A stretch of 64,000 nt of DNA. It comes from Proteromonas lacertae. Its lineage: Eukaryota; Sar; Bigyra; Opalinata; Proteromonadidae. The translations under genes were made by a program, and so were the position numbers. Shown one piece after another: positions 1-64,000 of the stretch (position 1 is the stretch's first letter; each line of letters begins with the position of its first letter). The stretch covers positions 1-64,000 of the forward strand of contig NGBS01001178.1 of NCBI GenBank assembly GCA_002245135.1, in the 5' to 3' direction. Under the pieces are notes generated by a model. It had not been told where the DNA came from. It was given only the letters and a program-made list of their open reading frames with translations, and made no database searches.

Positions 1-1895
1 GAAATCATTGATAAGTATCTCTTCAGAAAAACTTCTTTCCTTATGAATATGTTGATTATTTGGAGAAATATGATAATCAATTTAAGGATTTGAAGATTCA
101 GGATTTCTATTCAAGTTTATCCAATTCAACAATAACAGAAGATGAATATAAGTTTGCAATGGAAGTGAATAACATTTTGTTTGAAGGAAAAGCTTCTATA
201 GGAGAATATTGTAATTTCTATTTAAGTATTGATGTTTATATCCTATGTTCAGTATTTGAGGATTTTAGACAAAACATCTTTAATCACTTTCATATTGATC
301 CTTGTTGGTATGTTTCAATTCCTAGTTTATCCTTGGATTTGTTCTTGAAAGAAAGTTCAGTTAAAATAGAGTTAATCCATGAACCTGAAATATATGATTT
401 CATCCTTAATGGATTATATGGAGGATTATCCTATATAGGAAAGAGGAAAGAAGATGCTAATAATTTCTATATGAAGGATTATGATCCAAAGAAACCTTCA
501 AAGTTTATTGTTTATCAGGATATGAATTCCTTATATCCTTCAGTAATGTATTTGTGTAAACTTCCTATAAGGAATTATCATCTTTATTGTTATGAAGATC
601 CTGGTTGTCCTAAACTTCATGAGATATTAGATTCTACTAAATTCTATGATAAGAATGATTCCTTTGAAACTACAGGATATATGTTAGAAGTGGATATAGA
701 GCCTATTTCCTATTATAAGGAGTATTTAAGAGAATATCCTATTCTACCTTCAAGAAGAAAGATTAGCTATGATGAATTGTCAGATATACAAAAAGAAAAA
801 TTAGAAGTATTATACTCTCAAAAGAGGATGATCAGAAAAATCCTGATGTTCATAAATATGTTTCCTCTGAAAAGTTAGTTACTGATTTATTGCCTAAGGA
901 ACATTATGTAATCCATTATCAGAATCTCAAATTTGCAGTTGATCATGGATATAGAGTAACAAAAGTATATAAAGTACTAACATTCTTGGAAAGTAAACAT
1001 ATGTCTAAACATATTGATCAATTAAAGGATATGAGAGTTCATGCGAAGGAAATGCATCAAACATCTACTGCTAATATTATGAAGAAATTACTTAATTCAC
1101 TTTATGGAAAAACTTTAGAAAGAGAGTTGATAAGAGGAGAAGTATCAAATTAGTAGTGTCAGAAAATCAAGCAAGAAAAGCTATTAGAGATCCTTGGTTT
1201 GATAAGATAGATACTATTCACGGAGATTTGAGATTAGTACATTATCATAAAAAGATGTTCAAAATTAATAAACCTATTCAGATAGGTATGACAATCCTTG
1301 CTCTTTCTAAATTATTAATGCAACAGTATTGGTATGATGGAGTATTACATTACAATTCACCAGAAGATGTTAGACTCTTAATGACAGATACTGACAGTCT
1401 CCTCTTTTCTGTAAAGACTAAAGATATTTATTGGAATTTCAATCATCTTCAAAAATATATAGATGGAAGTAATCTGAATATGCTCCTTTCAGTAATTACT
1501 ACAAATGGGATTCATTATCATGTAAACCAGGAACATTAAATAAACTCAAGTTTGAGGAACAGGACGGTAAGAAATTCTATGTCATCACTAAGTTTAGAGG
1601 ATTGAAATCCAAATGTTACTATTATGAAAAGGAATGTGTTAATGATGGTACACTCAAATCCTCCAATAGATGTAAAGGATTAATAACAGCTATAGCAAGT
1701 AAGATGACTGGAGATGATTATACTGAAATGGTTGATGGATATGTTTCTAAACAGAAGTTTGATATTAATCATATTAGAAGTAGAAATCATCATATCTATA
1801 CTGCTTATGAAGAAAAGATAGGACTTACATATTTTGATGATAAAAGATACTTTGAGGATGATTATGAAACAGTTCCTTATGGATACAATAATTAG
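1..1895 (+). pseudogene. Decayed protein-primed DNA polymerase B (Polinton/Maverick type), 5' truncated by the window
   Basis: The C-terminal polymerase part of a family B, protein-primed DNA polymerase. Seen: motif A (DMNSLYPSVM, about nt 514-549), motif B (KKLLNSLYGK, about 1081-1113) and motif C (MTDTDSLLF, 1381-1407), in the right order and spacing, with the family-typical N-terminal stretch FFPYEYVDYLEKYD before position 75. The frame changes three times, near 850, 1145 and 1540, each time by -1, and there are in-frame stops, so it cannot be translated as one chain as it stands. Polymerases of this type are carried by Polintons, polinton-like viruses, adintoviruses and linear plasmids. 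The rest of such an element (integrase, capsid, terminal repeats) is not visible inside this window. Most likely an old integrated copy; sequencing indels are a less likely alternative. Confidence 0.85.
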
Positions 1896-1980
1896 ATTTC
1901 CTCTAATATTATATACTGATTCTATATTCTTATTTTTGTTTTAATCTATTCTAGTCTATACTATAGTCTAGTCCTCCACC

Positions 1981-2020
1981 CCGCCGGCATCCCCCCCATC
2001 GGCCCCCCACAGGGGGGCTG
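1981..2020. other. GC-rich island with perfect C/G hairpin
   Basis: An isolated run of C and G in a strongly AT-rich region, just downstream of the polymerase remnant. Bases 2002-2008 (GCCCCCC) and 2012-2018 (GGGGGGC) are perfect inverted arms around a 3-base loop; another run of seven Cs at 1991-1997 offers an alternative pairing partner. Function unknown: it could be a structural end feature of the inserted element, a pause or terminator hairpin, or a fold-back site. Confidence 0.7.
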
Positions 2021-2154
2021 GTCAGATAGACACATAAAAAATTATAATCCTCTAGTATGATACTATCATATTGGAGGAAGAATTTTTTATAATTCATCAT
2101 TAGAGCTTTCAAATTTTTTCAATAATATTATGTTTAAGATAGAGGATTTTTCAT

Positions 2155-2292
2155 TTGTCATCTTTTTTAATAAGAGGATTTTATAAAATTTATATTTCCT
2201 CTTTTAAAGAGGATCTAAAAATCCTCTTTCCTCTTTCAGAGAGGATCTAAAAATCCTCTTTTAGAAGAGGATCCTCTATAAAAGAGGATTTC
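2155..2292. repeat. Clustered GAGGAT / ATCCTC inverted repeats
   Basis: About eight copies of AGAGGAT or its complement ATCCTCT occur within 140 bases, arranged as nested inverted repeats such as AGAGGAT-CTAAAA-ATCCTCT (around 2210-2230 and 2244-2262). Related GAGGAT words also occur near 2050-2080 and 2140. The tract can fold into alternating hairpins. It replaces the gene body expected downstream of the promoter-like module at 2402-2453. Confidence 0.65.
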
Positions 2293-2401
2293 ATGCATTT
2301 ATATTATATATATTTATACTTCAAAACTTCTACTAATATATAATAACGGTTTAAAAGGGCTGAATAACTGAGATATAAAGAATTATAATTTGATAGAATA
2401 G

Positions 2402-2453
2402 CCAATCAAATCACTCCAAATGTAACCAATCAAATAACAGCATTCCGACCAAT
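2402..2453 (-). promoter_or_regulatory. Three-CCAAT module, copy 1 (orphan promoter)
   Basis: CCAAT boxes start at 2402, 2426 and 2449, spacings of 24 and 23 nt. Exactly the same spacings occur at 9567/9591/9614 and 41176/41200/41223, where the module lies about 120 nt from the start codon of a giant NTPase gene on the minus strand. The preceding bases (CTGAGATATAAA at about 2369) are also shared with copy 3. Here only an ATG at 2298-2296 with a 20-codon frame in the GAGGAT repeats follows, so the module looks orphaned. CCAAT boxes are typically bound by NF-Y; that is family knowledge, not shown here. Confidence 0.6.
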
Positions 2454-2776
2454 CAAATCTCTCCAACAAATATTTCATTTTAAGTATAATAAAACTATTA
2501 TAGTTTATATTTTATTTATGATATTGTAGATATTATAACTGAGAATTGTAGAGGTTATAGTAACTAATAGTAGTAAATTAGGTTGAAATACCGATCTTCT
2601 TGTATGTATAACAAGCGTTTTAATTGTATGTATAGTCATATCAGCAGTAATTATACATTATATTTTGTTAAAAGATGAATTGGTTATTGTTTGTATTATG
2701 TATTGTGTTTTTAGATAGATTATTAATTTATTTGGGAAAGAAAAATATCTCACTTTAAAAGAGAGCTTGAAAAAAG

Positions 2777-2895
2777 CTCAAGTATTTCGCAATAAATCTC
2801 AAGTTTTTAGAAAATGTCGGTTTCACACTTAAGTATTTTGAAAATAACTCGAAGGCTTGCTTAAGTTTTTCGAAAATTATCTTAAGTAAAAGTAA
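2777..2895. repeat. Degenerate CTTAAGT(A/T)TTT(C/T)GAAAAT repeats
   Basis: Four imperfect copies of a unit of the form CT(T/C)AAGTATTTTGAAAAT occur at about 2777, 2801, 2838 and 2871, just beyond the 3' end of the giant NTPase gene. They contain no open frame. They may be part of its 3' flank or terminator; no function can be assigned. Confidence 0.45.
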
Positions 2896-2911
2896 AATCA
2901 CTGTATTACTA

Positions 2912-5900
2912 TTATTTTTTTACAGTATTCAATATTGAAGATGGTTGTATATATTTTATAAAAAATTCCTGTTCATATATTTCTTTCTTAAATTCTGACA
3001 GATAGAATGTTTTATTAACCTTTCCATTAACTTCTCCTATACAAATGTCATTAAACTTAAATTCTGTTTTAGTATTTGATGGATTTATACTCACTATTCC
3101 ATGTAGTTTAGTATTTCGATCTATTATTCGATTGAAGTGTGATATAAGATTTTTGGGGCATTTAATTTTCTTGTAGAATTTCCTTTTGATGAAACAAATA
3201 CATAATGAAAATCTAACCATCCCATTGTCATAGCTAATTTTATAATACATTCATCAATTATATTATTATATCCTTCATCTATATCACTACTTATTTTTAT
3301 TCTCTCATCACTTATAATATGAATAAAGCAGTTATTCATCAAATAAATCATTTCTCTATTCTCAAGAGTGGCTAAGTGAAGTATACAAACTCCTTTCATT
3401 TTAGTACAATATATATCACTATCGAATAATTCTTTAAACTTTTCAAATTCATTGTCTTCTATGTTTTCTAAAACAAGTGCAGTTCTAGTATCCTTAATAA
3501 CTAATTTTTCTGTATGATATAAACAGTTGTAAAAAACTAGTTCTTCAAATAATAATTGAAATATATTACCTTCTTTTTTACTATCAATTCTGTTAAAGCG
3601 ACTTTGAATTTCTTTAATGTTATTTGGTTGTGCTGTATGTTTAATACTATAGAAGATAAAATCAAATATTTCATTAGATATAAACTCCATTTGATTGTTA
3701 TCGATAGAACGAAAATCAATATATGAATATTTCACCATATAATGGCATAATGTACTATCAAATGATGTAGTATTTGTGGATGTATTTTTATTATTTTCAT
3801 TTGATGAAGGTTCACTTAGATATCTCAATAAAAAATCCATATAACTAAGACCACCTATTATTCGTTTAATACCTTTTGAATATAACTCTTCCCAATAATC
3901 TCTACCATAACATATATCATATATTGCTGAATAATAGATATGTCTTGGAACATTTCCATATTTACTATTAAATCCATTTTTATATATTGATTCTTGCAAT
4001 TCAATTGGTAAACATTTTCTTTCCCATTCTTCAATTTCATCCTTAGTGAAAACATCCATATAATAATATATTCGATTTATTTCTGAATCATTAAAATGTT
4101 GATAATTATTTATATCTGGTGAAGTAACATAGAACAATATTGAAGCATTTGTACTATCTGGATCAAGGTTATATGAATCAGATATAGCTATTTCAGAGTA
4201 TTTTTCATCATTTTCTACTTCAATTACATTTTCTTCGATTAATCTATATTTATCATATATTTTTTCCTTTGAACTTTTATGTACTGTTGCTGCAATTTTC
4301 AATTCACTTTTCTTTGATTCATCCTTTTCCTCCAATTCTATCCATTCTTTATTCATTGCATTTTTCTTTTTTTCTATTTTTTCATTCAATTCAATAATTT
4401 TCTTTAACAAGAATATAATAAAGGAGGTTTTACCACATCCTGGATTTCCTCTTAACAAAATTTTAAATGAATATTGTAAATCTGTCTTTTCATCAAACAG
4501 CTTTTTCTTCACATACTCTATATAAGGTTCTATATCAGATTCTTTATAATCACTTGTTTTAAGAATAGGAGTAAATAATATATCATCTTCTCTTATACAC
4601 TCATTCAATATTTCAACTATTAAATTACTACTTTCGTATTTTTCATCTTCGAATAATTTTTCCAACTTAGCAAATAATATATAATATTTTAATTCATTCC
4701 ATATATCTTTATAAACTTGTCGGATATACACTCTCTTTTCAGGATACTGATATATTTCACAGTCAATACTAATTGTATTATCATAATTTAATATTACTGG
4801 TTTTTCAAATATTCGACATAAAGAATTCGTTTCTATTATTAGAATATTATAATAATATAAATATACTTTTACAGGTTGAAGAATAATCTTTTAGACTTCC
4901 TTTCACATTTGTTATTGAATTATATGAAGATATTAACTTTTCATAATACTCTTTTTCGGCATATTTAAATAAATTAGATATATAATTATCAATATCATCA
5001 CGTATTTTAGGTAATACTGACAAAAACACTTTGTTAGTATTTTCATCTAATTTTCTTTGAAGCGCAGAGAATAATACATTTATATTTTCATCATTTATAG
5101 GAATTGGTAATTTAGATAATAACTCTTTAATATCATCATCAGTAGCTTCATTAGTGATAGGTAATATTGATAAAAACTTATAAATATCATCTTTAGTAGG
5201 AACAGCTAATTTAGATAAAAATTCACTTCTATTAACTTCACTAATAGTGAAAGGTAATCCTAATAGAATCATATTAATAACTTCTTTACCAGCATCATGA
5301 GGTAATTCTAATAAAAACTTTTCTATATAATCTCTACTAGAATTAACGAGTAAATCTAATAATAAATCATTTAAACAGTTTCCTTCATTATTAAACATGC
5401 CATAATTTGATAATATATTTTTTATGCCATCTTTCTTAGCATCAACAAGTAGTGTTGATATGAACTTATTTTTATCCTCTTCAACAATATTAACAGGTAA
5501 ATTATCTATAAACCTGTAAATATTATCTTTATTAGCATCTTCAGTTAAATTAGACAACAACATCTCTATACCCTTCTTCTTAGCATCAACAAGTAGTGAT
5601 GATATTAATTGATTCTCTTGATTACTGGTAATAGGTAAATTATAAAATGTCATTTCAATTTTCTGTTCATCAAATTTAATGTTTAAATCATTGAAAAACT
5701 TTTTCATATCCTCTTTAGTAATCTCAACAGGTAAACTAAATAATAAATCATCCAAATAGTCTATATTAACGGTAACAGTTAATCCATTAAATAACATTTC
5801 TACATCCTCTTTATCAGCTTCAATAGGTAAAGCTGATATTAATTTATTTCTATCATCTTCACTAATTGTAAATCCCAATTCAAATAACATCTTTTCAATA

Positions 5901-8900
5901 TTCTTTACTTTAATAGTAATTTTCAATCCAAATAATGAACTACATAATTTCTCTTTAGCATCTTCAACAAGAACTGTAAGTAATACTATTTCTTGATTCT
6001 GTTTATTAATAGTCAATTCTGATTTTAACTGTTTATAATAATCTTGATTATCAGAAGAAAGTGAGAGATATAACTGATGTTTATCAATAGGATTGTCTAA
6101 TCCACGTAATATTTCATCTAAGTATTGTTTAGTAGAATCAATAGGTAAAATTGATAATACTAAATCAATGAAATGTTTTGTAGGTAAAGTAAATCCAATA
6201 AAGTCTTTCAAATGTTTTACGTAATTACTTTTATCTTTGTTTAGTACCATACTTTCATCTATTTTCCTACATACTTTTTCAATACTATTTACTATCATTT
6301 TATTCTCTTTATTCAACTCCAATTTATTACCAGGTTTACTTAAACCATCTATAATACTTTTGTATTGATCTATAGTTTGTTTTAAACTGTCTTCGCTATT
6401 CGGTTTTATAATAATATCTTTAAAGTCATTAACCACAATTTTAATATCTTTTTCATTCTTAATTCTCTTTTTAAATGGTTCTTGAATAAGTAAACTTGGA
6501 TAAACTGTTGGTGTGTATTTTAATGTTGTACTAGCATTATATCTTTTCATTTCAGGAGGGGTGGTAGTTATACTTGTTAAAACACTCAATAATTGTTTTT
6601 CAGTTATTTTTAAAAGACTAATTCTAAGTCTTTTGGATTTTATAGACATGATTATATCTTCTGGTATAATTTTCTTTCCATTATCTTTTACAATTACTTT
6701 TACTTCAGATTTTATATCCCATTTATAATTCTTCTTCATTTCTTTCATCATTTCTTCTTTAATATCTACTCCATACTGCCCAAAACCTGCATGACCACCT
6801 ACAAGTGGGTGAGTAACTACATCACGTTCATATGCAACAATTATTATTTTAAATATAGGATTGCACTTGTTTAATTCATTTTCAATATCTTCTAAACTTG
6901 TGCTTGTCGATTTTAATTCTTCTTTAATTGACTATAATAATAAAAAAAAATGTAATAAAATATACAGTAATAATTTCTTTATCCATAGCATCTTTCTCTG
7001 CATCATCTAACTCATTGTATATTACATCGAAGAAATAGTCATCCAGATTATGAAATAACTGTGAGTTAATTTGATTATTTAGTTTTAATTTTACTAATTC
7101 ATTTGAATCATCAAGATCAAATATACTTAACAATTGAAGTTGATATTGAAATGAAAGAATATCATTACTATTATAAATTTCATCACTATTATACATTTCA
7201 TCACTATCATTACTATCATCTTTTTTTATTGTATGAAATGTATGAAGTTGATCTATATATAATTCGAATGTTTGAAGATCATTTTCAGATTTAAACTGTA
7301 AATATGATTGGAATATATAATAAATTGTGTATATATTACTCTTCATTGATTGTATTTCGTTACATGTATTTTTTAATTTTTCTAGATTATCTTTAAAAAC
7401 AGGAATTTGATTATTTAAATTGGTCAATCTATCTAATAAATAATGTATTGTTTCTTTAAACAAATTAATTAAACCTTTCAATTCATCAATTTTTTCACTG
7501 TAATGTAATTCATCAAGTAATCCTAGAAGTTGTTTTTTAAATACTTCTGATTGCATTTGTAATTCTATTATTATATTTGATTTATCTGGTTCATTTTGTA
7601 TATCATTTAATTCTTCAATAAACATTTTATCCACTTCATTTTTCATATTTGATATTGCTTTATTTATCTTTTTTGGCTTTACTGAATCTGGTAATCTATC
7701 TACTAGATTTTTAGATATAAGTAATAAAACTTTCAGTTTATATGCTTTAATTGGTATGGAAATATCCTTCTTTTGTTCATTCTTGATGTGTACAGTTGTT
7801 CGTTTTACAGATTTCATTTCGTCCATTTCTATTTTTAATTTCTTTATATGTTCGACTAATTCATCTAATTGTTTTGTTAATACTTGTAATCGAATTTTCT
7901 CATTTTTGGGGTGCAATTCACATTCTAATTCTTTAAATCTATTCATATCACTATCCATAACTTTCAAGAATTCTTCTTTTCTAACATTACTATATATTTC
8001 AATCAGACTATTGTCAATGTCATTCCTACAGCTAATTTCATTGATTAAAAACTATAAAAAATAATAGTAATAGAATATTATATACGTAACTTTCACAGAG
8101 GATTCTTTTACGCTTATCCATTTTGAATATTATATCTTCTTTATAATTAATTGGTATATAACCAAGTTCATATATTGAAGATTCTCGATCAAAATCTTTT
8201 GGAAGTGGCTTATCTGCAGGAGGATTTAATATGTAGTTTATCATCACATCCTTATGACGATTGTATATCATCTAATCAATTATAATATTACATATATATA
8301 TACATTCAGAAATACAATTACAGTATCATTTATAGGATGTGTATCTGAAATTGTCATTTGAACAGATGTAACACTGGATTTAGTGATAATACAGCCATCT
8401 ATTGCTGGGAAATTATGAATTTCACTAAAATCAACATATAATGTATCAACTTCTGTCTTTTCATTATCTTTATCATAATACCTTTCACCATCTTCTGAAA
8501 GATATTGAGCAAAGTCTTTCATATTGTCATGATAAGCTAAACCTCCTTGAATATATATTATACTACTTTCATCAATCAACCTATTTCTTATTATAATGTG
8601 CATCATTCTTTCAAACTTAAAACCATCTCCTTCCTCCTCAAACAAATTATACAACTTTGTAAACTTTTCTTTACTATTAAAGCATCTTCTTAGAATTTCT
8701 CTTTCTATTTCCTTTGATATAAACTTTAATCTTTCTGGAACAAAATCTACTCTATCAGTATCATATATATAAAACCATTCATTGTATGAAGGTGGTATAT
8801 ATGATGGTAAAATATCTTTATCTTCATTAAATATTCTATCATTAATTGGATGTTCGTATTCAATCAACTTATGTTTCCAGTAATTTTTTTCTTCATCTGT

Positions 8901-9448
8901 GAATGGTAGTATATAGAATTGTACTGGAGCTCTTTTATTACTCATAACTTTGTATTTCTCTGCTTTTGGAGAAGAAACCATAATGACTATCTCACAATTG
9001 CTGTAGTCATCTTCTTTAATGGGAATATCATCACTGATTATTATCGTTTTTCTGTTTGTATCAGGTAGAACTATTGTTTCTTGATATTCTACACCATAAG
9101 CTTCTCGAAAATAATAAGTAGTTGTATTATTATTATCAGTACAAATTATAAATATATTATATTCCTTCAAATCAGTATCTATGTTTAAACAGTATGCTAG
9201 AAAACAGCTGAACGTTGTCTTACCTAATCTATCATTACCATAAACCAAAAAACATTTTTGATATTTTGATCCATGGTTCTTGATAAGACTCTTCATCTCA
9301 CTGTAAATACGAATGAAGCAATCTCGAACTATAAGGAACGGATCAACATTAAAAAAAAAGGCTTGTTATTGTCATATTTCCCATAATTTGGATTTATTTT
9401 CTTTAGGTTATTAAATCCCAATTTATAATCTAAGTTAATTAAACGCAT
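2912..9448 (-). CDS. Giant protein with two Crinkler/RHS-type P-loop NTPase modules (about 2,120 aa)
   Basis: Assembled from six exons joined by GT...AG introns at 8272-8303 (32 nt), 8052-8085, 6932-6965 and 4833-4866 (34 nt each), plus a 35-nt intron or frame break at 3183-3217; all joins keep frame. Order: N-terminal helical part; VRDCF motif and Walker A GNDRLGKTT (about nt 9235); SSP motif and PFTDEE; FPAID...QMTISDTH (about nt 8330-8390); long coiled coil (7.9-7.0 kb); 16-residue helical repeats (about 6.2-5.0 kb); second NTPase with Walker A GNPGCGKTS (about nt 4440), SPD, FTKDEIEEW and YGNVPRHIYY. The order VRDC-Walker A-SP-W-YGxxPR matches the NTPase of Crinkler (CRN) effectors and trypanosome RHS proteins; the D...QxT part resembles their restriction-fold remnant. 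Exon 1 has a one-base break at a T9 run (9351-9359). Function is inferred, not known. Confidence 0.75.
4990..6200 (-). repeat. Tandem 16-residue (48-nt) protein repeat array
   Basis: Within the giant NTPase, roughly two dozen consecutive units of about 16 residues follow the pattern L-P-(I/V)-x(4)-(E/D)-(D/E)-(I/V)-x2-(F/L)-(L/I)-x2, for example LPIEADKEDVEMLFNG, LPVEITKEDMKKFFND and LPHDAGKEVINMILLG. Two stretches (5432-5460 and 5576-5604) are almost identical at DNA level and lie 144 nt apart, three units, showing recent internal duplication. The pattern predicts a helical solenoid between the two NTPase modules. Confidence 0.7.
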
Positions 9449-9566
9449 GATTAAAGAAACAAGTAATATTGGAGTAAATTTGTTTCGATTAATACAAATT
9501 GAATATAATAACGACCTTAAAACAGTTAATCGATTAGATAAATGTAATTATATTTGGAATGAATAG

Positions 9567-9618
9567 CCAATCAGATAGCGCCAAGTTTAACCAATCACAG
9601 ATCTTAAAATAAACCAAT
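9567..9618 (-). promoter_or_regulatory. Three-CCAAT module, copy 2, upstream of the giant NTPase gene
   Basis: CCAAT boxes begin at 9567, 9591 and 9614 (spacings 24 and 23 nt), 119-170 nt upstream of the proposed start codon at 9448 when read on the minus strand. A second conserved block, TTTTTGCATTTCGTTTTTCT followed by CATGATATATAA (about 9637-9669), is shared with copy 3. Since it contains a TATATAA word readable on the plus strand, bidirectional activity is possible, but I see no gene to the right. Confidence 0.6.
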
Positions 9619-9679
9619 CAAATTTCCTAATTTTATTTTTTTGCATTTCGTTTTTCTCATGATATATAATAAAATGAAG

Positions 9680-10601
9680 GTTAGTTTTATGTCGATTGGC
9701 TAACATTTACCTGTTATAATTAGTTTCATGATGTTGAGTGATGTGAAGTGATTTTTATAGGTGTTGTTAATTTTAAACATAGTATTCAAATGAGTTATCT
9801 ATTATTGAGTTGAATTTATTTGAACTGTTGTAGTTATATTATTTCTTCAAATACTAATATTGTCTTTTGCTAATGAATTGAAATATTTAACAAGTGACAG
9901 TGATATAGTAGTTATGAAGTTAGATTTGAGTAGTTTACACAGTATTAGAGTGTTTTGTTTAGCATATGAAGAGAAAGAAGATCCATAGAAAATTATAGAA
10001 TAGGCAAACATAGCCATTGAAGTATCATGATCAACAATCACACTATTCCATTAATAAATAATATTAGGAGAAAAAATGTAATAATTGATTTACCATTTGA
10101 AATATCTATTTACATCATATAATGACACAATTAATTTAAGACATAGTTCGCCGTTCTTTTCACTATCTAATATGTGGAATATCTCCATTGGAGGAATTAA
10201 CGCTTTATAGTGAAATCAATTTATAGTAAAATCAATGTTTTTAGTTACATTTTGTAAACAATTTATATACAATTTGTAAACAATTTTTACTGATTTATAG
10301 TCTATTTTAATAGATTAAACTCTCCAATTTTTAAATCAACTTTATATATATAATTGAATAAACTGTAGAGATGACTACCCTGCCGGAGTAGAACAGCTCA
10401 CTAAATCTAGAGGTTTACTAAATCTAGAGATGATTAATACAATCTGTGACATTGTGCCAGAGTCCCATTTATACACTATATATAAGTGTCTGGTAGACAA
10501 ATGGCCAACTATGACAAACGGCACACAACATTATTTTTGAATGGTAATAATTAGTAAAGTATATTTTTTAGTTTTATTCTATATAAAATAACAAAAACAA
10601 T
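9680..10601. other. Intergenic region without convincing gene
   Basis: About 920 bases of AT-rich sequence between the promoter module and the DnaJ gene. The only frame over 60 codons (minus strand, 9847-10041) lacks recognisable domain content and any splice-linked exon. A short direct repeat, ACTAAATCTAGAG, occurs twice near 10405-10430. Nothing else is supported. Confidence 0.6.
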
Positions 10602-12116
10602 TTAATCCCAAAAACTTCTATTACTTAAATAATATAAAACATCATTATTACATTCATTTTCATTATTGCAGTATTGGTTATGAAGACATTCTTCAATCTC
10701 TATGTTATATTCATTCTTAGCTTCAACACAACCAGTTAATCTTATCATATAATACAGTGACAATATATCTTCATATTTCATTATATTCTCATTAACATTG
10801 AACAGTTGCTTCTTTTGATAATAGCTAATTTTGGATGGAAAAACAATATCAACATCAATAACAAGAGGATTATATAAATATGGAGTATTGGGATTTGTAG
10901 GAACTATTTATAAGTATAATAAATATATATATACAAATTGGTAATCCTTTATTATATAATGTAATATTATAATTATCTGAGTAAGTTAAATTATCATAAT
11001 AATCATGATTGTGAGATATATTAATTATTTCATTATTAAAATGAGAAATACTTTTATTATATCCTATTATGTTATCAACTATACTGATTGAAAGATTATA
11101 ATGTAATGTCTATATATATATATATAATATTAACATATACTCCATTAACAATTGAATAATCATTTTCATTTTCTTCTATCACATACACTATCACGATTGA
11201 TCCTATTCTATTGTTAATCATATCTTCATTTCCTTCATTCTCTAGTTTCATTTCTTCAGGAATATAACCACGAGGTAATGTTATATTATATGTAAATAAC
11301 TCAGAATTTACCTAATAATTAGATAATAATAATAATAATAATACTTTTGTACCATGACAATATGGACAAGGACTTTTAATTATTCTTCCACTTCCTCCAC
11401 ACAAACTATAAATAATAAAAACATATATATATATATATACTTGCATGTATAATTAAACGAAGAAACAAAATCTTTGTTCTTATTATCAATATATTGTCTA
11501 TTTCCTTTGCCTAAACACAATGGACAAATTTCTATATCATTTATTGACAAAGCACCAAATCCATCACATTTTTTACATTTTCTATTTCTATATACACTCA
11601 ATTCAAATGTTAATCCATTATAGATATCTGATATTGAAATGTGTTTTGTATAAATTATATCTAAATTTATCTGTTTTGGTGTTGGTTTGTAATGATATGT
11701 GAAATAACCATTTTTGAAAATACTTATATAGTTATTCTCATGATCATTGTATGTTTTTTCTGTGGATATTACATCTTTATCATCAGTTTGTCCTGATAAA
11801 TCATATTGTCTTCGTTTATCTTCGTTGGAGAGTATTTCATAAGCATGAACTATATCTAAAAACATTTCTTCCATTTCTTTGGTGGAATTTTCTCGAATTT
11901 TATCTGGATGAAATTCTAAAGCTAACTATTATAGTGAAAATGAAAATATACTTTGTGATATGCTTTTTTTATTTCTCTAGAAGTTGCATTAACTTTTACA
12001 TGTAGAATCTATTCAATATACTGAATAGAATACAATACCTCATAAAGTGTTCTACAATACAACTCAATAAATAGTGAAAACAGCACAATTACACAACATA
12101 ACATTGAATTATTCAT
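10602..12116 (-). CDS. ER-luminal DnaJ/Hsp40 co-chaperone (ERdj3/DNAJB11-like)
   Basis: Stimulates ATP hydrolysis of an Hsp70 (BiP) during protein folding in the ER. Six exons; introns at 12009-12038, 11926-11951, 11406-11440, 11312-11344, 11110-11140 and 10904-10934 all keep frame. The protein starts [18 protein letters not shown], a clear signal peptide, then a J domain ([20 protein letters not shown]) with the HPD tripeptide, then the C-terminal substrate-binding domain interrupted by a short zinc-type segment ([31 protein letters not shown]), ending with the conserved NKGLP segment. No obvious KDEL-type retention signal; the protein ends RSFWD. The domain order is that of type I/II ER J-proteins. 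Identification is firm; the exact orthologue is inferred. Confidence 0.8.
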
Positions 12117-12322
12117 TTTTAAAACTTATTATATTTATATATCAACAGAAATTTAATTGAATTAATATTTATTTTGAAAAATAATTCAAACCTGTTTGAT
12201 ACACAATGTTTTCATCATTTTTTCATCAAATACTGTGTATATTGCGAAAATAACTAAACAATATGAATTGAAATGATCATAACTACACAATAATATATAA
12301 ATTAATAAATAATAAAACACAT

Positions 12323-12646
12323 CTATTCTAAATCTTTTGGTTTTTCTAATAATTCTTCATTTACATCACATTTCTGTTTATTTAGAGATGAATTAGCTCT
12401 TTTCTTTGCTTGATTTCTCATTGCTTCAAAAGGTGTAATATTCTGTATTGGTTTAGACATCTCTTCCTGTCTTTCATGAATATACTTTGCAGATTGTTCT
12501 GCTGCATATTCTTTCTTTAACTTGTTTAAATGTGCTCTCTTCCATTCGTATTTAATCATATAACCAGCTCCAACAGTACCTATACTAAAAGCTATAAATG
12601 ATCCTACTATTCTTCCTACTGTCCAAGGTCCTTTAAAAACAGACAT
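12323..12646 (-). CDS. Small single-membrane-span protein (107 aa), unrecognised
   Basis: A single uninterrupted frame starting MSVFKGPWTVGR. Residues about 10-32 form a Gly-rich hydrophobic segment (IVGSFIAFSIGTVGAGYMI), followed by a charged, probably helical tail rich in Lys, Glu and Ala. Short one-span proteins of this shape are common among mitochondrial inner-membrane assembly factors, but I recognise no family. It lies head-to-head with the PAM2/RRM gene, only 52 nt between the start codons. Confidence 0.6.
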   Translation of the reverse strand: MSVFKGPWTVGRIVGSFIAFSIGTVGAGYMIKYEWKRAHLNKLKKEYAAEQSAKYIHERQEEMSKPIQNITPFEAMRNQAKKRANSSLNKQKCDVNEELLEKPKDLE

Positions 12647-12698
12647 TGAAATATTTGATTGTCAAGCTAAAACTTGAGTCTTTTGGTTGATTATTTCG

Positions 12699-13881
12699 AT
12701 GAATATTTCAGTTAAAACATCTGGTTTAGTATTTATTATTTTAATTTATGCGTAATAGAATCCTGATGCCAAGGAATTTACGCCAAAGTCTACGAAACCA
12801 ACAATCCCGCTTGTATATACCTTTGTTCCAGCTGCCGATGTACCACCTCCATTACCAGCAGCAAAGAAGAAGAAAAATGAATCGAAAAACAAGAATAGAG
12901 GAGATAAAGTATAAACATCGTTGTTGTGATAATAAAAATAGATATACAAAATATTAGTATCTCACATAAAGCAAGAAGATGTAGAAAAATTTATAGAATT
13001 TGTTAACTGTACATGTGGTAAAGTTCAATTCTCTGATTTTAGTCCCAAATATGTTCAAGCAGATATACCTTATGGTTTTTTAGTATTAGCTGATAAGGCT
13101 GGTTATACAGCTGCAATTAAATTAGACAAAACAAAATTCAATGATGAAGAAATACGAGTTATTAATCTTGCAACAACTGGAGCAATATCATTTTCTTAAT
13201 TTTTATTTTAGTTTATATTTAATTCAATAATTTTAAACAGTATTAGTATTAAAAAATTTACCATTTGAATATACTGTTGATGAGTTTAAAGAATTCATCA
13301 AAACTCAGACTGTTCAACCGTTATGCTTTAATTTTAATGTCAATAAAGATTTTACATTCAACGGGATAATATTTATACAGTATCTCACAATTCATGATGC
13401 AAGCCAAGCTTTTAACAACTTTTATTTGTTAAAAATCGATAATAGACCAATCAAAATTGAGTTTAAAAAGAAAGAAGAAAAGAAGATAATTACAGGATGG
13501 ATATTCTTAGATTCGAAGTGTCAAGTTATATATAATCGATTGCATGAGTATTATACCAAAGTGAGAGACTTTTTATCAGGTATGACATCTACTAATCCAG
13601 GTAGTTTAACGTTTAATGGAAATTGTACCAAGTATATATATATAACCATTTTTTCATTTACTCTTCTTATTTTAATATTTATATATATTAATAGAATTGA
13701 AAAGGAGTGTGTAAGAATGATTGGTCATAGAATGGATTTGCAAGTTTCTTCTGAATCAGTCTTAGGAGAAAAGAAGCTAATAGTTTCAATGATATATAAT
13801 AGAGGAAGAAGTCAAAGTATGGCGTCAAATATATCATCAACAACATCAACAACAACAGTAAATAACAATACATTATATTCA

Positions 13882-13915
<34 letters not shown>

Positions 13916-14144
13916 GCAAGGCAAAGCGATTTGATAAAATTAGACATGAATCAATTGAAAGATATCCAATTCCATCCACTACTTCAACTGCTACTTATCA
14001 ATCCAACCTTAATTCAGAGTATATATAGATTTGATATATATTTTATTGAATAGTATTAAGAATATTAATGTTATTATTGCTAAAGGACCTGATGGAACAA
14101 ATGGATTTAAACTGAAAAGAAGAAATAGTTTACCAGATAATTAA
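12699..14144 (+). CDS. PAM2-RRM-R3H RNA-binding protein
   Basis: Probable poly(A)-binding-protein partner acting on mRNA. Exons 12699-12728, 12759-12908 and 12942 onward join in frame to give MNISVKTSGLNPDAKEFTPK, an excellent PAM2 motif (binds the MLLE domain of PABP), followed by an RRM-like domain (IYKILVSHIKQEDVEKFIEF...). A second RRM-like domain (LVLKNLPFEYTVDEFKEF) begins near 13241, then an R3H-like segment (KECVRMIGHRMDLQV) after an intron at 13632-13694, an Asn run, and a last exon after the intron 14019-14053 ending KRRNSLPDN. The link between the two RRMs (about 13165-13240) is unresolved: a stop at 13198 has to be bypassed by an extra intron or is an indel. Confidence 0.65.
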
Positions 14145-14291
14145 CTTGAAATAATCATAGATTATTCTATTCACCGTTTGTTGGTTTTAATCAACATATA
14201 TATAATAAAAAACATATTGCATATATTATTATTATTATATAAATTAAGGACAACCTAAAGAAATACTGTTATTTTCAAAATTTTCACACTA

Positions 14292-15170
14292 TTATTGTTG
14301 TTTTGAAATATCTTCATTAGCAACATCATCAGTTTGTCCAGGAATAGTAAAACTCTGTTTAGAAGCATTACTTTTCATGGATTTAGTTTGTGACAATGGT
14401 TTTGATGGTGGAGGAGTCATACGTGGAGGTAAATCTGGATTGACATGACTTGGACTAGCCGTCTCATCTCTTAATTTATCATCATTTCTAGTGACATTAG
14501 TTGCAGATTCACTACTCATTAATTTAACACTGACATTTTTACTATTAGTTGCATTATTCAAATCATCGTCACGTTCATGAGGTGTTTTTATTGCTGAACT
14601 GGTTCTACGTGCTCTGGAACTAGCTCTACGGGATCTTGCACTTGATCTTCGACTTCCTTTCTGTGAATTGGCTTGTGTTAATAATACTGATTGAGAATAA
14701 CGTTGTTTTTCTTCTCTTGACATTTTCACTGCCCATTTTAGATAATCATCTGAGAAGGTCTTCAATGATGTGTACCAATCGTCTGCTTCTGCTGGAGATT
14801 TAGCTCTGAATAAAATTCTAGACATACAAAAAACAACCTATTCGATAAACATCAAGTAAAGTGAATACTTCGAAATCTGTTGTTCCTTCTCTGTTTAATT
14901 CGTTCACTACTTCAAGAGAAATGTTGACTATACGGATAGATTAGAAATGTAGTATTATACCAACTTGTTCTTTTGTCTTTTGATTAGTAACTGTTAAATG
15001 ATTTGTCTTAGAATCTATTGTTACATCATATGGCTTCCACGACCAGAAAAATACTCCTTTGCAATTAATTAAGTGATTCATTAAACAATAGAATAAAAAA
15101 GATATTCTTCATAAATTTTTAGTTGGCCTGACTTTGGTACTACCACAGGCTTATTCGCAGCGGTTGTCAT
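14292..15170 (-). CDS. PH-domain protein with basic Ser/Arg-rich tail
   Basis: N-terminal pleckstrin-homology domain (phosphoinositide or protein binding at membranes): MTTAANKPVVVPKSGQLKIY..., GVFFWSWKPYD, TDFEVFTLLDVYRI and the closing helix SPAEADDWYTSLK with its invariant Trp. The tail (about 130 residues) holds an RRSSARSRRASSRARRTSS basic stretch and a proline segment PPRMTPPPSK, then acidic sequence. One clear intron at 14928-14960. Two frame breaks sit exactly in T6 runs (near 15100 and 14830), one needing an extra T and one a T fewer; both look like homopolymer indels rather than introns. Confidence 0.65.
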
Positions 15171-15352
15171 GTATTAGAACAAATGAAAAAACTTAAAGAA
15201 ATACGAAACGATAATGTGATTTGGCTTGAAGGTTTGTTCGTTTCGAATGTTTTGAATTTTCATCAGTTATATAACCCAACACACACTTTCTATATCATTT
15301 TTGAAAATATTTGAAACATTATCTATTACATAGAAATTATAAAAACTATTAT

Positions 15353-15886
15353 TTAAGGAGCTAAATCTTTAATTTGGTTCAACATCTCTTCAACTTGTGG
15401 ATCTGAAAAACGGTTTAGTGTCTTGATTATTTTCTTTGCTTCATCTGCAGTATCAAAATTGAAATTCATTAACGCTGATATTTCGTAGGAATGTAAACTC
15501 TCTCCATCATAGTTTATTGATTGAAGTTGACTAATAAAATAAATTCATAACATCATTTTAAATACTTTCTGATATTATCAATTACTTCTTTTTTATCTGA
15601 TAATTGGCCAAATTCTTTGACATATTGATAGGTATTTAAAAAATCTCTATTTTTATATAAGAAAATGAATCATTATAGAAATACCTTGATGGAGCAATTT
15701 GAGTATCTTTCATATTATCTAATGCAGTTCCTAATAAAAATGCTACTTCAGGATTTGATAAAAACTTCACATCTTTGAAATCTAGTTGAAATGATTAAAT
15801 AAAGAGTTATACCTTCTCCAAATTCTAATGTATCTACATTTACTAGTATTTCCTATAAATAACATAATTGAATATACAGAACTCAT
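15353..15886 (-). CDS. RPB4: RNA polymerase II subunit RPB4
   Basis: Part of the Rpb4/Rpb7 stalk of RNA polymerase II. Five exons with introns at 15853-15877 (25 nt), 15782-15812, 15647-15684 and 15531-15565, all in frame. Recognisable features are FLSNPEVAFLLGTAL, the HRDC-like segment SLHSYEISALMNFNFDTADEAKKIIKTL, and the C-terminal RFSDPQVEEMLNQIKDL helix. Length (about 130 aa) fits the family. It lies head-to-head with the purine nucleoside phosphorylase gene, 66 nt apart. Confidence 0.85.
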
Positions 15887-15952
15887 TTATATTGGAAGAA
15901 AAAAAACAAAAAAGAAAAAATGAAATTTTGCTTGAAAGTTCAAACATAAAAA

Positions 15953-16966
15953 ATGAGTAAATTTGAAGATTTTGAAGAGTGTGTGAAATATGTAAAATCA
16001 AAAATTGGTGATTTAAAGCCTGAAATTGGTATAGTTGCAGGTAGTGGATTGAAAGACTTAGGCAAACTTGTTGAAAATCCAATTACTATTCCTTATCATG
16101 ATATTCCAAATTTTTTAGAGAGTGGCGCTCCTGGTCATGGTCACGATTTACTGATAGGTAAATTGAGTGGTTGTGTTGTGATGATTATGACAGGTCGTTT
16201 TCATAGTTATGAAGGTTATGAAATTAGTAAGACTACCTGTGGAATTCGTTTAATGCAATTATTAGGTGTGAAATTATTAATTACAACTAATGCTGCTGGA
16301 GGTATAAATAGTAAATATAGAGTTGGTGATATAATGGTATTTGAAGATCATATTAATATGTTAGGATTTGGTGGCAAAAATCCATTGGTAGGTAAAAATG
16401 ACGAAAGATTAGGTTGTAGATTTCCATCATTAACAAATGTATATGATAATGCAAATACTGAATTAATATTCGATATATGTCGTGAATTGAAGTATGACAA
16501 TTTGATTCACAAAGGAGTATATTGTTGCTTGAGTGGTCCAAGTTTTGAAACTCGAGCTGAATGTGAAATGCTACGTCGTTTAGGAGTTGATGCAGTAGGA
16601 ATGTCAACTGTACCAGAGATAGTTGTTGCAGTTCATGGAGGGATGAAAGTGATTGCTTTATCTTTAATTACTAATGAATCTGTTTTACCTGGTCAATCTA
16701 AACCACCTCCAAATGAACAAGAAGTTAATATCTTTTTTTTTTTTTGCTGTTAATTTGTTTATATTAACTTTATATTTTCACTCGATATAGGTATATTAAG
16801 AGCTGAACAGATGCAAGAGATTATAAGATCACTTGTAAAGAGAATACATGAAAATGATTATGCATCTCATGTTCCTGTCTCTTATATATCAAAAATACAT
16901 CCAGCTTTTGCATCTGTGTGTATATTGGGTTGTTGTTATGCTGTTTATAAAGTACTTAAGAAATAA
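15953..16966 (+). CDS. PNP: Purine nucleoside phosphorylase (trimeric PNP)
   Basis: Cleaves inosine and guanosine with phosphate in purine salvage, cytosolic. Exon 1 (15953 to about 16722) carries the phosphate-binding GSGL and GRFHSYEGY motifs, TNAAGG, GPSFETRAE, GMSTVPE and the base-contacting Asn in SLITNES, all features of the trimeric (mammalian-type) class. An intron rich in T follows and the last exon (from about 16791) encodes LRAEQMQEIIRSLVKRIHEN and a hydrophobic C-terminal tail. The exon junction is off by one base as read; either a non-standard splice site or an indel. Confidence 0.88.
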
Positions 16967-17154
16967 ATACGACTTACTATGTTTAATGACATGTTATTTT
17001 TGTTATTGGAATGTGTTTATTGTAGAGTATTATAGTAAAATGAATTAAAAAAAAATAAAATTATGCGTTTTATTGCTATATGATTTGCTTGTTTCATTGA
17101 ATTAATTTTGTTCATATCTCATCTGTTAGTCAAACTGATGTAATTATTTTTGCA

Positions 17155-17460
17155 GGAGCAAAAGAAATAAATGAAATAACAAGTGTAGTTGAAGTAAAAG
17201 AAGAAGATTTAGATAATGGATTTAATTATTATGTTTTTGATGAATATAAAAAGATAAAAAACATATATTTCATTAAAGGGGTTATAATCAAAGTTGATAT
17301 TTCATTAACACCCATAAAGGACGTTTTTCATGATCTGGCTTTTATTACAGCTTTGAAAAGTCACAAAAATCAATTATATCGTCTAAATATTATAAATAAT
17401 AAACCTTCTATAGAATCAAGATTTAATTCACTTACTTTATCAATTTCAGTCTCATACTAA
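17155..17460 (+). CDS. Orphan coding exon, unrecognised (about 100 aa)
   Basis: An open frame follows a TTTTTGCAG acceptor-like site and reads GAKEINEITSVVEVKEEDLD... to two stop codons. It is Lys/Ile-rich and has no recognised domain. No convincing first exon or ATG is present upstream, so it may be the last exon of a small gene, a gene fragment, or a chance frame. Confidence 0.3.
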   Translation, partial: GAKEINEITSVVEVKEEDLDNGFNYYVFDEYKKIKNIYFIKGVIIKVDISLTPIKDVFHDLAFITALKSHKNQLYRLNIINNKPSIESRFNSLTLSISVSY

Positions 17461-17824
17461 TAATAAAATAATATAGTAATTACCAAGTAATCATTCTTGT
17501 TTGAAATAGATTGTTTATATCGTTTGGTGTCTGATATAGCGTTAGGAAGCTCTAAAAATGAATAAAAGAAAATTAGACTTAACAAAATTTTCACAAACCC
17601 ATTTCAAAAATCAATTTTATTGGATAAAAAGTTAATTAAATTATATTCGTTTCATTTTAAGAGATTTGTTTTGCTTAAAATCTCTGCTTGAGAGTATAAT
17701 ATACTCAATATTACCTTCTAATACTCAAGTATTTTTGTATAGTTATGTATTATAGATAATCGATAGAATTTATAAAAGCAGAAGAGAAATAGATCTGGTT
17801 ATACAGGATGAAGATGAATATAAA

Positions 17825-19522
17825 ATGTTTAAGGTGTTAAATATTAATGAAATAAATGAAAATAAGTTATTAGAATTCTATAAAATAAATTCTTTTTTGT
17901 CAGAATGTTGTCTGTCATTCCTATATTCTTTTAGAATGTTTCAACTGAATTATCATAGTGAATATATGATATTAATAAGAGATTATTATTTTCGAGATTT
18001 AGAAGAGATGATAAAACATAACTCTCTTTCAAACAGTGATATTTGTGATGTGATATATAGAATATGTGATGTAGTGATGATATTGATTGAAAATAATATA
18101 GTGATAAGTAATTTGAAGAGTTCAAATATTATATATGAAGAAAATAATGAAAAATATGATAATATAAAAATATGTGATTTACATTTGAACAAATTGAGAA
18201 AAGAAAAAGATTTAAGAATATATGATATATGTTTTATGAATATTCGAGAGTTGATATGTGTTGAGAGTGATATGAATGACAATAGTGTTTGGAGTGTTGG
18301 TTGTATATTATATGAATTATTAACAAAAGAATTACCATTTTATGTGAATGGATTAAAAGAAGATACAATAAGAAAAATATTGAAATGTGAATATGATAAA
18401 AAGTTGATAAAAGATGATGTGATGAGAGAAATGGTAAATAAAATACTAAAAATAAATATTGAAAAGCAAATAAGTATAAAAGAACTGAGAAAAGAAATTA
18501 CAAAAATGAGTGAAATATTCAGATATTCAGATAATAATTTAATGTTGTTATGTAATGAAAGAAAAGAAATGTTATATAATTATGATAATTTAATTACTCT
18601 TCTTCCAATACCATATCCATCAAATTATTATCTTGAGAGTGAAAAATGGGTAAATATTCGAGATGGATTAATAGAATCGTATAATAAAAAGGCAAATGAA
18701 AGAATACTCTCCATATTATTAATGATGAAATTATACAAAGAAGAGACATCAATTAAAGATAGATTGAAATTAAAAATACTTCACAAATGTAAAGAAGGAG
18801 AAAATTGTTATTTAAATGAAATGATATTTAATATCGAAACTTATATAAATAATAAAGAAGTAGTAGTAGTTGATAGAAGATGTATTTGTCTATGTAAAGA
18901 AGGAATAGAATATTTCTTCAAAATATTGAAATTAATCAATCCAGCTGCACTGGTATTTGATATTTTCACTTTTCATATTCCTGAGAAGTTACAATCTTTA
19001 TTTGGATTATCATTTTCCCACTTATCTAATCTTCAGGAATTATATATCTGTAAACATAATCTTACATCAGTTTTTATTGAATCATTTGTAAAATCAATAC
19101 CATTGATGAAATTAAAGCATGTATGTCTACAAGGTATTCTATTAGCTATAATTTAATTAGATAATCCAATTGGCCCTGAAGGCTTGAAATTGTTATTTCC
19201 ATATTTATATTTATTGATCGACAACAATAATGAATTAAATCTTAAAGGAATGAATTTGAATGATGAATTAATGGTATTATTGTCATTTGAATTAGAAAAA
19301 TATCCAAATGTTTCTGATATATATCTAGGCGAAAATCCAAATATTACTCTAAGAAAAATAATATTATCCCAATTTATAAATAAAAGAGTTTATTTTGATA
19401 AGGAATGTAGTGGAAGATACCTGGATATCTGCAATTTTAATGACAATCCTTATTTATCATACTTATTAAGCAGAAGTAATATTATAGATAAAGCATGGAA
19501 AAGATTTTTAAGTTTTAACTGA
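17825..19522 (+). CDS. Pseudokinase with C-terminal leucine-rich repeats (gene 1 of tandem pair)
   Basis: Protein-kinase fold followed by ribonuclease-inhibitor-type LRRs; likely a scaffold or sensor rather than an enzyme. The catalytic loop reads ISNLKSSNII instead of HRDLKxxN and the metal site is CDLH instead of DFG, so the catalytic Asp and the DFG triad are changed. The C-lobe is well kept (SVGCILYELLTKELPF). The N-lobe glycine loop is not visible. An intron at 19134-19160 (27 nt) joins the LRR units (LQELYICKHNLT..., DNPIGPEGLKLLFPYL). An upstream exon ending before a TCGATAG site near 17768 could extend the N terminus. Confidence 0.7.
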
Positions 19523-19750
19523 TAATGACATGATCATTGTTGCTCCATCCCCAGCAATTCAAAAGAAATTGAAAATTGAAAAATATATTCGTTTCTTTCA
19601 TATTTTTTCTGTTATTTGTGTTTCTCATTAAGTGTTAAACAGTTATTTAAGATATTACACCCAAAAAATAGTTTGAAGCATATTAGTAATGTTGCGCCAA
19701 GAAAAAATTGACAAAGGATTCTCTTTTGTATTACTCGTTGTAATTTGTAG

Positions 19751-21131
19751 AATAAAATTGATCCATGTTTAGAATCTACAGTAGTTCGTGTGTTGATGAA
19801 AAAGAATAATATAGAAACTTATTTATGTGAAAACAACGAAAGAAGAGGTCAAAAGGTATTAAAACTCATAGATACTAGTCAATTATGTGAAAAGAACATT
19901 AAAAAATACGTATTTTTAAATTTTATGTATTAGTTAAGTGAAATTAAGAATTTTGGTTCAAACCATTCAAATTTAATGGATATGAGAGCAATATATTTGG
20001 AAGGTAAGAAACTATTGGTTATATCATCAACATATAAGAAAGGAGGAACACTAAATGAAATTAGCAATGTATTAGACTATTTTGATGAAAATAACCGATT
20101 TAAGTTTCTATTAGAAATATGTAATGGAGTAGAACATATTCATAAACAAGGATTATGCCATACAAATATAAAACCATCCAATATAATTATTTCCAACCAC
20201 AATCATTATATTTTAACTGACACTTTTTTAAATATATTGTTATTCAAAGAGAATAATATAAACATGAACTTTAATAACTTTGAATATTCTAGTCCTGAGT
20301 TATTAAAAGGTAGTGAATATACTACAAGTTGTGATATGTGGAGTATTGGCTGTATATTTTATTACATTTACAATGGTCATAATCCATTTCAAAATGATAT
20401 GAATAAAAGTAGAATAGAGATATTTCTAGCAATTAATCAATGTAAGTTTGATTATGGTTTGATTGAGTATCATGATGAGTTGTTTGGAATATGCAATAGG
20501 TTACTATGTGCTGATCCAAGTGAAAGATTTACAATTCAAGAATTGAAATTTAAAATTGAAAGTATTTTTATTAATATTATTATATATATATAGATATTAA
20601 TACAATGAGTTTTATTCCTCCTTTATTAAGTGCTACAAATAGTGGAAATAGTACTTTGGTGCTTCCATGTGAAACAAATAGTCCAAATGATGAAAAATGT
20701 ATATAGAATATTTCTAACATATATTTATATTATTTTTAGATGAAAAAATAGATAATAAGATTATCTATTGTTTAAATCATGAAATAGATGAACTAAATAT
20801 GTGTAATCAATTAATTGGTGATATTGGCATGCAGTATTTATGTGAAAATGTAAAGTATATCAAAACATTAAAGAAATTGAATTTGGAGAATAACAGACTT
20901 ACAAATTATAGCGTTGAGATGATGTTATATCATCTAGATGATATGAAATTAGTAGAAGAAATATGTTTATTGAAGAATAATATTACAATTGAAGGGTATG
21001 AACAGTTATTCAAGTCATTAAATGACAATTTCAAACATAATGTGGATGTCTATTGTGATAAAAGCTTATTTAATGAAAAATATGTAAAACTATATAGTGA
21101 TTTATATAGGAATGTTGTTATACATTTTTAA
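19751..21131 (+). CDS. Pseudokinase with C-terminal leucine-rich repeats (gene 2 of tandem pair)
   Basis: Same architecture as the preceding gene, so probably a tandem duplicate. N-lobe sequence (YLCENNERRGQKVLKLID) joins across a 24-nt intron near 19911-19934. The catalytic loop is CHTNIKPSNIII (HRD to HTN) and the metal site is TDTF instead of DFG; activation end SSPELLKG and CDMWSIGCIFYYIYNGHNPF are typical. Introns at 20562-20593 and 20699-20739 lead to the LRR part (LKKLNLENNRLTNYSVEMM). The first exon is not resolved: an ATG at about 19528 (MIIVAPSPAIQKK) is one candidate but its link is uncertain. Confidence 0.65.
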
Positions 21132-21210
21132 ATGAATGTTTTTTTATCTTTTTTTATTTTGGGTGGGATTTGAAAATTATCAAACACCACAAATTCAAAA
21201 TTATTTAAAA

Positions 21211-21695
21211 ATGTCATTTTCTTGTCTTCCAGATGATATTAGTGATGATGTAAATAAGTTCTATGGTTCAATAGACGTATTAGAAAAAAATGTTCAGGTT
21301 TTATGCGATATTAGTGATAGTGACTTATTATCACTTTCATCTTTAGAAAGAGCTAGAGCATATTCATTATTATGTTATACTGTAAATTCACTTTATTATA
21401 GTATTGTTTCTATTTTATATATCTATTTCAAAACATTTAGTTTATCTACATACTAAAGGAGATTCAGGAGATAATAATCCAGTTTTGAAAGATATAGTAT
21501 TAAATAATGAAATTTATATAATACATAGAAAAGAGTAAGTGGTTATATTAATAAAATCAAAGAATTAGAAAATCCTAAACGTATAATTAAATATTATATT
21601 GGAATATACGTATAGATATTGAAAAACCAACTGTTAGAGTTAATAAAGAAGCTTCCAAAAGAGTAGTTAAACATGGAATTGGAAAGAAGTCGTAA
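21211..21695 (+). CDS. C1D: C1D / Rrp47-like nuclear exosome cofactor
   Basis: Sas10/Utp3/C1D family member; in other eukaryotes binds the exosome nuclease Rrp6 in rRNA and snoRNA processing. Start chosen at the MSFSCLPDDIS Met. The conserved core LERARAYSLLCYTVNSLYY is followed, across an intron starting at about 21400, by YLHTKGDSGDNNPVLKDIKR. Two further short introns lead to GYINKIKELENPK and the basic tail KEASKRVVKHGIGKKS, which is characteristic of the family. About 120 aa. Confidence 0.78.
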
Positions 21696-21818
21696 TTATT
21701 CATAATTTGTTGTTGCTATTGTTGTAATCTTATTGTAGTTAAACAAAATATCAAAAATATAACACTAAAGAGAAAAATAACGATATATATTTGAATGAGG
21801 AAAAAAAATAAATGAAAT

Positions 21819-22236
21819 TTAGTTATTTACATTGAATTTATATGCACATTTAGGACATTCATAGAAAACTGTTGAACCTTCATCAGCACTACGTAATTGC
21901 ATAGTATAAAAAGTCAATTGAGGGTGATGACACTGTGGACACTCTTCATCTACTATTGCTTTATCATTACCTACATCTTCTTTTTCATCTGTGATGTGTG
22001 CTTTCAACCATTTCTAATAAAAATAGTAATGAGGTTAATACTGGAATAGGTTTTGGTCTACTTCTAGTATGAATTGCTTTCAATTCAAGGTCTTGGTAGC
22101 TACATTTGAATTTACAGTAAGGGCAAGTCATTGATAATGTAATGGGTAAATCAAGAAATGTTCCACAAATTGGGCAAAACAAAACATCTGTCTCACCCAT
22201 TAATGCCCCAGATATAGAATCAGATAATGTAGCCAT
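21819..22236 (-). CDS. RPA12: RNA polymerase I subunit RPA12 (A12.2)
   Basis: TFIIS-like subunit of RNA polymerase I needed for transcript cleavage and termination. Exon 1 encodes the N-terminal zinc ribbon (FCPICGTFLDLP... CPYCKF); a 28-nt intron (22014-22041) joins it to exon 2 with the C-terminal TFIIS-type ribbon (ECPQCHHPQLTFYTMQLRSADEG...ECPKC). The RSADEG loop is the catalytic acidic hairpin (Asp-Glu). Head-to-head with the BTB gene, 80 nt apart. Confidence 0.9.
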
Positions 22237-22316
22237 TCAAAATTGATAAAATGAAATAATGGGTGTTCGAAAACAATATCAATTTTTACGAAAAAATACC
22301 AGTTTTACTAAAAAAT

Positions 22317-23952
22317 ATGAAATTGTCTAAGAAAGTGCCTGATGAAGGGTATATGCAAATTAGTATTTATTTAATTGTAGAATTATTGATTTGATGGTGA
22401 AAAATAAGTTGAGTGACATAATCTTAAAATTTTCAGATGAAACAACCATAAAATCAGTAAAATTCTTCCCATCTTATGCTAATTATACTATTGAAAAATT
22501 GTATTCAGAAGCAAAGCCAGATGAGCCATATGAACTTCCAGAAATTATACCTGTGGATGGATACAAGATGTTAATGAAATACTATGGTTATGGATTAGTA
22601 GATATAGATGAAAATAATTCAGTGGATTTTTTATTTACCTCTTTATGTGTTGGAGATATGTATTTATTTGATATTATAATGACATACGTTATAAATCATA
22701 TAACACCAACTGTATGTAGAACATTCCTCGAATTACTACCAAAATTTGATCAAGAATTGGTTGTAGATTTGAATAATAACATAAATAACTATTTAATTGA
22801 AAATGGTTATGAAATATTGAGTCAATGTATAATATTATAGTATTTTTATAAATAGCTAACATATTATCAAGTTCAATTGATATGATTGAGATAATAATTT
22901 CTAGTGAAAAACTGATAGTTCCAAATGAAAGTTTTATAATGAATAATATTCTGTTATTCTATCAACATTTCGATATGTTGTTTAAATCAATTGAAGAAAA
23001 GAAAGATTTAAAAGAAGTGATAAGATGTTTATTATATCATATTCAATATAAGGCAATTACCAATAATAACATTAAATATTTAATAGGTGATGAGATATTA
23101 AACAATGATGAAGTTGTGAAAGTATATCAATGTATTAGTGGTTATACAGATAATGAAAATCCATTTATTAAACATAATAGATATTATTATCGTATATATA
23201 TATATATATACATGTTTTTATTGTATATAGAATTTACAGGTAATAAAGAATTTGATAAAATGATTACCAAATATTTACTGAATTATAATGAAAATATGAT
23301 CATATCAGAAGAAGATAACAGAATATTGAAAGATATTAATAAAGGATGATTATTTAGCACCACCTGTTTTAATAAATAAAAATAATGATGTGAAATTGAT
23401 AATAATATATTTAAATATAATGAAGTGTAGTGAAAAGAGTGATAAATTGATTAGAAAATGTAATGTTAAAGATAAGGAAGAATTATTAAACAGATTATTA
23501 GAATGTAGTAATGATGATTTACACAAATCAAATATAAATAAAATATTACCATACCTGTTAGCTGAAGGAAAAGATATAAAATTATTAGATGAGTTCTTTG
23601 GACATCAACAATTGTATGATTATCTAACAAAATCAAATGATTATTTGGTTAATGTAATTATTGATTATTTAAGTACTATTGATTTGAAGGATAGTGATTA
23701 TATTGAATTACAAAATACTACGGGAAAGTCTGAATATATTGATGCGATTAAAAGTAATAAGATGAATAGAGAAAAAATGGCACAATTGGAAAAAAGAGTA
23801 TTAGGAGAAGAAGAAATTGTACAGAAACAACAATCAACTATTCCACCAACACAAGTAGAAAAACAGAGTAGAAAAGAAGAAGAAAAACAACAACAACAAC
23901 AACAACAACAAACAACAACAACAACAAAACAACAACAACAACAACAACAACA

Positions 23953-24005
<53 letters not shown>

Positions 24006-26203
24006 GGATAGAGAAAAAATGAAACAACCAGAACAACCATCATCTACTTCATCAACAACAGTTAAATCAAAATCTCCTGATAAAGTTTATATTAATTGTC
24101 ATCATAATACTCTTATATATGAGAATATAAACTATAAACCTCCTAAAGATGCAATAATTACAATTGAACCAAGTATATATATATATATAAATCTAGATTT
24201 ACCCTATCATATTCGATTTAATAAAGACAAAGGAGTAATAGAAGGATATGTACATGATGATGTGAGAAATGGAGAATATGAAATGAAAATAACTTATATG
24301 GGATGTAAAATAAAAGAAATAACAATTGTTTTTAATATAGTTTTATCTCCCGTTTTAACATTTCGAAATGTCCACTTACAACCGCAACAACCGCAGATAG
24401 AACCACAAATTCAGCAGCAACAACAACAACAACAACAACAACAATCTATATTCTCTACAACACCTCCATTATCATCAATTCCATCAACAACATCTACTGT
24501 AACTCCAACCGTAACACCAAATAATTCACAACAACCAATACCTAAATTAGTATCATCTAATATGATATATATTGATTGCGAGAAAAATAAAGATATAAGA
24601 CAGGATATATTTTATATACCTCCTGATGGTGCAGTTATCACAATAGAACCTGGTATATAATACTTTATATTCTATTTATTAATATATATTTCTAGAATTA
24701 CCCCATAATTTAAAGTATGAAAGAGAGAATGGATTGATAACAGGAATTATGACTAGTAATATAATAAATGGTTTATATGAAATAAAAGTAAATTATATGG
24801 GTAACTTAGTTAAAGAAATAGCTATTATTATAAATGCTGTTACAGTATATACAACATCAATCTATGAATATTTACATCTGGATAAAAACTATACTAATAA
24901 TAACAACCAACAGAATTCTACATATCAATCTGATCGAAGTAAAAGGATTTTAAATTTAATTGTATCAAATGAAATTAAGATAAATGGATATGTAGGTGAT
25001 ATATTAGATGTTGATACTTCTTATATTCCAACAACAACGTATAGAACATCAATTGATCCACGTATTTTATAATTATATATGTTTGTTTTGTCATAGCATT
25101 ACCTTCTGGAATATTCTATAACTCTAAAAAAGGAATAATTTATGGTTCAGCAAAACAACCAATTAATGACCAGAAATTTATAATTACTATAAATGATGGA
25201 AAATATAATCTCATAAGGAAAATTATTCCATTAAATATTAACATTCTACAAAGAAATGTACCTCAACAACAACCTCCACCTCCTTCTGTTAATCAACCTA
25301 ATGATATGAATAAAATAGTCATTAATGGAACTATGAAAGAATATTTACATTATACACTTCCATTTCCATTTGATCCAGATGATAAATATAATTATACATT
25401 TAACCCTTTATTGCCTTATAAACTCTATTGTCATAACAATGTAATATATGGCTATCCTGAAATACCATGTGATAATAAAGAAATTAAACTGATCATAAGT
25501 AATCCAGCAAGTAATTCAATTGTTAGAATAGTTCATTTAATATTTAATATAGCTGATATAAGAAAAGCAGAAAAAATAGGTGATATACTTTCTCAAAATA
25601 ACAAAAGAAAAGCTGATGATGATTTATCATCATATAGCAATAAAAAAAGAAGATTAACAACGAATATGAGTAAATTGAATAAACATATAAATAATTCTAA
25701 TTCTAAAGAGAAACAACAATACTCAATAAGTATGCAACAGAAACAGCAACAATATGGATTTAGTTATGTACAATATCGCAATATGTTTGATAAAAACAAT
25801 TATATAACACCACCACCACTTCCTACTATACCTAAGAAATGTATAAATGATGATTTGTTATATAAAATATAGTTAAACCCTTTATTAAGGATCAAGACCT
25901 TGTTAATATGAAATGGGATAAATTGAGAATAAAGAGTTGGAGATCGAAGGTATTTAATTACAGATACAGATATCTCGAACCATATGAAGAAGAAAAGATG
26001 GGCGATTTTTCTAAAGAAGAGGATGAAATTTGTGAAAGAGCATATGAAAAGTATGACTATTTGGAAGGAGAAGAATTAGTATAAATTTACTCAATTATGT
26101 TTATATATAGTGGAGTAAAGTTGCATTACATTTGATTGGACGAACAGGAATGCGATGTCGTTATCATATGGAGAAAAAACATGGGAAATTATCACCAACA
26201 TGA
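22317..26203 (+). CDS. BTB-BACK, four He_PIG (Ig-like) domains and C-terminal Myb/SANT fusion protein
   Basis: Starts MKLSKKVPDEG, then across the intron 22349-22380 a BTB domain (LMVKNKLSDIILKFSD) and BACK-like helices. A Gln/Asn tract (23885-24004) follows, then four repeats of a He_PIG-like fold, each with I-x-P-x-LP near an intron (24-nt intron at about 24170; others near 24653 and 25051), e.g. NLPYHIRFNKDKGVIEGY. An intron at 25841-25872 joins to a Myb-like part (KDQDLVNMKWDKLRIKSW, DFSKEEDEICERAY) and an intron at 26079-26110 to WSKVALHLIGRTGMRCRYHM, a SANT helix 2-3. Two frame breaks: an extra G near 23345 and one inside the CAA tract. BTB proteins often recruit Cullin-3; the Myb end suggests DNA binding. 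Both roles are inferred. Confidence 0.65.
23885..24004 (+). repeat. CAA trinucleotide microsatellite (poly-Gln/Asn)
   Basis: About 38 near-perfect CAA units interrupted by extra A bases. Each extra A changes the codon read from CAA (Gln) to ACA (Thr) to AAC (Asn). The flanking frames on the two sides of the tract do not match, so the tract must differ by one base from the true length, or the repeat has expanded out of frame. A second shorter CAA run lies at 24415-24445. Confidence 0.85.
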
Positions 26204-26287
26204 AATTACAATAATTAAAAAATAAAAATCTCATTTTATTGATATAAAAGATGATATAGACATACATACACACATATATTTTGTAGT

Positions 26288-27543
26288 TTATTGAATTTTC
26301 TGTGTTTGTTTAATATTTTCAAATTTCTGATACAATCTGTGACTGAGAGTTGTTAGTGAAGATATATCAAATGTTGATATTGGAATAACCTCTTCATTCT
26401 TTTTAATCTTTTTCATAAATATATCCAAGTTTTTCTTCGATTCTTTCACATCCATTTTATTTCCAATAATAATATATGGTTTTTCAACCATTGCATTATT
26501 ATAAGCTTTTAATTCTTTCTATTTAAATAATAACATACAAATAAAAAAGTACTTTTAAATCATCAAAATCATCGATTGGTTGTCTTCCATCACCTCCACT
26601 CATATCTATAACATATAATAAAAACTTTGTCCTTTCAATATGTCTAATAAACTCAATTCCTAATCCATTTGTATTGTCACTACTACCGCTCATTATTCCT
26701 GGAATATCAGCCATTGTGATTGTTATATTATTTTGATATTGAATATTTCCTATAGTTGGTATGAGTGTAGTAAATGGGTAATTCTTTATTATTGGTTTAC
26801 TGGTTGTCATTGCACTGAGTAAACTTGATTTTCCTGCATTTGGATAACCGACTAATCCTATATCTGCGATTGTTTTTAATTCTAGAAAATATTCAAAATT
26901 TTCTCCTCTTTTACCCATTATATCTTCGAGTTTTCTTATTGCATTTCGATGTTTCAATTGTTTTAAATTGTAATTTCCTTTACCTCCTTCTCCTCCATGT
27001 GCTAGACAGTATTTGTTATTTTCTTGTATTAGATCGGTTATGAAAACATATTCTTTTTTCATTGGACTAATAAAATAGAAAATTGTAATTATTAAATATA
27101 TATTATACTCAAATCTTTTTACAGATGTTCCAATTGGGACATTTATTGTAACTGATTTACCATCTGCTCCATGACAACATTCACCCATACCACCTGTTCC
27201 ATCTTCACCTTTAACGTGAATCATTTTAATTCTCAAATCTCTTAAGTCTATTATTTCAGATTAAATAAGCAATATTATACTCTTTTTACATTGAATATAT
27301 ACATCACCACCTTTTCCACCATTGCCTCCTGTTGGTATTTGTTTTACTGAATCTAACTTGTGAAAAGCGTTAGATCCTCTACCACCAGTTCCACCATGCA
27401 CATATATTTTAATACGATCTACTACTCCCACTCTACCTTTACCTGGAATGTAAATGCTTCGTTTTAAATTCTGGTTCAAAAAATTATGTCTAATACTTCT
27501 TGTTAACTGTATAGAATTTATTAATATTAATATAAAATACCAT
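26288..27543 (-). CDS. Obg-family GTPase, probably mitochondrial (MTG2/GTPBP5-like)
   Basis: Ribosome-assembly GTPase. The Gly-rich Obg fold is present (HGGTGGRGSNAF, PTGGNGGKGGDVY, GTGGMGECCHGADG), followed by the G domain: G1 GYPNAGKSS, G2 YPFTTLIPTIG, G3 DIPG and G4 NKMD. Introns at 27507-27540, 27248-27280, 27067-27108 and 26519-26552 all keep frame. The start ATG (27543-27541) is the complete first exon, with the intron beginning directly after it; the next residues LTRSIRHNFLNQNLKRSIY look like a mitochondrial targeting peptide. Head-to-head with the sorting nexin gene. Confidence 0.88.
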
Positions 27544-27646
27544 ATTGTAATGTACAATGATAAAAATACAATTCTAAGCAGTATGGTGCAGCCAAAATTT
27601 TGGGTGAAAATTCTTATAAAATCTTTTTAAATTTTGATTTTTCTCA

Positions 27647-30600
27647 ATGAGTTTGTATCATTTAATATTAGTTATAACATTTGGTATCCTTACAGATGAA
27701 TTTATATTGGATTTTCATACATTTTTTTATTTTGTTGTTGAGTTTAACTCATCCATCATATTTTTCATCAAAGGTTTATGCTATGCTATAACTTACCTCA
27801 CAATAGCCTATTTTGTGTTTGAATTTTTCGTCAATATGCAAACAGAAGCTGAAGTGCGAAAGAACAGAAGAAGAGCCGAACAAATAGAACCACAAGTCGA
27901 TTACAATTTAGTAAAGTATATTTATAGTATAATAATCCAAAAATAGGCAAAAGCTCGATTCTGTTTGTGATACTCGATCTGCAAAGGAACAAATCATCGC
28001 CAATCTCAACTTACCTCCAGAAGTAGCAGAATCTATAGAAAATATAATAAAACTAATTCAAAGAGATTTTGTATTTAGTTGGTATCCAGAGCTGATTGGT
28101 GAAGACAATGCATTTCCATTAGCAGTACGTCAGGTGCTAAGTTTAGCCTTAGGATTAATAGTGCAAAAGATAATGAGCACCAACTTATTTCTATTCTTTT
28201 TTCGAGATTCAACTGAATTATTATTGAATGAATTAGAATTATATTCGAATATGAGAATAGAAGCAATGGAAAAGCATCCAGAATTATTCAAAGACATTAA
28301 TAAATCCGATCCAGATACAAATTATAAATATTTAAATGATATTGAAGCAGAATTCCCTAAAGAAATATTAGAAAATCGAGTAAAAGTGATACTAGAGGAA
28401 TATAAATATAGAAATCAGCTACATCCTGGTGTTCAAGATCCAGAGACTCAATCAGGTTATTTTCATAAAGTAGGAGATGAATTACTCAAGAAATTGGTAA
28501 ATGAAAATGATTTAAAGTGTTTAGGCTTTAGAATGATGGTTAGAGAAATATTATCTAATACAGTTTTAAAGAAATCAATTATTAGTTGTGATTCGAATTT
28601 ATTTAATGAAATTTTATTTGATTTTTTAAGGGAAAAGAGTAAAAGTGAAGAAGCTTTGGAGAATAATGATGAATTTGATGAAGATGATGATAGTTTACCA
28701 TTGATGAGTGATATTCCATTAGTATATTATTTATTTATTTATTTATTTATATAGTCTGATATTGCTTATCAATATGTAATCAATACAGACCGTGAAAATG
28801 CGGAATCTATTCTGAATAATGAAAAGGATGAATCGTTTTTATTAAGACATACAGTAGCTGATAGTAAGTTATTGATATTGTCTTATAAATATGAAGGTGT
28901 TATTTATCATGTTTCAATATATAAGAATGAAGATGATTTATTCTGTACAGGTATATATATATATATTATTATTTGTTGGAATAGATACAAAAGGTCCATG
29001 TAATACTTTAACTCAATTAGTTCAGCAATATAGTCATGTATTAAAATATGGAATTACTCAAAGAAGATCAAATATGTTATATGCTGAAAAGATGCCTTGG
29101 GCTTTGTCCAACAGGAAGAATTCCTCTACTGTATCTACTAATGATCCACTACTCAATGTCATATCTCCTCAAACTCCTACTCAAGCCCAAGAACAAACTC
29201 AGATTACTCCACCAAATGTAAAAGTAATAGATACAACAACAGAATTGAATAATAGTGAAATATCAAATGATAATAATAATGGTGATCCTTTAACTCCAAT
29301 TGAGAATAGAACAAACCTAAAGCTTGATCAAACAGATGATATGAATCAGAATAACGTTAATGCTAGAAGAGTATTTATTTATTTATTTATTTTTATATTT
29401 AATTATTAGGGATCTTCAACTCTAACAGCAACAACAGGAACAACAAGTGTAACATCTGATGGAGAAAGCAGTACAGACAGTGATTCAGAGGATGAATTAA
29501 CTGAAGAATTATATAGTAAAGAACAATTGTATAATACAATGACTGGATATATAGAAACAATAACATCAAAGTTCATGGCAAATCCAGAGATAAAGTATTC
29601 AGAGAATGATGAAATAATGAACAAATTAATAACAATAATTGAATTAATATTAGATCATCATATAAGGTCACAATATAAAACTTATTGGAATTTTGTATCA
29701 AACAAAATACAAGGTATATATATATATATATATTCTATTAGATTTGAAGAGTTATGATGGTATAAATAAATACTTCAAAGCAAAAGCTTGGTTATATAAT
29801 TCAATAAATACAAAAACATTTACAACACGTTTGGAAGAACTATGTAATGACAATATTTTAGTATCAAAGTATTATCATTTTAATTCATTTTTAAGAGATA
29901 AAACAATGGTATTATTATTATTATTCTTTATATATTTGAAATAGTGTAGTAAATTTATTAGTTTATCAGCTGGTTTAATTCCTCTTAATATACATCTAAC
30001 AATTGAACCTCAAGCTTTTACTCGAGAGTATAATAATTTATTGTTTAAATTGTTTTTTTATAGAGGAACACCAAATGATATACCTCAGCTATTTGCAGGA
30101 TTAACTACTCCAAAATGTATTTTATTAATATATATAATATAATATAATAGCAAAGAAAAGTTCATCATCTATCTCCAAGTTCTTTAGTAAGAATAAAGAA
30201 TTAAAATCATCAGCAATGATTCAACAAACAATGACAAAATCAATAAATCGTATAATTATATCTTATTATATTATATAGCCGGAGTATTATCTGATTTATT
30301 TGGTAAAACATCAGATGCAGTTCCATCTCCAATATTACATCGAGAAATTGACGAAATAAACAATTTACCCAATTTAGAGATTTCAATGAGAAAATTTCAA
30401 ACAGCTGTTGAGAATAAAAAGACATTTATTGAATATGAAATATTAGTAAAAACTGATGATAGAGAATATTCGATATTACGAAGATATAATCGATTTTATC
30501 AATTACACAAAAGATTGGTTGAATTGAGATTATTAGATGGAAAGAATATAAAATTACCTCCAAAGAATATTGGATTATTTACATTCAATAAAATCGATCA

Positions 30601-31466
30601 AGAATTAATTAATGATCGAAAGAAAGGGTTAGAAAGATATTTAAAAGAAATAATTGTAATTCCTGGAGTTAGGAATTGTAAGTTGTTTCAATCTTTTCTT
30701 GAATCTGATCAACCAAGTGAAATGAATAAATCACAATCACAGTCTCATTTAAAAGCAAATAAATCATCAGATGGGTCAAGAAAACTATCAACAATGAATG
30801 ATCCAAATAATTTAAATCAAGAAAATGAAAATGGTATATATTAATGATTATAATAATGATAGAAAAGAATGAAGATAGAATGCTTAGCAGTGTATTACAA
30901 ATTGATCCTCATGAGTTAGAAATTACTGAAGATATAATATATAATTTGATTTTAGAATCCTGTGATTGTAGAAGACAAAATTTTATGAAAAGACAAGTAG
31001 TAAAAGGATTTAAAAGGTATATTATTATTATTATTATTATTTATGTTTATGATTGAAATAGATTTATAAAATTGTCACTTCGAGGAAGTATTTACAAAGT
31101 TGCAAGAGATTTAACAATGAAATTAACAAGTCCTTCAACTGTAGTTGAATATATATCGTGGTTACAAGAAAAACTATGGGTAAAAGGTAAAGGTAAATTT
31201 TTACCAGAAAAACCACCCAAAACATTAGAAGAAAAAGAAGAAACAAGAAAGAATGTATAAGTAATAATAATATTGAATAGTTATGGATTGCTTTTCATAA
31301 ATGTTTACCAGGATTTGTAGAAATTGTGCTAGGAAGCAATACGAAAAGTGGAACAATGAAAATATTTGAATATATGCAATCTGATATTCTACTTCGTCAT
31401 GTTTTGTTGAAGTTTATTGATTTATGTTTATTAAAATTATATGATATAAAACCTGGTTATGAATAA
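27647..31466 (+). CDS. Sorting nexin with PXA, SH2, RUN, PX and Nexin-C domains
   Basis: More than ten small introns, all in frame. Order: N-terminal hydrophobic spans (about residues 1-65); PXA domain (RDFVFSWYPELIGED..., to about nt 28620); SH2 domain (nt 28755 to about 29060) with R..AESIL, the FLLR phosphotyrosine-binding Arg and YHVSI; Ser/Thr/Asn linker; RUN domain (about 29600-30000: KAWLYNSINTKTFTTRLEELC, YYHFNSFLRD); PX domain (about 30390-30700: EYSILRRYNRFYQLHKRL, LPPKN); and Nexin-C (about 31065-31466). SNX13/14/19/25 proteins have membrane spans-PXA-RGS-PX-Nexin-C; here SH2 plus RUN take the RGS place. Likely acts at ER or endosome membranes; phosphotyrosine and small-GTPase links are inferred. 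Confidence 0.78.
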
Positions 31467-31600
31467 AAGAATGTAATATTTAGATAATATTCCTTTATGT
31501 ATTTTTTTTTCTTTTCTAAATACAAATAATTAGATAGTTTAATTAAGTGAATAGTTTTTAAAATCAGAAATTTAATCTTCCTAATTGTTGAAAATGTTTT

Positions 31601-31840
31601 TTAAAATGATTTTATTTCTGATTTATCTATATCTTCTTTTATAGTTATTGATAATACATCTAAATCTTCAAATTCGTTTATTTCTTTGCATTGGTGGCGA
31701 ATTATAAATCATCTCGCATTCCATAATAATCTTCATATTCTTCACCTAATTTCAACAGTTGTTTTAGTTCATTCATTGATATTATTTCTTCTATTGCTAA
31801 TTCGATAATTCTGTTTTTATATCTATTTCATAAATATATT
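31601..31840 (-). CDS. Possible small gene or fragment, unrecognised
   Basis: On the minus strand the frame RIIELAIEEIISMNELKQLL...GEEYEDYYGMRDDL is open after an ATAG acceptor-like site, then a one-base frame change allows HQCKEINEFEDLDVLSITIKED to a stop at 31601. The composition is protein-like, but no start codon or family is recognised. The remainder of 31467-32044 shows nothing else. Confidence 0.3.
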
Positions 31841-32044
31841 CAATATGTATTATAGCTATTTTCAATAAACTCTTCTCAATCTTTATAATATTTAAAAACA
31901 AAAATTTGAAGTAATTATAATGATGAAAAGAGAATAAAACAAAGAAAAATGTGATGATTAATGAGATGATGTGTTCAACATATTAATTCTATATTCAATT
32001 CTAATTTTGGAACAATTATAAAAATATATTCGTTTTATTCAAAA

Positions 32045-32472
32045 ATGTCATTTCTATTAAACAACAGTTCTTCAGTATATAGAATTTAATTTATGGAATT
32101 CTTTACATTAAAATAGATAAATGAATCACATGAAAAAGAAGAATCACATCCTTTCGTGAATGATTTAGTTGGAATAGGCAAATCAGTATGAATATATGGT
32201 AGTAATATTTACATTTAGGTTTTACATTTTACATCCAAGGCTCTTTGGATTATTGGTTCTTCAGCAGTTTTAATCGGTATCCCTTTGTTATTAGAAGTAT
32301 ATATTTATTGTTATTATGAATGCATAATGATTGTATATTATAGGTTCATCGAGATCAACAGTATACAGAAATGGAAGTAAGACAATCAAATTTCTTAACT
32401 GCTCAAGGTTATAGTCCAGCTCAAATAAGTCAATTAAAGGAAGGTGTAACAAATGGGAATAGAGCTCTGTAG
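32045..32472 (+). CDS. TOM22: Tom22-like mitochondrial import receptor
   Basis: Four exons (introns 32075-32116, 32186-32218, 32297-32343) in frame give about 100 residues: acidic N terminus (INESHEKEESHPF), one membrane span (ALWIIGSSAVLIGIPLLLEV) and a C-terminal tail HRDQQYTEMEVRQSNFL. The Trp-Ile-x-Gly-(S/T)-Ser-Ala...Pro span followed by a D/E-Q-x-x-E motif is what Tom22 of other eukaryotes shows. Tom22 is the central receptor of the TOM translocase in the outer membrane. Identification rests on the span motif, so moderate confidence. Confidence 0.6.
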
Positions 32473-32689
32473 ATATATAATTAATTCATTTCTTATGTTT
32501 CTATTTTATTGTTGTAGAAATAATGTAGGTCAGAATATGGAATGATATAAATACTTATTGTTCATGCTATTGCGATTTTTATTACCTATCCTATTTTATA
32601 TACAACATCAAGGCTTGAGCAATCAAACTGACCAACAGAAAGTTATATTTTTTTCGTTTTTTGAAAGAATTGTTTACATTATAAAATCA

Positions 32690-33895
32690 ATGCAATGTTC
32701 TAGTCTTAGGGGTTTACCGCCCCCTGTACATTTCATAATGCTGAATCAGCCAGATGATGAAGAATGTATAGAATTGTCTGTGGGTAGTAAGTCAGTCAGA
32801 ACTCCTCGTAAAAATGCTTCAAATGTATCAGCTTTGGGTAGTGATGTTCCAAGTCGTAGACATAGTCTTACAAAATGTATAATTGGTAATTATCAAAAGA
32901 TGACTCGTTCTGCTACTGTAAAAAACATATTGTTACTGCATTCATGTGAAAATTCACCTAAACCAGTATAAATTCATCTATAATTTATTTTAAATATAGA
33001 TATTACCAGTTTTTTCTCAATCCGTAAGGGATTCTATAAATTCATCAATTATACAAAATAGTGGCAATGTTCATTCTGCAATATCAATGGAAACCAGTCA
33101 CAGAAGCCAAGATGAATTAAAATTTCAAAAAACAATAATAATTCAACGACTAGTCAGGAAGTATTTAATACGACGAAGATTAGTGGTTAAGAACAATCAA
33201 AGATTTGAAGCTAAGTGTATAATTGAAAAAGAGATCCAATATCGAGATGATATTTGGTATGACAATTTTCAAAAATTAACCTTTGAAGAGCAGAAAATAT
33301 TAATTAAAAACGCATATAAAGAAATAAAAAATATGGTAAAAATCCTATATACCAAAGAAAACGATAATATTACATTAGATTTAAAGTATCGAGTTTTATA
33401 TTATCTATTCGTTCCTCTCACAAATGATGGTAATGATAAATATCATATAACTCCAGAAACAGCTTCAGAATTAACTAGAAAGATATTAAGAATCCCAATT
33501 TCACATGAGCATCTAATAGGAGGAATAAATGGAATATTTAATAATAAGCCATTTACAAGTAGCAGAATAGAATTTTCTATATATGCCAAATGGTGTTTAG
33601 ATTACATTAAGAATAATTATGGTTTTTCTTATCGTTTAATGCAGTATATTATATGTGATGATGATTATGATGGTTCTTATGTAATGTATATATATTATAT
33701 AATGTTCATTATTATGTAAATAGCAATTTTTTACAAATCAAGTCTTTACTATATGACGAATATATTAATTTGTACAAATTTGACAAATGTAATCCTCCAA
33801 ATTTTATATGTGAGTTTTGTAGAAAACCATTTTCACTTTCAACAGAATTAGAATATCATTTAACAATGTGTGGAGAAAAGAGGTTGAAAGAATAA
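32690..33895 (+). CDS. IQ-motif protein with C-terminal C2H2 zinc finger
   Basis: Three exons (introns 32966-32999 and one near 33683-33721). The start is the Met of MQCSSLRGLPPP; the frame is open further upstream to 32558 but that part looks like leader sequence. A basic N-terminal region (SRRHSLTKC) is followed by an IQ motif (IIIQRLVRKYLIRRRL; calmodulin-binding in other proteins), a helical middle part, and an ending FICEFCRKPFSLSTELEYHLTMC, a C2H2-type finger. No full-length family is recognised; the combination is seen in some ciliary proteins, but I cannot assign it. Confidence 0.55.
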
Positions 33896-34072
33896 CAAAC
33901 AGAGATTAAATGCCATTATTAATATATATATGTCCTTTTCATACATCCAAATTTATGTTTTTTTTAATTAGTTTTTGAATAGTTCGTAAGCTTTAGTGTA
34001 ATTTTTGTTTTTTAATTTTTATAATTTTTTTTTTTAAGAAAATAACAAACAATATACATATATCAATTATCA

Positions 34073-35117
34073 TTACAATGTTTGTTTCTGCAATTTTAAC
34101 TTATCAACAACAGATACAGGTAATGCATAAGTAGGATCAATCTGATTATATTCAATATTATTCTTCTCCAAATAGCCAGTCAACGCCAAACCACATAATC
34201 CAAAAAAAGTGTGAAATATATCACTTACATCATCACTTCTATCAGCAATTCCACCATGAACCTTATCTTGAGCACTTAATATAAATTTCACTAATAAATC
34301 ATTATCGATCCACTTTAATTTACCAATAATTGATAAAACTGATACAATCCACCAACTATAGCAAACATCAGCTTGTTTTTCAGGTCTTCCATTTAAACCA
34401 CCAGAGTCACATTGTCTCTCGCTTAACCACCAGCCTAAATCATCAATTTTGTCTTTAATTCTATCTAATTCCTTCATTATTGATAAGAATCCTATACAAC
34501 AGAATATTTGTCCACCATGTGACTCAGTACCTGGAACACAACCAAATCCTCCATCAAAATTTTGACAATTAATTACAAATTCTATTGTTTTTTCTCTGTT
34601 ATGTAGTTTTGATAGTCCTCCTAATATTGATAAAGCATTTACTGCTGTGTAGGAGAATCTTGTGTCTACTTCACCCCACTTATCTCCTTTAAATGAACCA
34701 TCTTCATTTTCTAAACTTAATATGTAATTAATCACTTTTTCTCTATCTATTTTCTCTATACTATAATAAATTGCTAAAATTTGAACAGCAGACAGAGTAT
34801 ATCTAAATATTATTAATAATTATTATATGTAATAGAAATACAGTAGATGAGAATCAAAACCAATACTTGAACCAAAACCGCCATCTTCATTTTGACATTT
34901 CAATACAAATTCAATCACTTCTTCTTTATTCATTCTATCTAGCTCATGTATTACGGATAATGCAGATATTCCCCAATATATACCACTCATTCTTAAATAT
35001 TCAGAAATTGACTATATGGTTATACAAAAATTATACATATTCTATTGAATCTTTATCATTTCCCACTTTAACAATAAAAGCAGCATGTTTATCCTTTAGA
35101 AATTCAGTTTCAGACAT
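34073..35117 (-). CDS. RABGGTB: Rab geranylgeranyltransferase beta subunit
   Basis: Catalytic subunit that adds geranylgeranyl groups to Rab GTPases together with the alpha subunit and REP. Three exons: MSETEFLKDKHAAFIVKVG, then across a 25-nt intron SISEYLRMSGIYWGISAL, and across an intron near 34810-34848 the main part. The QNEDGGFG, QNFDGGFG, GLNGRPEKQADVCYSWW and DIFHTFFGL repeats of the alpha/alpha barrel are present; D and C of DVCYSWW and H of DIFHTF are the zinc ligands. About 330 aa, the usual length. Confidence 0.92.
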
Positions 35118-35380
35118 TTTAATTATCAAGCCTATTATTCTTCTCAAGCTTATTTATTCTAAATTCCTCTTTATTCCTCAGATGTATTATAATTTTATTC
35201 ATAATTTCATAAGTACAGAAGGATGTACAAAAATTAATAATGATAATATATCTATCGCAGTTAATATTCTGATTGTTTTTTTTTCTTTCTTTTCTTACAA
35301 ACAATAAAGTATAATAATAATAAATCTTATATAGTATCAGCTAGATTGCTTTTAATCACATCACTCATTGTGTCAGTTAT

Positions 35381-38300
35381 TTAATAATAACAATCCTTAT
35401 ATTTATTGTTCTGAACATTTACAAAGCTTATGTAGAATTGTATTTCATCAAATGTATAACATATTACATCTTTATTCTTCATTACTTCTTTATAGAGATA
35501 TTTTTTATTTCTACCTTTAGTCATTTCTTCAAATTCTTTTGGATATTTGGATATTTTTCGATTAGCTTTTAATTTTATACTCACTTGATTATTTGGGCTT
35601 ATATAGAATAATCCATATGGAGAACTATCATTAATTGATGTTGAGGTTTTGAAAAACATTCTATATAGGTTTTGAAGAATCATTATCATCTCAGGTGCTA
35701 ATGTATGACTATTTCCAACTGTAATTTGAATACCATATGGACCTAGTAATAAATCTATATCGGGGAAACTAGGATTATAACTCAAATCGATTATTTTAAA
35801 TATTGTATTACTTTCATTAGCATTAAATTCACCTATTTCTCTTTGTAAATCACCATCATTTGAAACTTCAACTATTTCCTTTTTATCGAAAACAATATAT
35901 TTATTCCTTCTTTCATCTACTTCAAATTCTTTAATTTCATTAATCAAACTCTCATAAAAAGGATTACAGTTCTTCATTAAAAATGATATGATTCTTTCAT
36001 ATAATATTCCGGCTAAACTTCCTACTGGATTATCTTTTAATAATTTCATCATTCTTTCACAACTTTCTTTATCATTTATCTTATAAAGTCTATCACATAC
36101 CATCTTTTTGATTTCTTCAGATATAAATATAAGACGATTGGATTTAAAAATACCATTTTCATCTTCATATGTATCATAAATCAATATTCTATCATATTCA
36201 ACTTTTGAAAATGGAGATTTATCTATCCCTTTTATTATTTCTTCTATCATCACCTTGCTCTTTTCATTAGTAATTGTATTTTCGAATTGAATTACTAAAT
36301 TCTCATCATCATCATAATATCCAATAACACCTTTATATAATGGATATTTTTCTCTATATTCATATCTACTTCCTTCATTTGTGAAAAGTCCAAATGTTAT
36401 TCTTTTACTATATGCAAATCCTTTAAAGTCCATATCATAATATATCCAAGGTTTGATTGATTCAACTTTTTCTACTTCTTCTTTTGTAAATGGAGGTATA
36501 TACATTATTGATGGACATCTTTTACTTTGAAATGTTTTATATTCCTTCTTAGATGGATTGGCTAATAATATTATCATTTTTGCATCAGCATAATCATCTT
36601 CACCAATTACTGTTCCATCAGATATTACAATTTGAATATTATTTCCCTTATCATAATAAGGATTATTACCTTCTCCTTTACTTATATTAAGTATACTAGC
36701 ATAAGAATAATAATCATGAATTATTTCCATAAGAATATCAGCTAAAATTGTTTTTCCTATTTTTTCATGACCAAATATTAAATAATTTCTTTGATTATCA
36801 TAATTGAAATCAAAAGTTGAGGGAAAAATAAAATTAAACATCTTATAAAAACAATCTCTCATCAAATAAACATTTTTATACTGTATATATATATCCATTA
36901 GTTGAGATCCTTCAGATAGTTCTAATTGTTCTTGTTGTTGAGATGTTGGTAATTGTTGTTTCCGTTGTAGTTGTAGCTGTTGTTGTAGGTGTAGTTGTAG
37001 TTGAATCAGTGGTGGTAATTGCTCTAGTTGTTGTTGCTCGACATGTTGATGTAGGTTTAATTGTTTTAGTTGTTCAAGTTGCAGCTGTTGTTGTTCCAGA
37101 TGATTTAATTCATCCAAGTGTTGTTGTTGTAGTTGTAGTAGTAGTTGTTGTTCTTCTAGTAGTAGTAGTTGTAGTTGCTCTTGTAGCTCTTGAAGTCGTT
37201 GTTGTAATTTCAAAAGTTGTGGTTGTTGCTGTTGTTGTTCATTTTCTTGAAGAGTTTGTAGCTGTTGTAGCAATTGTTCTAGTTGAGGTTGTAGCTGTTG
37301 TTTCAGTTGTCCTATTAGTTTTAGTTGTTTTTCTTTTAAATCTTCTAGTTGTAGTTGTAGATCATCAACAATTTCTTTCTTTTCTTCTAGTTTTTTAGTT
37401 ACTAATTGTGATTGAAGATTTGATATGTTGATGATATCACTACATTTTACTACTCTCTTTTCTATTAAACAATATATAAAATCACCATCTTCCTTTGCAC
37501 TGTATTTCTATTTTATTAAAATATAAAATATACTCTTATAGATTCTATAAGATTTGTTTTAATTTTGTCTGGTATGTTATTCTTATTAAACTCTTTACCT
37601 TTATCTAATTTCTCACCATCTAATAATACTTTTATAAACACTCCATTCATTATCAAATCAAAGAAATTATTATCATCTAATATATAAAATACTGTATGTA
37701 ATGCTTTTGGAGGATGATAAGATGGAACATATAAATCAGAATTGATTTTGAAATTAGGATTCTTAATCATGATATTTCCTCCATTAAAATCATTACATTT
37801 CAACTTAATTATACCACTGCTTAATTCATATGCTATTATCTGTTTTAATGCCATTCTTCTCATATATTCATCTTTAATTGATGTATAATATTCTTCAACT
37901 TTGTGATATTCATCTTCATCTTTAGGTGGAATGAATTTACATACTATAAATTTTTCTACTTCTTCAGAAACGAACTTTAAATAGTCTTTTGGTTTTAATA
38001 TAAAATCTTTTAATTCGTTATCCCATATTGATATTAAATCATATTTCAATATTATATTAGATAATTCATTCATTTTCAATTTTTCTTTCCCCATATAATC
38101 ATTTACAAACTTACTATAACCTGTTGTTCCTACTACACTTTCTATCAACTGTTTATAATATATCCAATAATCACCATTATAGTTACTGTTATATAAATAA
38201 TGGTAATATATTTGTCGAGGTATATTACCATATCTTTCACATACTTTACCAAAATCAGCATCTTTATCAAAACCAATACAGTTTGTAAACCACTCATTGA

Positions 38301-41050
38301 TTTCAGTTATATCTAAACAATCAAAATATAACTCTTTACGACTTTTTTTGTATTTATCATTATTATGAGTATCAGGAGAACTGATTGATATTACTATGTT
38401 GCTTTTATTAAACTCATAATTAAAAGTATCAACTATTATCAATGATTTTCTAATACTACCTGGATCAATTGCACTTTTAAAGAGAATGTATTCACCATTA
38501 ATATTTTCAAATTTGTATACTATTGCTTTTAATGGATTTCCATCTTTTTTCCCTTTAATGAAATATATACTACTTATCTTTTTACATGCTTCCAAAATAT
38601 AGTAATTAAATCCAATACCTAAATCATTTATATCTACTCCAACTGGCATCTTCATCTTTTATTTTTCCAACATCAGTATTTATTTGATCATATGTGTTTT
38701 TTATTTTATGAAATGTATCTTCATACTCTGTTTGAAGACCAACAATTTCTCTAGTGATTTCTCCAATTCTTTTGTTATATAATTCTATTGATTTTTCCTC
38801 GCTGTGTATGTTATTCAATCTGGTTAATATTCTTTCTGTAATTACGCATTTACATATAATTCTATCATCATTACTGATATTTTCCGTTGATTCTTTTAAT
38901 TCATACTTACCATTTAATTCCTTAATATTTAAATCAAACTGTCCTTGGCAATTTAAAACCAAATTTTCTTTTGAAGTTTTAATTTCTCTTTCTTCATCAT
39001 ATATTTTTAATGTATGTGTTTTTCCCACATTAGTATATAAATCAGTATAATCACCTATTGCTTTAAATCTATTAATCTCTGTTTCAATATCTTTATTAAA
39101 ACCATTAATCAATTCATTACTTTTTTTTATATCGAGTTGAAGTTGCGCTATTTCAGCTCGTAATGAATCTATTTTATTATTCTTTTCTACTATTAATTTT
39201 GCTGTAAGTTTATCAATATTTCTCTTTTCTTCATTCAATTGATTCATCTCTAAATAACTCTTTTCTTTCTTCTTTTCGTCTTTATTATAATCATATGATA
39301 GATTATTCTTTAGAAAGAACAACAATACATAAATAAACGAGGTTTTGCCAATACCTGGTTGACCTGTTATCACTATATCAAAACATGATTGTGCAGATGA
39401 TATAAGTTTACATATATTTTGAAACATTGTATAATAACAATCCCTTATGTAAATTATATTCTTGGGGAATTGAAATACTTTTACATTTGCTTTTGAAAAC
39501 TCTAAATACTTCTTCTTTTCATCATTTTCAACAAACTTACCATCTTCATCAATAACGAGTTTATTAAGATTGACTATTTTCAAATTATTCACTATTCTTA
39601 CAAAACTATCTGAATAATCTAAGTATATTGTATTTTCATCATCAAAATATTGTAATAATATTATTAAATCATCTAAAGAATTAACATGATTTACATATTC
39701 TCTTTCTCTAACTTCTAATTGAAATCTAGATAATATTATGTCTTTTATTGTATTAATATCAATGTTTGCTGGATTGGATTTGATTGATAGAAGTTCTGAT
39801 ATGAAGTAATACTTTTCATAATTGTATATACTATTAATAGTATTTGGTACTTTTATTCCATGCAATACAGTTTCACCATCTTCAACACTCAATGAATTAA
39901 ATAAGTGATAATTCTCTTTCTCTATATAATATTCTATTAAGTTTACTAAACCTTTTCCATCGCCAATACTAATAAATGGGAAAGTTACTGTTGACTCGAT
40001 TTTACACACTTCCATTATTTCATTTCCTTGTCTAATGTGCATTTTCTTTTCATTCATGTCGTATATTACTTCATATACTTTTCCTTTAATACCAAATATT
40101 CTATCTGATTTTTCTAGTATCTTTCCATTTTCATCTATCTTTTGAGATGAAAAATTAAACAACTTTATACATGGAAATAACTCATTTGATGAATCTGGAT
40201 TTTTATAAAAACCAAAACTAATACCTTTTATACCAATACTCATTATCTGAAAATAGAAATGATAAATTCCACTTTTCTCTTTCATTTCTTCATTTATCTT
40301 GAAATTAAAAACACCATTACCTCGATCTTGAAGATTCTTATTACACACTACATATTGAATTATATCACCACTACGGTTATTATTATATTTGTATAATTCA
40401 TTGTTATATTTATAGTAACTTACTTCATTATAACCATTTTTTAAATCATCATTAGATATATTAATTATAAATCTTTTTATCATAGTTAATGGAAAATCCC
40501 AACAACCTAAATATTTAACTGAAGCATTTGTACAACCAATAAATGGGTAAACTGGTGTTGAACTGATTCTACATACATGAACTTCTTTATTATCTCCTTG
40601 TCTAATTGACATTCTATTGTTAATCATATCATAGATTATTTCATATGTAGATCCTCTTATTGGACGTAAACTGAATTCTGCTTCAACAGAATTTTCATTT
40701 TTTGAATAACCAAACCTAAAAACATCTGTAAAACTCTCTACTTGGAATTTGTAATGATAAATCTCATTCTCAATCACATCTGAGATTATTCTATCTTCTT
40801 TAATAACTTCATTTATGACTAAATTTTTAAAACTAATAGGAGGAGATTTTGTTGAGTCTAGATCATCAACATTACTTGGCTGTTTGTTTTCATCTTCCTC
40901 CACACCTTTAACATCTTCTGTACTTTCTGTAAATCTTAAAATAGTAAAACCATCTACATTTTGTTTTTTAAATCTCAAGGGTGTAATTTCAACATCTTCC
41001 CTACCTCTCTTGGTCTTTACTGGTGTTGATGTTGGTGTTACTACTTCCAT
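35381..41050 (-). CDS. Giant protein: two SPRY-like domains and two Crinkler/RHS-type NTPase modules (about 1,880 aa)
   Basis: Order from the N terminus (MEVVTPTSTP...): nuclear-signal-like KTKRGREDVEITPLRFKK; two SPRY/B30.2-like units (about residues 95-190 and 260-370: YEIIYDMINNRMSIRQGD and YEVIYDMNEKKMHIRQGN); NTPase 1 with IRDCYYTMF and Walker A GQPGIGKTS (about residue 562), a coiled-coil insert of about 200 residues inside the NTPase, SSPD and YGNIPRQIYYHYLY; then, after a 26-nt intron (37508-37533), a Gln/Leu coiled coil and NTPase 2 (MRDCFYKMF, Walker A GHEKIGKT, ANPSKKEY, PPFTKEE) ending in SFPDIDLL...IQITVGNSHT. The motifs match Crinkler/RHS NTPases. Near 38650 the frame shifts by one base at an A4 run; a 16-nt GT...AG intron would also fix it. 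Role inferred: effector-like or defence/conflict protein. Confidence 0.75.
36905..37400 (-). repeat. Gln/Leu-rich low-complexity coiled coil
   Basis: About 165 codons dominated by CAA, CAG and CTA/TTA between the two NTPase modules of the giant gene. The protein reads as a nearly continuous Q/L/E heptad-like coil (LQQRLQELQEQLQLLLLEEQ). On the opposite strand this produces a long Val-rich frame that is only a shadow. Confidence 0.8.
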
Positions 41051-41175
41051 GGTAATTTAGAATTTTTAAACTAATTCAATAATATATATTCTAATACTTC
41101 GAAATTTTATATAATAACAGGATTAAGATACCTTATAGCTGAGATATAAAACAAAATGATAATTTGAATGAACAG

Positions 41176-41227
41176 CCAATCAAATCGCTCCAAGTGTAAC
41201 CAATCAATTTTGTGTTTAATAACCAAT
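41176..41227 (-). promoter_or_regulatory. Three-CCAAT module, copy 3, upstream of the second giant NTPase gene
   Basis: CCAAT boxes start at 41176, 41200 and 41223: spacings 24 and 23 nt, identical to the other two copies. It lies 126-177 nt from the start codon at 41050. Flanking blocks are also conserved: CTGAGATATAAA (about 41139) shared with copy 1, and TTTTTGCATTTC then CTCGTGATATATAA (about 41247-41278) shared with copy 2. The rest of 41228-41569 holds no gene. Confidence 0.65.
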
Positions 41228-41569
41228 AAAAATGTGTAAAATTAGATTTTTGCATTTCATTTTTCTCGTGATATATAAAGTAAATGAAGATTTATATTAT
41301 CTCTATCGGTTTCTATTATTATATTAAGACTGAATTTATGTTACTGAATTATATGATGCCATCTGCACTGATGTAGTTGGTTGTACTCTACCGTGAAATC
41401 ACTAATTAAGTATATCAATAAAAGCAGGATGTTTAATCTTCTAGAAACTCTGTTGTATATTAGATTCCTCTTAATTCCTCAAATACACTATATTTTCATC
41501 AATTAATTTAATGATTACAGAAAACAGTAACAAAAACTAATAATGATAAAAAAAAATTAAATAGTCTAA

Positions 41570-42874
41570 TCACATAATTATACATTTCTTCTTCTTTTGG
41601 TTATCCATTTTACTCTCTGCACAAACTGCAGTAATATAAGCACCCATAAACAAAGCAGTCACCTTCACATCAGCTAATGCTTCTACTTTAGTCGGTATAT
41701 ACCTATCTGCTGTATCTCCATGTCCAAGTCTTCCATATTCACCACATCCCCATGTAAACACCACATTATCATTCATTGCACCACTATGATATCCACCTGC
41801 TGCAATTTTGTTAATCTTTTGGCCAACTAATGCTTCTATTACATGTGGATGTGATTTTGAGTCAGTATCTCCATGGCCTAATCTTCCAAACTCACCTCTT
41901 CCCCAACTATACACATCACCATCAACTATTAGAATTAAATTATATCAAATATACCGGATATAGCTAATACATGTTTGCTACCACAAGCAACATCAGATAT
42001 TTGTACAAATTCACATTCATTTGCAATATGTTTTGCTTTTTTTGTCAAAGTCCATTTATTTATTTTTTTTGGTAATGCAGAATCACTTGTTGTATCTATT
42101 CCTAACTCATTATCTTTACCATAACCCCAAGTCCATATATATCCTTTATTATCAACGATTAAACTGAAATTCCAACCACAACCGATTTTTTTGGCTTTGG
42201 CTTTGAATTCATTATTGGCAGTTGTTAATTTTTCTATTATTTTTGGTTTAATTTGATTTTCATAATCTCCATGACCTAGACGACCATTTCCACCATATCC
42301 CCAACTATATACTATTCCACTTGAATCTAATGCCAACTATTAGGAAAAAAATTAACTAAATATATATACAGTGTGTTTTAATCCACAAGCTACACTAACT
42401 ATTTTTATTCCTTCTAGACTTTCTGCTCCAAATCCTTCTAATGGTAAAGGTGCAATTTGATCTTTTTCATCTCCTCGTCCCAACATACCAAAAGCACCAC
42501 AACCCCATGTATATACTTCACCTGTTTTAGTACAGGCAACAGAATGTTCATAACCTGCTGCTACTTGAATTACTTTCTTCTTTTGTAAAGCTTGTATACG
42601 TCTTGGTACATGTTGATGTCTATCATCAGTCTGTCCTAATTGACAGTTTTTACCATATCCCCATGAATATACATCATTTTTTGTCGTTATTGCCAAATTA
42701 TAACATAAACCACAAGCCATTGATTGTATACCATTACCTTGTAATAATACTCTATCTAGAGCATGAGGAGCTGACTAATGAATTGTAATGAACTGTATAT
42801 ACCAAATTCAATTCATCACCATGACCTAGCTGACCATATTTCCCCCATCCCCATGTGTATATATCATTATCCAT
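41570..42874 (-). CDS. Seven-bladed RCC1-repeat protein with C-terminal CaaX box
   Basis: Seven RCC1 repeats (WGWGKYGQLGHGD, WGYGKNCQLGQTD, WGCGAFGMLGRGD, WGYGGNGRLGHGD, WGYGKDNELG, WGRGEFGRLGHGD, WGCGEYGRLGHGD) make a full beta-propeller from residue 1 to about 405. Introns at 42775-42802, 42337-42369 and 41926-41954 are in frame. The protein ends KKKKCIIM: a polybasic stretch plus a CaaX motif with Met, the type favoured by farnesyltransferase, predicting membrane attachment. RCC1 itself is a chromatin-bound Ran exchange factor and has no CaaX, so this is more likely a membrane-bound RCC1-superfamily protein. Head-to-head with the next gene. Confidence 0.85.
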
Positions 42875-42953
42875 AAGAGAAAAAAGATGAAACGATTATT
42901 TTAAAAAAGAATCAAATTTACATCAAGCTTTTTTTATAATTTTCTTTTTAAAT

Positions 42954-43235
42954 ATGGATTTATCAAGTCCAGATATGAAAAGAAAGATTTTTAGATCTTG
43001 TTTTGAGTTGATATGTGGATGTTTACCACTAGTTTTAGGTATTATATTGCTTGCTTCAAAGAAGACAACCCCAGGAATTATACTTTTGGTTATAGGATTA
43101 TTTATGTTAATCATTCTACCTTGTGTATATTGTATTAAATTTTAATTTAATAGATATTATTTGGATGTATGGCAATTGCTGTGAAAGCTGGAATAGATGT
43201 TGATACAATAAAAACTAAATTTTCGTTTTTGTAGT
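42954..43235 (+). CDS. Small two-span membrane protein, unrecognised
   Basis: MDLSSPDMKRKIFRSCFELICG followed by two hydrophobic segments (LPLVLGIILLAS and PGIILLVIGLFMLIIL). A short intron near 43127-43157 connects to a last exon, but two splice choices are possible (ending FSFL at about 43235, or an alternative short end), so the C terminus is uncertain. The two-span layout with PGI...G resembles TMEM230/TMEM134-type proteins; this is a weak guess. Confidence 0.45.
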
Positions 43236-43312
43236 TTTACTTATATGATATATATGTGTATTTGTGTTTCTTTTGATAATTCAATAAAACATCAAATAAA
43301 TTATTAAATAAA

Positions 43313-44698
43313 TTATTCTTCTCTAACTGCCTTTCTAATGGTATCTTCTAATTCACATATAAGACCCATCAAATCAACTTGATGATTAATATAAAAAATA
43401 TATTTTGAAATGATTGAATTTAAATTATAATTGTAAACACATTTCAACTTCACTTCCATTATACACTTTGGACAATAAATTACAACTTTGGGATTCTATT
43501 CAATAAAATAGAATTAAATAAATTTATACATCAACTCTTTGAGGAAATTTCAATGGCTTTTCTTTTGTTTCATTCTCTTTATTCGTATTAATATAAGCAG
43601 CAGCCCTTCTTGTATGAGATAGAATTTGAAAAAATTCAGAATATTCTAAAGTTCCACCACCATTCACATCAGTAAAATCCCAAATTTCATCTAAAACACC
43701 TTCTTCAACTTCAATTCCTAGAGTTCTAAATCCATTCACAAATTCACTATAACTCAATACACCATCGCCATTCTTATCTAATGCGGTAAACATTTGAATT
43801 AAATTGCTTCTATTGGCTAATAGATAATTATAAACATAATTAATATCTTTTGGAATTGTTATTATAGTATTGTTATTATTATTATTTCCATCATTATTAT
43901 TATTAGATGGATTATTTGGGTCAAATGGTTCAATTCCTAAACATTTAGCACAATAAGAATGACCACATTTGAATAAAGTGTAAGGATTTACCATTATTGT
44001 ATTACATTTACCACAATAAAGATGATCACTGATGGATTTAAACTGTATATTGACTGTATCTACTTCTTTTTTTATTTTATGCAATTCTTCCATAACGACT
44101 TGATAATCGGATGGCATTATATTACCTTGAAGTAGGAGTTTATATTCAGTTTCTTTTTCTTTTAATGTTTTCTTTAACACTTCTAATCTTTCTTCTATAT
44201 TTATTTCTTCTCTTTTTCGATCTTCAATTGTCCTTGCTGTAGTGTGGATTTCTTCGGTTGTTTCTGGGATTGTTTTGTCTCTTAATTCTTTGATTTTATT
44301 ATCATTAGCTTGAACTTCTGCTTGAAGTTCTTTTACACCTTCTGATATATCTTTTGACATTAATTGTTCACGTTGTTCTAATAAATCGTTTACTTCTTTA
44401 CGAAGTTCATCCTTTAGTTCTTCTTGACGTTTTACTTCGTTTCGTGCATCCTCTATCATTTGCTTTCCTTTTTCTTCGTCTAATCGTTCTCCTTCAGGTG
44501 AAAATACCTAATTCATAGAATATTATTTAAATTTGATTATACCTTTTCATGTAAATTAACAGCATCGACATATGCCTTCTTTACATCATCTAATTGTTTT
44601 AATAAATCATCAGGTAATGGTGGCAAACCTTCGTTCAAATCTTCTAGTCTTGCTAATTCTTTAGCCATTGTTTCTTCAAAATTAGCTCTTCCAGACAT
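43313..44698 (-). CDS. Coiled-coil protein with a RING finger interrupted by EF-hands
   Basis: Exon 1 (MSGRANFEETMAKELARLED...) joins across the intron 44508-44542 to a long coiled coil (to about nt 44020). Then come YCGKC and CGHSYCAKC, the first six ligands of a RING-type zinc site, an Asn run, two EF-hands (DKNGDGVLSYSEF complete; DVNGGGTLEYSEF with Gly in loop position 5), and, across the intron 43496-43529, YCPKC, which supplies the missing last Cys pair. It ends RKAVREE. Possibly a calcium-regulated ubiquitin ligase or a structural ciliary protein; the split RING is read from the sequence and function is inference. Confidence 0.6.
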
Positions 44699-44928
44699 CT
44701 CAATAAATTGAATTTAAAAAAAATGTTTTTTTCTTTTATCCGAAAATGTTTCTCGATAACCGATTTCAATAGTAACAGTTTTTAAATTTTTTAATTTTAT
44801 TCATTATATGTATATATAAACACTCTATAATATTTATCATCAAATTCTATTATATTTTTATACTACCAACGACTTGTTTTTTGTTTTATTTATATTCATT
44901 CTCTTAAATTTATAGAATAAAGAAGATA

Positions 44929-47900
44929 TGCCACCACCTTCAACAGTTTTGAATTTAGTACCAGTGTATGAATAAATATTTAATATATATTACACAATAG
45001 ACAATACTTTGGTATGAAATGTGATATATCAGGCAACATATGGTTTCTTGATGAAACTTTATATTGTTACATAGCAGGAAATGCATGTATTCTATATTCA
45101 TCTGAATCAAAAACACAAAGAATTATATATCCATCTGATCAATGTGAATGTATCACTTCACTAGCAGTGTCAATGAATCGTAAAGCATTTATATTATGTG
45201 AAAAAGTAAGAAAAGGAGCAATAATTAGTGTATATGATGTAGGACAACAAATTAAAAGACGTAAGCCAATCACATTAGCAGAAAATGGTCCAATAGAATA
45301 TTTCAATGCAACCTTTTCACCAGATAACAAATTATTGGCTGTACAATCAGGAGCTCCCAATTATCAGATTTACATTTTTGTGTGGGACAAAGGAAGATTA
45401 TTAGGAACAGCTACACCAGTAACAGAGACAGGAAAGACAGTAAATAGCATCAAATTCCATCCATTAGATAGTTCAATATTAGTAGTAAGTGGAAAAGGAT
45501 TATTGATATTTTATCGTATTAGTGAAGGTGGATTTAAAGCATTACCATTGAATACTTTAAGAAGAGAATTAGGTGATATTCAAAGTGGTATATTTGTCAA
45601 TGAAAAGAGATGTATTTGTGCAACTGATCGAGGTGATTTGATATTGTTTGAAAATACTGGTAGTTGTATTGAGTTAAAGACATACCTAAATTGTTCACCT
45701 TCAGATGGTAATGCAATATACTGTATTTGTCCATTTGCGAAAGGATTCATTTGTGGTGGAGTAGATGGTACTGTGAGAGTGTTTGAAGAGTCAGAAGACA
45801 CTTTAGAATATTATAAGATATTTAGAACATTGCATACAAAGAAATCCATAGATCCAGTTATTCATATAACAATAAGTCCAACAGAAGATTTGATGTTATG
45901 TTGTACAAGAGATTGTCAAGCTTATATTCTTTCTTTAAGTAACCTAGAAATGCTTAGACCAGAAGATGTTAAATTAGAATTAATAATAGGTCCGTTTCAT
46001 TGTGCAAGCTCGAGTGGCTTGAGAAAAATAAATGATTTAACAGTCTGTCCAAGAAAGCCATTGTTAGCCTCTTGTGGTAGTGATCACAGTATTAGAGTAT
46101 GGGATTATGATAGTAAAAGTATTGAATTATACAAACTATTTGATGAAGAAGTTCAAACTATTACATTACATCCATCAGGATTATTCATAGCTATTGGTTT
46201 TTCATCAAGGTTTAAATTAGCCAATATATTAATCAATGATATAAAGCCTTATGCTGAATTCCCAATTAAGAATTGCGCTATTGCAAGATACTCATTAGGA
46301 GGTCATTTCATAGCAGCATCTACACCCTCTAATGCTATTTATATATTAACAACTTACACTGCCTGTAATTTACATCGAATTGATTGGTCATACAGGAAAA
46401 CCAATCTCCTTAGAATGGGCAGATAGAGACAATATCTTATTCAGTGCATGTTTAGGAGGTTCAATAATGATGTGGGATGTAAGAAATGGTATAAAAATCA
46501 AAGAATTTACAATGAGAAATATAATGTGGAATTGTATCACTGTTCGTTATGATCATACAATGGTTTATGCAGTTGGTACTAAAGCAGATGATGAATCAAC
46601 ATCAGCATTATACGCTATAGAATTTACAGCAGATGGTAAACAATCAAACGTCAAATATGACCACGAATTCCCAAATTTGAAAATCAATTCAGTTGTTTAT
46701 AATAATACAGCTAAAACATTGTTTTTAGGCCATTCTTCCTATGGTAGACCTGGTGTAATTCAAGCAATGCATATGCCATTAGGAGATTCAGTTCAAATCT
46801 ATCAATGTCACAGTGGTATAGTCCATCGATTAGCATTATCTTATGAAGAGAAATACTTAGCTACTTGTGGTGATGATGGTGCAATTTGCGTATTTAATTT
46901 CAAAGGTTTAGGACGATTGAATAAAGAGAATGCTTTACCTTATGCAGAAGAAGTATTAATTATTAAAAACGATTTGGAAGAGAAATATGGATTATTAAAT
47001 GAATTGAAAGCGAAAGTAGATGAATTAACCAAACATAATGAACATCAATTGAAATTAAAAGATGATGAACATGAAGAAAAAGTGAAGAAATTAACAGAAG
47101 AAAGTGAATACAATATTCAAGAACAAATATCAAAATATGCAGCTTTAAGAGATACAACTGATATTCAAGAAGGCAATTATGTTAAGAAAATAAGGCAATT
47201 ACAAGGAGAATATGAACAAGAATCATTAGAATTAGATAAATCACAAAAAGCAAAGATACAAACTGAAGTTGAAAGATATGAAGCCTTATGTCAAGAAAGG
47301 GAAGAATTATCTTTAAAATGGGATGAAGAAAATAGAGTTTTAAGAGAATCAAATGAAAGATATATTCAAGAACTACAAGCTGAATATGAAGACAAATTAA
47401 GAAGAGAAAAGGAAGAGTGTGATTTATTAGTTGAAAAGAAAAGAGAAATTCAAGCAAGACATGATCAAACTGAGAAGGATCTAGAAGAAGATTGCGATCA
47501 AGAGATTGAACAAATGAAGAGAGTATTTGGTGAAAAATTAAAGACAGAAAAAGAAGGCAACTTTGAGATTGAAAGGTGAAAATGGTATGATGAAAAAGAA
47601 ATTTCGGAAGTTTGCAGAAACAAATTGCAGAACAGAAGAATAAGATTCAACAGTTATTAAATACTGAACAAGATCGATATTCAACAATAAGAGGTTTAGA
47701 AAAAGACATAATTGGCCATAAGAAGGAGATAAGAGAAAGAGAAGAGACTATAGCTGATAAAGAAAAGAGAATTTATGAATTGAAAAGAAAGAATCAAGAA
47801 TTAGAGAAATTTAAATTTGTATTGGAATATAAAATCAAAGAATTAGATCGACAGATTGAACCACGTCAGAAAGAAATTATTCGATTAAAACAACAGATTC

Positions 47901-48690
47901 AAGAAATGGATTTGGAGTTAGGTACTTATCATACTGATAATGGAACATTAGATTTGATGATTACTGATTTGAAATTGAAAGGAAAATGGTATGGATGAAG
48001 AGTTAAATGAACAATCTGGTTTATCAGGTAATATGCAATCTGTTATTAAAAGATTTAGAGTTGATTTACAAAATGCATATAATCAAATTGATGATTATAA
48101 AAAGTTGAAGACGTTAGTGATTGATTTATTTGCAAAATATGTTAGAGAATTTGAGAAACAAGGATGTAAGAATCGATGCAGATATTCAAGAAGAATATAA
48201 TAGAAGAAGAGAATATCTAGAAGGAAGTGTAGATTCATTAAAGAATAAAATTGGTAAAGAAATTCAAAGTGGTCATTCTGATAAATTAAGATTGATGAGA
48301 GAAAATAGTATTTTAACTCAAGAAATAAACGAATTGAGAAGGGAGATTAGGTTTATGAAACAACAGGAGAAAACTTATATGTTAGAGAAGAATAGCAAGT
48401 TACAAACAACATCTGCTACTAATGCAGGACAAACTACAACTTTAACTGAAGATGAAGGATTGAAAGAATGTCAGATTCAAGAAAGAATGATAAATGAGTT
48501 GAAGAAAAGAATTATTGAGTTAGGTGGTGAAATTACTCCAGATTTAGAAGGTATTCCATCTAATAACAATAATAACAATAATAATATTAAAACATTGACA
48601 ATGAAATCGGGAAGATCGAGTGGAGCTTCTTCAGCTAGATCTTCACAGAATTCATCAAGAGCTGGTAGTTCAAGAAATCTAAAAGTGTGA
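44929..48690 (+). CDS. CFAP57: Cilia- and flagella-associated protein 57 (CFAP57/WDR65)
   Basis: Axonemal protein involved in inner dynein arm assembly. Exon 1 MPPPSTVLNLVPV joins across 44966-45000 to QYFGMKCDISGNIWFLDE. The first half is WD40 propellers (HPLDSSILVVSG, CGSDHSIRVWDYD, IGHTGKPISLEW, GGSIMMWDV, CGDDGAICVF); the second half is coiled coil with family-typical stretches LKGENGMMKKK, TLDLMITDLKLK and DADIQEEYNRRREYLE. Total length, about 1,240 aa, fits the family. The frame shifts five times (near 46376, 47566, 47611, 47988, 48165), each +1. Conservation continues perfectly across them, so one-base insertions in the assembly are likely; a decayed copy or programmed shifting is possible. 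Confidence 0.88.
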
Positions 48691-48752
48691 TAATTATAAT
48701 AAATAATAAATATTTTATTTAACAACAGATAATCTTATTATTTTTTATTAAA

Positions 48753-49133
48753 TTATTGTGAATTAAATGCATCCATTTTCTTTTTTAGTCGATCTAGTTC
48801 ATATTTTGGTAATAGCATGACTGAATTGGATATAGCTGTACAATGTGGATTTATATCACTATCTACACAATTAATCATCTCATTTGTTACATCCTATGAA
48901 TTATTTCTTACTATTTATAATATACATTTATTAGTTTCATGAATTCTTGGCTTTCTTTCTGTAATTTTTGTACATTTTCTGGTGTGGCATTTATTTCCTC
49001 CAAAATACCAACAGTATTCTCTAAATGCTGAAGAGCAGTTATAATTGACTATTTATAAAGAGAAAATGAGAATGAAATATACTTCTTCATATGAATTGTA
49101 TTTATTCATTAATGTTGCAGTTAAATTATTCAT
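48753..49133 (-). CDS. Small helical protein, unrecognised (about 105 aa)
   Basis: Three exons: MNNLTATLMNKYNSYEE; SIITALQHLENTVGILEEINATPENVQKLQKESQEFMKLIN; and DVTNEMINCVDSDINPHCTAISNSVMLLPKYELDRLKKKMDAFNSQ. Introns (about 49048-49081 and one near 48890-48930) keep frame. It is mainly helical with Leu heptads, about the size of small Mediator, BLOC or microtubule-complex subunits, but I cannot name the family. Head-to-head with NOP56. Confidence 0.5.
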
Positions 49134-49255
49134 TATTAAATTAAATTAACTTCAAATAGTAGTTTATAAACGAATAAATGAGTAAAAAAGAAATCTAACA
49201 AGCTTGATTCCTATCGAACCACATTAATCATTTTCATTCAAATAGTCTAAAGTGA

Positions 49256-50877
49256 ATGGTATCTATATTTTGTTGATCTCATTTGTAGGGAAAATCACTC
49301 TACATATTGTTTGAATCAGCTTATGGTTATGGAATCTTCAAGGTGGTTGAAAGTGAAGAAATTGCTTCTTCTCTTCCAAAAGTATTGCATTTTATCAGCT
49401 TATATTCAACAATAGGTCCAAGAGACTGTAAAGAATTTAGAAACATTCAGTAAAGCAGTCAAGTTACACAAATTTCTTGTATTCACACAATATTAGTATT
49501 ATATTCTAGCCATTCGAATCAGCTGAAGATGCATTAGAAAATATCAACTGTGTATCAGAAGGTTTAGTGTCAGATACTCTAAAACACTTTTTGGCAACAG
49601 CTTTTGAAGGTAAAAAATCAGACAAAGTCAAACTTGGTGTAATTGATACAAACATAGGCAATGCAATAAATGAAAAATTAGGAATGAAGTGTGTTTGTAA
49701 TGATACAATCTTAGAGTTAGAAAGAGGTATAAGATATCATTTCTCACACTATTTCCCTGATATTGCTCCCAATATGTTACACAGTGCAGAAATCGGTCTA
49801 GGACACAGTTATTCAAGAGCAAAAGTGAAGTTCAATGTGAATAAAGTGGATAATATGATCATTCAAGCCATAAGCTTGTTAGATCAGTTAGATAAAGATG
49901 TAAATACATTCAGTATGAGGTTAAAAGAATGGTATTCATGGCATTTCCCAGAGTTAAAAGATATCGTAAAAGATAATTTGTTATATGCAAAGGTAGTGAA
50001 TTGTATTCAACAAAGACCTCATTGTGAAGATAAGAGAGATGAAATAAATAAAATAGTTTTAGATGAATCTGTAACTGATCAAATTATAAGTGCTTCCAAA
50101 TCCTCAATGGGTCAAGATATTAGTGATATTGATTTATTGAATGTAAGTAGTTTTACTAAGAGAGTGATAAACTTAAGTGAATATAGAGAAAATTTGATTG
50201 ATTATTTACATTCTAAATTAGTTCAAATTGCTCCAAATCTATCAACATTAGTTGGTGATACTGTAGCTGCTAGATTAATATCCCATGCTGGTAGTTTGAC
50301 TAACTTATCAAAATGTCCAGCTTCAACTATTCAAATTTTAGGTGCAGAAAAAGCATTATTTAGAGCTTTAAAAACAAGAGGAAATACTCCTAAATATGGT
50401 ATTATATTCCATTCATCGTTTATTGGAAGAGCTTCTGCTAAAGACAAAGGAAGAATTTCAAGATTCTTAGCAAATAAATGTGCAATTGCTACAAGATTAG
50501 ATAATTTTATGGAAATTTCTACTAATTTATATGGTGAAGAGATGAAGAAACAAGTGGAAAGTCGATTGAATTTCTTTGAGACAGGAACTGCTCCAGAAAA
50601 GAACATTGATGCAATGAGTAAAGTGAGTGAAGAATTGAAATTGAATCCACCAGCACCATCTACATCAACTACTACAACATCAACAGAAGAATCATCATCA
50701 TCAAAGAAAGATAAGAAGAAGGATAAGAAACATAAAAAGGATAAAAAAGAAGCAGAAAGTGCTGTAACAGAAGAAAAAGAAAAAGAGAAAAGTAAGAAAC
50801 GAAAACATAGTGATAAAGAAGGTGGTGAAGGTGAAGAAAAGAAGAAACATAAACATCATAAGAAAGATAAATCATAA
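49256..50877 (+). CDS. NOP56: NOP56, box C/D snoRNP core protein
   Basis: Nucleolar scaffold of the 2'-O-methylation snoRNPs. Exons 49256-49258 (the ATG alone), 49289-49381, 49416-49478 and 49510-50877; introns 30, 34 and 31 nt, in frame. N-terminal domain YILFESAYGYGIFKV and FLPFESAEDALEN; coiled coil; Nop domain with GLGHSYSRAKVKFNVNKVDN, SRSSMG-like SKSSMGQDIS, AHAGSLTNL and ASTIQILGAEKALFRALKTR, which binds the K-turn/15.5K complex. GHSYSRAKVKFNVN separates NOP56 from NOP58. C-terminal Lys-rich KKDKK tail as usual. Confidence 0.95.
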
Positions 50878-51051
50878 TTTTTATATTGTTATGTGTAAAA
50901 TGAGATTATTAATTTTTTATTATTGTTATTGTTTATTGTTATTGAAATTTGTTGTTGTTTTTGTTGAAATGGTTTTTTATTGTGTAAAAAAAAAAAAACA
51001 GTAATATAAACGAATATAAATTTTGAAACAATTTTCAGTTATTCAATTTTA

Positions 51052-51711
51052 ATGTCAAGTATAGATGTTTTATTATCAATATTTAGGAGTAAAGTTTTAT
51101 GGAGCTAGAAAGCCACATGTGATGGAACATAGACTTCGAGATACAACTCCTGGACCTAATTCCTATAATATACCAGATAGTTTTTCACAAACAACAAAAT
51201 TCTCATTTGGAAAGACAGAAAGGTTAATTCCAAAGAAAAAGAAAGAAACTAGAGAATATACTGTATTTACTTTGAATATATCATAATATAGCCTGAAAGA
51301 AGATTAGCTACACATCCACCTAGTTATTATGGACTTCAAAAATATCAACCTACCTATTTTGACACATTTCATGATCAAAAAGGTCATTACTCAATAGGTA
51401 AATCACCTCGAATCAAATACGAAAAGATCAAAAAAGAGCCACTAAAAATAGATGAATTAGAAAGGCCCAGCTGTGCTGATGTTCAAGTTTTAGAGAATTC
51501 ACCTCGTTTTTCATTTGCTCGACCTAAATCCAAACCAAGAAGACCAAAATCAGCATTTGATGTAGATCGATGGCCTTATATAAACAATGATTCACCCGGA
51601 CCTGAACATAATCACTTTGAAGATTGGACAAAGCCAAAACTTGGTCATAATAAATATGGAACGATGGGAGTAGCAACTAAAGATGATATAAATCTAATGT
51701 ATTTTAAATAG
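51052..51711 (+). CDS. Sperm-tail PG-rich repeat (STPG)-like ciliary protein
   Basis: Three exons (introns 51059-51086 and 51263-51291). Contains PGPNSYNIPD and SPGPEHN, the Pro-Gly-Pro units of the sperm-tail PG-rich repeat, with PSYYGLQKYQPTYF and FSFGKTERL/RFSFARPK units typical of these microtubule-associated proteins. About 200 aa, basic. STPG proteins line the axonemal or cortical microtubules in flagellates; consistent with CFAP57 and CDK20 nearby, though no operon-like link is implied. Confidence 0.7.
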
Positions 51712-51832
51712 AAACAATAAAAATAGTAGATAATTTAAAAGAATTAATTAATTTTCATTTTTTTATTTTTACAATAAATATTTTGTTTGTATTTTAGAAT
51801 TATAATCATTTTTAATACTTCTCTTTATATTC

Positions 51833-52849
51833 TTAATATAACGGAACTAAACACGAATAATGGCAAGGAAGTGGATCAGTGAAGAAGAAAGGATGTTGTA
51901 AAGCTTCAAATGCTGTAATTCTCTTCTGTGGGTTATAAATCAAAAACTTCTGTAATAAATCAATACTCTGTTTATTAGCTGATGGTATTAATGTATGAAT
52001 AGAAAGAGGCTGTAATTTTGGAAAGAATATTTTGTTATAATCAGGTAAATCTACTATTTCCTATTCAAATATAAATATTTAATAACATATATATATATAT
52101 ATATATACTGCCCATTCTTTTAAACTAGGTGTTCCTAATACTTGAATAACTCGAGATAGCTGATTAATATCATTTTGTCCTGGAAACAAGACATTGAATG
52201 TAAATAACTCATACATAATACATCCAACAGCCCACATATCCACTGGACTACTGTATTTGTACGAACCATATAGTAATTCTGGCGATCTGTACCATTTAGT
52301 TGCTACTTGAGGGGTATAAGTGTTATTATTATTATTACTATTACTGTCATTACTGTTGTTGTTATAAACTCGAGCCAAGCCAAAATCTCCAATTTTTAAT
52401 ATACCTTCACTTGAGAATAAAATATTGGATGGTTTTAAATCTCGATGGATTATATGATTGTTATGACAATATTCTATTCCTTTTAATAACATTAACAAGA
52501 TTGTTTTGATTATAGGTAAAGGAAGTGGGTCTATTTGCTGTTCAAGAAATGTGTATAAATCTACTTCTAAATACTCCAACACTAATGCTATACATGTACC
52601 ACTTGCAAATACATCAAATAGTTTCATTATCTATATATCTTACTCACTAAATATCAATATACATTGGGATGATCGGATTTGTTGTAAGGCTCTTATTTCT
52701 CTTAATGTGGTATTTGGAATACCCTCACCATCACCATTTAAATGAATCTTTTTGATTGCTACAGTCTTACCACTTAACAAATATTTTGCTTTTATAACTT
52801 CACCAAATGCACCTTGCCCAATATTCTCGCAAAATGTGTATTTATCCAT
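51833..52849 (-). CDS. CDK20: CDK20/CCRK-like cyclin-dependent kinase
   Basis: Kinase that controls ciliary length in other eukaryotes. [22 protein letters not shown] (glycine loop), VAIKKI, the catalytic loop [25 protein letters not shown] and the LPDYNKI and FFFTDPLP segments typical of CDK20 (the PITALRE-type PSTAIRE region reads [13 protein letters not shown]). Introns at 52061-52108 and about 52634-52665. A one-base frame break (extra C near 52672) separates ALQQI from [12 protein letters not shown]. An Asn/Ser run ([13 protein letters not shown]) lies before the activation loop. Head-to-head with the GT90-like gene. Confidence 0.83.
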
Positions 52850-52958
52850 ATATTTCAATCTGTATTATCGATTAGATGAATAGATATAACAAATAACGAT
52901 TTTTAAAACAAAAAAGCTTGATTACCTATCAAACTTATTTTATTTTAAATCACTGATT

Positions 52959-54962
52959 ATGAAAGCTGCAAACAATACTAAAGGAACTAAACGTAAGCAA
53001 CCAGCAGATGACGCTTCTCAGAAAAGAAAACAGATTAAGACTAAAGTCTCTGTTGAGTATATTCTTCGTTTGTTATAAATAGGCCTGCTAAGTCATATAA
53101 ATCTACTTGGAAGGAATTAACAGTAGAATTGAAGAAATTGAAAGAGATGTATTATATATATTGTATACATTTATTGATTTTAGGCTTCTCAGGACAGTAA
53201 GCGTTGCTCATGAAAGAATCAATATTTCTATTGATAATATCTATATAAATTCAGATTATGCAGCAGATCTAAACAATAGTTTTTCTTATTACACATATTT
53301 CTCTCGTTTCAATGATGAAAGCGTGTTAAACGTATAGATATCTGTATATAATTGTAAAATAGACATTGCAATATTTGTTCAATGAAGTTAGCAGTGGAAT
53401 ATTATTTGGAAAATATGACAATAATACTGAATTTCAACTTGTTCCATTTTTCAATGAAAATTATGAAAATAATTGGAAAGACATTGTTCGAATACCACAT
53501 AAATACTTTGCAGCCAAAACTCAATATTTATTAAGTAAAGGAGGTGGAGTAGTATTTGATATAGAAGATAAAGACAAAATGATATGTAATATGAACCATA
53601 TTTATTCAAATGAAAATAGTAAAAATGTAATTATTGTATTATATATATATATATATATATGATTATTATTATTATTTATATAGTCAAAATTAGAATATGA
53701 TAATTTAGTATTGTTCCATTTAATGACGAATTTGTTAGTAGAAAGACAAGTATAAAATAATTTATATTTCAATTATTATTATTAGATTCCTTATATAAAT
53801 GTATTTTTCAATATATTTCGAAATGGTTCATTAAAAGAATATTTAAACGAACCATGTGATGAAAAGAATGATATAATATTAAGACGTAATTTATATATAA
53901 ATTATTGTCCAATTATTTCATTTATAAAAAGAAGTGATTGTAGTGATTTAATTGGTATTTCAACGTTTGATTGGATGTTAGCAAATGAAATGATATTTGA
54001 TAAAAACCGTATAAATAAAAATATATATAGTAAAAATAGATGATGAAAAATATATAAAAACAATAAAAAGTGTAAATGAATGGATAATGAAAGAGAATAG
54101 TATAATATATCGTGGAAGTAGTTGTGGAATATTTGATGATAAGAATAAAGACTTATCCTATAATGTATATCAGAAATTGAAGTTACTTTCAGCAAAGTAT
54201 ATAATTCTATATATTATATAGAAATGATTTAAAATATGATTTCAAACTATTAAAACCATCAATTGATGATTATATTGAAAATAACAATAGTTTGACATTC
54301 ATCAAATATGAAAATGATGTTGAATATGATAAAGAATGGAATATGTATATTATTATTATTATATAATTAATAGATCATATTATAATAAATATAAATATAT
54401 AATCGTAACTCCTGATAGTTATGAATATATAGGATATTTTATAAGACTTCATTGTGTTTTATTGATAGTATCAAGTAGTACTAATAATGATGGAAATAAT
54501 AATAATAATACATCTTATAAAACAATATATGATATGATATTAAAACCAAATATTCATTATATTCCAATTGATGTATTTATATATTTATTTATTTATTTAA
54601 TAGAAAGATTTGAATAACATTGAAGAAGTAATAAGTGATATTTGTATGAATAACAAAAAATATTCACAAATGTGTGATGATGCTTATAATATGTATATAT
54701 TTTCTCCTATTTTTCTATTTATTATTATAGTATTGATCATTATTTATCACGTAAAGGTATATTGGATTTTTATGAGTATTTGTTTAACGAGATTAACAAA
54801 CATTATGAATTAAGAAGTAAAGAAGAGTTTGATTTGGACTATTTCTCAATAGACGATGAGGATTATAGTTCTACATTAATTCCTAATAATAGGAAACCTC
54901 CAATTCGTCTGAAGTATAAGAATGTATCATGTCCTTGTCCAAGATGTAAAGAATTATTATAA
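52959..54962 (+). CDS. GT90 (CAP10)-like glycosyltransferase
   Basis: About ten exons, nearly all introns GTAT...TAG. N-terminal part: MKAANNTKGTKRKQPADD..., lysine-rich, no signal peptide; then FGKYDNNTEFQLVPFFNENY and IPHKYFAAKTQYLL. Catalytic region: IIYRGSSCGIF (the family's RGS motif), LKLLSAKNDL, KYKYIIVTP and the C-terminal LKPNIHYIPID, YLSRKGILDFYEYL. The end is PCPRCKELL. The family adds O-linked sugars (e.g. POGLUT1) in the secretory pathway; this one lacks a signal peptide and has the N-terminal layout I associate with giant-virus homologues, so its compartment and substrate are unknown. Confidence 0.65.
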
Positions 54963-55309
54963 ATTATATTGTTATTGTTATTGTGTGTTGAATGACCTAT
55001 TATTTTACTATAAGTGTATATCATATAATCATATACATAAACAATATATTTAGCTGTATATATCATTTTAAAAATAGCCAATTTGACTGTCGATGAGTTT
55101 AAGTAAAATCAAAAAAGGATGATGAAAGTGATTGGTTAAAAAGAGAGATAGTTGAAAGGTTAAAAAGTGTACTTCAACATATAAGCATGTACAAATGTAA
55201 AGGCATATTGCATACTATTTAGAATATTATATTATTTAGTAGATATAACGATGAATAAATTTAAAAATAAACATTTCTTAATAATATCTAATAATTAAAA
55301 TGAATTTAT

Positions 55310-57429
55310 TTAAGAAACTAATAATAATTCAACTGAAGTGTTTTGACCATATAATTCAGCATATGAATATAACGGAGAAGGTAAATCTTTAACAAGTAAA
55401 ACAGGAGATGAATTATTATGACTTATCCAAAATTCTCTTTTATTCATATCAACAATCATTTCATAAATTGAACCATTTCTATGATTTTTGACATTTGGAT
55501 TTTTATTAACAACTGCTTCCAATATTGACAATAATAAGCAATATCTTGACTTTTACCATAATGAGCAACATAATTACATGTTGTTGATTGATTATGAATA
55601 TCATCACCAGAATATGTATTATTAGTTGATAATCCTAACATCATGATATCATATAAACTTCCATTTTGATGAAATTTATATTTGACATGATAAACTCCAT
55701 TTTCCATTTTCAAATCCAAATAACAATAACTCCAACCATCATTTGTATTTGTTATTAATTTTCCATTATTTGAGATTGATATTCCATCACTTTTGTTTAA
55801 TTCTGTGAATTTTATATCAACAAATTCTAGTGATATTTTAAATTTCTTTTCATTTACAATATTCTTACAACTTATTTCATATTCTCTCTTTTCGATTTCT
55901 TTATCTACTTTTCCATGAATTATTCCATTCTCTTTATTTATCATTAAACCATCTGGCAATGAAGGATTGATTGAAAATTCACATCGATTTCCATCAAATG
56001 ATGGAATTATTGATATTTCTTCATATAATAGCAAATGAATAATTCTGAATTGAGGATATGAAAATGATGTGATTTCTTTTGTTTTTAATTCATTCAATAA
56101 TTCTTTATCTTTCATTATTTCTATCATTTCTTCTTCTTCTTCGATACTCAATTTCATATTCTGAATATATTCTATTAATAATTCTTTAGATTTGGAATTT
56201 AGACAATTATCTTCATTCAATATTCTAAAAAGAATTTCTTTTCCACATACTTCCTCCATTATTGAAATACTCTTTTTATCATCAATGAATAAACATATAC
56301 TTTTCATCGTTCGATTTCTTTTATTCTCATTATATTCTATACATAATCTATCCAATAGATTTCTCTTTTCGATATTTGAGATATATTCTATTTAAATATA
56401 TTTTTAGTATTTATACTTTCCTTTTTCATATTTTTATATTTCATTATCATCAATACTATTTCCATCATTTTTATATTATTCATTTCTAATATACACATTA
56501 TTTCATCATTCAATTCTTCTTCTTTCATTTTATCCAACATTCCTTTTTCTTCTTCATTAAAGTCTTCTTCTTCATTATCTTCATTGTAATTGTTGATTAT
56601 TACATTTTGAATTCTATCATCTTTTATTAAATATAATTCTATGTGATTTTTACATTCATTTTTCTTTAATTCTATTTTCATTTCTTTCAACATTTCTTTA
56701 TTCTCTTTTTCTATCTCTTTCTCTTTTATCTTTTCTATATCGATATCTTCTTCTATCAATTGTTTAAAATCATCTTCTATCTCTTTATTATCTTTCTTAT
56801 TCTTTTGGAATTTATACCATTCTAATAATCGATTTAATAACCATAACTCATTCACTATTATCACATCTTTCATATTTAATATCTCGATCAAATTATTCAT
56901 CTCTAATCTCAACAAATATTCATTCTTATATAAATATTTATATCCTCGCTTTTCTATTTCCATATTTTTCAAGTCTTCTATCTCTCTCAAACATCCACCA
57001 AATACATTACATATATGAATTAATTTCATTAATACTTCATCATCTATATTATTCTTCACAAATTCATAACAATCATTTATTATCTCTTTTTCACAATAAC
57101 ATAAACAAAACATCAACACTTCACATACACTCTCTTTACACATTATCAGTTCACCACCACTGTAGTATTTCTCCATCTCATAATAGCCAATTTCTTCGAT
57201 TTCTTCATATAACTCCAAAACCCCAACAAACTCACGATCTAACAACAGTTTCTTTACAGTTTCATTTCCATTCACTAAAATTGATTTGATTGACATTATT
57301 CGATTATCTCCAATCTTCACTTCTATATCACCAAAACCACTTTCAACCAATTTTCGACATAATCTATCATAAATATAAATATAATATATACCCCTCTTCT
57401 CTTATTTCTTTATTCACTTTTATTATCAT
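55310..57429 (-). CDS. BTB-BACK, He_PIG and SPRY-like domain protein
   Basis: Starts MIIKVNKEIREEG; the intron 57364-57391 lies at exactly the same codon position as in the BTB gene at 22317 and joins to LCRKLVESGFGDIEVKIGD (BTB). BACK-like helices and a Glu-rich coil follow, then across the intron 56388-56416 (29 nt) a He_PIG repeat (SINPSLPDGLMINKENGIIHG) and a SPRY-like domain (GWSYCYLDLKMENGVYHV... SIYEMIVDMNKREFWI). The frame shifts -1 near 55535, inside the SPRY-like domain. Paralogue of the BTB-Myb gene but with a SPRY-like end, like that of the giant NTPase gene at 35381. Confidence 0.68.
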
Positions 57430-57800
57430 CTTTATGTAAATATAAAACAAAAATAACGAAATTGGATTTTTATCAAAATTTTGAATAACCCCAAACTTAA
57501 AATGTGATTTAATTGTTGATATATGAATGCAAATGCAATTCTGTTGTTGTATTTTATTTTGGTTATATGATTATCAGCATATTATATTGTGATAAGTCAT
57601 GAATATAATAGTAATGTGGTGTTTAGTGATTTGAATATTTATAATTATTTAAATGTGTTGTTGATCGTTTATTAATGGAATTCAATGTATCTAGAAAGTG
57701 TACGGGATATAAATAGATATTTAACATGTAATACAACATTTGCAGGTTAAATACACTGAGTATAATAAAAACTAATAAACACAATCAAATACATAAATAA
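57430..57800. other. Intergenic region, nothing recognised
   Basis: 370 bases between the BTB-SPRY gene start and the 3' end of TFIP11. AT-rich, no open frame over 40 codons with protein-like composition, no CCAAT array. Confidence 0.6.
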
Positions 57801-60398
57801 TTAATTCTTAGTTTCTCTAATCATATCTTCTAAAGACAAAGCTTCATAACTATTGGAGTGATTAATAAACGCATAACATATATCATCTTCTATATAGAAC
57901 TTTAAACTACCAAAGAAATAAATCTTCTTACCATTATAGGTTTGAGATGAATTTATGAATGTTATATCATTTTTACTTGCATATTCAGAAATTACTTCCA
58001 TAAATGGAACTGATGTATAATCTTCCACTGAAGTGTAAAAAATAGACTTTTTGTTATTATTATTATTATTATTATTTGAAACTTTATTATTATCATATAC
58101 ACTATATTCATTAATACTCTTTATATTATCATTATTATCGTTTTTATATAAGTGATATTCTTTCTCATTATTCATTCTACATTCTATCATCTTTAATATT
58201 ATTATAAATTCTTTTCTTATTTCATCATTGATATGGATAATATTATTAAATATGTTTCTCCAATAACAATAATACTTTACTACTATCTCATTATTGATAT
58301 TATTATTATTATTATTAAATAAATAATTATAAATTCCTTTCTTTATATTCTTAAACATTTCTCTCTTTAGAATTAATATAAACTGATTTGGATATAAAAT
58401 ATTACTCCATTCATTCAAAATATAACTTATTTTTTCATGATTATTGTTAGGGCTATTAAATGTGATTATATTATAATCTATAGATTTAATTATTTTTATT
58501 AAAACAGGAATGACTGAGTTAACAAGTAAAGAATTCATTATTTTGTTATTAAATACTCCTTTCCATGGTTTTATCATTTTACATACAGAAATATCCAATG
58601 AATTCTCATTCCATCTCTTTAATACATTTCCTATCTTATTTTTTATTGTGGAAAAAGTCAATGGAATTTCATCATTGAAATATTTTATCCAAGGAATTAC
58701 CCAATCAGAAATTGGTATTGTTTCTTTTGCTGGATTCCAATTGGTTATTGTAGAATGGATTTTTTCCCATAAGTACAAATTTATAAATCTTTTGAATTCT
58801 ATTGGTGGTAGTAAATGTGATAAAATCTCAACTATAAAGAGAATAGAAGATGGTTTTTGAACTTTCCAATTATTAATTATACAAGAACGAATCTATATAT
58901 ATATATAGAAATAGAAATATAAAATAATAATTATACTCGTGGAAGTATTATTGATTCAATTATTTGTATAGTAATTTTATATTCTTCAGTTGAATATTTA
59001 TCATTTTCATCTTCTATGTCATTCTCATTCAAAAGTGGTAAAAATTCATAATTAAAAAATGTTTCAATAATGCATAATTCTTCAGGATTCTATAAACAAT
59101 AAAAAGAAAAGAAAAATACTTCAATAGGATTCCAACCATTCAACTCTATTTCAATTGAATTCTTCAACAATGGATAAATCATATTCACTATTTTATATAA
59201 TTTATATTCTTTCATATAATTCTTCTTTATTTCAACCATAAATTCAGATATATCATCTAACAATAACGGATCTTTATTTTTTAAAATTTTTAATTTTTCA
59301 TATACCATTTCCAGTGTATTTTGTCTTTTTTCTATTTCATTTATTCTTATATTTGTCTGTAATAAATCTTTTTTCATTTCCTTTATTCTTTCATCACATA
59401 CAACAATCTTATCGTTTACTTCTCTTAACTTTGTTTTGGATGTTGTATCAAACAGAATTATATTATAAACTAATTCTTTTCCTATTATATGTTTTGATGT
59501 ATCAACTCCTGGTATAACTGACTTTTTATCTTTCATTTTGCGGAGTACTGGCTCAGATCCTGTAAGATCTAATACTACATCAGTTATACCAAATCCAATT
59601 GATTCTATTGGTTGATTATCATTATCATTTGATTTTTTCTTTTTATTTCTTTTCTGCTTTTTTATTTGTTTATTTTCATTATCATTACCATCATCTTCAT
59701 CTTCTATTATTTGTATTTCATCAAACTCATTTCCTATTTTCCATTTTGTCATATCTTCTTCATTCTCACTTGAATCTTCTTCACTTGAATCTTTAAACTC
59801 TTTTCCATTTACTTCTTCAAACATCTTTTTGTTTGCTTTTAAACTTCCAAATTCATTAAATCCATTGTATCCTAAACCTAAATTTTTGGGTCTTTCTTTA
59901 GTTTGAATTGGTTTATCTATACCATTCTCATTTTTACCTAATCTTCCTTTAAAGCCCATCTTTTCTAACATTTTAAGACCAAATCCTTTCGTATGCTATT
60001 CATTATATATATTGTTGTTATACTTTTTCAAATTTACCAAAATCTCTATCTAATTTTGCTTTTGGAGCTGGTTTAGGTTTTTCTTTTTCTTTTGTTGATG
60101 ATGGTATTATCACTTTCTATATATTTATAAACATAAGAATATATAATACTGGCTTTTCTTCTCCTTCAACACTATCTAACGTCCCTTTTGAGACAAATGA
60201 TAAGGGATTTGATATAGTATTGTTAAGTTCCTATTTACATAAATAAAATGCATATACACATACATTTATATAGTCATTATTACGTTTTCGTTTAATTCTC
60301 TCATTCATTGGTTCAAATTCATCATCTGACGAATCTTGTTCGTTTACATTATCATCTGAATCCCATGCATTGCTATTAAAGTCATCATCACTCTCCAT
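57801..60398 (-). CDS. TFIP11: TFIP11 (tuftelin-interacting protein 11), spliceosome disassembly factor
   Basis: G-patch protein (yeast Ntr1) that activates the helicase DHX15/Prp43 for intron-lariat spliceosome disassembly. Acidic start [17 protein letters not shown], then the G-patch [23 protein letters not shown]...GLGY, coiled middle, and the C-terminal GCFC-like domain ending in [10 protein letters not shown]. At least six introns (for example about 60217-60249, 60119-60150, 59999-60026, 59091-59120 and 58892-58937), in frame. Long Asn runs occur in the middle and C-terminal parts. Head-to-head with REEP (49 nt). Confidence 0.88.
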
Positions 60399-60447
60399 AT
60401 GCAGTTTTTAAATTTTTAAAAAACTTGGCTTGAATAATTTCATTTCA

Positions 60448-61035
60448 ATGATAAGTCCTTTTCTTTGCACCTTATTAGAGTATTTGGCAATATTTAATTT
60501 CCAATTAGGTCAATAATCGGTTATGCATTGCCACTTTACTCATCAATGACAGCAATCAATGAAGGTGATAAAGACAAGCAAGCTTATTTGGTAAAATACT
60601 GGTATTAGCTTTAATCATTAATTCTGCTAGGACTTTAATATCAATTATCACCGTTATATGTGTTTTTACAGATCTATTTCTTTGCTGGTATATTTTGAAA
60701 ATATTACTTTAGGTTTCCAATGTACTATGAAGTTAAATTAGGCTTATTCATATGGTTAGCATTTTATAAGGTATTTTACATAATTAAGAAATTCTATGTT
60801 TTAGGGAGCTGATTGGCTTTTTGAAAAATTCATTTCACCTGCCTTTAAGAAATTCGAACCACAGATCGAAGCTACAGCAAGCAAAATTGGAGATAGTGTT
60901 GTTCATAAAATGACACAAACAGCCTATGAATTTGTAGCTAAATTATTTGGTAAACCAGCTGCTGATATGGCTAAGGCAGGATTAAATGCAAAGAAAGAAG
61001 AAGCAGAAAAGAATGTAGAAACTAAAAGAGATTAA
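60448..61035 (+). CDS. REEP/HVA22-family ER membrane protein
   Basis: Shapes tubular ER membranes. MISPFLCTLL, then across a short intron ESIIGYALPLYSSMTAINEGDKDKQAYLVKYW (the family signature), and TLISIITVICVFTDLFLCW, FPMYYEVKLGLFIWLAFYKGADWLFEKFISP, the paired hydrophobic hairpins. The C-terminal half is an amphipathic basic helix (KKFEPQIEATASKIGD...). At least four introns of about 25-40 nt. Confidence 0.85.
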
Positions 61036-61159
61036 AGACTAAATTGAAAGAGTAGATAACAAATAATAATAACATTATTTTTTATATTAAATATATATTT
61101 GTAATAATAAACATTCAAATAAAAATAAAAAGAAAATAAATAGAAGTTAAAAACAATCT

Positions 61160-62024
61160 CTAACACCACCATTCAACAGCTCCTAAACCATCTTCTTCAA
61201 TAGTTCCAGTAATAGTCAATGCTTCAGGGACAATCGTATTAACTTCATTCAAATCAAAACTTCTTATTCTATCAAGAGAATTTGCTTGAATATCAATACT
61301 GGATGATCTAGATCTTGGAATTGGTAAAGTATCATTAGCAGAAATAGATGAAGAAGATGGATTACTATTTAACGGCTCTAATTCAGAATCAGGCTTGATA
61401 TCATTAGTTGTGGCTGTTGTACCTTTAATTGTTTCATCAAGTGTTGTGAATTTGATTGTTTTTACTTTAAAATTGATTTTATCTCCTGATTTTAGTTGTA
61501 ATTGTTGTTCTACTTCGTTTTCACTATATGTCCATATCCACATACGATCAGCTGGATTATAACAAGAAGGAATTGGAACTATATATATATATATATATTC
61601 AGAGTAATTATTATATTATACAATATTGTTTAGGAATAAAGATATCTTCATAAAATCCTAATGTTACACGTACACCATCATTTGTACATAGTAATACTTG
61701 TCCCGTTAATAATTCACCAATGAAAGGTCTAAATACTACTAATCTACATGTTACTATTATTATTATAAATAACCAATGGTTTATACCAGGTGTATGAGCT
61801 CCACCATCCCCTGGGTATATAATAGAATCTCCTATTTCAATGAAATCATAAAAAGCAATCACTAAACCAACATCTGGAATTACCATATTACCATATTTCT
61901 TTTCAATTTGATCTTGTAATGTCTATGTTGATAAATATATAGACTAAAATACTTTATTTCTCTCAATACGGAAATTCTCTGGTGATATTCTGATTATATC
62001 TTTTATTCTCACTAACACAAACAT
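61160..62024 (-). CDS. RPC8: RNA polymerase III subunit RPC8 (Rpc25/POLR3H)
   Basis: Stalk subunit of Pol III, needed for initiation. Starts MFVLVRIKDIIRISPENF, then across short introns LQDQIEKKYGNMVIPDVGLVIAFYDF, IYPGDGGAHTP (Rpb7-N fold), LVVFRPFIGELLTGQVLLC, GVRVTLGFYEDIFIPK (OB fold) and WIWTYSENEVEQQLQLKSG, ending EDGLGAVEWWC. The C-terminal Trp pair and the FYEDIFIP loop fit RPC8 rather than RPB7. A Ser/Pro-rich insert (PSSSSISANDTLP) lengthens the tail. With RPB4 and RPA12 this makes one subunit from each of Pol I, II and III in the window, without clustering. Confidence 0.9.
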
Positions 62025-62137
62025 ATTGATGTATATTTCAATATTTATTTGCTGTTATATAATATACTGAACGAGAATTTTGATAAATGAAAAAAGTCAA
62101 ACTTTAATCAAGCTTTTAGAGAAGTATTGCGAAAAAC

Positions 62138-62905
62138 ATGCAGCCACTGATAATTCCTGTGGTTTACGATAAACAAATACACCATATTCCATTAATAGTA
62201 CCAGAATCTTTCAGGCCATCAGATTTTATAAAAGTATAATTATCTTTTCAATAGTTATAGGCTTCTCTATCTGAAAATATTATTGGTTTAACATTATGTA
62301 ATTTAATTAATAACAGTGAAGTATTGTTTCATATTATTATTGGAAATATAGATTGTTTATCCTATATCTGTCATTGACAATTGTCCCGAAGTTTTTTCAT
62401 CAATAGATTGGAAAAATAGTATATGTACACCGATGTATGATACTCAGACAAAATTACCTCCATATTATTATCCACAAAGGCCAACTACTGCTCCAACACT
62501 TAATATTAAAATCCCTTCAATTGACTCATGGAGAGAAGGACATGGTAGACCCTCAACTGCATGTCCTGGTGATAAGAGATCAGTTATTAAGAATAAATCT
62601 GCACCAATTGTTTTCTCTTGTGTAAATTGTCCACGTAATAGATCCAATAGTTGTATGTGCAAGTCATCATATAGAAAATCTGAAAGAAGATCAAGATCGA
62701 CTAATGCAAAGTATAATTGAAATTATTATTATTATTAGAAAAGATGAAAAACCTGTATTATATAAACCAAAGATTAGAACGTCGTATATTTATTGTTGTT
62801 CGTTATTACATTAATAGATTATCCGAATTTAAAACGCATGAAGAATTGTATAAATATCATCAGGCTACACCTCCTATTCGTTCTTGTCATAGTGCTGTGT
62901 ACTGA
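62138..62905 (+). CDS. Unrecognised protein with Pro- and Cys-rich segments (about 200 aa)
   Basis: Five exons, introns near 62234-62259, 62323-62350, 62709-62736 and 62790-62818. The frame reads MQPLIIPVVYDKQIHHIPLIVPESFRP..., IVYPISVIDNCPEVF, the basic/aromatic KLPPYYYPQRPTTAP, a Cys cluster CVNCPRNRSNSCMC, and ends EELYKYHQATPPIRSCHSAVY. No family recognised. Head-to-head with RPC8. Confidence 0.5.
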
Positions 62906-63456
62906 TGGTAATGTAACATTTATGTTTAATACGATTTACTATTTTTATTGTTTATTTAGGACAAATCAAATACAGAAAGTTAAGTTTTTCTTTATTAATT
63001 AATATATCAATCATATACCTATTAGATAACAGTGTTTTTCTTATGTTTGTTTCAGATTAAACAAATACAAATACTAGTTATAACTTTGATCATGTTATTA
63101 ATGAAATTGAGCATGTTTCAAACCATAAAATGAACAGTCGACATTTCTGACATCTTTATAAAATCAATGTTTGTATGTAGACAAATGCATCATTCATAAA
63201 TGCATTAGATAGTGACGTTTTTTTCTCTAGATCTATTCGAATGCAATGTATATTCAATTATGTTTTAAAACGATTCAAATCTAATATGAATTCTTTGATC
63301 GATAAGCAGTTCGAAAATACTGACCATTTTAATAACTTTACAAACGATATTTTTAATCTTTTATTAAGTTTTTATCTCATACAGAGTATCTTACGGTAAA
63401 AGAATAGCTTCAGAATTTTCATAATTTCGTAATATTCGTAATAACCAAGTTATCAG
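62906..63456. other. Intergenic region, nothing recognised
   Basis: 550 bases of AT-rich sequence without a protein-like open frame, CCAAT array or obvious repeat. Confidence 0.6.
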
Positions 63457-63972
63457 ATGAGTAGCACAAGTGAGAGTAAAATGGATGAGAATAAGCCAGT
63501 GTCGATTTATGCTGAAGAAAATATAGAGGCAATAGGTACTGATAAAATACAAGGTATAGGTACGTCAGGTGAAATCGAAGAGAACAGTTCAAATTCTTTA
63601 TGTGAACCTAAGTTTGAAATAGAACCCATCACTGTTGATGGATTTATATTAAGTGGACCAGACGATAGTGATTTAGACATGAAACAAAATTCTGAAATAC
63701 CTCCTCAGTTAACAACAGGCATACCAAATAGTCCTGCTATTTTTACACGTCCAGCAGATGCTGCTCCGACACATACATGCCAAAATGACATGCTAAGAAG
63801 TGTAAGTTCCGATTCTCTTCATTTAAACGGATCTGACTCAGAAGAGATAGATTATTCGGATAAAGAGAGTAGATCAATGAATGGACAAATATCTATAGAT
63901 CCTGACATTATATTTGATGGTGTTTTCCCTTCTAGTAAAAATCGTAATTTAAAAATTGATTATGATCATTAG
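63457..63972 (+). CDS. Acidic low-complexity protein, unrecognised; possibly first exon of a longer gene
   Basis: MSSTSESKMDENKPVSIYAEEN... is rich in Ser, Asp and Glu and lacks a recognised domain; it looks intrinsically disordered. The frame ends at 63972 only 28 bases from the window end, and a splice donor near the end cannot be excluded, so the gene may continue outside the window. Confidence 0.45.
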   Translation: MSSTSESKMDENKPVSIYAEENIEAIGTDKIQGIGTSGEIEENSSNSLCEPKFEIEPITVDGFILSGPDDSDLDMKQNSEIPPQLTTGIPNSPAIFTRPADAAPTHTCQNDMLRSVSSDSLHLNGSDSEEIDYSDKESRSMNGQISIDPDIIFDGVFPSSKNRNLKIDYDH

Positions 63973-64000
63973 TTTATAGTAGCGTAATGTATATATACAT

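Follow-up and report, generated by a model that had tools for sequence, protein, structure and literature searches.

What kind of protein joins two P-loop NTPase modules in one chain, and what might such a protein do? The question is raised by a 64,000-nucleotide stretch of DNA from Proteromonas lacertae (hereafter the window), located on contig C117 of the genome searched here (50.2 Mb, 1181 contigs). On the minus strand, at about 9448 to 2912, the window contains a multi-exon gene with two P-loop modules, A and B, and between them lie a coiled-coil-like exon and a repeat with a unit of 16 residues. Both the position of this gene and its unusual layout had been proposed in a preliminary description of the DNA, and they are borne out by collinear paralogs and by relatives with both modules in a single frame.

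Layout of the gene and its paralogs

Long open frames follow one another in the order A, exon 2, coiled-coil-like exon, repeat exon, B and C-terminal piece. The features of the gene are:

9366..9448, minus strand: N-terminal leader; its frame differs from that of A in the window copy
8283..9365, minus strand: module A exon, P-loop NTPase with possible restriction-like C-terminus (open frame, 16-paralog alignment, invariant residues)
9216..9239, minus strand: Walker A of module A, GNDRLGKT (paralog alignment)
8337..8612, minus strand: E252 to H343 of A with FPAIDG and VQMT, putative restriction-like domain (low-confidence model)
8041..8271, minus strand: exon 2 (matched in 20/20 loci)
6933..8051, minus strand: coiled-coil-like exon (matched in 19/20 loci; Pfam coil matches weak)
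4850..6931, minus strand: repeat exon, period 16, with 16-residue units at about 6148-4925
about 3127..4832 (open frame from 4890), minus strand: module B, P-loop NTPase with YGNVPR and a C-terminal domain
4426..4449, minus strand: Walker A of module B, GNPGCGKT (invariant region in the B alignment)
3943..3960, minus strand: YGNVPR of module B (motif in 14/14 B sequences)
2915..3250, minus strand: C-terminal piece, in the frame of B in L013 and L031, not in the window copy

Of the five intron junctions listed originally, four are compatible with short GT..AG introns of 32-50 nt, as predicted from the sequence. GT..AG pairs are present at the fifth junction, yet L013 and L031 read straight through it in the frame of module B, and this intron was therefore rejected. 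The window copy has two frame breaks in total. The frame of A offers 0 upstream open residues for the leader as against 29-56 in 14/14 paralogs, while B and the C-terminal piece lie in different frames. These breaks reflect either slight decay or assembly indels, the latter being possible because module A of L027 and L031 is likewise split between frames.

Matches in the genome numbered 155 for A, 100 for B and 95 for the repeat exon, counted as exon-wise pieces and with some near-identical contigs among them. In 20/20 paralogous loci chosen from module A matches alone, the order A, exon 2, repeat exon, B is kept on a single strand, and the coil exon is present in 19/20. When matches were merged into places, 64 of 74 B places were preceded by A on the same strand at no more than 9 kb; seven had A downstream and two had A on the other strand. 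No B was listed for 42 of 106 A places, one of which, L041, has downstream of A both a divergent B (E 1.5e-96) and a USP. Both P-loops lie within one frame in L033, A and B pieces share a 1227-aa frame on contig C1180 (L034), and matches to A, B and UCH fall into a single 1359-aa frame on contig C855. In these loci only A residues 9-231 were matched, so that the FPxID part of A is missing. Because of the collinearity in 20/20 loci and the relatives with both P-loops in one frame, separate genes for A and B were rejected, and an artefact of two neighbouring genes, as the different frames of the window exons might suggest, can be discounted almost entirely.

On contig C363, A occurs at 3775, 10563, 17340 and 24117; these copies, evenly spaced at about 6.78 kb, represent either a tandem array or a repeat introduced by the assembly. 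The window itself contains a DNA polymerase type B gene at 15-2310 (PF03175, E 3.8e-11). Its part at 378-2310 has a copy with 98.3% identity next to L030 on contig C782, which indicates that a recent mobile element adjoins the dual-NTPase gene. A search of 1900-10500 for terminal inverted repeats returned only weak arms of 18-36 nt with 72-95% complementarity.

The 16-residue period of the repeat exon proved to be real. Over residues 231-660, the autocorrelation of hydrophobicity peaks at lag 16 (0.37), and lag 32 (0.24) ranks second among lags 3-39. Eighteen 16-residue units were found in the window copy, so that the earlier estimate of about two dozen was too high; shuffled sequences gave a mean of 0.7 and a maximum of 4 (n=200), and the count is circular in that its profile was trained on the same exon, unlike the autocorrelation. 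In 19 paralogous stretches, counted over three frames, the number of units ranges from 0 to 27. The solenoid is optional and variable in length. A Pfam match to Caf4 in the repeat exon (23.6, cut-off 21) includes no single stretch that passes and is taken as a putative repeat artefact.

Modules A and B and their relation to known families

Profile-profile comparison identified A and B as homologous P-loop NTPases (hhalign 97.9%, E 4.8e-13, 199 columns). Like CR proteins, both have Walker A and Walker B, and the Walker residues are invariant (G48, K49 and D112 in A; G134, K135 and D219 in B). According to the preliminary description, each module repeats the same order of motifs. This is half correct: YGxxPR is confined to B (14/14) and FPxID to A (16/16). 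Among 16 A sequences, [VIC]R[DE][CS][FY] was found in 15 and Walker A, [ST]SP, FPxID and [QK]MT in 16 each; YGxxPR and the acidic-Trp segment were found in none. The 14 B sequences contain IRx[VS]Y (14), Walker A (14), [ST]SP (12), acidic-Trp (14) and YGxxPR (14), with FPxID in none and [QK]MT in one. A and B each keep a different part of one signature. The divergent A frame of L041 contains YGGIPG and FPAVDG..YQVT; going by its YGGIPG, it looks as if a YGxxPR-like motif might be older than the split between A and B.

A restriction fold had been assigned to both modules. Such a C-terminus in both is unsupported, as no alignment emerges between the C-terminal parts of the two modules (hhalign 2%); at most, A alone may have it. 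E252, H256, D323, T338 and H343 of A are invariant in a set of 21 sequences that includes five metagenome relatives. The predicted model of A has a helix at 248-264 followed by strands at 308-312, 324-328 and 331-340, with a pLDDT there mostly below 50, and this helix-then-strands arrangement would suit a restriction-like fold. The putative restriction-like region of A matched no Pfam family. Mean pLDDT values of 55 and 58 mark the structure models as weak, and a Foldseek search with them gave no match at E 0.001.

The signature of the modules had been ascribed to Crinkler and RHS proteins. In the whole genome, the Crinkler Ubl header (PF20147) had a single match of 15.9 bits (cut-off 24.6), and the best match to Pfam RHSP (PF07999) reached 20.9 bits (cut-off 25), with 19.4 bits for the L035 frame. 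Higher scores for another P-loop family had been named as counterevidence. Indeed, nSTAND3 (PF20720) passed its cut-off of 27.2 with 27.7 in L036, a locus of the second family described below (19.6 in L037), and RNA_helicase (PF00910) passed its cut-off of 21.5 with 24.0 in the metagenome relative P0001, whereas RHSP and the Crinkler header did not reach theirs. For nSTAND3, no match to A or B of the window was listed at E 1. On this evidence, membership in the Crinkler/RHS group is not established. STAND-type and CR NTPases are described as one broad class, so kinship with the CR NTPases, which are defined as a CDC6/ORC1-STAND clade, could still exist.

Pfam returned nothing for module A; for B it gave P-loop families, all below threshold. 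PADLOC gave weak matches to IetA (best 25.8 bits, in L033), every NCBIfam match was far below its cut-off, and a sequence search of the PDB produced none for A and weak matches for B. Neither module has a relative in viral contigs, nor does B in prokaryote contigs. As a single sequence, A found no relative among 899 candidates in the protein database. Profile searches of this database yielded at least six relatives of B and at least five of A, all from a source marked 'lgn'; one of these searches was confined to the 7991 candidates with the most words in common. The longest contig is 4788 bases for P0001 (a B relative) and likewise for P0007 (an A relative), which fits a location on one shared contig.

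Ubiquitin hydrolase tails, a reverse-order family and an upstream element

In eight loci, chosen by eye, the frame runs on from B. The Pfam family UCH (PF00443) was over its cut-off in 6/8 of these tails (E 1.9e-10 to 5.6e-27); L033 narrowly missed it, and L014 had no match. It was also over the cut-off in L039, the continuation of L033 (31.7 bits), and in L041, where UCH (56.3 bits) and B share one 1135-aa frame. With UCH over the cut-off, Cys and His boxes and matches to USP2-like PDB entries, the paralog tails are like USP-type hydrolases (PF00443). They differ from these in being fused behind a dual NTPase, in being absent from the window copy, whose C-terminal piece at 2915-3250 has no UCH match (PF00443), and in having Ser at the catalytic position in 5/10 domains (L018, L019, L020, L030 and one of two in L024). 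Cys occupies this position in L023, L033, L036, L041 and the other domain of L024. The Ser-bearing and the Cys-bearing USP-like domain of L024 lie in tandem at 6407-9000.

UCH matches number 134 in the genome. Within the 3 kb searched, 21 of 74 B places, some of them on near-identical contigs, have UCH downstream on the same strand at 217-901 nt. The same holds for 3 of 59 A' places of the reverse-order family (707-759 nt); 53/74 B places and 56/59 A' places have no UCH nearby. None was found upstream of B or A' places or on the other strand. In L036, the USP is in a different frame from B'-A'.

The reverse-order family (family II) is represented in the window by a second dual-NTPase gene. Its position and those of two upstream elements are:

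35384..41056, minus strand: second dual-NTPase gene, order B'-A' (genome matches to B' and A')
41174..41206, no strand assigned: CCAAT-pair element upstream of the B'-A' gene
9565..9597, no strand assigned: CCAAT-pair element 200 bp upstream of the first codon of module A

Genome matches numbered 111 for B' and 74 for A'. In L036 and L037, both P-loops of the reverse-order gene lie in one frame; in L038, A' is joined by the second half of B' only. Profile-profile comparison matched A with A' (E 8.5e-28, 330 columns), B with B' (E 2.6e-31, 313 columns) and A with B' (E 3.5e-11, 178 columns). The remaining cross-comparisons were weak (B with A' 29.8%; A' with B' 72.5% over 53 columns). From the matches of A to A' and of B to B', the split between A and B looks older than the two gene orders.

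The CCAAT-pair pattern has 35 sites in the genome at up to two mismatches, compared with 0 for the reversed control. Of these sites, 29 precede a listed dual-NTPase gene by no more than 5 kb, 29/29 in the same orientation: 27 stand before B' at 1.7-2.7 kb and two before A at about 0.2 kb. The element is carried by 27/108 B' places. Any CCAATC within 400 bp was found in 6/20 family I copies checked. The CCAAT-pair element is mainly a feature of family II that the window gene and L031 share, and it provides a handle on when many dual-NTPase genes turn on. The six sites without a listed gene include 2400-2432 of the window, an element of the same orientation downstream of the gene and just before the mobile element; perhaps it is the promoter of a lost neighbour.

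Possible roles of the dual-NTPase proteins

Selection on both modules is purifying but loose. Values of pN/pS had a median of 0.55 and a maximum of 0.68 for A (91 pairs) and a median of 0.64 and a maximum of 0.77 for B (78 pairs); dN/dS between the window copy and L013 was 0.49 (A) and 0.36 (B). This large, fast-evolving family, which joins two NTPase modules and in some members a ubiquitin-cutting tail, looks like a new kind of conflict or defence protein. The idea of a conflict system had been raised before. Many copies, the pN/pS medians and the optional domains fit such a putative conflict-type family.

Published work connects CR-like NTPases with effectors and with selfish elements that kill embryos. 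CR proteins are like the present family in having a P-loop NTPase followed by a restriction-like part, possibly found here in A, in being multi-copy and in having DUB-like peptidases among their C-termini. The peptidases named in PMC5289972 include Ulp1-like enzymes and not USP. Two NTPases per chain in two orders, the solenoid, the lack of a Crinkler header and an RHSP match below the cut-off set the present family apart. Among open-licence papers, we found no account of dual-NTPase Crinklers or of USP-fused CR proteins.

The nearest printed analogue is Wolbachia CifB (CidB). According to PMC11342252, it carries restriction-like domains, often inactive, together with a deubiquitinase for which a guardian or co-effector role has been proposed, and its REases are thought to derive from CR-like mobile elements related to Medea1; Tribolium Medea1 combines a CR-type NTPase with an REase. 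Compared by published layout only, the family would resemble CifB in its possible restriction-like domain and attached deubiquitinase, and Medea1 in a putative CR-type NTPase plus REase (PMC11342252). It differs from both in its two NTPases, in a DUB that is a USP rather than Ulp1 or OTU, and in a host that is the eukaryote itself. The USP tail links the dual NTPases to ubiquitin, as in CifB, apparently by an independent route. From STAND and AAA+ proteins (nSTAND3, ORC/Cdc6, TnsC, Avs5) the family differs by its two modules per chain and by window modules without an nSTAND3 match.

We favour the reading that this is an expanded family with two diverged, complementary NTPase modules per chain, optional inserts and, in some members, a USP tail, in which an A/B switch presents the USP; we put its probability at about 0.42. 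A and B would pair intramolecularly in the manner of AAA+ or STAND proteins, and binding of a target to the variable middle part would shift the ATP state of the pair. This switch would in turn present the output domain, the USP, which might strip ubiquitin from the target or protect its own protein, comparable to the co-effector and guardian roles of the CifB DUB. Nucleic-acid binding by the restriction-like part of A could assist. Copies bearing Ser and copies without USP, such as that of the window, may be decoys, partners or decaying members. With the signature split over two fused modules in opposite orders, the idea of a heterodimeric switch becomes testable for CR-like NTPases.

A bolder version, possible but doubtful, sees a genome-wide polymorphic conflict system: a built-in NTPase heterodimer, partly under a shared upstream element, would switch a deubiquitinase, and active and Ser-bearing USP copies would act as attacker and decoy against siblings, mates or invaders. 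Its extent would be about 180 places (74 B and 108 B'), a figure that includes near-identical contigs and partial copies.

Alternatively, the family might be an immune sensor of the organism itself, STAND-like, with a solenoid or coil that binds a signal, NTPases that oligomerise and USP as one of several outputs. This is somewhat unlikely, since no classical sensor or signalling domain was found, the window modules lack an nSTAND3 match and NLRs are not known to have two NTPases per chain. A selfish toxin-antidote-type element, akin in kind to Medea1 and CifB and spreading by copying, could account for the restriction-like pattern in A, the DUB tails, the many dispersed copies and the tandem-looking places, and would accord with the link between CR-like elements, Medea1 and CifB drawn in PMC11342252. 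The absence of terminal inverted repeats around the window gene speaks against it, and we regard it as unlikely. Decidedly unlikely is a secreted Crinkler/RHS-type effector that targets other organisms: the weak RHSP resemblance in family II and the motif order of the preliminary description point to it, but Crinkler header and RHSP stay below their cut-offs genome-wide. Copies with internal stops, the frame breaks of the window gene and the adjacent DNA-polymerase-type element might indicate a mostly decayed repeat family of transposon-derived proteins devoid of present function; long open frames, pN/pS values not above 0.68 (A, 91 pairs) and 0.77 (B, 78 pairs), invariant Walker residues and the recurring upstream element make this very improbable.

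Elsewhere in the window, a gene at 44984-47579 presumably resembles a ciliary protein with WD repeats and a coiled coil, which would point to an organism with flagella. Sequences like Nop56 and Rab GGTase beta were also met, along with one match to the chitin-synthase family, for which bacterial controls give matches too. Sub-threshold He_PIG matches occur at 25057-25872 and 55456-56391 of the window, in two genes rich in low-complexity sequence or sequence that we take to be BTB-like.
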